Assembly: GCA_963678675.1 (NCBI GenBank)
Contig: OY783199.1
Span: 20,150,909-20,214,908 of the forward strand
Reading direction: 5' to 3'
DNA length: 64,000 bases
From: Xiphydria camelus
Lineage: Eukaryota; Arthropoda; Insecta; Hymenoptera; Xiphydriidae
This document shows positions 1 to 64,000 of the stretch, one piece after another; within the stretch, counting starts at the first letter, position 1; each line of letters opens with the position of its first letter. The position numbers were made by a program, and so were the translations under genes. The notes beneath the pieces were generated by a model. The model did not search any database. It saw nothing but the letters and a program-made list of their open reading frames with translations, and was not told the origin of the DNA.

Positions 1-118
1 ATGTTGCTATGTTGATGGGTACCTCTTACAATGTATAACGATACTCCGTGTTATGTCGCTCCTAAGGATAACTTTTACTATGTGAAGCATCACTTTGTAC
101 AACATTCTTTTCGCGTGT
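1..118. repeat. Truncated copy of the CACGG-ended inverted-repeat family (family B)
   Basis: This is one half of a miniature element seen complete at 36813-37149 and 48340-48675. Shared stretches are the GTTATGTCGCTCC block, the TGTGAAGCATCAC block and the ACAACATTCTTTT end. The other half is cut off by the window edge. Confidence 0.7.
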
Positions 119-1880
119 TTTCTCATTCGAATAATTCAACGATCTTGCAACAGACACAATGCTTCTCGTTAACAATGTCACATATCGCCTATCGGTTCCG
201 TCGCATGAGGCCCACGTTCCAGAGGTATCGCGAGACCTTCCGAGCGGGCTGATCTCGAGATCTTTCGTTACTGGAGTTCTTGAATATCGAAGGGAGACGC
301 GCGCGCACCTCGGGAGGCATCACGTTCTCCCCGCTTGTGTACTCGCGTGTTCCGTTTCGTGCATTCCTAAGAACACGCTCGCATACGTAGGAAGCCTCGG
401 TGTTGCACTTCCGTTCCGTTACACGGCCTTCCGAGAAGTTACATATATAGAAGCGCAACGGCAACAACGTAATCGCGATATTACGCCTTATACGCGCTCT
501 CTTTATTTTCGTACCTCATTGTTACGCCTCGTCGTCACTCGATGCCCTGTGAGCGCCCCCTTCTTTCGATTCGGCTTCGCCTAATTAATGGGAAACGCCT
601 TATCGCACCGCGGCACGCGTCTTCCTTTCCGCTGACGCATTGCGGATGGAACAGTCCTCGTTATAGTGATCCACGCTCGCTGCGTTTCAGTGGATCGCAG
701 GGGAGGGATCGACGCGTGCAAATCTTTCTTTCGCCGCTGCAGTTAGCGTTCGTATCTCGCTGAGTCGTCGTCACGCTCGTGTGTGTCTCGCTTGGCGAGG
801 TCTTCGCGCAACGTGACCGCACACTCGTCGTCCAATCGTTAATGGCTGCCATTCGCGACCGCGTTCGTAGTTCCATAAATTCGTCGTTATTTTTTTTGTC
901 ATCGCTCTTCCGTAGAATTTCATTCTGTACCTCTTCCACGGTTTCGCGTTATGCGAGTGACTGATTAAGTGGACGAACGGCGTACGCTTGCGGGTTGGTA
1001 ATAGAGTAGGTTATGAATTTCGAGAATTGACGTTCAAAATATTAATTACTTTTTAATAATTAATTTCTCCGTAAATTTTTAATGGATTTCAATAAAATCA
1101 ATTGCATCATATCCGTAATTGTTTAATGAACAGGGTTTTCCTCTGGATCAGAGGTTTGAGAACACCCCGTACCTATGTACAATTTTTCGTAAATATATTG
1201 TTGCAATAAATACAGCTATTAATTTGAGTCACATTATGATGTAAATTTAAAAATTTCCCAAAGAACAATTATTTTTCTAAACTCATGCGGTGATATAAAC
1301 GTAGACTTTTTAGAACAATCAATTACTGTAATTTGTAGAACGTCGTGACGATCATGCAAGTCTATCTGGGCGTTTCCATTCATACTTGTTGCAGCCTATT
1401 GTAGGACATTATTTTCTCAATGCAGTGCTGAGAAAGTAAATAAATTTCACCGTGTGGAGATTACAAGTTACCCCGAAGTCATCGGCCATGTCTTTCTTCG
1501 AAACGTCGATAAGTAGACTTCCGAGTGTCTCTTTGTGACGTCACGAATTTACAAACACCAGAGACCACTCGAGAGCGCGGTCGAAGATCCTCGACTAAAC
1601 ATCGAATACCTTTACCCACTCCTCCTTCCCTCTTTCCACGAAGAGATCTCGCGGTCGACCGAAAATTGTTTACAATAATTTGGCACGCAGACAGAACCGA
1701 AGTGCGAGCGCGATATCCCAGGAGATACTGAACGTCGCACAGTGGGAAATTGTACATATCTGTGCGGTCATAAATCAAATTTGTAAAGGAAGGCACGAGT
1801 CAAAAGTAATTGTTGTTTGGTACTCGGAAGGGATTTTTATGACTTAGATGTATTTCTTAAAATAATTTATTAATAAACTA
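119..1880. other. dsx intron, partly CpG-rich; no gene seen
   Basis: Positions 180-970 are CpG-rich and stay open in several frames on both strands, but no frame resembles a known protein and none has matched splice sites. From 1010 the sequence is AT-rich. It probably belongs to a dsx intron upstream of the OD2 exon, since the DM-domain exon is not visible here. Confidence 0.5.
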
Positions 1881-2290
1881 CAAGCATTTTGCCGTACAAT
1901 CTGTAAAATTTCTTTCAGTGTAGCCTCTCGAGTAATTTTGTTTTCTTTCGTACAAAAAGAATTTCTTGTTTCAACAAATGTATTCCTGAATCATGAATAT
2001 ATCGACTGGTACCAGAGAAAAGCACGCACCTTTTCACTCTCATGAAACATCGTAACTCGTTGCTATGCGAGGAAACATTGTAAGTCCTTGTCGTTATCGA
2101 TGTGACTTACAACTTTTCCTTGCATAGCAACGAGTTACGATGTTCTATAATGATAGTGAAAAGATACGTGCTTTTTTCCAGTACCGGTCGATATATTTTT
2201 CCACCAAGAACCTGTATTCTTAAAAATTCGTAAAATCACACGTTCTTGATTCAAGACATTTTTTCGACACTAGCAATTATTTCTCTCAGT
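1881..2290. repeat. Inverted-repeat element (family F) interrupted by a hairpin element
   Basis: The flanks (about 1900-1996 and 2198-2290) match the copies at 22265-22560 and 39650-39850: a stretch around AAAGAATTTCTTG, then TTGATTCAAGA, ending in GACACTAGCAATTATTTCTCTCAG. The hairpin at 1997-2197 splits this copy, so the hairpin arrived later. Confidence 0.6.
1997..2197. mobile_element. Hairpin miniature element, about 90-base arms
   Basis: The left arm, beginning AATATATCGACTGGTACCAG, is the near-exact reverse complement of the right arm, ending at 2197. The inner parts CATCGTAACTCGTTGCTATG and CATAGCAACGAGTTACGATG are perfect complements. No coding capacity. It sits inside another repeat. 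Confidence 0.8.
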
Positions 2291-4190
2291 GTACCGCGTA
2301 CAGATATACGCGCGGGGTATATCGACTGCGAAATCGCGTTCGGCTGTACGTTCGTCGACGTGCTCTCTGCATATTTGGAGCACGCGAGGAAGCTGGTGCG
2401 CTCGACGGGGGCGAGGACGGGGAGTTTTTGGCGTGTCTTCCATTGTCGAAATTGGGTTCTCGTCTGCACTCTCGCGCGCATTTCCTCGACGCGTATCACG
2501 AGCTGGTCTTCGTCCTGCGTAACGATATTCCACCTCTGCCCCCCCCCCCCCTGCCCGGATGAGCCTCTCGCGTTACGCAATAAACCTCGTATCGCATTTC
2601 GCGATAACCCTTCGCAGGAGGCCTCGTGCATCGATTGTAGCAAATCGCAGATCTTCGTGACGGGCCGCGAGACCGAAACACGCCGTGGACGTGCCAAGTG
2701 GCGCGATGATATACACGTGTGTATATCGGTATCGGTGTCACTTACGGACGCGTTAAAGCGTTGGAAGGGGCGCCAAAATTGCTCCGTCTTTGGGAGGGCT
2801 GACTTCCCGCGAAAATGCGGATCTCTTCTCCTCCCCAAGAATCCCGGGATCCCAGATGCGGCCGCGCGCGCGCGTCGATGCAGTGGCGCGGGGAAGGAAT
2901 TTCCGTCCGCTGATGCTCGCGCGATAGCGACGTCGAGAAATTGAGGGGATCGCGGGGCGAGCGGGGTGCAAGCCGTCGGACTTGGACGGCGACGGGAGAG
3001 CAGTAAAACGGAAGTGCAGACGGATAACGTTCCGTACGTCGATTAAGTTACGTTCGCAAAAATTCGTCCCGATATCCGGGGTGCTTGCATGTGTTCATAT
3101 CGCGTTCCGCGTATTTCCTCACAGAGTTTGAGACTATTTGCATGTGGCACCATCATCGTTAATATTTTCGTTCGATTTGGGAGCGTTATGTGCAATATTA
3201 AATTGAGCGAGGCGTGTTTTAATTCAGCTTTTGTCAGTTAGAGTAACTTTTTAAAAATATTGAATGTTATATATTTAGAGCAAAAGAGGGATAGATAGCA
3301 CCCCACTCCATTCCTGAAGAATAAAAGTTATAAAATATAATTTGGACAAAATAAGGGATTCCGTTTTCAGCGTTTTGGAGAATAAGTATCCACACACACA
3401 AGTGGTGGAATAGATGCCCCGGGTATCTGATCAGATGAGTTCATTTTAAGCGTAAGAAAAGCTAATTTCACAATGAATATACCTAATGTCTCACACATAT
3501 TCTGAAATACAATAAAGAAAATACAATTATCAATGGCAAAACGAGGCACCGAGAATAGTTGCGAGAAACCCGGAAGATCTACGAAATCCACGGAAAAGAA
3601 CGAATACGAATGCACGGTGTAATTTGTGTGTATGCGTACCCTAATTGACGAGTAACAGCCGAGTTCTTAAACGTACGACCAGGCGATGAAACTGGTTTAC
3701 CGTTTGCATACATACACATAGGTGGTATACTCGCACACGTGCGGTAATCACGTTATTACGGTGCAGTTTTTGCACGGTCAGCGCGCGACGAGCACCGTTT
3801 AAAGTTGCGAAGGTGCAATTACATGCTGATTTCGGGAATTTCTTTGGCGCCTAACAATTGTAACGTAACTGAGGTAGTCTTTACCTGCGTTCGATCGGCT
3901 TCCAAATCTTCCCTCTAAACTCCCGCTTACGCGTACCAGTCGTCCTTGTCTCGTATGAAGAGTCCATCACCCGGTTTGACCCTCGGATGTCCAATATAGG
4001 TAATTTTTGTAGAGCGTTTACCAAGGGGGCGTAGCGCACATCAAATAATTTAAGAAAGAAAATTGGTTATCACTATAAATGTTCAAATATTAGAAGGACA
4101 ATGTTTGAACGAGATGACGAATAATAATTGTACAATATTTTTAAAAAATCGATCTTAGTTTTTTTTTCTAAACAGCAACAATGAAACATT
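2291..4190. other. CpG-rich island (2290-3060) followed by AT-rich sequence; no gene supported
   Basis: The island has long open frames on both strands over the same bases (about 230 codons on +, 195 on -). Neither resembles a known protein; in GC-rich sequence stop codons are simply rare. A poly-C run lies at about 2540-2552. From 3060 to 4190 I see no gene. Confidence 0.5.
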
Positions 4191-4193
4191 CTC

Positions 4194-5285
4194 ACGGTGT
4201 ACAGCGGTCAGGAAATTTTGGAAAACCTGTAATGGTCAGGAAATTATGTAGGTCAGGAAAAAGTCGGGGTAAATAAAGAATATTCTAGAATTCTTTGAAA
4301 GTAATTAAATTTTACAAATAGCTTTACTTCTAGTCTTTTACAATTTCTAAGAATTTATACAGGATGTTACTTAATGATTGGCCGTAATTGCAAGGGCACA
4401 TTACTGAAATGTACACTTTTTTTGTCAATATTATTCGTGAGACTGTACGCCACTGGAACTCATAATTATCTTCTAGTTAGTGCTAACTTAGCGTCTTATT
4501 ACAATAAACAACAGTGCCAAATGTCAAAAAAATCGGCACAAGGATCTTTGAGATATTATTTTAAAAACTGATTTTTTTAAACTTTGACGTCCTGTATTTT
4601 GAAAACCAGACATTTTAGGACACATGTTAATATGAACTTTTTTACTGGAAATTGATTCAGTAATGTGCCAATGCAATTACGGCCTATCATTAAGTAACAC
4701 CCTGTATAGAATCCTAAAAGAAAAGTGTTCCACATATGTATATGTACCTACTCGTATATATGTATCTAAGTTCTTTCTTGATCTAAAAAAAGCCTTAAAT
4801 AATAATTCGATTTGACAAAATTAAATTATGGGAATCCGAGTGTTTGAATCCGAAATTAAAGAATTTTTTGGAATTTTTAGAAAAATAAGTACTCAAACTT
4901 CATAAATTTCGAAAGTAGGAGATTCCTATGAATCAGTTCTCTCTCTTTTTACCAGCAGTAAAAATATCGATTATTGATAGAAGCAATGTAAGTACCTATT
5001 ATATATGAAGTGTGCCATGACAAAACGTATATTTGAAAATTTCTTATGTTAAGAAAAGTTATTGAAAAGTAAAAATGTGATTTCGCAAAATTATAATAAA
5101 TTATTTTTATACTGATTTAGCTAGCGCATCCGTTATATCGGTATTCGTTAATCTGTTCATTTGAGACAATGACTGGTTGCATAATACTCCCTATTGGATC
5201 TATGTCCATAATGGTCAAGAAAGATTTATAGACTGGAAATTCCGGAAGTCACAGAATTTTTTTTTCATACTGCGCTGGACACCAT
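4194..5285. mobile_element. Family D repeat (GGTGTNYAGCGGTCAGGAAATT...GGACACC), with an insertion
   Basis: It starts ACGGTGTACAGCGGTCAGG and ends CTGCGCTGGACACC, with degenerate TCAGGGAA-type repeats inside. Related copies lie at 10545-10978, 11970-12672 and 27985-29076. The ends are short complementary GGTGT/ACACC motifs. No coding frame. A second element is inserted at 4360-4704. Confidence 0.65.
4360..4704. mobile_element. Inverted-repeat element nested in family D
   Basis: The terminal repeats are about 45 bases: the left begins CAGGATGTTACTTAATGATT and the right ends ATCATTAAGTAACACCCTG. The flanks read ATA/TATA, a possible short target duplication. The 65-codon open frame inside does not resemble a transposase. 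Confidence 0.75.
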
Positions 5286-5350
5286 ATTTTTATATTAACT
5301 ATATTAAGGACTGTATTTTGATTTTTGAACGTTTGTATAATTCATATATA

Positions 5351-5744
5351 GGGTAAACCACCCAGTTATTGGACACCTTGCAGTTATTAGACAGTCTGAT
5401 TTAAATAAATAAAAACAAGATTCCTAGTTTTTATTTTAATAAATAGGTATTATCGAAAACAGTGTCTGGCTTATTGATTCTTGACTGTCCAATTACTGGA
5501 TTGAGTATTTCCAAAAAATAAGAACACTGCCCAATAACTAAGTTTTTTCACAGTATCCCAACTTTTTATTGTTGAAAATTATATCCTTTTCAACTTAAAA
5601 TTGTAAGTTACTAGAATGTAAAGCCAATATATTTTCAATCAAAACAAGCCACCACTCATATCTCTCTAGGTAGAAAAATATATTTTTAACACGGTCTCAA
5701 ATCTTGTAAAATGCTTAAGTGTCCAATAACTGGGTGGTTTACCC
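5351..5744. mobile_element. TA-flanked miniature element (Tc1/mariner type by target site)
   Basis: About 27-base inverted ends: GGGTAAACCACCCAGTTATT at the left and its reverse complement at the right, ending GGTTTACCC. Both sides are bordered by the dinucleotide TA (5349-5350 and 5745-5746). It is 394 bases, AT-rich inside and non-coding. The superfamily is inferred only from the TA target. Confidence 0.8.
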
Positions 5745-7636
5745 TATTCAATATATGGTTAATACAAAAATTATATAATATAATACATATATGACCAAAT
5801 CCATACTTATATGGATCACATACAAAATATATAAAAATTTTCCGCCTGGGAATTTACTGCTCAGATTTTGTCGTGTAGATATCGTCGAGGGGTCACACTA
5901 ACTCTTATTAAAAGTGTATGCTATACGTATGGTCTCTCCGGCTATAATTTATAATCGAGGACTTATTTCGCTGGATAGATAACTGGTTCTCTCAACGATA
6001 CCTTTCTTCCAGTGTCCATGCACGCATAGCTATTTCTCAACAACTTCCTTCTACTCCACTTCGCCTTTCCCTGGTTTTTTAGCTGGTCCCCGCTGGTCCC
6101 ACAGGGCCTGGCGCGCGTACGATGGTCGTCGACGACGTAGATGCTCTGACCTGCGTTTATAACTGTCATAAACAAAATGGCGGTGATCCGAACAAAACGA
6201 AACGCTCGCTCGTACGCGAATTAAACCTAAGTAAACTTTCCCCCCCTCTTTTCTCTCTTCGCCCGTCTCCAACGCCTTCGACCTGCGTGTGAGGGGAAGG
6301 AGAAGGACGCTCAGCGTCGCGACGCACCTGCTACTCGCGCTTGTCTATTCCAGGCGCTGGCCATTCCCATTTTTAAAATGCTTTCGAGTGCTGTGGGCGG
6401 AGCCAAAGCAACCGGCGAACCGCCATTGGCTCGCGTAATGTCTAATATATCATGTCACAACGCTCGGGGAACTATTGTCCCGGGTGTGTGCAGGACACGA
6501 AGTCGCTGCGACTCGGGATACGGGTCGATATCGTCGGGCGTAGTTGGTCTCGGCTCGTGTACGTCGCATCGTGGACTTTGGTACCGTATTGTTCCACTAC
6601 TGCGAATGCTTCGACGGTTTTCGGTCCGCAGGGCGATTCGGGGTCCAATTCTCGGTATTCGGGGGTGGTGGACTATCCCTTCGCTGGCCGGCTTGGTCGG
6701 TTTAATGGCTCTGGTATATAGGGGTACGCCGTCAGTGGTTATAACTGCACTGGCGTGGTCACGTGTTCGTGTCTTCGCGTGGCTGCCCGGTAGCATTACA
6801 TAAAAATAATTGCACGACAGCCGCCATGCTTCTTGGTACTGCTTCGCCCGCGGTCTCCGAGGGGCGGAGGAGTCGTTGTAGCGGGTCGGGCTAATTTGTA
6901 AGCGGTAATGTCATAAAAGTGTATATGCGTGTTTCTCTGTGAGGTATAGTAGGTACTTACAGAGGAGACTGGCAAAACCGGAGCCATTGGCACTGCTTTG
7001 CAGCTAGAAGTAGTCTATTATACGCGTCTATTCGTGGTAATCAGATTGCCTTCGTCGGTGGACGATGCTGAAGATAGCGGCTAGTAGTGGCACTATTCTG
7101 TACATTGAGAAAAAAATGTAGTTAATTCAACCAAATTGTTTGTGTTAAAAGTTAACTTACGACATAGTGTTTTAGAAACAAGAAAATGACAGCGGCTTTC
7201 AATGCAACCCCCTAATATGTAATATTTTTTGAAGATTACATTTTTATCTATAACAAAGTCTTATATCGACGCAGGCCAAAAATTGATAAATAATGAGATA
7301 ATAGCGATTGAAGTTTCTTTCCTGGCGAGCAAGTTTATAGCCTCATATTTACAGTTTTATACAGAATAACGTACCTAATAGATACGACCCATAATACGTA
7401 TACCGTCTTACTGGGACCTCTACGGTGCTAGGCGAATATATGTCGGACCGTAACTACTGGCTGCTCTATAGAGCCGCGGTTGCTAACTTCAGTATTACAA
7501 TCTTCGGCACAAGCATCAGTGACGAGAGAAATTGTATCTTGCCTCAAGAAAAAGAATAGTAGGTACGACTGCCAACAAAAAGACGCGAGAAAATCTTAAA
7601 AAAACCTCCCCAATTCATAGTTTATCTTCATTAAGG
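5745..7636. other. dsx intron with a CpG-rich island (about 5880-7080)
   Basis: The island contains overlapping open frames on both strands without family resemblance. Repetitive AT-rich sequence follows. No acceptor-donor pair with a recognisable protein was found. Confidence 0.45.
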
Positions 7637-7639
7637 CGA

Positions 7640-8034
7640 TTTTGTCAATAATAGAATAAATAGAACGATTTCGATCCAGTTCAAGTGTTATGACGATTCA
7701 CCAGTTCGTATAAGAAATATTAAATAAATGAAGGAATACCCACTTAAAATAGAATCTTATAAGGAGAGTAGCGCATAAATTTCTTTTATTTATTTATTTA
7801 ATGGAACTATTTCGATCAAGTTCAATTGTTGTGACGATTCAGCAGTTCCTATAAGAGATGTCAAATAAATAAAGCAATACTCATTTCAAAAAATATATAT
7901 ATATTTATATCGATTCACAAATAAAATAAATTTATGCGCTACTTCTCATAAGATTCTATTTTAAATGGATATTCCTTTATTTATTTATTTACCAAATATC
8001 AAAATCGTTTTGTTAATTCTATTGTCGACAAAAC
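7640..8034. repeat. Long inverted repeat with embedded direct repeat, just upstream of the dsx OD2 exon
   Basis: About 7640-7795 pairs with about 7921-8034; the best-matched part is ATAGAATCTTAT...GTAGCGCATAAATTT against its complement. The left arm also contains a block at 7664-7750 that recurs directly at 7804-7890 (TTTCGATCNAGTTCAAXTGTT type). It ends about 75 bases before the OD2 acceptor and could fold in the pre-mRNA. Confidence 0.75.
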
Positions 8035-8108
8035 CTCCTCAAGCGCGTCAATCGCACTTGCGTATACACAAATATATTTAACGAGCGCATTTCCATCTTT
8101 TTTTTCAG

Positions 8109-8252
8109 TAGACAACGTCGCAATTCTCCTGGAGTACAGCAGAATGTTGCTGCGTCATTTCGGATTCCCCTGGTGCGTGATACCCTCGATGTACGTCATC
8201 CTGAAGGATTCTAACGGGAATATAGGCGAGGCAGCTCGACGCATCGCGGAAG
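8109..8252 (+). CDS. dsx: doublesex, exon encoding the dimerisation (OD2) domain
   Basis: DSX is the DM-domain transcription factor at the end of the insect sex-determination cascade. It acts in the nucleus as a dimer, and this exon supplies the dimerisation domain. Seen: a T-rich acceptor (TTTTTTCAG ending at 8108), 144 bases open in one frame, and the donor AAG|GTAAGA at 8253. The frame enters with two bases of a split codon and leaves with one. The 47 full codons run from DNVAILLEYSRM to EAARRIAE. The core FPWCVIPSMYVILKD matches the canonical YPWELMPLMYVILKD, and ARRIAE matches SRRIEE. The protein is diverged in flanking positions (LLRHF, SNGNIGE). In other insects this is the last exon common to both sexes. 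The upstream DM-domain exon is not in the window. Confidence 0.92.
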
Positions 8253-8594
8253 GTAAGAGTCAAAGGAGACATATGGCTGGGGAAGAGGCGGTTCCTCTTT
8301 CCTTTGATCGTTTCCTCATTCGGTACATCGCAAACGCGAAGCGTGACAAACGGCGGCGATGCATCGGCATCCTGATTTTCATTGCCGAAATCTAAAGTTA
8401 CTTTCTGCAAAAATTCAGTCGCATGTCACGCTTCGCTCGGGCTCAGCCTATTCGCTGCATCATCGTTCCATCATTGGAACACTTGATTTGGTTCTTGGGG
8501 AACATCGTATCTGGGGCATTACACTGAAACGCAGCAGCAAATGGGTTAATTGGACGAAATGAATGATGATAACGTTTCTTTTTCCATCATTTAG

Positions 8595-8704
8595 CAGCGG
8601 GCACAGTTTGCGCGAATTTACGGTACTCAATGACAACAATTCTCCTATTATCGCTTAGAAAATTTAGTAATAATTCGAGTTCAATGGCTCGTCGTGTCAC
8701 GTAG
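8595..8704 (+). CDS. dsx: Candidate female-specific dsx exon, coding part (diverged)
   Basis: A pyrimidine-rich acceptor with tandem AGs (TTTCCATCATTTAGCAG) could open an exon at 8595 or 8598. Either choice is in phase with the OD2 donor and gives a short tail, starting (A)AGTVCANLRYSM and ending SSSMARRVT, then TAG at 8702-8704. This is about 35 residues, close to the 30-residue female tail of Drosophila DSX. It is proposed because the female exon should lie between 8252 and 37706, the phase fits, and a dense GAAGAT enhancer cluster begins 67 bases after the stop, much as the dsx repeat element of Drosophila lies in the female 3' untranslated region. Against it, the peptide does not visibly show the usual VVNEYSR-like motif. 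The exon end was not determined. Confidence 0.42.
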
Positions 8705-8771
8705 CCTAAGCCTACTTCGATTGGCTAAAAATTTATCGAACACACGAAGCGACGGGTCGTCGTGCAACATG

Positions 8772-9100
8772 GAAGATTTGTTATTTCGCATCGAACATCG
8801 AAGATCCATGAGGATCCTGCTGCAATTCGACACCCGAGACGGGCAATCCCGGGAGAGTAACACGACTCCGCGACGTTTGAAGATCACCACTGAAGATTTA
8901 CTCCTTACCAAAGGCGTCAGTGAAGATCACAATAAAGCTTGGAAATTGTTACTTTCGTTACATACGAAGAAGTACATTTACGCGTCCGATTTATTTAGTT
9001 GGTCATCGAAACATTTTTCGATAACCCTTTGAGAACGGTAAGAAGTTTTCAAATATCCGATCATTATTGCGACATTATCGCCCACTTCGTCCATGAAGAT
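8772..9100 (+). promoter_or_regulatory. Cluster of six GAAGAT motifs: putative TRA/TRA2 splicing enhancer of dsx
   Basis: GAAGAT occurs at 8772, 8800, 8879, 8892, 8922 and 9095, all on the + (sense) strand; 8892 reads TGAAGATTT. A given hexamer is expected about 0.08 times in 329 bases. UGAAGAU-type motifs have been proposed as TRA/TRA2 binding sites in hymenopteran tra and dsx. Elsewhere on the same strand of this window the hexamer is sparse. The position, directly 3' of the OD2 exon, fits an enhancer that activates a female-specific exon. Confidence 0.65.
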
Positions 9101-9239
9101 TCACTTCTGATCCTCAACGAAAATTCGACCATGGTGCGAATTCAGAGCTCCACTCGACCGAAGGGCTTCTCATTGACAACATCACGGCAATGGTACGTTG
9201 CAATTTTATAACGATAACACATCGTTATCTGTGTCGTCA

Positions 9240-10480
9240 AGCATTTGGTTCAACGTTGCTTCGCTCTGTAGTACCATCGATAGATGGTAGAATCTGTCTA
9301 TAGTGGCAACTTACAGCAAGACTGCCAGTATAGGTATGTTCTACTATATGCGCAATCGTATCTAGAGACATATAGGTAGCAAGCGCCGTTTGATGCGTCC
9401 ATTAGTTACTGATATCAGCCAGGGCCGTCACTGTTTCAAAATGAGAACTCGTTAGTCGCGCCGCTGGGCCCTCTGTCAGTTCTAGGGACTTCGAAAATCC
9501 TTAGAAGAAACTTCTCGCGCGACATTTGAGAATAATCTCGCTGTCGGTAATATAGTCAAACTCATTGGCATAGTAACACTGTAGAGTATATCATTCCTGA
9601 ATATTATGGTTATTCAAATCACAGAAAAAAATTGATCATTACGTCTATGAGTGACATGCAGCACTCGCGCGAAAGGTCTGAAACAAAATATTCATTAGAT
9701 ATCAGAAAAGCGGTCTGCTCCCTCATCATCCACGCCCTGAGTAATAACGTTCTTTAATAACAAAATATCGCAGTGAAATATATACTGGAATCAATAGCGT
9801 GCAGTGAACCACTGGTCGGAAATTACCCCGCATTCTCCGTATACTGTAAAAAAATTTTAATATAAATGTATATGAAGCAGCAATTAACATATGCACGAGT
9901 TTATTAATATTCATACGCAGAAGTGTATGAAATTTCAAACCCATGGTTTTTAAAATTCAAATAGGCTATTAAATTTCAAAACAATGTTCTTAAATTTAAA
10001 ATATGATATGAAATTAAATAACCTAATTTTTGAAAATTAAAATACGTTATGAATTTTCGTAAATAATTTGCCGTGCTTACAGTATACATATGTATATAGA
10101 TACTTCTGCGCAATGAATTTAACGACTCGCATATGAACTTTTAAGAACTGTTCTTAAATTTAATAATCGTACATAGTAAATCTATACGGTATTTTTGAAA
10201 CTTCAAAATAAAGTTTTTAAATTTAATAGGTACGTTTATTTGAAAATTCAATTTCACACTAAAATTTTCATACACGCATTTGAAAATGAATATACTTCAA
10301 CTTAAAATTTAGATATTTGTTTGAGTTATACAATACAGATATTAATTTTCAAACAGCTTCATATGATTCTCAGTTTCAATACTATAGTTCATAAAATTAA
10401 AATAACTTTGTATTTCAAATTTCAAAACATTTTTAATGGTGTAAATACACAATATGTGTAACCTAGCTGAAAGTTTTGGT
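9240..10480. repeat. AT-rich intron with degenerate repeat at about 9720-10440
   Basis: The part from about 9840 to 10440 consists of degenerate units rich in AATTTCAAA and TTTGAAAATT. It matches, inverted, the block at about 12130-12425, with shared stretches such as the CATACGCAGAAGTGTATG type and GCAGCAATTAACAT. No gene seen. Confidence 0.5.
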
Positions 10481-10544
10481 ACCTGTCAAATCGATTTCAA
10501 ACATTCACAGTCATGACAGTTATCGGCTCGAAGTATCGGCTTAA

Positions 10545-10978
10545 CCTGGCATTGTCAGGAAGTTTTACATTGTAGAGAAAAGTCAGGGTAAATAAAGAAT
10601 TTTCTGAAATTTTCCCTAATACTCAAATTACACAACTAGCTTGACTTTTAGTCTGTTAACATTTTTCAGAATTCACATAGAAATCTAAAAAAAGCGTTCC
10701 ATATGTATATATGTACGTATCTAAGTTTTTTCTGTTCTAAAAAAGCTGTTAAAGAATAATACGATTTGACAAAATTAAATTATTTTATTATTGATTTCTT
10801 AGTTGTCATAACTTATTCTATGAATATTAGTTAATTTGTTTATTCGACGAAAAATGATCGATGCACAACACTAGGTACTAGATCTATACCCATACCGATC
10901 AGGGAAATTTGGCTATTTCAGACTGGAAAACCTGGAAAATCAGGGAATTTATTTTTCACATTTTCCCAGACACCATGT
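10545..10978. repeat. Right part of a family D repeat
   Basis: It contains the family's AGTCAGGGTAAATAAAGAATT block, the TGACAAAATTAAATTATT block and the right end CCCAGACACCATG. The usual left end was not found, so it is probably truncated or replaced by other sequence. Confidence 0.55.
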
Positions 10979-10999
10979 ATAATAATCAATTAATAAATG

Positions 11000-11960
11000 T
11001 TTAGTCATAATACTTAATGAAAACCTATTTCCGATCTGTGAAAGATCATTCCGAATGGTTTCCAAATTATTCCATTGCAAAAACTTTTCGTAAACTTTTT
11101 CTAATACTGCCAATCGCAATAATGTTGACAGAGGGCCCTTAATAGAGTCAACGTTAAATCCGCTAAGTGATCGCGATGAACGGCGCTCGTTGTAAGTGAG
11201 ATGCGTATCTCCATTCGCTACTGATCCCGGTGGTGGTCTCCGCTTTGATCTTCGATGCGAAGACGACTTTAGTATTGAACAAGTGTTTCGTACTTGGTAC
11301 GCAGACACGAGTCGTTTTATGTTGTACACATGTATCGATGTGTTACACATCCATCACTAGATCTACCCGTCGGCAAGATGCACGCTCTATTCATCGCGTT
11401 TGCAAAACTTGTTCGGGTACGCTCCTTCGCAGTCTCGGTCCTCTGTGTTGCATTCCACCATCCGACGTGCGACTGCCGTCGAAAGCAGTCGCCTTCCGGG
11501 AAGCTGGTCTCGACAATGCGATCCGGCGCTCCCAAAATTAACTTGCGTCCCGGGAATGACGTATGTACAAAGTATCTACGTCGACGCGACTCAACTAAAA
11601 TATCCGCTAATAAATATCTCGCTTACACCGGCCAGAGATTATCACACGAGTAGATGTTTCTGCAATTATTATGTGGACATAAAACCATTATAGCTGTCGC
11701 TCCAAGCACACCGTCAAGCTCTGGCGCTCCTCTATTGGGCTCCTGCCAGAGTCTGAAACTGCACGCGCAGAATGGGACTCGTTCTTTCAAGGTTATCTAA
11801 TTGTACGCCACGCGATACGGCGAGCGCGATCTTTATTCGCCACAATTCGTGATAGTCTCTTCAAGCGTTTGGAACTTCTTGGAGTGCGATACGGAGTGCT
11901 TTTGCCTTCGGTCAATTGTTTCTATGGAAAATTTGAAGAGGAAGAGAACTTGAAGTATTT
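11000..11960. other. dsx intron with CpG-rich island (about 11150-11930)
   Basis: Open frames of 90-130 codons occur in both directions over the same stretch, none recognisable. No convincing exon was identified. Confidence 0.45.
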
Positions 11961-11969
11961 TCCGAATAT

Positions 11970-12672
11970 TCACGGTGTTTAGCGGTCAAGAAATTCTGGA
12001 AAACCTGGAATTGTCAGGGAAAATAAAGAATTTTCTAGAATTTTTCAAAAATACTCAAATCTTGCAAATAGTTTGACTTCTAGCCTGTTAACATTTTTAA
12101 GAATTTATATATACAAAATATCTGAAAAAAGTGTTCCTTATGTATAACCTACCTGAATTTTCAAAATATTTGTTTACGAAAATTCATAACGTATTCCAAT
12201 TTTCAAAACATTTGATTATGAAATTTCATACGATATTTGAAATTTAAGAAAATTTGGTTTTGAAATTTAACAAGTTACTTGAATTTTAAAAACTGTTTGA
12301 AATTTAATAACTTACTTGAATAAAAAAATTGTGTTTGAAATTGCATACACTTCTGCATGTGAATATTAATATCTACACTCTCGTGCTTATGTTAATTGCT
12401 GCCTCATAAACATTTCTATTACAAATTTGTAACTGTGTAACAATACGATTTGACAGAATTAAATTATTTTAGTGACTCAATTGACAATTCAATTTTCAAT
12501 GACAATTTTCAGTTGTCATAACACGTTCTAAGAATATTAGTTAATTTATTCATTCCACGAAAAATGATTGATGCATGTTTGAGAACGGTCGGGGAAATTT
12601 GGCTATTTCAGACTGGAAAACCTGGAAAAATTAAGGAATTTCTTTCTAACATTTTGCTGGACACCGTGATAC
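11970..12672. mobile_element. Family D repeat carrying an inserted AT-rich repeat
   Basis: Left end ACGGTGTTTAGCGGTCAAG, right end TTTTGCTGGACACCGTG. Most of the middle (about 12130-12425) is the same sequence as 9840-10440 in opposite orientation, so this copy looks like a composite. Non-coding. Confidence 0.6.
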
Positions 12673-13274
12673 TGCTTTCCAATCACGTTCTCTGTATCGG
12701 GGAGGGGCTCTCTGCGTGTATGGTATCTTTCCCCGCGCAACTTCTTTCTTTTTCAACGTCCTTGCGGCTTTGATTCTCGAGAATGATTTTGCGGTTCGGC
12801 CTTACATCGGCTCGATCGCTCGCGCGAAGGAAGACGATTTGCTGCAATTAATTACACGCACGCGTTGAGCTCGTCTGGGGAGGTACCGACTGCCACTGAG
12901 GAAAAAACAATCATAGTGTCGAGGATTCCAGGGGAGGAAGGATGGGTAAGCAGGTGTGAAAAGGGGCGGATTGCGATTTGCTAAGTAGACAGCTGCTTGA
13001 CTACTGTTTACAGCAGCCTATCATTATAAACGATTTAAGCCGAGAAGAGATAGAGCCCCGTTCGCCGTAACGTCCCTAGAAATGTCAACGAGCTTCCTGC
13101 CCTGCACTCAAAAAAATTTGGCCACAACTAGAAAATTATAGTAATTGCAGTGATAATTTTCTTCGCAATAGCAGGAATTCTTGGTACGCTAGCAATATTT
13201 TTCTAGTTGTGTCTGAGGCAGCCAGAAATATAGCTGGATGTGTGGATACCCTTGTTTTTTATGCGTAGCAGGGA

Positions 13275-13535
13275 AAGACTGATACCAGTAAATTTTACTG
13301 TATTTAGAATAAAAGAAGTATACATGAGGGTTTTTGGATGTTTTTACAGCGCGATACAGTCATTTGACTATTGAAAATATTAAATCGTGATAGTTTACAT
13401 GATAATTTATTAGTTTCTAAGAAAAAAAAATGTATCTTTAGCACACAGTAGCAAGCTGTCGAAAACCTTTTATGTGTAGGTACTTCTTTTATTGTGAATA
13501 CAGTAAAATTTGCTGCTATCAGTTTTCGCAAATAT
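13275..13535. repeat. Inverted repeat
   Basis: The arm around CAGTAAATTTTACTGTATTT and AAAAGAAGTATACATGAGG pairs with CTTCTTTTATTGTGAATACAG and AAAATTTGCTGCTATCAG. The same arm type flanks the nest at 42240-42740, so this is a dispersed family. Confidence 0.6.
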
Positions 13536-14659
13536 CGCCTGTTTGAGCAAAAACGATACCGCTATAATGATATCGTATCTTCCAATAGAGCAATTTAAAA
13601 GTATTTACGAAGGAAATCAATTAATAGTAATTGATCGTAGAAACAACGGAACTGTTTATCTTTACGGTACTCTCGGAGGAACGATAATCTCTTCGTGAAA
13701 CAAGCCTAGAGTTCCCTGCTTAAAGGATCCGATTGAATTCCATTAAAATTTATTTAGTTTTTTTAATTGGTTTAAGTTCGATTTTTACCTTGGTATTTTC
13801 TTATTTCAATCGGGCACAATGGTCCACTAGGACTGAGTGCCCGACTGATGCCAACTCACACACTCTTATTTGAATCTATTTCATTTTTGAGAAATATCGA
13901 TCGGCTTGTATTGGAAAACTCTAATTTCTATTTCAAACGAGATTTAATCAGAAAATACTAATTGCCATGAAGTGCATTGAGAGGATATCAGATTTAAATT
14001 CAATTGGAATGAGTCGGTATTATTGTATTTCTTTGGATAAAATAATGTAACGAGAACCAATTGATATACGAGTATATGGGAAAATACAAATGCATCCGAG
14101 CAGTTCAGATTCAATGAGAATGAAAATTTCGAGGAAATATAAAAATCTGAACAATATGTTGCCTTGATAAGAAATAACAATTCATGTGAAATTACATAGA
14201 AAATACTATAAAATGTTTTAAAAATTCTTTTTCTGACCAATTTTTTCGGCTGGATTATTTGAGTCGAAAATTTCCAGGATAAAATTGGATTTATCTGGAT
14301 TTGCCCGACTTCAATAGGTTTCAATAAGATTCTTTAAGCAGGGTGTTACTGAAAGTGAAACTCTTCCATTTAAATTTCGAAATTTCTTATATTTTATCTA
14401 GAGTAGAGCAAAGTTATACCATTCAATGATTAGTGCGCACAAGAACTGCGATTATCTCCCTACCGAGAAATCCAGGTCGAAGCCAACATAGAATTTTTTT
14501 TAAAAAGATACTTGTCGATCTATGGAAAGTTCCACGTCATCCTCGATTAAATGTTTATGAGAAGGAGATAATCGCGATTCACATGAATGTTTCCATCGAA
14601 AAACAGCCTCGTTTATTGCTATGTATAATACATATATATATATATATATATCAGAAGAT
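13536..14659. other. AT-rich intron without recognised gene
   Basis: Short open frames only. A (TA)n run lies at about 14632-14652. Confidence 0.45.
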
Positions 14660-14790
14660 CAGGCTTCACAGTGTGTCCTTACGAGTATTTACCCTAAAAG
14701 TGCCTTATTTCAGTATCGTATCCTAGAAGTATCCTAATATTGTAATATATCCCTAAAATCTCATTCTACCTTAAATAATTTGAGGAAGGG
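14660..14790. repeat. Partial copy of the CAGGCTTCACAGTGTGTCC family
   Basis: The left terminal motif CAGGCTTCACAGTGTGTCC is the same as at 42829 and 51810, where fuller copies of about 530 bases are present. No matching right end was seen here. Confidence 0.5.
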
Positions 14791-14939
14791 TGTAAAGATA
14801 CCCAGACAGTTAAAAGAAGTTTTTAGGTCGTCTTCGAGATATCTAATGTCCTATTTTTAGAAGACTTTTAGACATGCCTCGACTTAAAGATATCTTTCAA
14901 TAGTAAGGTAGTCCAAAAGTGGATCATAAGAAGGCTTAA

Positions 14940-15020
14940 CCCTTCAGTGGTGACGCACGGTCTCAGAGACCGTAAGCAAGCACTTCCACCATTTAAAACT
15001 TTCGAGTCACCACTGAAGGG
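14940..15020. mobile_element. 81-base TTAA-flanked miniature element (piggyBac type by target site)
   Basis: The ends CCCTTCAGTGGTGAC and GTCACCACTGAAGGG are perfect inverted repeats, bordered by TTAA at 14936-14939 and 15021-15024. A palindrome CGGTCTCAGAGACCG lies inside. The TTAA target and CCCTT start are piggyBac hallmarks. Confidence 0.8.
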
Positions 15021-15034
15021 TTAAAGACGTCTTT

Positions 15035-15199
15035 GGGGCCATCCATATATTACGTAAGGCGTTTGAGGGGGAGGGGGGTCTGAATATTTCTTACACTGTA
15101 TGTAAATACAGTGTAAACTGTATGTGCAAGTATCTTACACTGGGGGAGGGGGGGTCAAAAAGAGGCCAAAAACGTCTTACGTAATATATGGATGGCCCC
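15035..15199. mobile_element. Miniature element with GGGGCCATCCATATATTACG ends (copy 1)
   Basis: Inverted ends of about 27 bases (GGGGCCATCCATATATTACG and its complement), bordered by TTT on both sides, a possible 3-base duplication. The inside has poly-G-rich and GTGTAAGA/TCTTACACTG segments. A second copy lies at 36492-36662. Confidence 0.8.
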
Positions 15200-15781
15200 T
15201 TTTAGCTCTGTGCTGTTTTGAGTATTTTTACATTCATGAAGTCGAACCATGTTTGACTATTATCAACTGAGTTGATCTCATTCGTACTAATTGTGTATAG
15301 CACGATTTGATATTGTTAGGTATACAATGTGTAATGTATATTTTACATTTACATATACAAAAATTATTTCTGTCGCTAAAAAGTTTTTTTTATCATCAGT
15401 GTACCTGCAGTAATTATTTTATGTTCCTGTTATAAGTGTACAAGTTATGTTTAATCTAAATTGCATTTCACTACTCTAGAAAGAGAGTAGGTATAGGAAA
15501 AGTATATAGGTACATCTATATATATAAAAATGAATGTTTGTCTGGCTGTCTGTCTGTGTATGTATGTCTCTTATGCCTTCCTAAACTGTTCATCCGATTG
15601 CGATGAAACTTTGGGGAATGGTTGGACGCATGCCCGCGAAGGTTTCTGAGTTAGTAAATCTTATACAGGGTGTTCAAAAAGTCCCGTTACAGCTGATTAT
15701 CTCAGCGGGAAATCATTTTAGAGAAAAATGTTTAATACAAAACAGGATTTTTCCCTGGCTACCCAATGGTCATATTGAATT

Positions 15782-16079
15782 TGACCTTGACCATGACCTT
15801 GAAGGTCATGTCAAGGTCAAATTGATTTTTTAAAATGGGAACCCCTATTTTTGGTACCGGAAATGAAAAGAGCGGGAAATTTGACGTTCAAATATGTCCT
15901 TGACAATTTTTTTAATATATGACCTTTATGGTCAGCGGAGGTAAAATTGAGGTCAACTACAGTTCGGCTTCGTACCATGAAAGCTATAGGCCCTATAAAA
16001 ATTCGTTTTGATAGTAGGGTTTAGGATTTTTCCGTGGCTACGCAATGGTGGTATTGGATTTGACCTTGACCATGACCTT
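15782..16079. promoter_or_regulatory. Cluster of AAGGTCA nuclear-receptor-type half-sites inside the Helitron
   Basis: TCAAGGTCA or its complement TGACCTTGA occurs at 15782, 15794, 15811 and 16061, with further AAGGTCA/TGACCTT at 15802 and 16073. TCAAGGTCA is the known monomer site of FTZ-F1/SF-1 and ERR-class receptors. Occupancy is unknown; it may be only a repeat of the element. Confidence 0.4.
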
Positions 16080-16142
16080 CATTTGGAATTTCTTACATCT
16101 GACATAATATTCCAAATCAGTTATACGAAAAACCCCTTAGTG

Positions 16143-16470
16143 CCAACCAAATTTAATCGAGGCAACAATCATCACTGGCAAATTCAAAGGCGAAGGCGTA
16201 GGTATTCATTCACGCATACCCATGATTTCCAACGATTTAACATTCGAATTCAAGCGGCTCCAGTTCCCTTTGCGTCTTGCTTTTGATATTTCCATCAACA
16301 AAGCACAAGGTCAGTCGTTGATTATTGCTGGCTTAAATTTTGAAAATTCATGTTTTTCACACGGCCATTTGTATGTGGCTTGCTCCAGAGTTGGCACACC
16401 CAAAAATTTACACGTTTTTACTCCAAATAAAAAAATAAAAAACATTGCCTATTCGCTGGCCTTAAGATAA
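16143..16470 (+). pseudogene. Helitron helicase (PIF1-like), C-terminal fragment
   Basis: One continuous frame from just after a stop at 16138 to TAA at 16468-16470. It carries the PIF1-type helicase end: NLIEATIITGKFKGEGVGI, then FKRLQFPLRLAFDISINKAQ, GQSLIIAGLNFEN, CFSHGHLYVACSRVGTPKNL and VFTPNKKIKNIAY. These correspond to the last helicase motifs (INKAQGQS and the VACSR motif). The Walker A part and the Rep domain are absent, so it cannot be functional alone. Confidence 0.9.
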
Positions 16471-16867
16471 ATTAATAAAAGAAATATACTTTCCAATTTA
16501 AATTAAATAAATGTGTTTTTTTAGCGTAGCATGGCTCCCTACCTATAGATCTGTTGCAGGAAGTCAAATGGACATTTTTTCAAGAGAGGGGTGCAAAGTT
16601 AAACTAGTTCTTGTAAATCAGAGATATTGCCAAAATTAATTTATGAGCCATTTTGGTTATCTAATATGTTGTCAATTTTGTTTTATGTCGTTTTTACTGA
16701 GGAAAGATATTTAATTTTTATGATGTATGCCCTACAAATTTCCATTTAGTCATAAATCGACTTATGCCCTTTTGACTGCCTGCCACAGAGATATCTGCTA
16801 AAAATTCGTCAAATGACGGCCAAAATCAATCCACAATCTATCCGTGCGAAGCCGGGCGGGTCGCTAG

Positions 16868-17941
16868 TAATTATATTAAAAAATCCAAAAGAAAGATCTA
16901 AGCTTAGCAGAATCCAAGTTGATCTTATTTTAAGACCTATTTGTATAATAGGTATACGTTTTTATATACTTTGGAAGATGATTACATATTTCATTATATC
17001 ATCATCATAGCTATGGCTATGTACCCTATTTCGTCCCTGTTTAGAAAAAAAATGTACCTTATTTCCTGAAAGATGCAATCGAAATTACTAACGGGAATAT
17101 GTTTAAGTTTTAACTTGCCTTCGCAGGCGAACTCTTGAGAAATTGTGCAACTGTCTCCAGAAATATCAGTTATCGTGAGCGATGCGGGGCAAATAAAATT
17201 ACCGGTACGAGCATCTTAACCTTTTAACATATCGTGGTAATTCCTCGATGAGAAATCGCGTCATCCTCGTCTCCCGGGAAAGTTGGCGTGTAACCCGTTC
17301 GATCTCTCCTTCGGCTCTCTTCTCGTTCTCTCTCCTGATTATTATTCCGCGCGGGTGCGTACGGTGCAAAAGAAACATTCTCGTAGCTGGGCGAGCGATT
17401 AACAGCGGTGTTGCGCTATACAATGTCGGAAATGCGCGCTGATACGTATCACATAACTATGTATTCCGACAAGTACGAGTGGTATCGTGTATATTTGCTC
17501 GCGGGAAGGTTAGTCCGCTGGCGTGCGCACTAATACGAACGCTGAGCCGTCGCGCCGGTACACTCTGCAAGCGCCCACACAATGAGACTACGTATTCGTG
17601 CAGGTGCAACACCGCCGCGTGTACCCGTAAAACTAAGTACGCGCGATCGCGATGTCATGATTAATGGTCCATTGTGGTGGATGGACGCGAATGCTTGATA
17701 CAATTTAAAACGGAAACGAAACGGGGTTTTTGTAGAGTTGTGTGGCGTCTACATAAAAGATTGACGAAACGAACCGGGGGTAATAATTGCATCGGTCTTC
17801 TCTGCATTTTCTTTTTTATGAATTATGGATTCCTGCGATACCGGCGGCATGGATAACCGTGCCATTTCGTAATGAGAAAACGTACGCCGAGGACACCGAC
17901 ATTTTGATTCGAGTAAACGTTCGTCGGATCGGTAAAGTTAA
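16868..17941. other. dsx intron; CpG-rich part 17220-17900
   Basis: No recognisable exon. Open frames of 60-75 codons overlap on both strands in the CpG-rich part. Confidence 0.45.
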
Positions 17942-18024
17942 CCCTGCGTTAGTATGGTGAAGCAATGTAATGTGAAAATTGCATTTTGTTGGAGAATTAC
18001 ATACCCCACCTTACCAACGAAGGG
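17942..18024. mobile_element. 83-base TTAA-flanked miniature element
   Basis: The ends CCCTGCGTTAGTATGGTG and CACCTTACCAACGAAGGG are imperfect inverted repeats. TTAA borders both sides (17938-17941 and 18025-18028), pointing to piggyBac-type insertion. Confidence 0.7.
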
Positions 18025-18128
18025 TTAAATATGTATGCTATTCTGTAACTCGCGGCGATGCGTATGATGTAGTACAGTTGCATAGTGAACGTCGTATGAA
18101 CTGGCTATTCGCGTTCTCTTGCACAGTA

Positions 18129-19039
18129 GGGGAATGTCGTCAGGGTTGGCCATAGTTTTGACTTTTGCCCATAATTTCCATGTAAAAAAGAATTCTTATA
18201 ATTACTGCGCATTCTTAGAAAGGTCCGGGAAAAAGAAAACTTTTCCGAGATATTACGAATTGATTGGATGACAAATTAAAAAGTAATGGATATTTTTAAA
18301 AAATTAGTAATACTGTCAAGGTTGGCCAGTGCTGTCTAGGTTGGCCAGCCACTGAAAATCGACGAAATATAGGCGCTAAATTATTCTGAATCGCAGTTTT
18401 GACAAATGAAGTAGCTGGCCCTCATTTTCGCGCACTTCAAATGCACTTCTCTTTTGCAGCAACGGAATTGTTACTATTCAAGTGATGAGGCATCGCTTCC
18501 AAACAGATGAGGCAAAAGTCCTCGTCTTCATCCGAAGAGAGCTTTTTCAGCACTTTTTTGAGTGGACGACCTCGTTTTGCTGGTGTTTCTGTTGTAATAG
18601 CGTTGCTATTATCCCAAAAAGAAAAAAAAATCACGGTGTCCAACCCTGACTACACAAATGGTCCAACCTTGACGACAAGCACCAGGGCCACATCGCATCA
18701 CACCACAACCAAACGGGTTATCAAATTGAATTATCCCCTTGGTTTATTCCTAAAGGATAGCCATATGACACACTTATCTGCTTACCTCGACGACTGCATG
18801 TTTTAGCTTCAAGTTCTGATACCGTATTCACTGATGCTGGAAAACTTTTTTCGTCTTTCCCAAGCCACTGAGTGGACAACACGTTTTACTTTCACGCTTC
18901 AAACTCGGTGTTGTCATGAAAAGTTTGCTGTTACCAATAGAAGTTTTACCACGCTTGCAAATAATTGAAACTAGTTTTATAAGCTGAAATATCGCAAATG
19001 GCCGACCTAGACGACGGGCCGACCCTGACGACATTCCCC
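18129..19039 (-). mobile_element. pogo/Tigger-like DNA transposon remnant, TA target site
   Basis: The terminal inverted repeats are GGGGAATGTCGTCAGGG and CCCTGACGACATTCCCC, bordered by TA on both sides. Subterminal repeats of the GGTTGGCCA/TGGTCCAACC type are present. At 911 bases it retains only a short part of a protein on the minus strand, so it is internally deleted. Confidence 0.8.
18437..18643 (-). pseudogene. C-terminal tail fragment of a pogo-like transposase
   Basis: Reading the minus strand, the frame gives WDNSNAITTETPAKRGRPLK, then KVLKKLSSDEDEDFCLICLE. A basic AKRGRP hook, an acidic serine patch and a Cys-x-x-Cys start are typical of the C-terminal tail of pogo/Tigger-type DDE transposases. 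The DDE catalytic domain is missing. Not functional. Confidence 0.6.
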
Positions 19040-20405
19040 TATACATCTTGTAGTTAAACGGACCGTTAACCAGTTCGCGCGAAGTCAGAGGCACCGTACT
19101 TCGCGGCGTATCAGTCTTCCGCGGGTGTTCGACGAAACTTGGTATATATGGAGTATTCTGTGTCAAATTGACATGGCGATAATGTCAGTTTTCGACTACA
19201 CTGGCCTTTATTATTATTGTTATTGTTATTTAGAAAGTGGTACGTTATATTTGCCCATTATTTTGTTTCTTGTGGTTGTCTTCTATTAGACCCAGCTGGG
19301 GAATCGGTAATGCTGCGCTTATGGAAGGCAATCACTTGGCGAATTATTGGCAAGTACAAAGCTTATCATTTTGCGTGTATATCGACGAGTACTAGAAAAA
19401 AAGCAAGTTACTTGTACTAGGAATTATGGGATTCCCAGTAACCATATAGCTTCTACGGAGGAAATGTTGTGAACCACGATGACTCGATGCGTTTTTGGGT
19501 AAGATAAAAGTAAAAAAAACTGGGCACTTCTATTCTTTCTTAAATAATTAGGGCTTTCACACAATTGGAAGAATAAGAATAAGCATAAGCATTTTTCCGT
19601 AGAGCCACCTAATAACTCAATCATCTAGTGATTCAATCATCTGTAGTGGCTCAAGCTTCCTTACCACCATTCTCAATATGATCACAGTCTGGAAACGTCT
19701 AAAAGGTATTTAAGCACAAGAAAATGAATCAGAAATGTTTAATCCTCGTAATTTTAAATGCAGTTGAAGCTGCTGTATTAGTAATAATCTAATGATTTAG
19801 CGAAGTCGTGATCATGGCAAGTAGAAAAGTAGGAAATATTGGTTGAGCCATTAGATGGCTGAACGAGACAATGCTTATTCTTATGTTTATTTCTATTCCT
19901 TTTCTTCTGATTGTGCGGAGGCCCTTACGTTACGAAAAAAGCAGATCGAGCGATTGAAGGTACGGAGAGTCGCAACATGTAAATTTGACGCAAAACATCC
20001 TGTATATTCACATGCTCGCATTACGCGAGTCACGAATCTCGACCCACCGCAGCGCGATATCGCAAAGCAGATTCGCCGCGCGGCTCTTATTTTAAATCGC
20101 AAATTAATTGACTATCAATCGTCGCGTTACTTGAACATCGCGTCATCTGGCGTACCTATAATTACGAGCCATTTGATGTCGCGACGTTATTTTATTCGTA
20201 TCCCTTCAATTGCTCTATTCGTACGCCACTTTTTTTTTCATTCATACGCGTGACATTGCCTTTGTAATTACGCGGAGAGCGTCGGTAGGTTATTGAAAAA
20301 CTCGACACCGAGGACAAGCGTCCATGACGGTAGACTCCGTCCGTACGTCGTAGTATCGTGCGTTATAGCTGCTTTCCCGTAGTAAAAAAATTAATTAGTA
20401 GTGTT
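19040..20405. other. dsx intron with one inverted-repeat element
   Basis: About 19551-19925 is an inverted-repeat element: GGGCTTTCACACAATTGG and AATAAGCATAAGCATT pair with AATGCTTATTCTTATG and GATTGTGCGGAGGCCC. A 130-codon open frame at 19855-20253 overlaps one arm and resembles nothing known. No gene is supported. Confidence 0.5.
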
Positions 20406-20608
20406 AACCAAATGCTTGGTTGATGTATGAGCAAGAAAGTATTTTTATCGTGACAAGTATTTGGTTGCCATAACCAAACACTTTTGTAATAATGTGTTGT
20501 CGTAATCAATGTTTATTTGTCGTAACTAAACGTTTGTTCTCTCGCAGTAAGAATATTTCGTTGCTCACATATCAATCAAACGTTTGATTAACATGATTAA
20601 CCATTTTT
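20406..20608. repeat. Inverted-repeat miniature element
   Basis: The left part, GTTAACCAAATGCTTGGTTG with GTATGAGCAA, pairs with TTGCTCACATATCAATCAAA and GATTAACATGATTAAC. Variants of TTTGGTTAC and CGTAACCAAA recur inside. Confidence 0.6.
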
Positions 20609-21597
20609 CTCAGTGCGTAAGCAATGTAAAATGTAAAAAGCCTTATGAAAGGAAAGCTGCGAGTCAAAAGTAAATTTCTCTCTGTCTTCGCGGTCCACGA
20701 CCGTATAGCTTCATTGTTTCATTGTTTTCTAATTCTAATCCATCGGCTCATTTCTAGAGTGCTCACAGCTCTAGGGTCGTAAGAGATACTTTTTTTTTGT
20801 TCTTTCCCTTTTCCTCTATTCCGATAGCTGATGGAGAACAGCTCCTTCTGTGTTGCAGCAGTTATCCCGTTTGGTCGAACTCTTCCAACCACTTTTAAAC
20901 TCTTCGCTTATTGGTCATTCGCTTCGCGGTGATTCGGACACATTCCGCTGATTAATACTTCCTCAGACATTCCTCCTACATCGCAAAAACATACGCCTCC
21001 GTGCTTATTTCACGCATATAATTAAATACAAGTTTTCACGTGAACCTCTATAGACGGTATTATGGAAAGAGCTTTTTTTTAGTCGTAACGAGAAGAGGAA
21101 AAGGTGGAAGGTGCTTCTCGCTTGTAACGTCACGGTTCGAACAGACAATAAGACGCGGTTGAAATATATCGTGTTCGTTTATTTATTCCAATTAACTTAA
21201 ACGTTCAAAATATCTCTGGAAGAAACGGTCTGTTCGCGAGTCGCCTTCGTATCCTTCGCGATCGCATTCAAGAGCCGCTGCGTGTGTGGGAACCCGTTGG
21301 ACAAAGTAGTTAACGATTAGCTACCGCGAGTTTCCACTTTGAATTAAATCGCCACCATCCGCAATGCCGCGTTATTATCGCGTCGATGTGCGTTCCGCAT
21401 CCCGCGGCAGAGTCAGTCCTGCGTCTCGCCACTCCTGCTATTAATTAGCTCGCATGCGTAGAGCGTCGAATTGCAGATCTCGGAGACTACGGTGTAGACG
21501 TCGGCTTCCCTTTCCTGTTTCTCGTTCAATTTTTTTCGCGCTCCAGGTCTCGAGAATCGACTGCTGCAGCAGCCGGTATAGATGCGGCTGTAATGCA
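20609..21597. other. dsx intron, moderately CpG-rich, no gene seen
   Basis: Unique-looking sequence without a recognisable coding frame. Small open frames around 21410-21670 overlap on opposite strands. Confidence 0.45.
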
Positions 21598-21836
21598 ATT
21601 CGGAGTTACATTGTGAGAAAAATTTGTATTTTTAATATACTTTTGTATGAAGTTTTTTTCAATGCGTGATTATAGAAATTAATATTTTCAGTAATTATGA
21701 AAATTAGTATATTTTCTTACGAAATTGCCCTTATAAATTTCATAACGAAATATATTAATTTTATTAATCACATATTGGATAAAAGCTTTACACGCAATTG
21801 TACTAAATTCAATACAAATTTTTTTTAACAGTGTAA
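21598..21836. repeat. Family A miniature element (about 235 bases)
   Basis: Ends of the type TTGTGAGAAAAATTTGTATT and ACAAATTTTTTTTAACAGTG with palindromic AT-rich interior. Related copies lie at 26128-26366, 31050-31240, 31280-31500, 39327-39555 and partly 48676-48740. Confidence 0.65.
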
Positions 21837-21878
21837 TTATAGGTAGCCATGCATATATCGAGAGAACAATTCATTTAT

Positions 21879-22099
21879 ACACTGAAACAAAAATTGCTTC
21901 ATTTAACCACGGTGAGGTCGAATACGGTTAACCTCACGGTGTAATTGTTTCAAGTAGATATTCACTTGTTTCAACTTCAAATTGGTTGCCTCAACTCTAT
22001 GTATCTGTCCTTACAGTGTTATAGTATTGAAACGACCATACCATGATGCTCCCTGCATTAAACATCCCCGTGGTTAAATGAAGCAATTTTTTGTGCAGA
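21879..22099. mobile_element. Inverted-repeat element (ACTGAAACAAAAATTGCTTC ends)
   Basis: The left end, ACTGAAACAAAAATTGCTTC with ATTTAACCACGG, pairs with CCGTGGTTAAAT and GAAGCAATTTTTTGTGCA. An internal palindromic GTTTCAA region is present. A related copy is inserted at about 33652-33841. Confidence 0.7.
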
Positions 22100-22107
22100 G
22101 TAGGTAA

Positions 22108-22560
22108 TAAACGTATACTTTAGTATGACGAAAAAAATATTTTATTGGGCTAAGTAAAAATATATGTTAATTTTTAGAAAATATAGTTAACGAATATTTG
22201 TTTGGCTCAATAAAATATTTTTTTTCGCGATAACCGAGTATGTATACGTTTATTGACTATAAATAAATTGTTCCCTTAATGTGTACATTGAGATAAATAA
22301 TTTCTGGTCCCCAAAAAAAGCTTTCTTTAAATAATTCTAGGGTTAAGCAATGGTTTTCTTTGTACAAGAAAATATTTAACAGGCTCGAGTAATTGTTTTT
22401 TTCACGTAGGAAGAATTTCTTGTTGCAACGAAAATATTCTTGAATGAAGAATATACATTCTTCGACCAAGAATCTTTATTTTTAACTTTTTTTTTCAATT
22501 ATTAGGTATGCTTGATTCAAGAAATATTTGTTTGACACTAGCAATTATTTTTCTCAGTTT
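22108..22560. repeat. Two adjoining inverted-repeat elements
   Basis: 22108-22260 is a palindromic element: AATAAACGTATACTTTAGTA pairs with ATGTATACGTTTATTGAC, and ATATTTTATTGGG with TCAATAAAATATT. 22265-22560 is family F, as at 1881-2290 and 39650-39850, ending CACTAGCAATTATTTTTCTC. Confidence 0.6.
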
Positions 22561-23088
22561 AGTAGTATATGCTTAAGATGCATATATGAAATTTCTGCGT
22601 ATTTGTTTTTCACTCCAATTTTTCATCGCAGCCTCATCTCAATTCATAGTAGATCATTGCAGCAACGCGGTGCAAATCTCGTCATAGACGATCCCCTGCT
22701 TCCAAAAACCTGACGTCGACTCGTCACCTCTCGCGGTGACAACCCTCTCGTCCGTCTTCACACCTCCCTCCGTTCCCCGTCTTCTTGACGGACGGCTCGA
22801 CGAACGGGCGAGGGAGTGTCGAAAAATACGCTCTTTTCTCATTCGTTGGTACCGCGGGTGGTCTCACAGGCGCGCGCTTCGCCGATTCGTACTGCGAAGC
22901 AACGGTCGCGGTCGGGGTATATCACGGATAAAATTAGACGTCGCTGCATTTTGCGCTCGACTGTACCCGCCGGACTATATCTAGTTTCACTGATGAGTGG
23001 CACTTGTAACTTTGCACACAGTTGCAAACGCCGCGTTCTCCGCGAGCAACATCGAGAGCGGGAGGTAGTGCTGCGGCCGAGCCGGGAG

Positions 23089-23127
<39 letters not shown>

Positions 23128-23880
23128 GAGAGAATTCGCGCAGCACGCGAGTATATAGCCCCTGTTCGTTTTGTTAGTACGACTGCAGGAGCAAGAAGGA
23201 AGGAAACGAAGGAAGGAAGATTAAAAGAGAACGGGAGAGATAGACACCGCATCGGGTACCTCTGCGGTGCGACGGAGACGGTGGCGGCGTGGTGCATGCC
23301 AACACGGTAGACCGGCTGCGAAAGTTGGCAATGTATCGCGAGAGCTTGCATAACCGCAAGCCAAAGCGAGACACCGATCGTCGCCGCCCCGCGGGACGGA
23401 GGAGGACGCGAAGAGGCGACACGTGCACGCACACTTCGACGACGCTCTGATGCATGAATGGTTTAGTTTTCCTTGACATTAGCCGTTACAATGTTTGCGT
23501 TAGCGCAGACGCGTATAATCTCTCTTATCTCCCTATGTGCACCAGTCGCTCGCGGCTTTGGATTCTACCGATCTTTCGTGACCCGTCGTCTCGACGTCAC
23601 GGCGCGTGCAACACGTGTCACCCTTCCGCGGTATGCGTGGATTGATCGATCCGCGCTTACGTAAGTCGTTATCGCAGCGAGGATTAAATCGTTCCTCCGC
23701 TTCCTCTCTTGTCTGTTCTCAGTTGCATCTGATTATTTGATATTTATTCGTCGGATGGCCGACTGCGTGTAAGCGCTAATAATAGGGCCGCATCTCGCGG
23801 TAGTAGCATTCGCGATGAGAACGAATCTCGTCGAATCTTTCAATCTTCATTTGAATAGGTAGGAAATGAATCGCGCAAAA
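22561..23880. other. CpG-rich island with (GA)n microsatellite, promoter-like
   Basis: CpG-rich from about 22690. A (GA)n run (about 23089-23128) is followed by AGTATATAGCCCC at about 23149, a TATA-like box, and a strong donor-like TTAC|GTAAGT at about 23660. Open frames up to 197 codons on both strands are not recognisable. It could hold an alternative first exon or only an intronic regulatory island. Confidence 0.4.
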
Positions 23881-25018
23881 GTTGGCTGTCACGGGTTTAG
23901 AGTTTATCAGAATTTTTTAGAAAAATTTGTATGCACGAAAGAAAAGTGAATAGGTATTTTTCGACATTTCTCTGACGAACTCTGATACTTACTTCCCTGA
24001 AAATTTCTAGAAATTTTTAAATTACTACAGTCAGAAAAAAAATCAAAATATCTCAGTTTTCCAGAAACTTCCAGTTTAATAACACCATATAAGTACCTAA
24101 CCATGTTATAAACTTATACGGGTTCTAGGATATATACAGCTTGACTGTATACATATCGCTCCTTTTATAGAAGAATGTCACAACTCAAAAAATTGTCACA
24201 AATCAAAGTTTATCAATCAAGAATAAATCTCACATTACCAGCCAACTACAATACATTGTGGCATTAAAACATAATTAAAGTATTTAATTCGTCTACAATT
24301 TAAAAAATTAGTATTAGAAGGTAAACACAATATTAAATCTTTAAACCGCGATATAGCGAATTACTCATTTTTGAGTTGTGTCGTTCTTCTATAAGTGTAA
24401 CGATATATCTATCACCATTCAGATTCGGATGAGTACCTATATAAGTTACATAAAATCGTATTAATTTTCAATGCAGCAATTCATAAGGCCGTCATACGCC
24501 AATTGGTAATTCGTTCCTTGGCAGCCACTCTAATCATATCTAATAAGGGTCTTCTTCGTAGTTACTTTTTGGTCATTTTTTTCTGACTACAGTATTTTAT
24601 TATTATTATTTCTTGCTGTATGGCCTCTCGGCCTTTTATACTATTAATCGCCCCCCAATTCTCCTTGCATATAAATCTATAAAATATGAAAATAGAAAAT
24701 TCTTAAATTATACTTATGAAAAACTAAGGAAACCCGTGCGTATGATTTGTGTTAATCATTGTTCCGTTTCTGACTACAGTAACAATTCATTTTTTTTTAA
24801 TACAACCAATTTCTACTAGCCCTGGAGAGGTGATAAAGGTGTCGATATAATAATTGCAGAAACATCAGTCATATCGATCGGACGGAATCTATCGCAGAGG
24901 TATCGTAGAGATTGATACATGCTGCGATACTTCCTACGTCGGTACGTAAGAAGTTTATAGATGCATTCCCGCGTATAGAGGAGACGAATTATCGAATATG
25001 CGAATGTACCTACGTACC
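23881..25018. other. AT-rich dsx intron, no gene seen
   Basis: Apparent inverted-repeat pieces occur (ACTACAGTCAGAAAAAA near 24026 and TTTTTTCTGACTACAGT near 24577), suggesting a diverged miniature element of about 560 bases. No coding frame. Confidence 0.45.
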
Positions 25019-25072
25019 TACACGTAAAGAAAGGATTTTACAGTCTCAGTACAATTAGGTTTTGCTATTATA

Positions 25073-25303
25073 GGGTCAAGGTGGATAAAAATGAGACACT
25101 CAAATTTGTGGGGTAAAAAAGAGATACTTTCTGCTGTATCTATTATCGACTTTTTGATATACTTACCATCTTATAGCAGATAATCAGTAACTGATTATCT
25201 GCTATAAGATGGTAAGTATATCAAAAAGTCGATAATAGATGCAGCAGAGCGTCTCTTTTTTACCCCACAGATTTGAGTGTCTCATTTTCACCCACCTTGA
25301 CCC
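25073..25303. mobile_element. TA-flanked near-perfect hairpin element
   Basis: Begins GGGTCAAGGTGG and ends CCACCTTGACCC, flanked by TA on both sides. The arms are over 100 bases and almost identical, with CTTATAGCAGATAATCAGT meeting its complement at the centre. The high arm identity suggests a recent insertion. Confidence 0.85.
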
Positions 25304-25648
25304 TAACAAAAATTTTATCTGCGACAGCAAAAGTTGTGTCTAATAATATCAGGTGTAACTGCAATCACGGTGGAGTTTTTTTCGATTTAAATGTTTGCAA
25401 ACTCAGCAAATATTTGTACTACCATTGGACATACTTATCTTCACGGAAAAAAAGAATTTTGTATAAAGTACTTAATAAATGGAGTAATTAGTGATATTTC
25501 AAATAGTAGAAATTATCCTCGGGAGCGATTTGCATAGCACAAAGTACCGTTGTACATTGTAATTGCTACTATGTCAAATAAAAATTAATTCAACATCCAT
25601 AGCAACATTCAAGATGTTCCACAGCCAATAGTACTACTAATGTATTAC

Positions 25649-25735
25649 ATATCGAGGGCGTCATATCAGAAGGGCGTACGAACCGAACGTTACAGTGGCT
25701 CTTATGCCCTTCTAATATGACGCCCTCGATATAAT
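25649..25735. mobile_element. 87-base hairpin element
   Basis: The arms TATCGAGGGCGTCATAT and AGAAGGGCGTA pair with TATGCCCTTCT and ATATGACGCCCTCGATA. It sits in the loop of the larger palindrome. Confidence 0.75.
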
Positions 25736-26127
25736 CATATGAGTTGTAGTTCTTGCAATGGAAGATGCGGTATTTACAGTGTACAAGAGTACTCTGTGCT
25801 ATGTTGTTCCCAAGGACAATTTTCGTTATTTGAAAGTATCACTAATTACTCTATTTATTGAGTACTTTGTACAAAATTCTTTTCTCCGTGAAGATATGTG
25901 CAATGGTAGTAAAATATTTGCTGGTTTTGCAAACATCTTTACCAAAGAAAACTCCACCGTGACTGCAGTTATATCTTATATCCCTATCATATTGGACATA
26001 ACTTTTGCTGCCACAGGCAATAGTTTTGTTATGGCAGCAAAAAGTTTTCAGCAAAACCTAATCTATCTAGTTTCGCTAAGACTGCAAAATCATTTTTTTC
26101 CATGTACACGTATATTTATACCTACAC

Positions 26128-26366
26128 TGTAAGAAAAAATTGTATTTTTAATATATTTTCATGTAAAGCTTTTTTTCAATACATGCAATTATAAAAATTA
26201 TAATATACTTCCTTGTAGAATTTGTACTAAATATTTGTTAAACTTGATGTACAATCGCATTAAAGCGAATATAAATTTCATTACGGAGTATTTAAATTTT
26301 TAAAATCGCACATTTTGGAAAGAAAGCATTATATACAATTATATTAAGTTTAGTACAATTTCTTTT
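26128..26366. repeat. Family A miniature element
   Basis: Begins CACTGTAAGAAAAAATTGTA and ends AATTTCTTTTTTACGGCGTG. Diverged relative of 21598-21836 and 31280-31500. Confidence 0.6.
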
Positions 26367-27984
26367 TTACGGCGTGCATTTTCTCTACGCCATTCGAACG
26401 TTGCTACGGCACCATCACACGTCGCTCGGCAGACTAGGCTAATTCCCGGTTTCGCGCTCGAAGCCGTACCGCAAGAACGGCATATATTCTCGTACTCTAG
26501 GAAGGTGGAGATCGCGTCGCGGATACCGCGAGGAGAGGTACCGCGCGGAACGCACGAACGTGGCGAATACTTCGCGCGTGTATCTATGTACATAATCGCG
26601 CGCGTTACGAGACACGCCGAGCGTGCATTTGTATCGGGGGCACGGATGTGTGTAATAACCTGATCGAAGACGAGGCGATCGGAGGTCCTTGGCGTGTCGG
26701 TCACGGGCCCGCGGTGACACCGTATGGATAGAGACGTCGCGCGACATCGGCTGTTGCAGCCTCTCCGTTCGAGCGTCTCGCCTATCGATCGGAACGGATA
26801 ATTCCCTTCTCTGAAATTCTCCTCTCCCGTCGGCCGCCGCCGCCGCCGCCGCGCGCACGGAGTCTCAGCTTCGACGTTCGACCGGATGCGGTCGAGCACC
26901 CGGACGCGCAACTGCCCCGCAGGCTCTTCGCGCGGCGGCTTCCAAGTCGCTCACGCCTTTCCGCAGTTTCGAGGGGGACTTTCGTTCGGGACAAAGGCGA
27001 AATCGAGAGTCGCGTCTCCGAGAGGTCGATCCTTCTCGAAGCCGGCCTTCGCGATACCACTCGGACGGGCCACGCGCGCGCCTCTCGTCTGGACGCGAGG
27101 ACCGAAAGACCCCGAGAGAGTATAAAATGGTGAACGGCCCTCTCGCGCGCGGGAGACATAACAGTAGGTCGCGACCGATTTATGCGCGCTCCTTAGCTCA
27201 TATGTGCTCCTTATGATATGTAAAACCGTTGCGTTGGCATTATGCGAAGTAGGGTGCGCAGGGCTCGTCGTAAAACTCGGGCCGTTCGAGCTGCTTCGAC
27301 TTTGAAAGACTTTTAAATGATACCGGGTGTACCATTGTACGTGGCGCGATGCTTACTATTGTTTGCAAAGCATAGGTGTACGCGCAGACGTAATTATATA
27401 CGTGGGTACGCGGAAAGGACATCGATGGCAATAACAGTTGGTGTCAGAAGTAAAAGCGTCCCGCTTCGGTGGCGATTATCTCATTATACATGCGTCGATT
27501 TTTGCGTCGTATCGGTCGAGCGCTCTTTTCGAAAATACGCTTCGATCCGCGGACAAGTCCTGTGTCAATATGGGCGAGACGAGACGTTCGTAGGTTGCGA
27601 TATGATCGCGGCTTCGAAATTCCTCGCGGTACTCGAGACTCTCCCGTTTCGTCGCGAGGAGTAAACATTATTTTGTCGAGGGGTGGAGGAGGGGGCAACG
27701 ACGCTCGGCCTCGGCACGTTGCACAGTATCGAGAATCGTAAATTCTGTCACAGGTTCCTGGTAAATCGCGAACGATTCTCGCTAGCAGCAGAAAGAGAGA
27801 TTCTCATTTTGGTATCGAGAAAACGGATTTATGCGAGATGCAAGTGGGGCAGAATTGACTTTTCGCCTGATTCATGGGCAAGATCGATCAATTTCTGTAG
27901 TGAAATTGAGACCAGAGTAGTGGATATTCTCTCATTTTTCGTTACATGGAGAAAATTTAATAGTAATAATTACTGTGCCAGAAA
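26367..27984. other. CpG-rich island; no recognisable gene
   Basis: A 190-codon minus-strand frame (26339-26911) is open across a CpG-rich stretch with a (GCC)n run near 26828-26850, but it resembles no known protein and other frames are open as well. A TATA-like GTATAAAATGG lies at about 27119. From 27840 the sequence becomes AT-rich. Confidence 0.4.
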
Positions 27985-29076
27985 TGGTGTCCAGCGGTCA
28001 GGGAATTCTGGAAAACTTGGAATTTTCAAGGAGTTATGTGACTCGGGGAAATGTCAGGGAAAACTCGGGGAAATTAAAACATTTTCTAGAATTTTTAAAT
28101 ACTCACACTTTATAAATATTGAAGATTGGAGTTTCCTATGAATCAGTCCTCTCCTTTTGCTGATGTTAGGATATCGATTATCATGGTGGCCACTTAACTG
28201 AAAAACCGGGAAAAGTCAGGGGAATGTCAGGGAATTTTTCGATGATCAGAGAATTTTTGATAAATCCAGAGGGTTTTAGAGATTCTTCCCTTCAATTATT
28301 TTATGTTAAATTTGTAGTAACTGATCAAAATTATTACATCACATCAACCTAATATAATCCTGTGCAGTAATAAGCTGTTGAAATATAGAGAAAATTTATA
28401 TATCCATGTATTTTAAAATTATAATCTATGTAAGTACAGCCAACTGTGCATTCACATTCTTTTCATATTCATGTAATTTAAATAAACGCTTGCTTGATAA
28501 GTGATAACTGAGATAACATTTCAGGGTTATTCAGCATACATGTATAATAATTTTGGCATGTCAATTTTACCCCTTATCCGATTATTGTCACAAAATATGA
28601 AATATTCCGATTAGGACAAACACGCAAACATTTATTTTAATTAAACTACATTATTGCAGCATTTCAATTGTTTCTTGATATCTCGAAAATTAAAAAGTCA
28701 GGGAAAATTAGTGTTTTCAGTCAAGGAAACCAGGAAAAGTCAGGAAATTTCGTGAGCGGAATTGAGTGGCCACCCTGATTACGGATAAAAGTAATGTTAG
28801 CAGGTAAATGAAGTGAGCTATGACAAAATGTATATTTGAAAATTCCTTTTGCTAAGAAAAGTTAGTAAATAATAAGCATGTGATTTTTCAAAATTAAATT
28901 ATTTCCATGCTTACCTATTTCTCAATTGCCATCTCCGTTATATGGATATTAGTTAATCTGTTTATTTGACGAAATAACTGTCGCATATTACTCCATACTT
29001 TTATTATTTTAAACTGTAAATCCTGGAAAAGTCAGGGAATTTTTTTGTCATATTTCTCTAAACACCATGCCAAAGT
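27985..29076. mobile_element. Family D repeat with a family E element inserted
   Basis: Left end GGTGTCCAGCGGTCAGGG, right end near CTCTAAACACCATG. At 28187-28778 it is interrupted by family E. Similar length and layout to 4194-5285. Non-coding. Confidence 0.65.
28187..28778. mobile_element. Family E element (GGTGGCCACTTAACTG...GAGTGGCCACCC)
   Basis: Inverted ends GGTGGCCACT and AGTGGCCACC, with degenerate CAGGGAA/AAAAGTCAGG repeats at both margins. Other copies: 33974-35030 (interrupted) and a 151-base deletion form at 32904-33054. Confidence 0.65.
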
Positions 29077-29077
29077 A

Positions 29078-29208
29078 ATAAATAGGTGACAGTTTCGACG
29101 ATATCGTGTCGAATAATCTGCAGTATAGTAATCATCACTATTCGAATAATAATCATTATTATTTTGCAGACTATTCAACATAATATTGTCGAAGCTGTCA
29201 CTTATTTA
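29078..29208. mobile_element. Hairpin element
   Basis: AATAAATAGGTGACAG with TTTCGACGATATCGTGTCGA pairs with ATATTGTCGAA and GCTGTCACTTATTT. 131 bases, non-coding. Confidence 0.7.
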
Positions 29209-29331
29209 CTATTTCAGTATAGTAATTGTTACTATTCACTTTTCTCCGTACGAACTCTCGTTGTGTCACCCACTGCGCACTGTCGGCCGATCGCGCGATA
29301 TCCCGGCGACGTTACTGCTGTCCCACTAACT

Positions 29332-29780
29332 GCCCGCGTAAAAAAAAGAGTATAGCTAAAGTATATTGTAGCAGTCTGGAAAAAGTTGAACCAAAAAGTA
29401 TGGCTATGGATCATATCCCAGATTTTCAGGCAGACCATTTTTTCGTATCGGCTGAAAAGTAAAATTTATACGACTTACCTTTACCTTTTCGATTCAGCTT
29501 CATTGTATGGGTTTTTCATTATTAAACTGTAATGACTTGTTCGGTACTAGAACATAATTCGTTAGTAATAATTTGAGAATTAAATAATAAATCGAAATAA
29601 TATCACCTGACAAGAACGAACATCGATTATAGCACAACCTTCTACAAACAACTGAACTCTAATTGAAGAGCGCATCGTTTACCGGTTAAAAGTTTGGGAT
29701 ACGATTCGTAGCTATGCTTTTTTGGTTCAACTTTTCCCAGACTTTCGCCATACTTTAGCCATACTTTTTTTTACACGGGC
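29332..29780. mobile_element. Inverted-repeat element (GCCCGCGTAAAAAAAAG ends)
   Basis: The arms are about 85 bases. GCCCGCGTAAAAAAAAG pairs with CTTTTTTTTACACGGGC, and GTTGAACCAAAAAGTATGGC with GCTATGCTTTTTTGGTTCAA. 449 bases, non-coding. Confidence 0.75.
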
Positions 29781-29868
29781 TGAATCTAGATTTCGTGGGT
29801 GGCGGCACGGTGTTCGATTTTTCCATGTCAGGAAAAGATAGCGAATTAACCCTAACGGAGGAAATTAA

Positions 29869-30049
29869 TCCCTTGCACTATTTTCACGAGTCTGACTCTT
29901 GATGAAAATTTTAGGTCAAACTTGAATATCACGAGTCAGACTTGTTATTGACATTTCAGGCCAAATATGAATATCTCGAATCTTGATATTTAATTGTTTA
30001 TTTATATATTTGGCGCGTCTTTTTCCGAGTTTCAGCATAGTGCAAGGGG
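29869..30049. mobile_element. TTAA-flanked miniature element
   Basis: The ends TCCCTTGCACTAT and ATAGTGCAAGGGG are inverted repeats with TTAA at 29865-29868 and 30050-30053. It contains internal repeats of the CACGAGTCTGACTC / CACGAGTCAGACT type. Confidence 0.7.
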
Positions 30050-30053
30050 TTAA

Positions 30054-31049
30054 TACCAGGTCGAAGAGCACCGCTACGGCGAGAGGAAAATAAGAGTCAC
30101 TTTTTGCTATATGTCATCATCGCGCGCCTCAAAGACCAGAGCCGACTCTCGACGACGTACACGTTGATTCGTCGTTGCTCGCGCCGCGGCTTTGGTAAGC
30201 GCATTCGGCTCGTAACGACGAAGCCTCGCGCTTCTAAATTTACATGAGCGGTATAATTAATCTTACCTCCTCCGCGCCTCCTACCACGGGGTGCCTACAA
30301 ATAGGCGGTCGTATTCGCGCACAGGCGCATTTCGCGCACGCGGCCGTACTCTTCGCGCGCGCCCCTCGACGATCGTCGATTTGGGTGAGGGGGGCGAGGT
30401 GGCGTGATATACATCGGCGCGCGATGTCGTACCTTTGCCCCATCGCGATTCATCTTCGATAGCTCGGAACTTAATTAAGAGCGCCACCAACATCGCTTTC
30501 GATCGCACGGTGACTGCGCGTAAAATGTATTTGCCAACACGCTTCCGTATGTTGCCTCGCGAGGTACGAGTATCCTTGATGCCGCGCCAGTGGCGGAGGT
30601 GACGCGTATTTGGTCCCGTCGTTTTGCAATAGGGCACAGTAAGGAAGGAATTTGTATTTTTACAGCAAGGTGACAAAACCGGGAAATCGGAGATTTTTAA
30701 TGGTCCGAAAATCTCAAAAATTCACAGGCTAAATTTTAAACATTCAGGGAAATATGCTGGAATTTGATGATTAGTCCTGTGACGTCGTAAAGCATATTGA
30801 ATTTGTAATATTGACACTCTGAGCCATGAGCCGTCTGGTGATGAGTAGCGAGCTACACTCACTGCTACGGCGAGTGGTGAGAGTTTATTATTTTGACTGG
30901 TTTAGAAGTGAATTTGGATTTTTTGTGCGCTGCTGCAGATAAGTGGATATGTTTCTTACATGTTTCGAAGGCTGCAACTCTGAAACTTATAAACATTTCA
31001 TCTGGAAATCAGGGAATTTTGAGGACAGATTTTTGTCGTTAACTTGTTT
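30054..31049. other. CpG-rich island (to about 30640) and intron; no gene seen
   Basis: Overlapping open frames on both strands (30240-30676) have no recognisable similarity. Confidence 0.45.
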
Positions 31050-31500
31050 TACTATAATTTCATACGAAGTCTTTTTTCAATACTTGTAATTACGAAAATT
31101 AATGTATCCCGTTGTGAGATTCGTATCAAACATTTGTCGAACTTTCTATAGAATTATATTAATTTTCATAACCACGTATTGGATAAAAGATTGATTTATA
31201 CACAGTTATATTAAATTTGATACAATTTTTTTTACAATGAGGGTCATATCAAGTATCTACTGGATACTTCGAAGCATACACTGTAACGAAATTTTTATTA
31301 AATTTAATGTAATTGTATGTAAAGTTTTTATCCAATATGTGTAATTAATACACTTACTCCGTTATGAAATTTATAAGGAAAATTCCACAAGGAAATATAT
31401 CAATTTTCAAAATTACGGAGTATATTAATTTTCATAATCACGTATTGGAAATAAACTTTATAGAAAAGTATATTAAAAATACAAATTTTGTTTACAGTAT
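31050..31500. repeat. Two family A elements side by side
   Basis: About 31050-31240 and 31280-31500. Shared pieces include TTTTTCAATACTTGTAATTA, ATCACGTATTGGA, AATTACGGAGTATATTAATT and the CACTGTAACGAAATTTTTAT end. Confidence 0.6.
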
Positions 31501-32903
31501 ATGCTATACCTACATGTAGATTGCGGAAAGAGGCTAGGTTTATTCGACCCACTTTCTACCGAAAGTTATCCACGTTCGCGAAGCCCGGTATAGGAACTTG
31601 GAATTCGTGCGAAATTCTTCAAAATTACCTCGTCCTCGCTGTGATTTCGCACAATAATACGTAGGTATAAGAATTCGCGTTTGCCGGTATAATCGATATA
31701 GTTTTATCCGCGCGACACGCACCCCGGTGCTTATATTTAGTCCATTGTTGTTGCACGACTCTGCGGTGCAAGAAAGGTGGAAGTGACGTCACGAGTCGTG
31801 AACCGGAAGCCGGAGCAATTAAATGTCGGCAGTCGCAGCTGCGCGAGTCCTATTTCTGAGCCGCGCAAAAGCGCTTCCGATTGCTGTAACGTACGTCGAC
31901 ATCGAAGTTTTCGTCCTGTTCGTACACCCACGCGTTTTTCCGGTCAGCCTTCTTTTCTCTGTATCACACACACGAGGACGGCTATAGAGACGTCCGAATC
32001 TCGGCCGATCGTGTTAGTTGGTGCTGCTTTTCTCCGACTTTCGAATTTCTCCTTGCAGACCTTCGATATGGTTGTCCTTCGCGAATTTTCGAATCTCGTA
32101 CACAGTGAAGAAGAATCAATTTCTTTTTCCCGTAATCCAAATTTGTCGGTTGTGCTCTAGAACCTTCAATTCTTCTTCCTTTTTTTCTTCTTACATTTCT
32201 CCTTTTTCGTCTTTTTCTTCTTTTTCCTTCTTCTTTGGCGAACAAAAGAGCCATTGAAATCGCTTCCGGGTTCTCCCTCTTTCTCAGTTATACACATTTA
32301 GCTACTACAAGCGCAATACATCGTTATCTTTCCGAGTACAAACGCTCGACGCACAAAGTTGCTAGAGATTTTCTCGCAGTGCGTGCGTCGCAACATCGAT
32401 TACTTCGAGAGGAGACCGTACGCGTTCGCGCGAATTCGACGGAGCGGAGGGAAAGGGAAGACGCACTCGAGAGAACGGGTGATGGAGAGGCGTTCGGAGG
32501 TCCTCCTCGCATACGCTTCGAGAAAAAAGAGAGACCGCGGCCGCGCGCGAAGACCCCGCGAATGCCAAGAGTGAAGAACCGCCGCGAGGGAGAGAGACCA
32601 AGGGCCAGCCACGAAAGAGCGCGAGGCAACGGCCGCGTGCCGTTAAAATATAATATACGAGCCGACGTGTATTTTTGCGTGCGGCTCTCGCGCGCTCCCA
32701 CGTCTCGATGCGCCTCTCTGCCTCCTCCTCTTCGCGAATTCGAATAAATCTATTGCGCGGTCGTCTCGGCGGCGACGGCGAGGTGGTGGCTTCGTTCTCC
32801 ATCAGGAGAGAGATTATTCGCGGATCGGCGGATCTCTTCCCCCTGCGAAAAAGAGGGAAAAGAGCCCTCTGCAAGGCCTCTAAGGATAAATCGTAGAAAT
32901 ACA
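31501..32903. other. CpG-rich island with a long pyrimidine tract
   Basis: A T/C-rich tract (about 32165-32236) precedes CpG-rich sequence with 125- to 180-codon open frames in both directions (32235-32904). None is recognisable. A CA-type acceptor followed by coding sequence was not found. Confidence 0.4.
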
Positions 32904-33054
32904 TAGTGGCAACTCAACTGGGAAATCAGGAAAATCGGGAAATTGTTTTTTCATATCTGCAAATTGAAAAGTCAGGGAAAATTCGTGACTTTTCAGCCAG
33001 GGAGACCGAGAAAAGTCAAGGAATTTTGCGAGCGGAATTCAGTGGTCACCCTGG
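32904..33054. repeat. Short deletion form of family E
   Basis: Begins AGTGGCAACTCAACTG and ends CAGTGGTCACCC, with AAAAGTCAGGGAAAATTCGT inside. Only the two ends of the 590-base form remain. Confidence 0.6.
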
Positions 33055-33594
33055 AATGTGAAGAACCTGAAAGACTCGAGAATTGTGTTCGCATTAGGAA
33101 AAAGGTCGCGAAAGATCCTGAGAATTTTCTGAGTCGGGGATCTATATAAGTCGCGTAAAGAAAAATCTGGAAGGGCTATTACATGTTGTACAACCCAATA
33201 TATGGGAGATGGAATCGTGATTACGAACGTTCTGTACAATCGAGAGAGTCCGAGGAGAAAAAGGAATTTTGGTCTCTGGAAAACCTGGAGACATCGAAGA
33301 ATTTCAAGCCCAAGATTAGCGCACGACACCCCGACTGAGCGAGCTTCGCGGACTAAAGATTTACCGGAGGTAAATGCACGCGAGAGCCGTAATGCATTTG
33401 ATACGTGAGCCCGGTGCAAACACGACGTTGTTGCTACCGAGGGAGCCGTGCGGGTCGCCACGCGGGCGTGACCGTCGTGTAATCACGTTCGTTGGCCTAA
33501 TCCGTGCAGCCGGCGGATAGCGGAGCGATCAATTACGATCGCGATAATATTTCGACAGATGCATTTCGGGGGAAAGAAAATTGTAACCGCTCTT
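33055..33594. other. CpG-rich intron, no gene seen
   Basis: Open frames on both strands without similarity. Nothing else recognised. Confidence 0.4.
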
Positions 33595-35170
33595 GTGCCG
33601 TGTTTTGTTACACGAAGAAAGAAATTTTGCACAAAGTGATATTTCACATACCATCGGTGAGGTTGAATGCGGCAAACTTGACGGTGTAATTGTTTCAAGT
33701 AAATATTCACTTGTTTCAACTTCTAATTGGTTGCTCTATTTATTTTTCCTTACAGTCTTATGGCGTTGAAACAATTACACCGTGAGTTTCGCCGTATTGA
33801 ACCTTACCGAGAGTTGAATGAAGTAATTTTTTTTTCAATGTAGTAGAAGTCATTGTCCTCAAGAGCGACACAGCATATAGTGCCGTTGAACATTGTAAGA
33901 GATACCCATCAACATAGCAACATTCTAGATGTTCCACAGCCAATACCACTAATGTATTACATACACCAATATACATGGTGGCCACTTAACACGTTCACTG
34001 CCGTCTCGGTCTATATGACCGAGAAAAAAATTTCCGCGCACGCCGTCTCGCCGCGAGAATGTTACATTTGCACATAATTTAGTAAAGAGAATAGGAATTT
34101 TGAAAAAATTCTTACGTGAGTCGTTACTACACTTATAAACGTATTTCTGCGCACTGTCGGCAGTCAACGTGTTAACCCGTTCGCTGTGGATGACCTTTCT
34201 TCTGTGCGGAAGGGATATTTTGTTAAAGCATTTAAATATTGGGGATGACGCCTTATGGTATCATCTGCACATAGTGGGGGAGTACGTTGACGCCATTACG
34301 CGTCATCCGCAGCGAAAGTGTTCATTGTAAGGCATTCGCTAGAAACAAAACAATACAATTGAAAAGCGTGGGGCGTATACGCCCCACGCAGTGTGAACGG
34401 AAAGTCTTCGTAAAAACGGTCTGGCAGGGAACGTGTTAACTGAAAAACCGAGAAAAACGGGAAATATCAGGGAAAAATCAGGAAAATGTCAGGGAATTTT
34501 TCGGTGGCCAGGAAATTTTCGATGAATTCAGAGAGTTTTAAAAATTCTTCCGTTGAATTATTTTACGTTAAATTTGTAGTAACTTTGATTAAAATTATTA
34601 TATCACATTAACCTAATCCTGAGCAGTAATAAGCTATTTAAATGTAGAGAAAATGTATGCATGTATTTTCAAATTATAATCTGTGTAGGTACAGCCAACT
34701 GTTCTTTTATATTATTTTCATACTTATATAATTTAAATAAACGCCATTGTGGTAAGTGATAATCGATAATATAGCAACATATTAATTCAGGATTATTCAG
34801 TACACATGTATTATAATTTTGGTAGTATGTCAATTTTACCCCTTACCCGATTATTGTTACAAAATATGAAATATTCGGATTAGGATAAACACGTAGATAA
34901 GCATTTTTTTGTACATGTGAACTATATTATTGTAGCATTTCAATTATTTCTTCACATCTTGTAAATTAAAAAATCGGGGATTATTAGTGATTTCAGTCAG
35001 GGAAACTGGGCAAAGTCAGGGAATTTTCTGCAATAAAAGATGGGTACTCTTACACAATGTACACAACGGTACTCTGTGCTATGTCGCTTCCGAAGACATC
35101 TTCTGCTATATGAAATATCACTAATTACTCCATTTATTGAGTACTTTATACACATTTTTTTCCATGTAGA
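33595..35170. mobile_element. Four-element nest in the dsx intron
   Basis: The outer element is family B, with its left half at 33595-33972 and right half at about 35031-35170. Its left half is split by the GTTTCAA-rich element (about 33652-33841, related to 21879-22099). A family E element (33974-35030) separates the halves. Inside family E lies a TTAA-flanked element (33990-34435). The order of insertion can be read directly from which element is split. Confidence 0.7.
33990..34435. mobile_element. TTAA-flanked element pair (piggyBac type), innermost of the nest
   Basis: Begins CACGTTCACTGCCGTC and ends CTGGCAGGGAACGTG, with TTAA at 33986-33989 and 34436-34439. A third TTAA at 34172-34175 separates two halves: the first ends CGGCAGTCAACGTG and the second starts CCCGTTCGCTGTGG. 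It could be two elements sharing a TTAA or one element with an insertion. A perfect 24-base palindrome (34366-34389, centre GTATAC) lies in the second half. Confidence 0.7.
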
Positions 35171-36329
35171 CGGTACCACTTCTTCAGCAATTAGTTGATC
35201 GTTTACATCGGATCGAAACTGTTGGCCGACTCATAAATCGTCGACCGCGGAGATACCCCAGCTTTACGACCGAAATCGGCATCTGTCGGGGAGGCGCGGT
35301 ATCGCCTTGGCGATCGTAACGAAGGAGTTGCGGATAGAATGTGGTACCGGAATACGGGTTAACGGGGTTGATTGTCGGGGTGTAAACGTCGGCCTCGCGA
35401 TATGGGCGGAATTCATTACCGATGCGGGAGTAGTAACAATTAAAAATGAATGCGTCAATTAAGTAATAAAATTCGCGGGGGAAGAGCGTCGGTTGGTAGT
35501 CGACGGCGGAGGGGCTGCTCTTCTCTCCTCGATACTTCTGTTGCCGCGGTTATTGCGGTACGGTTAAAAACCACGCCTCGCCATGCGGTCGGCCATGTTG
35601 GTTCCTACGTGAATTCTCATTGGTTCTCTACGTCAAATCTCGGAAGCTTTGTAATTAAGATAGCGAGAGCGCGCCCGTTGCCGCAAACTTTAGTGTTCCA
35701 GGGAGATCGTCGGTGTACATTTTTTTTTGTTCCGATGAACGTGATGCGCGGTAAATACAGAGCGAATATGGAGCTCAGAATCTATTTTTAGGCACGACCT
35801 TCATACGAGTACATGGCAAGTATAGGTATAGAAATGACAAGTGCCTTACACTTATATGATACAATTTTCATCGGACACGTACGCCCAAGACGAGTCAAAA
35901 TCGAAATAGTTAATCGTTTTGAACATTCATCGCACTAGTCTTATTAATTTTAAACATAAAAAAAAGTTTCTGTAAAAATACTTTGTTACATAATTTCAAA
36001 GTAAGTACCTAAATCAGATTTACAGTAGTCGGTAAAAATGTTTGGTGTCATATACGAATATTTTTTCCTTGTAAATGCTTCGTATTGTGCGAACATGAAT
36101 GCCTCAAAAAGTTACAGTTTGGTCATAGGTAATTTAACGAGGTCTTGGTTCTGATCAAAATTGCAATTTTAGATTGGCCTTAAATATATTTCCAAAATTT
36201 AGAAAACAGTTTGGTCGGGTAGAAAAATGTCTCAGTCAAAAGTTGCGTGGCTCTGACATTTCCACAACTTTTGTCTGAAACTTTTTTTTATAACTCTCGA
36301 CGTGGAAAAGATGATGCGAGAAGACCTAC
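35171..36329. other. dsx intron, CpG-rich to about 35800; no gene seen
   Basis: One 113-codon open frame (35450-35791) shows no recognisable features. The remainder is AT-rich. Confidence 0.45.
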
Positions 36330-36740
36330 ACGAAAAAAAATAAATCGTAGCATTTACAAAGTTTGTGGTAAATTTAGGAACAAGGCCACTTTATTGTTGT
36401 GATAATTACTATTTTAGTAAAAATTATAGTAAGACTTGTAGAAGTTGCAAACGTTTGCTGTAATTTTTTACTAAAATTATAGTTATCGTAAGGGGCCATC
36501 CATATATTACGTAAGACGTTTGAGGAGGAGGGGGGTGTGAATATTTCTTACACTGTATGTAAATACAGTGTCAACTGTACGTACAAGTTTCTTACACTGG
36601 GGGGGGGGGGGGGGGGGTCAAAAAGAGGCCAAAAACATCTTACGTAATATATGGATGGCCCCTAACAGTAAATTGGCCTTGTCCCACATTTTACCACAAA
36701 CTTTGTAAAAAAATGTTACAATTTATTTTTCTCTGTGTGT
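36330..36740. mobile_element. Inverted-repeat element interrupted by another
   Basis: The outer arms pair: ACAAAGTTTGTGGTAAATTT with ACAAGGCCACTTTA on the left, against TAAATTGGCCTTGT and TTACCACAAACTTTGT on the right. The element at 36492-36662 is inserted near its centre. Confidence 0.75.
36492..36662. mobile_element. Miniature element with GGGGCCATCCATATATTACG ends (copy 2)
   Basis: Nearly identical to 15035-15199 and flanked by TAA on both sides. It contains a poly-G run of about 20 at 36598-36617. Confidence 0.8.
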
Positions 36741-36812
36741 AGAAAATGTTTCATCTTGGCGGTGTAGTCCGGTCATAAGATGCTGGTATCGTAATTTCAA
36801 ATGGTATATTTG

Positions 36813-37149
36813 CACGGAGAAAAGAATGTCGTACAAAGTGATATTCCACATAGTATTATAGTTGTCCTCAGGAGCGACAATAGCACAGAGTATCGTTGCA
36901 CATTGTAAGAGTTACCCATCAACATACATAGCAATATTCAAGATATTCACAGCCAATACCATTGATGCGTTACATGTAACAATATAAGAGTGCTACGTTG
37001 AATTGTCGTTCTTGCAATAAAGGTTGGGTACTATTACAATGTACAGCGGTATTCTGTATTACGTCGCTTCCAAGGACATCTTCTGCTGTGTGAAATATCA
37101 CTAATTACTCCATTTATTGAGTACTTTGTATAACATTCCTTTTTCCGTG
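36813..37149. mobile_element. Complete family B element (CACGG...CCGTG)
   Basis: The ends CACGGAGAAAAGAATG and ACATTCCTTTTTCCGTG are inverted. GAGCGACAATAGCACAGAGTA pairs with TACTCTGTGCTATGTCGC-type sequence in other copies. 337 bases, non-coding. Confidence 0.75.
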
Positions 37150-37220
37150 TTCTCCGTGTAAAAATTAATTTTTGGAATACTGGGGCTAGGAAACGTTCGG
37201 TATAACAAATAATCATTTGA

Positions 37221-37452
37221 GGGGGTCAGTGGAAAAGTGGTACAAGTCACAATTTGGATTATTTGAGTTAACTGCAAAAATGCATAGTTAAAGTAAATCT
37301 GTTTCGAAAAAAAAATGGTATAAGTGTATAATGGTATGGTTGCCACTTTACCACTTTTTTTTCTATAAACAGATATTTACTTTAACTATGCATTTTTGCT
37401 GTTAACTCAAATAATCCAAATTGTGACTTGTACCACTTTTCCACTAACCCCC
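37221..37452. mobile_element. Hairpin element with 8-base target duplication, upstream of the male dsx exon
   Basis: GGGGGTCAGTGGAAAAGTGG pairs with CCACTTTTCCACTAACCCCC. TCATTTGA occurs directly at both borders (37213-37220 and 37453-37460). An 8-base duplication suggests a hAT- or P-like mechanism. It ends about 250 bases before the male exon acceptor. Confidence 0.85.
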
Positions 37453-37705
37453 TCATTTGAATGATACTTGAAGCACGCCGAGATTAAGCCCACCAAAGAT
37501 TATCTATAGACAAAACAGTCTAACATACAAAACCGAGACACTTCTAACCACAATCGGTCGTGCTTATCGCGAACGTGATCGCAGGCACCTGGAAGATCCG
37601 AGGATCCGGGCATGTTCTTATCGTACACGCATCTGTATTCCTCATGCAGATGCGCGTACGAATACCTCGGGCCTTAATGCGTTTCTGCGATTTCTTTTCG
37701 AGCAG

Positions 37706-37971
37706 CCAACTTCGAAATCAGGATGTGGAAAGAGAGGATGGAGCAGTTAACCGGACAAAGTTACAACGTCTACAACGGCTTCGTCGCGCCCACGGGGGCG
37801 GATGACGCGCCGACGTATCTGGGAGAGCCACCCTACATCGGCCTGGCACCGCCGTTACCGACTACCTATTGGGGCCATTTTCCCTACACCCGCAACGCCC
37901 ACGTCTTGCCGACCGAAGTTCCGCCAAGACCCGAAAGCCCTCCGGAACAGCCTGCCACGTCGCGTCGGTGA
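37706..37971 (+). CDS. dsx: doublesex, male-specific exon (start of the male C-terminal tail)
   Basis: The acceptor TTTCTTTTCGAGCAG ends at 37705. Joined to the OD2 exon the split codon becomes GCC (Ala), giving RRIAE-ANFEIRMWKERM. In insect male DSX the junction reads like RRIEE-ARVEINR, and a Tyr/Pro-rich tail follows. Here the tail contains SYNVYNGFVAP, APTYLGEPPYIGL, TTYWGHFPYTRNAH and PRPESPPEQP, comparable in composition and order to the male tail of Drosophila. The frame reaches TGA at 37969-37971 after 88 residues. This TGA lies inside a near-consensus donor (CG|GTGAGT, exon end 37967), so either the protein ends here or the stop is removed and the tail continues in a later exon. The CpG-rich sequence after it gives no clear continuation. 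Confidence 0.82.
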
Positions 37972-38889
37972 GTTGTTCACGCTGTCGCTACCTCTTTCTT
38001 CTCCGCGGTCGCGTCTTCCGATTCCTCCGAATCTGGAAGTGTCGTCGTCGGGGAGTCGTCCTCGATTCCGAACCGTTCACGACTCTCCGCGCTCCCCTCA
38101 CACCTGCAGAGTGGTTCTCGACGCGAGGCTTTTACGGCCGTTTCGAGTTTCGAGAGTCGTATGAAGAGAGAAAGAGAGGGAATCGGCTTCGCCGTCTGCT
38201 CTGGACCCGTTCCACGTGGTGCGCGGCCCATCAAAGGGCTACATAGAATCCTCGCCGCTCGGGGTTGCTACTATTTCATATTTTATGTGGTTTTTACGTC
38301 TTTTCGGAATTGCGACGATACATTCACCGATATGTGGTATATATGTGTATGTATCTCCATACTGCGACGGGGACTATTTTTGGTCCCTTCGACACACCGT
38401 GACGTGGTGAAATCGAACCTCTGCTCTCCTTATTTCGTTCTCTCTTTCTTTGTCTCTCTGTCTCTCTCTCCCTCTCCTTCCCTCCCTCCCCCTTCCTCAT
38501 CCTCTCTCCCTCACCCCCTCTCTCTTTCTCTTACTCTCTTTTCATAGATATTAGATCTATTTGTACATGGGCCATCGGAAGTGGGTTAATATTCAACCCA
38601 AGAGAGACAGAGACATTATTTCCTTTTTCCATTTTATGACTCTGATCTTCGAGAGCTCATTACCTTCGGTAGAAAATCAGAACGATATGCTTCCTTGCCT
38701 CGTATGCTTACCTATGTCATTTTAACAAACAGGTTATCCGCGTATGCGTATATACCTACAATACTTAATTATGACGCGTTGACTCCGACGAGAGAAAATT
38801 CGCTAAGTGGAGCGAAAGTTGATCGCTACGGTTCTGCCATATTTTTTATCCGGTTAAAATTATAGGTTTCAAGAAATCGAGCGTGTACA
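37972..38889. other. Sequence after the male exon, with a pyrimidine-rich microsatellite
   Basis: CpG-rich to about 38400, then a (CT)n-rich tract (about 38430-38540). Could be male 3' untranslated region or intron. No AATAAA was noticed close to the TGA. Confidence 0.4.
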
Positions 38890-39555
38890 CTGAGAGAACA
38901 GTTTATTTATAGTTAATAGACGTGTAATTGATTATAGCGAAAGAATTATTTCGTTGGGCCAAGTGAATATATTTTAATTATTACAATGTTTCTTTGATTC
39001 ATATAAAAATAAGAGTAATAGCTTCCTTCGCCATAATCAATTATACACTGAGAAAAATAATTTCCAAACCACAATCTTTCTCGGATGGTCAATTAAATAT
39101 ATAGTTATCTTGACAAATATGTAGTTTGAGTAACTGAAATTTAGTTGAGGAAACTATAGATACTTAGCTGCTTCAACTAAATATTTGTTTAAATAACCGT
39201 ATATTTAGTTGGCCGCCCGTGACCTCAACATTTAGTTGAATAAAACGATTCTTTTTACTCTGTACTTGATATTTCCACCTTCCGTCTGACTAAAACTTTT
39301 GTTGAAATAAACCAGTTCTGATTCACTGTAAAAAAAATTTCTATTAAATTTTTAATGCAATTGTATATAAAGCTTTTATCTAATAGGTGATTATGAAAAT
39401 TAATAGACTCCATTGCGAAATTTATAAGGGCAATTTCATAAGGAATTATGTTAATTGTCATAATTACGGAGTATGTTAATTTTCATAGTAACGTATTTGA
39501 AAAAAGCTTTGTATAAAAGTACATTAAAAATAAAAATTTGGTTTGTAGTCTTGAT
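38890..39555. repeat. Cluster of CACTGAGAAAAA-type miniature elements
   Basis: About 38890-39055 is a palindromic element (GTAATTGATTATAGCGAAAG pairs with CTTCGCCATAATCAATTA). From 39051 an element starts CACTGAGAAAAATAATTTCC. 39327-39555 is family A. No gene. Confidence 0.55.
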
Positions 39556-39649
39556 TTAACAAAGCAGTGAAGTTGAATAGATTTACATGTATAAACAAAA
39601 TGAATCTTATTAAATGAAATGAGAAAATTTAGTTATTCTAACAACTTAT

Positions 39650-40045
39650 TATACTGAGAGAAATTATTGGTAGTGCTAAAAAAATATTTTCTTCGATCAA
39701 AGCTGTAATATAATTTTAGGATCAAGCCATGGCTTTCTTCGTGCAAGAAAATATTTGATAGGCTGGAGTAATTGTTTCTTTGCGCAGAAAGAATTTCTGG
39801 CTCCCACGACGGTTTTCTTGAATCAAGAATACATATTCTTTGATTGTGGCCGATCCGACTGAGAGTGTCGGTTTTTGAATACAGATGAAAAAGGGCGCTT
39901 GCGAGAAGACTTCCAAATGCGCTTGGGGTTTGTGGGCGCTTGCCGAGGCTCGGCAAGCATGTAAATGACTTCCAAATGCGAGCCTAGCACTTCTAGTTAC
40001 TTGGGGCTTGTGGACGCTTGCCGAGGCTTGGCAAGCGTGTAAAGC
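39650..40045. repeat. Family F element and two tandem GCTTGCCGAGGC units
   Basis: 39650-39850 is family F. From about 39905 to 40043 a unit of about 75 bases is repeated twice, each containing GCTTGCCGAGGCTCGGCAAG or the variant with TTGGCAAG, a palindrome, plus CTTCCAAATGCG and TTGGGGTTTGTGG-like parts. Confidence 0.6.
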
Positions 40046-41558
40046 CGGCATTATATTCGTCAATATCCGCAACTGACCCTCTTCCCACTTCTTCCTCATC
40101 TTCTCATACCCCCGCGCGATTCGAGTTCATTCTCTCCCTCCTTTGTCGACCGACCTACCCACCCCGTGGTTTCGCGCGATAGTTGGGAAAAAGTTTGGCG
40201 GATCGGAGTGCGGACAAAGAGAGATCGACGTCGGCTCTTAAATTCGTGAAGAGGAGGGAGCGGGGGGATGCTCGATACCGAGGATCAGAAGACGGGAAAG
40301 ATTAGGCGGAAGATAGCGGAGCGTCGTCTCGCAGTTTGGTTCGCCACGGGGTAACAACGTTCGCACGGAGGGGAAGGATTAGTTTTCGTTTTCGGACATA
40401 AAATTTCGCGTTGTTCTTTTGTTCGGGCCGGTCGCGTTGGAATCGTAATCGCGAATCCGGCGGACATAAAACAGATTCTAACCCATAAAACGCCCTTCCC
40501 ACCGAGACGCTTAGTCTCGTACCCTCCCCTCGCCCTCCTTTCTCGTCCTTCGCTTCGTCTCGTCCCGCCCTCCGGCTCTCTCTCTCTCTTCTCTCGAGGA
40601 TCGGCCCGAGATTCGCTCCGGCTTTTCGCGCGCGAATATGTGCAACGACTATCGCACCCCCCTCGGCCGCAACGTCGATCGGTCATTCGCGCTTTGCGGT
40701 TCGTCAAATCTAAAGCAAGTTCGGCCGAGACGAAACGGCACTCTAATTAACGCGTAAACGTGCCCAATATCTCAAAGGCAACGACGCGTCGCACCCGTGA
40801 ATCGTCGTCGACAAAGGCGACGCGACGCGCCAATTCCACTCCGTTGTCACAATTAAATCGTCCCAAGGGAGACTCCAAGGATCGTTGCATACTTGGCACG
40901 GTCAGCGGACGCTGCTTCTTGTTTCGTCGGTGCGAGTAAATTGTGGCGAAAGTGCGTCAAAGCGCGCTTGCCACGGATGTGCGTGTGCGCTCGTGAAGGG
41001 GCGCATATGACGAGGCAAATGGTCCAGCGGTAAAGAATTAAATTTACGAGTACGCACCGACCTTTATGCGTGGCTCGCTCTCCTTGAGGTTGCTGCTGCT
41101 GCTGCTGCTGCCACCGTTGCTGCCGTCGCGGTTACACCTACCTCTCTCATCACGGCAAGAATGGTCCAGCTGTCCAGACGTCGAATTTTCAACGGAGAAA
41201 CGGCATCTTAACGCGAGGGAGTTTCGTCGAGCGGGAAATATTGCGACGTCCGCGACCTCCCGTCGACTCTCGAGACCTCCGAAGTGACTGCAGGTTGAAG
41301 ACTGCACCGCGGGTGTCGCCGCATCGCAATCGCGGCAATGGTCAACGTACTTTTGCGACTGCGGCGAGTTTTCGTTGCTGCAGTTGTTCGGGGAAGCACC
41401 CCTGCCACGGCAGAGTGTTTTCGCGGCACCGAACGGAGGAGGAAGAATTCCACGGACGGCGACGGTCTCTTATCGGGTTCCCGCGGAGGAAGAGGTCGTT
41501 TGGAGGCAAGTAGCGCTTTACCCGCGCGGGGCACGGTCCCCTCGTCCCGCGATGCTAG

Positions 41559-41593
<35 letters not shown>

Positions 41594-42056
41594 GAGGAGT
41601 GTATAGTACCTATAGCGTAATTCGGCCGTAAAACCGAATTAAAAATACGGCGATATTAAATGGCGAGCGGCGATAATGCGCGAGATATCAAACATGGAAA
41701 CGGCAATCAAAGCGTCTCCGAGATCGGCACGTATCGCGGGAAGGGCGGTTGGTCTCGCGGTAATGTGGAATTTCACGAGAGACGGGAGAGGGGCCGCCGC
41801 AACCGAGTCGCACGCGATGATTTCTGTTAATTTATCCAGAGCCGTCGCGTCGCGTGGATAGCTTTGCCGCGATCCGTGCTAATTCCTTCGGCTGGACCTA
41901 TAAGCTGTATTTTTCAGCGGCGCGATAGCGTGTAATTTAGATTTGCGTTGGGGGAGACTTGTTTTATAACGTAGAGGAAAATTTATTCAAGAAAGATTAA
42001 CGTACGTAGTGCGAGTTTGGCAATTTTGAAATTCACGTGGAAAATTACATTATTGC
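40046..42056. other. CpG-rich island with (TGC)n and (GA)n runs; no gene supported
   Basis: (TGC)n at about 41088-41111 and (GA)n at about 41563-41592, the latter followed by GAGTGTATAGTACC. Open frames up to 140 codons on both strands are unrecognisable. The mix of CpG, GA runs and TATA-like boxes resembles 22.7-23.9 kb and could be regulatory. Confidence 0.4.
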
Positions 42057-42740
42057 GGGGTCGTGAGTAATTATTTATTTATATTAATGACATTTTTTTT
42101 AATGCATTAATTTGATATTTCTTCCTTACAATCATGTGGAATAGTATGTGATTGCAAGGACGAAATATTTGATTAATATGGAAAAAGATCTAATTGACGT
42201 AAATAAATAATTATTTGCGACCCCACAAGTAGTAGATCCAGCTAATTCTTTTTCTTTGTGTACAATAAAAGAGGTACATATAAGAGTTTTCAGATGTTTC
42301 TACTGTGCCGAAGAACAATTTTTCCTTAGAAATTATATCGTAATGTAAATTACCAGGATTTAACGTTTTCAAACAATAGTTATTTTCGTTATTAGGGCGT
42401 GAAGCGCTGTTTCTAACGAGTGTGAAGTTTGCCGCACGAGCGAAGCGAGTACGGCAATCACACTCGTTAGAACGGCGCGAAACAACCGAATAACGAATTC
42501 TATTTTTTGTCACTAAGTGTCAAATACGAGGTTGACGATTTCACGCACTGCGCAGGTTATTTCACGCACTGCGCAACTTTTCACGAATTGGTGTGTGAAA
42601 GATGATTTCACATGCGTCGAGGACGCCCATGAAACCGAGTATTTGACACTGAGTGACAAAAACAAAATTATTGTCCTCCACTGTAAAAACATCCGAAAAT
42701 CTTCACGTATACCACTTTTATTGTAAATGCAGTAAAATTT
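42057..42740. mobile_element. Cluster of nested inverted-repeat elements
   Basis: 42057-42224: GGGGTCGTGAGTAATTATTT pairs with AATAATTATTTGCGACCCC. About 42240-42310 pairs with 42680-42740 (AATAAAAGAGGTACA and GATGTTTCTAC against their complements). Between them, 42380-42500 (TCTAACGAGTGTGA with TCACACTCGTTAGA) and 42505-42665 (TTTTTGTCACTAAGTGTCAA with TTGACACTGAGTGACAAAAA) are two more hairpins. The second carries a repeated TTTCACGCACTGCGCA. Confidence 0.65.
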
Positions 42741-42828
42741 ACTGGTATCAGTCTTTCCGTGAATATTTAATATACTTAATTAAAAGTGCTTCGTTTCGGA
42801 AGTCGATTATCCATACCGTGTGAATTAC

Positions 42829-43352
42829 AAGCTTCACAGTGTGTCCCCTATTTCCCTTCATTCTCCGACTTCTAAAAAAAAAGTTTTTCACCCTAAAGCG
42901 CTCGCAATTTTACTCTTTCCCCCCTATAATTAGATATTTTTCCTCTAAAACCACCTATTATTCAGCTTCTCAGCTTAGTCTGTTTTTTCATCAATTCAGG
43001 TTACATGAAAAAGATAAAAATAGTCATTTTTGTTTTGTTAAAATGATAGTGTAATCCCTACTTTATCTACTTGCATCAATATTTCGTTTAGAATATGATA
43101 GCGTAGTTGAATTAATGTTTTTACCGGAAAGTAGATTCGACAAATGGTCCTTTTTTTCCTGAGATTGCGATATTTAGATTTCAATTACTTAACATGAGAT
43201 AAATTTTCAAGTTACAGAAACATCGTTATTTTTTAAAACCACTGCATTTTAAAAATTTTTGGAAGACCTTTTTTAAATCAAAATTGTCCCCTGTTTTGAA
43301 AAAATTTCCCCTATTCCCCCTAAAATGAAACAGATAGGGGCTGTGAAGCCTG
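42829..43352. mobile_element. hAT-like non-coding element (CAGGCTTCACAGTGTGTCC family)
   Basis: Left end AAGCTTCACAGTGTGTCCCC, right end GGGGCTGTGAAGCCTG. GAATTA occurs at both flanks, a partial match to an 8-base duplication. The middle is T/C-rich with CCCCTATTCCCCC-like tracts. Related to 51810-52346 and 14660. Confidence 0.65.
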
Positions 43353-45158
43353 GAATTATCAAAACTCAATCTTCTCACAATTACAACGTCTCATTAGTGC
43401 TCGACGTCAGACTTGGTAAAATAATCCAGTTTTGACTCTCCAAGCGTTTACGAATTCCGCACGCGAGTCTTTTCCCCCCTCTTCTCCCATCTCCTTTTTT
43501 CTTCCTTCCCCTCGTCCCATACGAACGCGTAGCAGCGGACCAAGGGTGGACGCGCAGGCTCCGCTCGCAGTAAGCAGCATCAATGTAATCAGACAAGCCG
43601 CTCAGAGCGGGGCTTAACGACGATCGTAAACGCGGTTGACTTTACAGCCCGCGGATTTCTTCCTCTCTTCGTTTCCTTCGCCCGCGGAGCCAGCGCGCGC
43701 GCGAGCAGTCTTTCGTTTATTTCGCTCGGGCGCAGTAAAATATCCGAGTTTATGTGACAGCGACTAGCGAAGTCGCCGGCACGAAACAACGCTCCGGAGA
43801 GGACTGCTCTCGCTGCGAAAATTCCAAGACGCGTCATCCGGTGCGAAGGACTGTGCGCTCCCGTCACCTTCGACGCCGCGAGATAAGTGGGGAAGCGCGT
43901 CGCGGCGACTCTCCTTTCCGGAAGACCCACCGGGACTTCCCCCGACTTTCGAAGGAGTCCACGAGCGCGCGCAGTGCGCCAGCGGGGAGGCTGGCGCGCG
44001 CATCCACCGGCGGACGGCTCTCGCGCGACGACCCTGGCGGAGACCGTCGGCCCGCCGAGGGGTGGCGGGCTGCGCGCTCTCGCGAGCCGGATGGACGAGC
44101 GGGCAATTTCCCAGGCGAGGCAATAATTAGCAGCGCCAAAGTGCGTGCACCGGCCGCGCGTCTTCGGTCTACGTAACCGGGAACCGCGCCGCGGTGAGAG
44201 CGGTAAGCACGCGGTGTAACGGGCTGCGGCTGCGTCGGGATTTTAGTACTTTCTAATCACAGTTGTGGGCTACAATTAAACCCCCATAAACCCCGTCGTA
44301 ACTTTTTCGAAGCGGCCGACCGACGTTTCTCGTTCTGTCGTCTCTCTTTCTCTCTCTTCCTCGGAGTCGCAAAAACTCCGCCATATTGCATCCTTAATGA
44401 AACCCCGAGATACGGGCTCCGCCGTTCCGCCACCGCGTTGTTCCCCTTGGCCGCCTCCTCCTCCGACGTAGGGCCTCCAACGGATATGGGACTTCTTGAA
44501 AATTCAAGCTCTCGGAATTTCTGCGAGGGCGGCCGCAGAAATATCAAAGAGGGAACGGCGACGGCGACGACGGAGGAGGGACGAGGCACTTTGCAGCCTC
44601 GTCAGGGTGGAAGAGAGCGCTCCGGAAGCAATGAATTCTCCTCCGGTATATCGGAGTCTTCGTCGGAGCCTCCGACGAAGTCGAGCTCTCGCGTTTTGCA
44701 CACGCGGCATCGCGCGTCGTCGTCGACGTCGCGTTGAAGGATGGCAGGACCGCGAAGCGTAGGAATCGCGCGCGGCCCAGGCATGCGGGCACGTAGGCAG
44801 GGTTTAGCGGGGTCTGACGTTTACGGCTCGGAGCAGCCGACCTAGCGCCAGTAAAACTTGAGAAGAAATACAAGCAAGTCCGCATCGACAGTTAAAGTCA
44901 TACGCGCGAAAATACTGCCGAGCTTCTGTGAAATACGACGTACCTCGCGAACGAAGCCACCGGGGTCCAACCCAGGATACGCGCCTCGTTAATGAAAAAG
45001 GACTGCTAGCCTATTCGCTCCTCCCATCAGCCTTGTATCGCGGGTCGGGACACGATAATGCATTCGCGCGGGGCTCGTACGAAATGCGTCTTCGAGGAAT
45101 CGACCTGCGGGTACCAGGTGCGTAGGTACAAACGCACTTGGTGATGTAACCAGTATCC
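43353..45158. other. CpG-rich island; no recognisable gene
   Basis: Strongly CpG-rich (43430-45130). Up to five overlapping frames of 80-140 codons are open on both strands, which is composition rather than coding. TATA-like and polypyrimidine elements are present but no protein family is recognisable. Confidence 0.4.
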
Positions 45159-45182
45159 TGGTCTCCAAAATCTTGGAGACCA
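45159..45182. repeat. 24-base palindrome
   Basis: TGGTCTCCAA and TTGGAGACCA flank a four-base centre. The following AACTAAACAGTTTGGTG also appears, diverged, near 52780, so this is part of a dispersed repeat. Confidence 0.6.
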
Positions 45183-45499
45183 TAACTAAACAGTTTGGTG
45201 AAATATGGATCCTACATCAGTTTGACCATTTTCTGGTTAGACCAGGGCGGGAAGTTGATAACTTTTTAGAGAGTTGGTAACTTTTTTTTTAATATGTCAC
45301 TTTTTTCACTTTCTTCATCAAAAGTCACTTTTATACACTAATTTTGATATTTTGACTTCTCATTTGTGATTTTAAAAGTTATATAATAGCAAAAGTTCTA
45401 TATAGCTGTCGCGCGAGACATTTTTTTTGACAAGTTGCATATGATTTTTTTAAATTTTCCGAGTGCATTATCGTCGCAATGTTATGGTGCTATGTACAT

Positions 45500-45752
45500 A
45501 TGTAGCATAGAAGTAAAATCCGGGCTAAAAGTGCCAAAAAGCAAGTTTTGAGATATGCAGTTCTGAAAGCAAGCAGCAAGCAAGCTTTCCAGCAAGCAAG
45601 ATTCTTGTGGCAATTATTTGAACTAGATTTTGAAGGATTTAGACATAGCCCATTTTACAGCGTATTGGGGTTGTCACATAGTCCACTTTTTAGCACTTAA
45701 CTCAATTTTTCATATTCTGGCACTTAGCCCGGATTTTACTTCCATGCTACAT
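45500..45752. mobile_element. Hairpin-ended element
   Basis: ATGTAGCATAGAAGTAAAAT with CCGGGCTAAAAGTGCCA pairs with TGGCACTTAGCCCGG and ATTTTACTTCCATGCTACAT. It contains several AGCAAGCAAGC stretches. Non-coding. Confidence 0.75.
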
Positions 45753-45848
45753 ATATACTTATGTATGTACATTCGAATGAGAGTCTCGAGCTGGTGTTGG
45801 TTGTTCATATATAGGGTAAGCGGTATAGTTGTTGACACTCGACAGTTA

Positions 45849-46393
45849 CAGGGCTCCCAATTGGTCATTTTTAAAAATAATTAGTCATTTTTTCCCAATC
45901 AAGTCAGTGAAAAGTCAATTTTATTTTTTAAAAAGTCATTATTTTTAAGATTTCGTCCTTTGATTAGTCAAATAATTTCACGGTACCTTCTCGTCCCTAA
46001 GATTATGCAACAGCTTGCATGAATTCTCAGTATTCAGGTGGTCATGCAATTATCGTTGCGTGTGTTTTTTTGTAATATGAGGAAAGATTTGTTAAGATAT
46101 TTGCTAAGGTATTTGTTCGCTAAAGAATGATCTAATTTGTTATCTTCCATATCTCACAATTTCGATGCGTTCTTATGAAAATAAATTATTTCGATTACAG
46201 ATCTCAATCACTTTCTTTCAATATTATTTCCTCAAAACTTTTCTGAATTTATTACAAACACCATTAGGTCGTTTTTTGTATCCCTTCATAATGCTTAAGT
46301 GAGAAAAGATTGGTCATGTTTTGGTCATTTTTTTTCAAATAGCGATTCATTAAAACCTACTATTTTTTAACATCTGGTTGGATGGGAGCCCTG
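45849..46393. mobile_element. hAT-like element (CAGGGCTCCC...GGGAGCCCTG)
   Basis: Inverted ends CAGGGCTCCCAA and GGGAGCCCTG. CAGTTA is present at both borders (45843-45848 and 46394-46399). Subterminal AGTCATTTTT repeats occur. The flanking TTGACAC and TTATTGACACC suggest it landed in an element resembling 5351-5744. Confidence 0.65.
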
Positions 46394-46471
46394 CAGTTAT
46401 TGACACCATCCAATAACACATGCATTGGATAGAAAGGCATAAAGGTGTCAATAACTTTCTTTCAACGTATA

Positions 46472-46689
46472 AGGGCCGCCACAGACACGCAGTCTTGTCG
46501 TCAGTTTTGCATGCGCAATCTAAAGGCGCGGTCTCACGGGGTGGTGGAGCACTACTTGCATAGCGCATGTGTCACGTCAATGTGCCGACACTGATGTGAC
46601 ACATGCGAGTGCTCCACCACCCCGTGAGATCGCGCCTTTAGACTGCGCATGCAAGACTGACGACAAGACTGTGTATCTGTGGCGGCCCT
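46472..46689. mobile_element. GC-rich long hairpin element
   Basis: The arms are about 95 bases, nearly identical: AGGGCCGCCACAGA with GGTGGTGGAGCACT on the left, against AGTGCTCCACCACC and GGCGGCCCT on the right. The loop is around TGTCACGTCAATGTGCCGAC. Confidence 0.8.
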
Positions 46690-48339
46690 AAAGGCCATCG
46701 AATGGCATAACTAATAATTAGTCATTCAATTATCGAGATAAAAGTAAATGCAATATTTAATTTTACTTTTAAATAGAATTCTGAAATCATAAACGTAAAA
46801 TTGTGATGCTTATAATATTCGTTCCTTAAAAATAAGTTAAAATTAAAAGAAAACTAATTTCTTTGAAACTCACAAATAAATATTATTTTGGTCATATTTT
46901 TTTGTTCGCTTTCTTGTGCTCGTGAGAGGTCACTATTTCCCCTATTTTAGAAGTCGTACTTCCAGCCTTTTTAGAATAACGACGTGTAATTAGAATGCCT
47001 TTTTACGTTTACACCAAGTTATTTTTCTCAATGTACACACGCGCGGGAGTGAGATTCTATATTCTTGAAAGATTCCTCTGACGCGTAGAACCTCGATGGA
47101 ATCATTCCCACCCCACGTGGAGGGTGCCTTTATTGGCATTATCTTCCGTCCCTCTAGCGAACAATACGATTTTTTCGAGCGTGTAACGGGCCTCTGATGT
47201 TTGTACGCGGAGGCTTATAAAACTCTCGGACTACCTCACCCTCGTATGTAATCTTTGAAATTTGATTTACACCTTTCGGGGTACGTTTGATTCGATTTTC
47301 ACGCTAAAAGTAAATGCGCCAGACCCTGCTCTCTCTCCACCCGCAAAGAGTATATCCACGCGTATAGATACTTTACGCGCCCGGTTTATCGGTCAGATGT
47401 AGTCATAAGGCTTAGCCAGATCCTGTAATCGATTGACGGAAGAAAAATTAATTTCATTACGCGCAGACGTCCTTCGGGAACGTCTGGGAGTCCTAACGCC
47501 CGAAGTATCCGCACGAGGAAGGTAATTCGAACGATCTTACCTCGGATGCGTCGCCGTTGGGACCGCGAGTATTATTTCAAGTATCTGCGGTGATTTTACG
47601 GTTCTCCGTGGGGTGGGTACGGGGTTGGTTCCGTGGAGAACCCGCGAAGCACTTACCGGGCGACGATAAAACTCCACCCACCTCGTCCGCAATCGCGGCC
47701 GTTTCCATTTTAGCTACGTGCAGGATATGTCTCCTTCCTTAGCCTTCGCAACCAGGACCGTTTACGACTTTTCGAGCAGTCGCGGGTCTCGTCTCTGAAT
47801 CTGCCTAGTCTAGCTCTGGCAGAGAGTGCAGTGAGGTATCGCATCCCGGCTCCATCCGGGTAGACGAGTTTAAGTCGCGGACGAGTTGAGATTGCGACTC
47901 GAATCGACAGTTTTTATCGTCGTTGCGAAGCTGGATAGTTCAACTGCGGAGCGAAATTTACTGGTCGATCCTGATCCATTGGCTTCGCTGGAATCGTATT
48001 GTTAACTTTGTGCTTAGAAAAGTATGTATATGTTCAAAATTACCGATGTGCCCTATTGCCGGTAAACTTTAGGACGATGAAATGGAACGGCGAGGACCGA
48101 TTGGGCTAAATCGCTGTACGCATTGAAATCCACTATCGGTGCATATTGATCGATAAGGGGTTGTGCATAGATCGCGCGATGTATTTAGGGGAGAGGGAGG
48201 GCTGGTTGCCTCTTGCAGCACGAATCGTCGCGGAGGAGGGAGATGGATCTTTCGGAGAATCGCGGGATATTTTTTATTTATAAAGGTATAACATATTGTG
48301 TGTGTAGAACAGGAAACCTCAAAGAGCTGTCCTATATCA
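46690..48339. other. Intergenic/intronic sequence, CpG-rich 47060-48260
   Basis: Nothing recognised apart from one 61-codon open frame without similarity. Confidence 0.4.
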
Positions 48340-48675
48340 CACGGAAAAAAGAATATCGTACAAAGTGATATTTCACATAGTAGAAGTCGTCCTCAGGAGC
48401 GACAATAACACAGAGTATCAGAGTTGCGCATTGTAAGAGTTACCCATTAACATAACAATATTCAAGATGTTCCACAGCCAATACCATTGATGCGTTACAT
48501 ACAACAATATAATAGTACCACGTTGAAATGTAGTTCTTGCAATGAAGGATAGGTACTATTACAATGTACAACGGTGCTCTGTATTACGTCGCTGCCGAGG
48601 ACAACTTGTGCTGTGTGAAATATCACTAATTACTCCATTTATTGAGTGCTTTATATAACATTCTTTTTTTCCGTG
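48340..48675. mobile_element. Complete family B element
   Basis: CACGGAAAAAAGAATATCG to the right end CATTCTTTTTTTCCGTG. The internal parts match 36813-37149 (CCACAGCCAATACCATTGAT, TGTGTGAAATATCACTAATT). Confidence 0.75.
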
Positions 48676-49900
48676 CGCGTATTGAATAAAAGCTTTGTTT
48701 ACAATAATATTAAATTTAATACCAATTTTTGTTTAAAGTGTCAAGTACGCATCTCGTAGATTTTCTTTCCATGCCGTGCGATACAACGAAACGTGTAAAG
48801 GTGAAAAACCAACTGTTCAACGAACGTCTGGGGGGGGGGGGGGGTATCGACAACAACGACGGTAGTACTACAGTGTGCAGGAGGTAGGAGCCAGGCGCTC
48901 GCTCTCTATCTCAGCGATCAGTCGATACCGCAGTGTATGCGCGCACTTTTGTCCGCATAACTTTTTTACGATTGACGGAGCAGTAAAACGGCCGTGGAAT
49001 ATCACCCCGGGCTCGTGACTGCGGCGTGCGCGCAGTCACCCGATACCCCGCCCTATCTTTTCGATCGGGGCAGGGAAATTGATATTTTATAAAAGCACTA
49101 GCCCCTAAATACCGGTAGCACGCCAGCTCTGTTGTAGTCGATAAGGGTCGCCGCGTCGCACGAACCCTGCGACGGTATGGCGCTCGCGATTAACGTCGGC
49201 CGGAACCAAGAAGGAACGATTAGCCGTAGCCACCCCCCTTCCGCCCGCTCGGTGTAAATCACTCGTTCGCCGCGAGACGTTTACTCGTCTCCGCTCTGTC
49301 CTCTTCGCGCCGCGATAACCGACGAAGCGGTGCAGTGGAATTGTTGATGAATCTCTGAAAGACGAGGAGGCGGTGGGAGGTGAAAGGAAGGCGATCTAAA
49401 CGATCGTCTCGCGGTGTGAGATTGCAGCGAACAGCGTAGTTGTAAATCATACTTTTATGGGACACCCCATGGTCAATCGAGAGAGTGGCGGAGATACATG
49501 AAGAGGAGAAGGGATAAGGCCGCTGCGAAAGAATCAGACATGAACTATGAACCGATGCGTGCCTCGAGCGCTCCATCGGCAGTCATCGATCGTGCTTTTA
49601 CGACTTTGCAATTACACCCGGCTCTGCGCTAGCTCTTACTCGCTGTTGCGCTGAAAAGTATGACCGATCCGAGGACTTCCTTATTTCGTTGCGTTGAGGC
49701 AGCCTTCCTCTAGAAACTCTTAAGGGTTCTCGAGTGTAAAGAACGGGGTAAAGGGAAGGGCAAAATGGCAGGGAAGTTTTGCGCACTACTTTCTGCTAAA
49801 TAAAAGGACAAATAAATAAAATAGACTTTCCAAATTAAACTCTTCTTCGATGGCTAGCATGTGCCATGAGCTCAGCTGGGTAGAAGTTTGCGATAGCAGG
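48676..49900. other. CpG-rich sequence with a G run; no gene seen
   Basis: A G run lies at about 48830-48844. TTTTATAAAAG at about 49087 is TATA-like. Open frames on the minus strand (49259-49576) are unrecognisable. Confidence 0.4.
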
Positions 49901-50035
49901 AAATAAATGATTTAAAATAGGAATCGGTGGACAGCTTCGACCGAGACGAGACAATAATGTTCATTTATTCTATGTTCGCATGTCTCGTTTCGGTCGAAGC
50001 TGTCAACCGATTCCTATATTTTAAATCATTTATTT
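49901..50035. mobile_element. Hairpin element
   Basis: AAATAAATGATTTAAAATAG with GAATCGGTGGACAGCTTCGA pairs with TCGAAGCTGTCAACCGATTC and TTTTAAATCATTTATTT. 135 bases, non-coding. Confidence 0.8.
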
Positions 50036-50151
50036 CGTGGCCTTATGACATAAGATATTATCATTCCGTAAAAGTTATTAAGAATTACATGAAAGTGGTA
50101 CGCTGAATTTTTAACATGTTACCAACCGCAACAATCTTGACAGACCCTCCT

Positions 50152-50766
50152 TTATTATTGATCAATATGCATTGATCAATATATTGAAGGTCTCATCAAT
50201 ATGCTTCAATATAGCTTCAATATAGCTCTATCAATACGATGACTAGATATTTTTACTTTTTAATTTTTACTTTTTTTAAATTTTCTTCCTCAGTTTGTCT
50301 ACAGTAAAGTGATTTAAAATAAATGAATGCATCAACGATTTCCTTCATAACTATCTGCATCTTAGCTTGATTAAAATAATCCTTTGATTTAACTTTCCAC
50401 AGTTCCGGCGAATCACGATAAAGTGTAATTAAGAGCAAAATAAAATCACGTTCGGACTCTGATTTTTCACTTGCGTCGGTTATCACGTAAGTGCTCACAC
50501 TTCGATATCTGAAACAAAACTGATGAAAATATTGATCAATATACCTCATAAACGTCAATATGAGCATCAATATAGCTTCCATCAATACGCTTCAATATAA
50601 ATTTTCATCAATATGCTTCAATACGCCATCAATATGTTTGAAGCTCGAAACGATCAATATAGCCTTTCAATACGTATTGATTTCGTATCAGTGATTTTCG
50701 TATCAGTAATATCATTGATTCGATTTTGAATCAATACGTATTTCAATGCATATTGATCAATAATAA
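50152..50766 (-). mobile_element. Inverted-repeat element with TCAATAT subterminal repeats, carrying a MADF fragment
   Basis: The terminal repeats TTATTATTGATCAATATGCA and TGCATATTGATCAATAATAA pair almost exactly. Both subterminal regions are dense in ATCAATATGCTTCAATAT-like units. The middle encodes part of a MADF-type protein on the minus strand. Only 615 bases long, so probably a deletion derivative. Confidence 0.7.
50253..50585 (-). CDS. MADF-domain-like fragment inside a repeat element
   Basis: A 110-residue frame on the minus strand. Its second half, SEKSESERDFILLLITLYRD then SPELWKVKSKDYFNQAKM, has the N-terminal part of a MADF domain: FI-x-LY, P-x-LW, K-x-DY-x-N. MADF domains are MYB/SANT-like DNA-binding modules found in insect transcription factors and as accessory proteins of some DNA transposons. 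The C-terminal half of the domain is not present, so a missing exon or truncation is likely. The N-terminal residues MMEAILMLILTFMRYID come from the TCAATAT repeats and are probably not original protein. Confidence 0.5.
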   Translation of the reverse strand: MMEAILMLILTFMRYIDQYFHQFCFRYRSVSTYVITDASEKSESERDFILLLITLYRDSPELWKVKSKDYFNQAKMQIVMKEIVDAFIYFKSLYCRQTEEENLKKVKIKK

Positions 50767-51809
50767 TGACCGTCTAGGGGCTACTTTAACGCCGTACCTC
50801 CGCAGATATGGGGAAATTCAGATCAGATCGTAGCTCACAAATTTTGCGCGCGTCTATCCATCGACGTTTACGGCGCTCAACAAAAATGGAATAGAAATTA
50901 CTCGGAAAATAATAATAAAGCTCGACGCGTCACCCCGGCCAGCTGGCGCGTTCACTCGAGGATGTCGCGCGGCTTACGAATCTCGCGATTACGTTCGCGC
51001 GTGACACGTCGAAGAGCACGTAACGCGCGAGTCTCGCGCTGCGAAAACGCGTCGACGCGCGTACCTACATGTACCTACGAAGTAGCGAACGACGGCGGGA
51101 TCCGTCGGGCGTGGCGATTGAACGGATGCGCGCTCCTCTTCTCCGCCTCGCGCGCACCTCGAATCCATCACGCGAGAGGCTCGCGTTAATCCCGTCGCGC
51201 GGGGTGGTGTCGCGTTCCAGAGATCCGAGAAGCGGTTACACCGCGACAAATTGTACGCTCTTAACAAAGCGCGGCCTCTCGAGAGCGCTCGACACTCGTA
51301 AACGACTCGGGGGACGGTTAGAGCCTCGTGAAAACGGCGTCGTAAAGAGCGAGAGAAACTGCTCTCGGGATGCGCCCGCGGGTCCTGCGACGGGACGCAG
51401 CCCCCGAAAACGAGACGCCGACTACGAGAAAGAGGTCTCTTTTCTCCGGCGCGTCGAAATAACTGTCGATCGTTCCGGGCGACGGCTTCGCGGCAAGAGG
51501 GAGGCTGGAGGGAAATAATATTCGAGCGTTGGTTAAATATGTGTAGCGTCTTGATGGGGTCGTCTCGCGTAAACGTTATGGGGATCGCGCGCGGTGCGGC
51601 TCTTTATACCTACTCCCCCTTCGCCCATTAAAAGATTAGTATTCCAGCGACTGTGTGAATGGCCGGGTCCCGATGTGAAAGGTATTGCAAAGATGTTTCT
51701 GCCATTCAAACCCCGTGTTCCGCATCCACGTGTTCCGACACCCTTCTTCCTTCTTGCAGTTAGTTTTTTTTTGGCATTTTTGGCAACATGATTAATTTTG
51801 CAGCAATAT
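50767..51809. other. CpG-rich island (50800-51720), no recognisable gene
   Basis: Overlapping open frames on both strands, up to 149 codons, none similar to known proteins. Confidence 0.4.
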
Positions 51810-52346
51810 CAGGCTTTACCGTGTGTCTCCTATTTCCCTATTTTTTTTTAAGTTTCACTTTCTTCACCCTAAATTTCGCAATTTTCCCCTATAGTTCGAT
51901 ATTTTGCCTGTAAAACTACTTATTCAACTTCTCGCTTGAATGTATTTTTTCATCATTTCAGATTATGTCAAATGGGTCAAAATGGTCAATTTTTTAAAAA
52001 TAATAACTTTATCTACCTGCATCAATATTTCGTTTCAAATATAATAATTCAGTTGAATTAATGTTTCTTAGATCAGAAATTCATTCGGCAAATGGTCTCC
52101 TTTCCTTAAATCAGATTGTGATACTCAGATTAAAGTTACATAAGATATAAGTACATTTTTTAGTTCCAAAATTATCATTCATTCGCTTATATTTTAGTGT
52201 TTCATTATTTATCTTAAAAAAATGGTGGTTTTTTAAAACCACCACGTTTTTAATTTTTAGATCTTATTTAATTAAACTTTTTTGCCAAAATTCCCATATT
52301 TCCCCCTTTTTTCCTAAAATAAAATAAATTGGGGCAGTGAAACCTG
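51810..52346. mobile_element. hAT-like non-coding element (CAGGCTTCACAGTGTGTCC family)
   Basis: Left end CAGGCTTTACCGTGTGTCTC, right end GGGGCAGTGAAACCTG. The pyrimidine-rich interior is colinear with 42829-43352. Confidence 0.65.
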
Positions 52347-53840
52347 CAATGTGGTTACCCAGATAGACTTGTATAATCGTCACGACGTTCATACAAATTA
52401 CAATAATCAAGTGTTTTAAAGTTTACGTTTATTTAGCCATATGAGCTTGAAAAAATAACTATTTTTAAATTAATTATTAAATTTAAATTACAATATGATT
52501 CAAATTAATCTTTTTATTTATTTTAGTAACATATTGAGCGTATATTGAATAAACGTTTAGCATTTTATTTGTATTATTTTGAAATCATTTAATATCGCAA
52601 ATATGCTTGCTTATTGATGACCCATAAAACGCATAACCTTGATACATCTCATGAGCTAATACTCCCTAAAGTTGCTGTACAATCAATGCACATTTATCTA
52701 TCTGGGTAGCTACGGCAACGGTAACGCGAAAACATGCACTGAGAAAAATAATTTATAGTTAGTCAATCTAATACAAATTTTGGAGACTATGACCAAATCG
52801 TTTGGTGATCGAACATTTGATTAGAATAATTTGATATTTGGTCCAACTGATCAGTATTTTTACTAGAACAACTAAACGCGTCTCACTAAATTCGTTTTGT
52901 CATTCCAACCTAATTAATATTCTCCGTACGAATGAGCGCCTTCTGGTGACTCGCGACTCTTTCCACTTTCGTCGTATCCAGCGAATCGCAATTTCACAAT
53001 AATATCGCGTATTCGCCCAAACGCTCGCTTCTCTTCTCGCGCGTGATATCGAAAAAGGAGTGGCACGCGATATCGTCGAATCCGCTGCGGCGAAGAAGCC
53101 GCTGCTCCCGATCCAGAATCGTTCCCGCGAAAAAAGGAGTCTCCCGGCGCGGCGCGACCGGCGAAGGAGAGGTGGGCAGAGAATCGGGTTTGTCTGGGTG
53201 CACGTATGAAAACTAAGTCCGGGTTTCATTTGACTGACTTTACGAGGGAGACATAAAATGGATTTTACTGTCGGCTAGTTCGCCAGTTCTCGAGTTGGTA
53301 ACACTGCTTTGGCGAACATAATATACGCTCCTGCCCCTCGGCCCCTCCAGCCCCGGCCGTTCCGTCCGCTGATTCTCGTTGTCGTTTACGCCCTCTTCGT
53401 CTTCCTTTTCGTCTTCGTCCCCGTTCTCCGGTACAGACCCCTCTCCCGGCGCTGTTACGCCGCGCGTCCCCGCGGCCCATCGCGTCGAATATGCTCGCCG
53501 CTCCTGCGTCTTTCCCGGAGTCGCCTTCTTGACGCTTAACTTTTCGCATGAAAAATGTCCCGTTGCGTGGTTTAATAACGCGGCGCAGTCTCGGTTTCAG
53601 CCCAGTGTTACGGTTTTTCCCCCGGCTCTGCCGTTCTCTCTTCACCCTCCCCACATTCTCAGCGCTATTCGAAGTAGGTACACATGTAGACGTGGTGCCT
53701 GGCATGCGTTCGCATAGTGTGGCCAGGCTCGACACAGTAGCGAGAGCTAAACCGTATGTGCGAAAGAGAGAGGAGAACCGCGGAGGTGGCGAGGCGTCTC
53801 TACACCCGTTTTCTAACATTTCCCCCCTTTTTGCTTTCAG
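52347..53840. other. AT-rich then CpG-rich sequence; no recognisable gene
   Basis: From about 52736 a CACTGAGAAAAATAATTTAT miniature element begins. 52900-53830 is CpG-rich with a 184-codon minus-strand frame (53265-53819) that is low-complexity (Arg/Gly-rich) and unrecognisable. Confidence 0.4.
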
Positions 53841-54439
53841 CTACGCTCAGGACAACTGACCGGCTCTCCGCGTGGGCGGCTCGTGAGAGAGAAAAAGAGA
53901 GATCGAGAACGAGAGGAAGAGCGAGAGGGATGAATCCAAAGAAGCCGAAGACTAAGTCGAAAGAACGGGAGAGAGAAGGGCGACCGTAGTAATAGAGATT
54001 AGCCATAATACGCTATATAGTACGCGTGTTCGCGAAGAGTGGGTCTTCGGTGTGGGTCTTCTCCGGAAGACCCGCCGAAGTCCGTCGTTGGTCTAGAAAG
54101 ACAAATGCCCTCGCATTTGTTTACAAGTTCAGCGAATTCGAGCAGACTCTGGTGCGTTTCCCAACGTCCCCTTTTTTCCCAAGCCCTCGATGTTTCTCAG
54201 TCCGTGTCCGCGCGCTCATCCCGATTTCCGGTGCTTTTTCACGAAATTGAGATGATTCGAACGACGGAGCCGAACGGTGCGCTCGGCGAGACAAAGGTGA
54301 TACAGATATAATTGTTTCGCTTTATCGCAATCGACTCCCCGCGCGCCTTGGTACCTGAAACAACGACGGCAAAAAAAGGAGACGATAAACACAGCAGCTA
54401 TATTCCGGAAGTAGCGAGGCGGAGCGATCACGAGAACAG
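53841..54439 (+). other. Possible untranslated exon
   Basis: A strong acceptor (CCCCCCTTTTTGCTTTCAG to 53840) and a strong donor (ACAG|GTAAGC at 54440) frame 599 bases of CpG-rich sequence with stops in all forward frames. The nearest downstream gene on this strand is UXT; it could equally be a late dsx exon or chance. No protein similarity. Confidence 0.3.
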
Positions 54440-54771
54440 GTAAGCGACAGATTATTTTAATTTATTGTGATACTACGAAGGATAGCATTAAGCGATATCG
54501 TATAGCTCGAAAAGCGTACCCTATTCCAGCGATACCTACGCACGAATATACGTGTACGTACCCGCGATGCGTGCTTGCCCTTTCGACTGTGTGCGTATAT
54601 GTATACGTATATATATACTACATTCGCTATGTTCGCGCGTGCATATATTCCTATTTGTGTACATGTAACGTGCGCATGTTCTGCCGCGTCAGTAAGATGT
54701 GCTCATTATACGAACAAGAAAAGCGTGCGCGGGATTTCGAACTACCCCTATATCGACTCTCGGACGTATAG
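54440..54771. other. Sequence between possible exon and repeat element
   Basis: Contains TACGTATATATATACT near 54600. No gene seen. Confidence 0.4.
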
Positions 54772-55354
54772 ATGTTAGCGTTAAAGTATGAAATCTGTTA
54801 TTCTATGAAATCACGCGTTAGTCTATGGAATAACTAATGCGATCAGTTAAAGTATATAATTTAAGTGTTTTTAACACTATAACTAGTTATTCTATATATT
54901 AACGCCGAAGCATCCGTGAAAGTATGAAATAAACATTATAATGTGTTAAGTGTGCAAGGATCTGAAAAGTTAATAACACCAGTGACTGAAAAAGAAGCAG
55001 AAGTGAAATACTATTGTTCAAATGAATCGCTTTTTGATGTTTTATACGATACTCCTAACCTAACCTAACCAAATGATGCACAAACTGAAACTAATACTAA
55101 TGAAATCGACGTAGATACTGGGGCTGCGGAAATGTCTCTTATGTTTTAATAAATTTAGCATCGAACGCGAAAGAGAAGAAGCTTTAACTAACAGTAGGTA
55201 GTTAATTCATAAAATACCTAGTTACTCTATGAATTAACTAGTTAGAATGTTGAATAAATATTCTATTTCGTACTTTAACTAACATGCCACGTTATTATAT
55301 AAAATAACTACTTATTACATAGGTTAACTGAATTTCATACTTTAACGCTAACAT
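54772..55354. mobile_element. DNA transposon remnant with perfect 23-base ends
   Basis: The first 20 bases ATGTTAGCGTTAAAGTATGA are repeated exactly, inverted, at the right end, and the match extends to 23 bases. Subterminal motifs of the AGTTATTCTAT/ATAGAATAACT type recur many times. A decayed frame in the middle (about 54967-55148, +) reads TEKEAEVKYYCSNESLFDVL, then a stop, then NDAQTETNTNEIDVDTGAAE. The family is not recognised. It also holds CCTAACCTAACCTAACC at 55054-55070, three units of the insect telomere repeat. Confidence 0.75.
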
Positions 55355-55718
55355 AGACATTCTTCGTGCCGTTGCGACACGACGGATCATGGGAATTTGG
55401 GCTCCCCTTCTGATTACTTCTCAATCTTCTTTTCACTGCGAACGGTGCTCGCTGGACATCCATGTATGCGCGTGATCATCCCGCGCCGTCCCAATTTTAT
55501 CGAACGGTGCGGGTGCTCGGTGATCTCTTCCGTTCACCGCGCTTATCTCTTACCTTTCTAAACTTACGTACCGTCGCCATATATTTTTTAAAGTAACACT
55601 TAATAGTTATATCGTAACCTATTGTCCGTACGCATCTATATTATATAGCAGGAAAGACACGGCGGTAGAATTCCATAAAAATTGCTGGTTCCCTTCTGAA
55701 AAAAACTGCAGAACGAAA
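55355..55718. other. Short CpG-rich interval, no gene seen
   Basis: No supported feature. Confidence 0.4.
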
Positions 55719-55857
55719 ATACCACACGTGTAGTTATTGACATTTTTTGTAGTTAACTACAGAGGACTACTGCGACCCACATACGCATTACACCTGTAGT
55801 TTACTTTAATATTCTGTAGTTAATCATAAAAGATTACGGTAAACTACACGTGTGGTA
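55719..55857. mobile_element. Inverted-repeat element with GTAGTTAACTAC-type repeats
   Basis: ATACCACACGTGTAGTT pairs with AACTACACGTGTGGTA. TGTAGTTAACTACAG and CTGTAGTTAATCATAA lie inside. The outer pairing may extend to about 55690-55885. Confidence 0.65.
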
Positions 55858-58560
55858 CTCTCTCTTTCGCATTGTAATTCTTTTTCGTTAGGGTTCAACC
55901 GTTCCACGTGCTCGGAAGAGTCCTTTGGCACTTCTGTCACGATTATCTCTCGCGGGGTTCTAGCGAAATCATCATTTGAAAGTTCTTATTTTAAAGATTG
56001 CTGATTTGTAAAGGCGTGTTCCACCCGCAACGCGTCAAAGTTACGTCTATTGGAAAAATTCCGATTGGGGGATCCTTCGAGACGAATTCGTTTTCACGGG
56101 TGAAAAAAGAAATATACGGCCGTCTTAATTCTAAATCTGCCTGCCGATATCCATCTATATTTGCAAATTCGACCGTGTAGTTATTTATTGGACGATCCCG
56201 TGGATGGACGAGTGAAAAGAGTGGAGGAACGCGCGCGCGTGTGTCTATTCATATGTAATAAGTATATATTCCGTTCTCTCTCTAAGCATGCACCGATCGC
56301 GCTATTTACGGGTCCAGTTATATTTGGCGTATTCTAACTGTTAAATCATAGTAAATAAATACTGTACAATCGCTGCATAAATGGCCGAGTGACGATGGTG
56401 TTCTTTTTTAATCACACATAGGTCATCAACAGTACGCGAGTCACAATCGCTTATCGGCACTGGAACACGGTAAGTGCGATTAATCAGAAATAGAGATCTT
56501 ATTACAACTGTGAATTTCATGAGAAGTATGTAACTATGAAGCTAAACTTACTCGTAAGGAAAGGAACTTCACAATCACTATTATCTCGTTATTTATGAAC
56601 TTTTGGCCTACATCGATATAAGACTTTGTTTTAGATAAAAATGTAATCTTCAAAAAAGTATTACATAAATTTAAGATAAAAGCTCATGCACTCTCTGTTA
56701 GAAGTTGTTAAAAGCTTTCAACGCAATTTGTAAATTCGAAACAGAAATGTTTAACAGTGTAGATAATGAGATATAGTAGTGATTGGAGTTTCTTTCCTGG
56801 CGAGTAAGTTTCGCCTCATGATATATGGTACAGCTCATCCGTCGTCTCGCGCGCCGAGACAAAACAATTTAAGTCCTTGTCGCGAAACTCGATATTCCAC
56901 TCATTGGACTTTCTACCGCAATGACACGTACGTGGCGCAGTCGTTGACGGACAATCGTTACGAAACGTTTTGATTCGAAATACCTAAAACGATTTAATTT
57001 CGTGGACAGTTTCATTGAGGACGCTCTTAATCTTTATATAAAAAATATAAATAAATCTAACTAGAATGCTGATTAATCAAATAATAAATTTTGAACGTTC
57101 CAATATAAAACTAATCCGTGATTTAATATAACACTTTGAGACGTAGGAACGTGTGGGTGTGTATAAATGCTTATGTGCATTGATGGAAGCTTACGCATGT
57201 GCATTGTGCGTGTAAGATTTGAAGAGAGAGAAAGAGCATTCGAAACCGATCGTCGGGAGTCGAAAGCCAGGATTGTGGAAGGGGAAAAGGAGGACGAAGT
57301 CAAGTGGAAAATAGTCAAACGTTTTATGGTTTATGCAAAGCTTGTGATACCTCGTCTCGTGCCTGTCACCGCGATCGATATAGGTATAGGTACAACACTT
57401 ATGTACATGTATGTATGTAAGAATACTGCGCGTTTTGCTGATACTTTTACGGACCGAGGAGACTCTCACTCGGTCATCGCGATAAAGTGCGCAGCTTCGA
57501 TCGATTTTGTAATATTTTCCACATGGCATTTTTAATTTAAAAAATTGTTATGTACATGCATGTTTGTATGATTTCAAGTTTGTTACCCTGTAAGTGTACG
57601 TAACAATACGCAGCATTGCTTGGATAATTTTTTGTGAAGACCAAACATTGCGAATCATTTAAAAACAATATCGATATTCGTATCAATTTAAATTAGTAGT
57701 CCGAAGGTCGATAATACATATTCAAAGTGAATCGTTCGTCCTGCCTTTAAGAGTACGTAACTATGCGTATTTATAATATGCGCACTCGCAGTCGTAAAAG
57801 TCTCGTGGCATTTAACTACCTCGTCCTAACATAAACTAAGGACTATATTGCTTAAATACTGCTGTAATACGCCGTTATACGATAGCCTCACGCATGTCCG
57901 TCTTCGGGGGATTGACCGACGTAAATGCCCTTGCACAGTGCAGCTATGCGTATTATTTTCTACCTTCTCTAGGATTGTCGCGAAGCTACCTATGATGATG
58001 CAATTGGTAACTACTATTAGGGCGTATAATGCGGGAAAGATAACGAGCGGTCGTGGGTTTGATCATTTGCCGTTTCCTCGTTTTAATAGAAATATTAGTC
58101 TCCCTTGTGACAGTTATGGTAAACAGAAAAAAAATTACTTGGGTCTACTGCAAATTACTTGCAGGATCGCAAGTAGTTATTTATTTATATTAACGACATT
58201 TTTTAATACATGAATTAAATATCTCTTACAGTCATGTGGAATAAAACGAAGGAATATTTATTTAAATGAAAAAAGATTCAGCAAGTAATTTTTAGTAGAG
58301 ATTCAACTAATTCTTTTTCTCTGAGTAAGAGACTTCAACGCAACCCAGCAACATGCAGTATTCCAAATTAGTTCTAATGAAAGGTGCTATATTGTCTTGT
58401 AGACAAAATTTGTTTCTTTTATCGTAATGAAAGGAGCTAGATTGTTTTGTAGTCGAGATTTGTTTTCTTTAAAATGAGCAAATGATAAAAAACTGATCAA
58501 TAATCATTCGATGAGTAGTTTTTACCGAACGAACGTTACATCCTGCAATTTCTATCGAGC
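55858..58560. other. Region upstream of UXT, no recognised gene
   Basis: CpG-rich patches at 55890-56420 and 56780-56990. Frames at 57167-57535 are open on both strands and unrecognised. About 58140-58325 is a diverged copy of the element at 42057-42310 (AGTTATTTATTTATATTAAC, CAACTAATTCTTTTTCTCTG). Confidence 0.4.
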
Positions 58561-58781
58561 GCGTAATATTTCTCGTGTGCAAGGTAGTACTGGCGGGTGT
58601 TTTAGTTGCGTCTACCGCTGATAGATGGTATTCGCGTAAGCGAAGTGGTCAAACGTCAAATACGAGCGCAGTGTGATTAAACAGATTAAACGCTGTTATA
58701 TTTTTGATAAGAACTCAGCTAAACAAAGGCATCCGAAACCTGGATGTCTAAATTCACAATTTCAGTTCTTTACTATAATCG
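58561..58781 (+). promoter_or_regulatory. Putative UXT promoter and non-coding first exon
   Basis: The segment ends at a consensus donor, AATCG|GTAAGTTG, with the intron starting at 58782. The next acceptor, TATTTTTTCACAG, ends at 59063, 47 bases before the UXT start codon. The upstream boundary and transcription start are not determined. Confidence 0.45.
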
Positions 58782-59110
58782 GTAAGTTGATTTTCAAATT
58801 ATTATAATAACAGTGATAAGTCTGGGGGAATTAGAAGTGAGCGAGGCGCCGGTACGTTTTAACCTCGAAATGTACATATTTTTGACAGTTGCTTGTTGTA
58901 GCAATAATTCCTAACCATACAAAAATGGATAAAATTTTAATTTTCTATTTTTTTTTCGGATATGTTTCGATCGGCTGTAAATCGAGTGGAAGAAAAACGC
59001 GATAAAATGTATATTGCTAATGAATTTTCCCGGCGTCGACGTCCTTTCAATATTTTTTCACAGTGAGTAACAGAAGTCATATCTCAAGGGGTATTGACAG
59101 CGCATAAATC

Positions 59111-59569
59111 ATGGATGGACAGAAAGTTCAAAAGAAGATTTCCCAGTTTGAGTTTTTCATAAATGACGTGTTGAGGGCGGATCTTGGGAAACTGCAAGAA
59201 AGATTGAGCACTGAAAACGAAAAAGTTGCGGAGTTTCTACAATTGAAGAATGTAATCGCAACGTTAAAAACTGTAGAAGCTGATAAAAATGATTTCAAAA
59301 CTCAGTTGGATATGGGAAATAACTTTTACATGGAAGCACACATCGAGGATGCGTCGCACATTCTGTTGGATGTCGGGCTGGGATACTTTGTAGAATTTAG
59401 TCTCGACGAGGCTTTGGCCGTTATTAATGTAAGGGTCAAATTGTTGGAACGTCAGATAGCCAATCTACGGAAGGCAGTTTCGAATACTAATGCGCACATA
59501 AAAATGATTTTGATCGGTATAAAGGATTTGCAAGACTCTGTAGCGCCGATTATCAAAAAGAAAATATAA
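59111..59569 (+). CDS. Uxt: UXT, prefoldin-like chaperone subunit
   Basis: A complete 152-residue protein in one exon, against 157 in human UXT. UXT is an alpha-class prefoldin-like subunit of the URI/R2TP-associated chaperone complex and also acts as a transcription cofactor, in nucleus and cytoplasm. Layout: N-terminal helix (about 1-60, FEFFINDVLRADLGKLQERL and FLQLKNVIATLK), central beta-hairpin region (about 68-100, DMGNNFYMEAHIEDASHILL then VGLGYFVEFSLDEAL), and C-terminal helix (about 100-145). Human UXT shares FISDVLQRDL, YLQLRNVI, DLGCNFF and GYGFFLELTLAEAL in the same order. The start is the first ATG of the frame, 47 bases after a splice acceptor. AATAAA signals follow the TAA within 130 bases. 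Intact, no frameshift. Confidence 0.93.
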   Translation: MDGQKVQKKISQFEFFINDVLRADLGKLQERLSTENEKVAEFLQLKNVIATLKTVEADKNDFKTQLDMGNNFYMEAHIEDASHILLDVGLGYFVEFSLDEALAVINVRVKLLERQIANLRKAVSNTNAHIKMILIGIKDLQDSVAPIIKKKI

Positions 59570-59676
59570 GTTATCTAAATATTGGTCGATACTAGTCGTG
59601 GAGCATTCCTGGCCTTTTCCAAATATTTTTTACTCGTAATGGGCTGTCATGTATATATAGATAGTAATACCGTTAT

Positions 59677-59698
59677 AATAAAAAATTATCAAAATAAA
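59677..59698 (+). terminator. UXT polyadenylation signals
   Basis: AATAAA at 59677-59682 and again at 59693-59698, 108 and 124 bases after the UXT stop codon. Confidence 0.6.
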
Positions 59699-59719
59699 AA
59701 TATTTTTGCTATATATTAA

Positions 59720-62030
59720 AAAGCGTCGCATTCAATGAATTTCTCCTTTAGAAAGTAAGTTTTTAATTGAAAGCATCAAATTCCAAATATCTATAATTAG
59801 TTTGAGGTTTTTTCCAATTTAAATTGGCGATAGTGGCCAGAAACTAACCATTTTTGGGGTATATTCAGCATTCTACACTTCCAAATTGAGTTGGATTATA
59901 TATAGAAATAAGCATGTGTCTTCCGTGCTAAGTTTCATTGCACACTTTTTATATTAGAAATCCAGATCAAAATTTAAGTGGATACGTAGGATCGACCCCT
60001 TAAGTGCACATCGATACGTTTCCTATTTTGGCCAGAGATATATAGAGAGAGGAGCTTTCTCTTCTTCTTACCTAATTTTACACGCGATCACTTATGCAGA
60101 TCCAGAAAACTAGCCTCCGATGCATTTTTTCCCCCTCCGGTCTTACTTTAACTTTGCATCTTGCACTCTGTGCGACCACTTAGGCCATCGTCAAGGTGCA
60201 CTCCGTCGAAGTTAAGGGCCTGCATGCTTTGTTTCGAGTGTTTGCCAGTGTACTTATGCATATATTAAAAGCCCCCCTATTGGCGTGCGTTTGCTCATTG
60301 CCTTTTCAGGTCTGCGAAGGTGCTTTCGAATTCCTCGAAGGGGTAGTTCAATGACAGTGTCTCTCTCTTTAGATGCTCCGAAGGGAGAGATATTCGCTTG
60401 CGCGTAAAAATACTATGCGTTGATTTAATCTTCGTCAGCACATCAGTGAACAATGATATTGTGATTCCATATAGAATTAAAAAGCTACTAGTTTCCTTGA
60501 AAAATAAAAATTGTATGGCTACTCGATGAAACTTTTGCAAACAGGATGTAGCTTTCTGAATACAGTTGAAAGAAGAATTCATTATAGTGTGAGCTATTGG
60601 ATTAGCTCTGCCGTATTTTTATTCACTCATTTTCTCTAGCAAAAAGTAGCGTTATACGGTTACCTCTCATAATATATTTTTTCGATTTTGTTTCAGGAAC
60701 ATAGGTACCAGAAATATCTCTGCAATGTGTGTGTGAAACATCCTACTCCAGTAATGTTTATTTTTTCTTTTTTTACAACCTATATCAAACGATTATGCAA
60801 TAATGAAGGATTTGTTTCATTACAATAAATATTGGAAACTTTATTGGGGTATATCTCATGTTGAACAGATTTCTTTAGAATGTCTCAGAAACAAAGTCGA
60901 GAAAATGTTTAGTGGGTAATATCCATCTTATTGTTAGTAGTATATTATAAAGTCTTATTCACAAATACGATAAAATAAGTTTTCCTCATTATGATACCTC
61001 ATCTCTAGAATTTCATTTGTTACTACAGATAGAATATTAAATAAATCAATTTTATTTCACATGACTATCGTCTAATCGTCACACTAAGTACATAATAATT
61101 GCATATCATCCAATGTGAATGACATTTCAAGGTATGTCATATTATATTTAAAGACATACATACATAGATGCATTTTATTTGATTGAATCTTCTATGAGAT
61201 TAAAAAAAAGTATTTAAAATAAATCAGTTAAAAATTAATTATTCTATGTACGTTTTTTTAAATTCGTGCAATTGGCACGCTCTCTGCTGTTTGAAGATTA
61301 ATTATAGGTATAACATATTAGACTGAGAATAAAGACTATATGCGAGCAAGATAACAAAACAGATTTCTGTCTCTTCATCTTTAGTGCAATCAGCGCCTAC
61401 ATATTGACTTAGGATTGAGCTTCCAAATACTTTACTTATAATATTATACCTAACTAATTCTTTCCTCTACCTAAGAAAGTGACTTCTCATCACACATATC
61501 TCTAGAATTAAGTCTGCATTTTGCATATTATACGTTCTAAAATTGACATGATTATCAATTTATATGATAAGTCAAGTGAGTTATATTTATTACAATTTCT
61601 TACATTTCTGCATGCATGATCAAATTTATAAATGTGTATACACCCTTCTCTCCATCACACATACTCATCTCGAATTAAACCCCTATACGAGCTCAAAAGA
61701 AAGATGATGTGTGTACACAGGGTATAATGAAAATATAGATAGCGAGATATGGGCAAATGCATAGGTACCATACGGGAATGTGTCCTACATAAAATACCAT
61801 AATACCAACCCCCCAGGCCATACCTCCAGGTTATGCGCGAATGCCGACTAGATTGGATGAGTAAGAATCTCGTACCCTGCGGCCAATGTTTCTAATTGAC
61901 CCGCTTTGAATGACGGTACTTTATTATCGAGTCCATTTCAGCTAAACAGGACAAGTGGATCTTTTCGGTAACCGCAAGTTTTCATCTAGTTTATAGAAAT
62001 TAATCCGTCATCTATAGCAGTAATTTCAAT
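59720..62030. other. AT-rich intergenic region
   Basis: No recognised gene. A 95-codon minus-strand frame (60295-60582) reads MNSSFNCIQKATSCLQKF and is bounded by no visible splice or promoter signals; I do not recognise it. Confidence 0.45.
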
Positions 62031-62039
62031 GCCTTGGAG

Positions 62040-62530
62040 ATATTACAACCCTCCAATGAGCACAATTTGGGACATGTGTAAATTAATACCATATTCTCGT
62101 GGGCTATATAAGGAACAACCGACCAGGTTATTCTTTTTCTCCTTGCCTGGCTGTCTGACAGAATCAAAAAAAATTACTTAAATTTATCTACTCATATCTT
62201 CAGCTCTAACTCATCATTCTTGTCAGCGTTTTCATTGTTACAATAATATCTTCAAAACCTCATTATTTAAACAAATATATAACGCGTTAAGGGCACCGAA
62301 CTACGCAAGTACGTTCTTCAAGGTCAGTGGAAAGTTCTAATACATTCCCAAATAGTAGAGATTTTGAGGTGCGCAAACGCACGGTTTATCCTCATGCTGT
62401 GGGCTATATAAGTACTCAGTCTGACCATTCCTTCAGTATTTGCCGGATTGTCGACTAGTGAGAGTCGGTAACTAGATCAAGTATATTCGTTTACTTTTAA
62501 TTATAACTCATCATCCCTGGCAGAGAGTGC
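62040..62530 (+). promoter_or_regulatory. Two tandem diverged TATA-box promoter-like units
   Basis: GTGGGCTATATAAG occurs at 62099 (flanked by TCTC) and 62399 (flanked by ATGCT). Each is followed about 25-30 bases later by a CTGAC/CAGTC-type context, and about 110 bases later by TAACTCATCAT with CAG near it. The second has ACTCAGTCTGACC, fitting an initiator 12-15 bases after the TATA box. No coding frame was found downstream on the + strand. Could be a duplicated small-RNA or short-gene promoter, or part of an unknown repeat. Confidence 0.4.
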
Positions 62531-62551
62531 TCTCTTTAATATATGGAAAGT

Positions 62552-63290
62552 AGATAGATAGATAATAGATATAGATAATGATTTATTTCAGCTTTACAGC
62601 CACGAAAGGAGGTTGGTTGTACAACTCTATACACTCACTCTTCACTCTTAATATAAGTTAATGTGCGAAGTATTTCATATAATATAATAACTAATAATAA
62701 AATAACTATAATATAATAACTAATAATTCCATATAATAATACACGCCTCTCTTCTCATCGCTTTGTACGACAGAGCACCTTATTCCCCTTCTTCGCCATT
62801 TATCACTTCGACGCTTTAGTTTTTTCGCTTCCTCCTCTTTTCCAGCTGCTTTATCCATTCCCTATAGCCTTCTCGATACCTTCCTCATTTAGTAGCTCTT
62901 CCACTTTCAAATCTACTCGCGGTATCTCGACGCAATCCCTGATTAAATGCTTCAACGTGCCCCCTTCTTGCTCGCAGAGAGCTTACATCTTCTCTCCTCA
63001 TCCATTCAGTATTTATTTGCCTCTTCCACGTTTCCGCATCTTGCTCTAGCAATCCTTCTTAGGTCCCCTCTCTCTCCTACTCTCCTGAGGTACCTCACAC
63101 TATCATTACTACACAAGTGTCTACCTCGCATTATATCTCGCTTTCCAGATTTTGTCCTGCTGTTCCTACGTTTGTATCTCGCAATCCCTATTACTCAACG
63201 TTATACTCACTATACGCCCCTCTATCATAGCCGCAATCCCTGCCTCACTATATCCGCACCTCCTAGTAAAAATTAAGGTATGTATAGGTA
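62552..63290 (-). pseudogene. 3' end of a non-LTR retrotransposon (LINE), decayed
   Basis: Read on the minus strand, pieces of an RT C-terminal region appear: KIWKARYNARYK (the RYN-x-RYK motif seen before the C-terminal finger), then CEQEGGTLKHLIRDC, a Cys-His finger of the type C-x2-C-x8-H-x4-C with its first part broken, then VDLKVEELLNEEGIEKAIGN. Several stops and frame shifts intervene. The 3' end has CTGTAAAGCTGAAATAAATC followed by an (ATCT)n-like tail at 62552-62578, a usual LINE ending. Jockey/R1-like by the finger, not placed further. Confidence 0.75.
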
Positions 63291-63477
63291 CCTATTACAT
63301 AGTTGTCCTTTGGTTAGTTAATTTCTGATGCTTTTGTTATCTTAAGATGATTAATCTACTGATCGAACAATTCTCATTACGTTTACCTAAGGTGACAACT
63401 ATTAGGACAATTTCTAGAAAATGTTCAACAATTCGTTGCGTATTGTTATTTCTGAGCGAAGAACAAAAACACAAAAA
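63291..63477. other. Spacer between LINE and MADF fragment
   Basis: AT-rich, no feature recognised. Confidence 0.4.
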
Positions 63478-63773
63478 ACTATATGACTAACTGAGCCAAC
63501 ATATTTTTTGTTTTACGTACCTCCGCATTATTCGCGGCGAATTTTTCACTCATATTTTCTGCGTCCGAATCCAAATCGTCCTGTTCCGCAGAGTCGCTAA
63601 ATTGACTTCCATCATCGAAATCTTCAGCCTACTACTATATTTTTAAGAGGAATTTCTTGGTCTGTGGTGAACATCAACAAATCAAAATACCACAGGTGTG
63701 GCTCATAAACATCATCAGTGTCTGAGCCTGATCGTCGGGAAATCTCGACTTTTTTCATCTCCTTACGAAAGAC
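63478..63773 (-). pseudogene. MADF-domain protein fragment with a frameshift
   Basis: On the minus strand, from VFRKEMKKVEISRRSGSDTD to DVYEPHLWYFDLLMFTTDQE the frame reads as the second half of a MADF domain (R-K-E, SG-x-x-TDDVY-x-P, LWYFDLL-x-F). The frame is lost near 63640, then continues one frame over with an acidic stretch EDFDDGSQFSDSAEQDDLDS, common after MADF domains. The N-terminal half would lie towards 64000 but shows only MENQKQRIHEQKFEEG-like sequence with stops. A GTACGT donor follows the acidic part, so it may be a decayed exon of a host gene or of a transposon-borne MADF gene. Confidence 0.6.
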
Positions 63774-64000
63774 TCATATTTTGTATTTTTTTTGGTAACA
63801 AAACTTTTGTTGGCAGCTGGGTAAAATAATTTACTGTATTCTATGTATAAGTGCATGGTAGCCCTTCTTCAAATTTCTGTTCGTGTATTCTTTGCTTTTG
63901 GTTTTCCATAAAGCCGGATGCTATCGGTAGACTCCTATGAACTTCGTTTGAAATTGTTTGGGTAAAAGGACACTCTCATCCGACAATATAATCACAACCT

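Follow-up and report, generated by a model that had tools for sequence, protein, structure and literature searches.

A GAAGAT cluster downstream of the doublesex OD2 exon in Xiphydria camelus is a probable TRA/TRA2-responsive splicing enhancer of a predicted female exon

Six copies of the hexamer GAAGAT lie on one strand within 329 bases, 3' of the exon that encodes the dimerisation domain of doublesex (dsx) in Xiphydria camelus. Is this a sex-specific splicing signal, and does the same motif mark other genes of the same pathway? Repeats of the form (U/G)GAAGAU(U/A) have been described in dsx of Nasonia and Apis (Bertossa et al. 2009, as cited in PMC10057164 and PMC3045327), and have been proposed to be TRA/TRA2 sites (Verhulst et al. 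2010, as cited in PMC3045327 and PMC3567074). PMC3045327 names the element NvdsxRE and reports it also from Nasonia tra and fru and from Apis fem and fru. The same source mentions copies in dsx of the mosquito Aedes aegypti, so that the NvdsxRE motif is not confined to Hymenoptera. The Nasonia TRA/TRA2 site is given as NGAAGAWN in PMC4461909. For the honeybee, PMC10057164 names five GAAGAU sites in the fem pre-mRNA and describes, from RIP-qPCR, the enrichment with tagged Csd of fem regions that contain such sites. An earlier note on this DNA had referred to UGAAGAU-type sites as proposed TRA/TRA2 targets in hymenopteran tra and dsx, in agreement with this published Nasonia/Apis element.

The window, that is, the whole stretch of 64,000 nucleotides that was analysed (C24:20150909–20214908), contains the OD2 exon of dsx at 8109–8252 on the + strand, a common exon of 144 nt that is entered and left in phase 1. 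The frame at 8108–8254 matched the Pfam family DSX_dimer (PF08828) with an E value of 3.1e-17 and the Drosophila DSX structures 1zv1/2jz0 with an E value of 2e-11, the latter match reaching the glycine with which the exon ends. Splice-site scores, obtained here and below with approximate matrices, placed the borders at a tandem acceptor (8109/8112) and at the donor GAAG/GTAAGA after 8252, which is in the top 0.05% of the 3,729 GT sites in the window. Four DM-domain matches were found in the genome (357 Mb, 38 contigs). One of these, at C24:20124218, is on the same strand as OD2 and ≈35 kb upstream of it, the link between the two resting on strand and distance. A protein search with the OD2 frame yielded five scored candidates, none of them with E ≤ 0.001. 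Exact female-tail and DM fragments known from Drosophila and other insects had no match in a dsx-like context in the window, in a search that diverged forms would escape.

The surroundings of OD2 include two further features. An inverted-repeat element is present just upstream, at 7640–7987, with 46-nt arms that are 89% complementary and 25-nt arms that are 96% complementary; it also has a 110-nt direct copy at 78%, and looks like a small mobile element. A forkhead-domain open frame, which by eye resembles fork head/FoxA, starts ≈96 kb downstream of OD2 (C24:20255261 onward).

The GAAGAT copies start at 8772, 8800, 8879, 8892, 8922 and 9095 on the + strand, with the last base at 9100. All six were recovered on recounting at the positions that the earlier note had claimed, while the − strand contained no GAAGAT between 8253 and 9600. 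The expected count per 329 bases is 0.10, compared to 0.08 in the earlier note. The note had also described the motif as sparse elsewhere. Among 329-base windows on both strands, the runner-up had two copies in the 64-kb window and three in the 244 kb around dsx. Over these 244 kb, the cluster is the densest place (six copies), followed by three copies on the − strand and two elsewhere on the + strand. The whole window has 20 copies of GAAGAT on the + strand and 26 on the − strand. This total of 46 is ordinary, since 100 shuffles of the window gave 43.6 (sd 6.5), and therefore the clustering alone is unusual.

The Poisson probability of finding at least six copies in 329 bases was 1.3e-9 with the composition of the window, and 3e-7 with the composition of the cluster region itself, which the cluster inflates. 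When 8253–9600 was subjected to dinucleotide shuffling (n = 20,000), none of the shuffled sequences had four or more GAAGAT and 31 had three. Hexamers with at least five copies in some 329-base window were then ranked by probability, and GAAGAT came fifth among the 4,094 hexamers present. It was preceded by TCAATA and ATCAAT (a single place near 50535), TGACCT (15782) and GAGAGA (a GA repeat). After a rough correction that counts every hexamer and window (4,094 × ≈195), a probability of ≈1e-3 remains, yet GAAGAT had already been named in the earlier literature. No tandem array was reported in 1–9925, and GGA was not enriched at the cluster (3 versus 3.9 expected). GAA was present 13 times versus 6.5 expected, six of the 13 being the GAAGAT hexamers themselves. 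The predicted RNA accessibility of the GAAGAT sites was ordinary, and Rfam gave no matches at gathering scores in the 64-kb window.

In the interval from the OD2 donor to the cluster, the tandem pair 8595/8598 scored best as acceptors, in the top 3% and 2%, respectively, of 3,233 AG sites. Both are in frame after OD2, and would lead to a short tail, with 36 or 35 codons, that ends at the TAG at 8702–8704. We thus predict, from splice-site scores, that a female exon starts with this short coding tail (8595–8704, + strand); since the female-tail fragments that were searched for were absent in a dsx-like context, it is on these scores that the exon model rests. The six GAAGAT sites start 177–500 nt downstream of 8595 and are all located 3' of the stop in the predicted exon, which would put the cluster in the 3' UTR of a putative female-specific exon. 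AATAAA at 8931–8936 (+ strand) may serve as an early poly(A) signal of this exon. If the exon is internal, it might instead end at 9037, 9192 or 9333, where there are alternative donor candidates on the + strand (top 0.4–1.2% of GT sites). With an exon end at 9037, or polyadenylation near 8931, the sixth site would fall outside the exon or the RNA. Tandem acceptors of the NAGNAG type are seen both at OD2 (8109–8114) and at the proposed female exon (8595–8600), and make a one-residue difference.

Published dsx architectures vary. Biewer et al. 2015 (PMC4392698) describe bees and Nasonia as being without the female exon of the other species compared, and Drosophila-like repeats, which were sought elsewhere in bee dsx, as not found there. 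Mine et al. 2017 report one female-specific exon in Apis dsx that is skipped in males (PMC5524875).

We consider it likely, on the evidence of the sequence, that the cluster acts as a TRA/TRA2-responsive exonic splicing enhancer of the predicted female dsx exon. The mechanism that we infer, with its exon borders, female inclusion, protein binding and default sex, would run as follows. In females, TRA/FEM and TRA2 would bind to the repeated UGAAGAU-type sites in the dsx pre-mRNA and, once bound, recruit the splicing machinery to 8595/8598, the 3' splice site 177–500 nt upstream. OD2 would then be joined to the female exon with its short tail and early stop. In males, which lack functional TRA, 8595/8598 would be skipped and OD2 spliced to exons further 3'. 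The female form has been proposed as the default in Apis (Cho et al., as cited in PMC3045327), which counts against male skipping as the default.

The main rival is a variant of the same switch, with the same signal in another architecture. The female form would extend the OD2 exon by ignoring the 8252 donor, leaving the cluster in a longer exon or a retained intron, where it would steer intron retention or the choice of a female poly(A) site instead of the 8595 acceptor. The frame does stay open past the 8252 donor, up to a stop at 8393–8395, and the AATAAA at 8931 is consistent with such an arrangement. A precedent of this kind is given in PMC5524875 for the sawfly Athalia, in which males retain, and females remove, a 119-nt stretch that contains a stop. 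However, few GT sites in the window score as high as the 8252 donor, and the cluster is preceded by a good acceptor. We therefore regard extension of the OD2 exon, and with it a role of the cluster in intron retention or poly(A) site choice, as rather improbable, and favor an enhancer that acts on the 8595/8598 acceptors.

When the six sites are compared to the NvdsxRE, (T/G)GAAGAT(T/A), the core is present in all six, (T/G)GAAGAT in five and the full 8-mer in three. The X. camelus cluster thus has the core motif of the Nasonia/Apis element, agrees with it in part at the last position, is clustered in dsx beyond chance, and has counterparts at tra and fru, as detailed below. It differs in that C replaces T/A after GAAGAT in three of the six sites, in that the female exon is predicted here from DNA, and in that the genome has SDP_N modules in tandem. 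The GAAGAU sites of honeybee fem share the core motif and the pathway, but the gene is fem, not dsx. An extended 3' context, in which one or two Y are followed by AC, was found at four of six dsx sites, three of 13 tra sites and eight of 126 background sites; it is not used as proof, because it was chosen after the sites had been seen.

The dsx repeat element (dsxRE) of Drosophila has six 13-nt copies in the female exon, downstream of the regulated acceptor. The GAAGAT cluster resembles it in having six copies in ≈300 nt, situated a few hundred nt past the predicted regulated acceptor, in what would be the female 3' UTR. The motif itself, TCWWCAATCAACA with its 13 nt, is unrelated to GAAGAT. 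This dipteran motif had no copy with up to three mismatches in 7236–9876, and at that tolerance its 78 copies in the whole window compare with 77 expected. The predicted placement is as the earlier note had proposed, like that of the Drosophila element with another motif, in that six GAAGAT follow a candidate acceptor and the dsxRE is absent nearby.

The 357-Mb genome was scanned for three copies of KGAAGATH, that is, (T/G)GAAGAT(A/C/T), separated by gaps of 3–33 nt. The scan returned 22 matches, which were grouped into 16 places, compared to 25 matches for a backward-pattern control. The pattern itself is thus not enriched genome-wide, and the evidence lies in where the matches fall. Included in the 16 places are dsx (8878–8928 of the window) and tra (C14:35887663–35887745, gene strand). 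Two more precede the BTB exon of fru, and all of these are on the sense strand. If the 15 non-dsx places were randomly distributed, the expected number would be ≈0.003 for a 150-kb sense-strand frame ahead of the BTB exon and 0.0004 for a 20-kb frame at tra, both frames having been chosen after the matches were seen. Here, fru is the cleaner test, because the pattern was designed from the dsx sites at a point when the tra sites had already been seen. A looser pattern of three GAAGAT without the flanking letters was not selective (561 matches versus 368 in the backward control). The looser-pattern matches that were listed, on C1, C2 and C6, were by eye mostly satellite-like units and acidic repeats in coding sequence. 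Searches of the open-licence literature, which were not aimed at that question, found no whole-genome scan for the GAAGAT motif.

At tra, six matches to SDP_N (PF12278), presumably the N-terminal family of fem/csd/tra, occur within ≈18 kb of C14, all on the − strand. They form three SDP_N modules at C14:35872167–35890310 on the − strand (loci L026–L033), and one of the matches contains a TAA. Their tandem arrangement suggests a duplicated transformer locus, and is what one would look for in a hymenopteran genome. The 10 kb with two of the three modules (L032) contain 20 GAAGAT on the gene strand versus five on the other (binomial P = 0.004), compared to a mean of 5.1 and a largest value of 10 in a first-order simulation (n = 300). 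The 1,767 nt past the last SDP_N frame, a stretch whose far border was picked by eye, have 13 sense and no antisense copies, versus 1.2 in simulations with a largest value of 6 (n = 2,000). The stretch of the third module (L033) is weak, with eight copies versus three and no more than three per 329 nt.

The fru BTB exon was located at C20:25247968 (+ strand) by its 81% identity to the BTB sequence of Drosophila FRU; the other 48 matches had at most 60% identity. The proximal triple place, at C20:25240519 on the sense strand, precedes the BTB exon by 7.4 kb and falls within 402 nt (C20:25240152–25240553) that contain five sense and no antisense GAAGAT. These 402 nt may be a sex-specific exon of fru, or an enhancer. 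The whole 30 kb upstream of the BTB exon has 13 sense and 11 antisense copies. The distal triple place, 140 kb upstream of this exon and also on the sense strand (C20:25108197–25108271), consists of three close sites with a fourth 443 nt on; there are four sense and two antisense copies in 2.5 kb. It is possibly near a distal (P1-like) fru promoter.

Twelve of the places are outside dsx, tra and fru. Three of these (one on C22 and two on C29) were inspected in sequence and nine were judged from the matched letters; several, on C1, C6, C14 and C21, appeared internally repetitive by eye. The C22 place is inside a 218-codon open frame that looks odorant-receptor-like by eye. The two on C29, at C29:362951–363950 and C29:12014201–12015100, have triple GAAGAT in sequence that is neither clearly repetitive nor clearly coding, and it is possible that they are new targets or that they arose by chance.

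We considered the possibility that the dsx cluster, too, arose by chance or through coding constraint and has no regulatory role. It overlaps a 132-codon open frame (8634–9032), to which an in-frame but weaker acceptor at 8659 (top 7% of AG sites) would give access, and another triple-site match lies in the C22 open frame. Against this stand the probability of ≈1e-9 and the 0 of 20,000 shuffles with at least four sites. Moreover, the translation of 8664–9029, most of the frame, had no Pfam match at E values up to 1, and the six sites are spread, by their coordinates, over all three reading frames. Together with the sense-strand clusters of GAAGAT at tra and upstream of fru, this makes a chance or coding origin very unlikely. 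Least probable of all, by a small step, is a DNA-level (transcriptional) element of dsx rather than an RNA splicing element, given sense/antisense counts of 6/0 at dsx, 13/0 in the tra stretch and 5/0 at the proximal fru place, a one-sidedness within the clusters that fits a signal in single-stranded RNA. The hymenopteran-type dsx enhancer that the earlier note had read into the cluster is thus supported by the OD2 and DM exons, the published motif and the clusters at tra and fru, and its presence in X. camelus appears probable from these sequence features.

The motif, its place in dsx and its presence in tra and fru were already known for two species, and X. camelus is a further case. A proposed, little-tested hymenopteran dsx splicing element is thereby extended to a further genome. 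Specialists would expect the dsx finding; the check within one genome makes the set of TRA targets testable. A scan that takes no account of gene identity finds tra, dsx and fru, three genes from which the element has been reported, and the most useful result is that one motif recovers both tra and fru. It provides exact sites to mutate and a cheap search for other sex-specifically spliced genes in Hymenoptera. More tentatively, and with doubt outweighing confidence, GAAGAT clusters might constitute a readable genome-wide code for a hymenopteran TRA/TRA2 splicing regulon. A single motif scan of an unannotated genome would then have recovered dsx, two sense-strand places ahead of the BTB exon of fru and, as a case of autoregulation, tra, and the few unassigned clusters that remain, such as those at C29:363450 (− strand) and C29:12014613 (+ strand), may mark new sex-specifically spliced targets.
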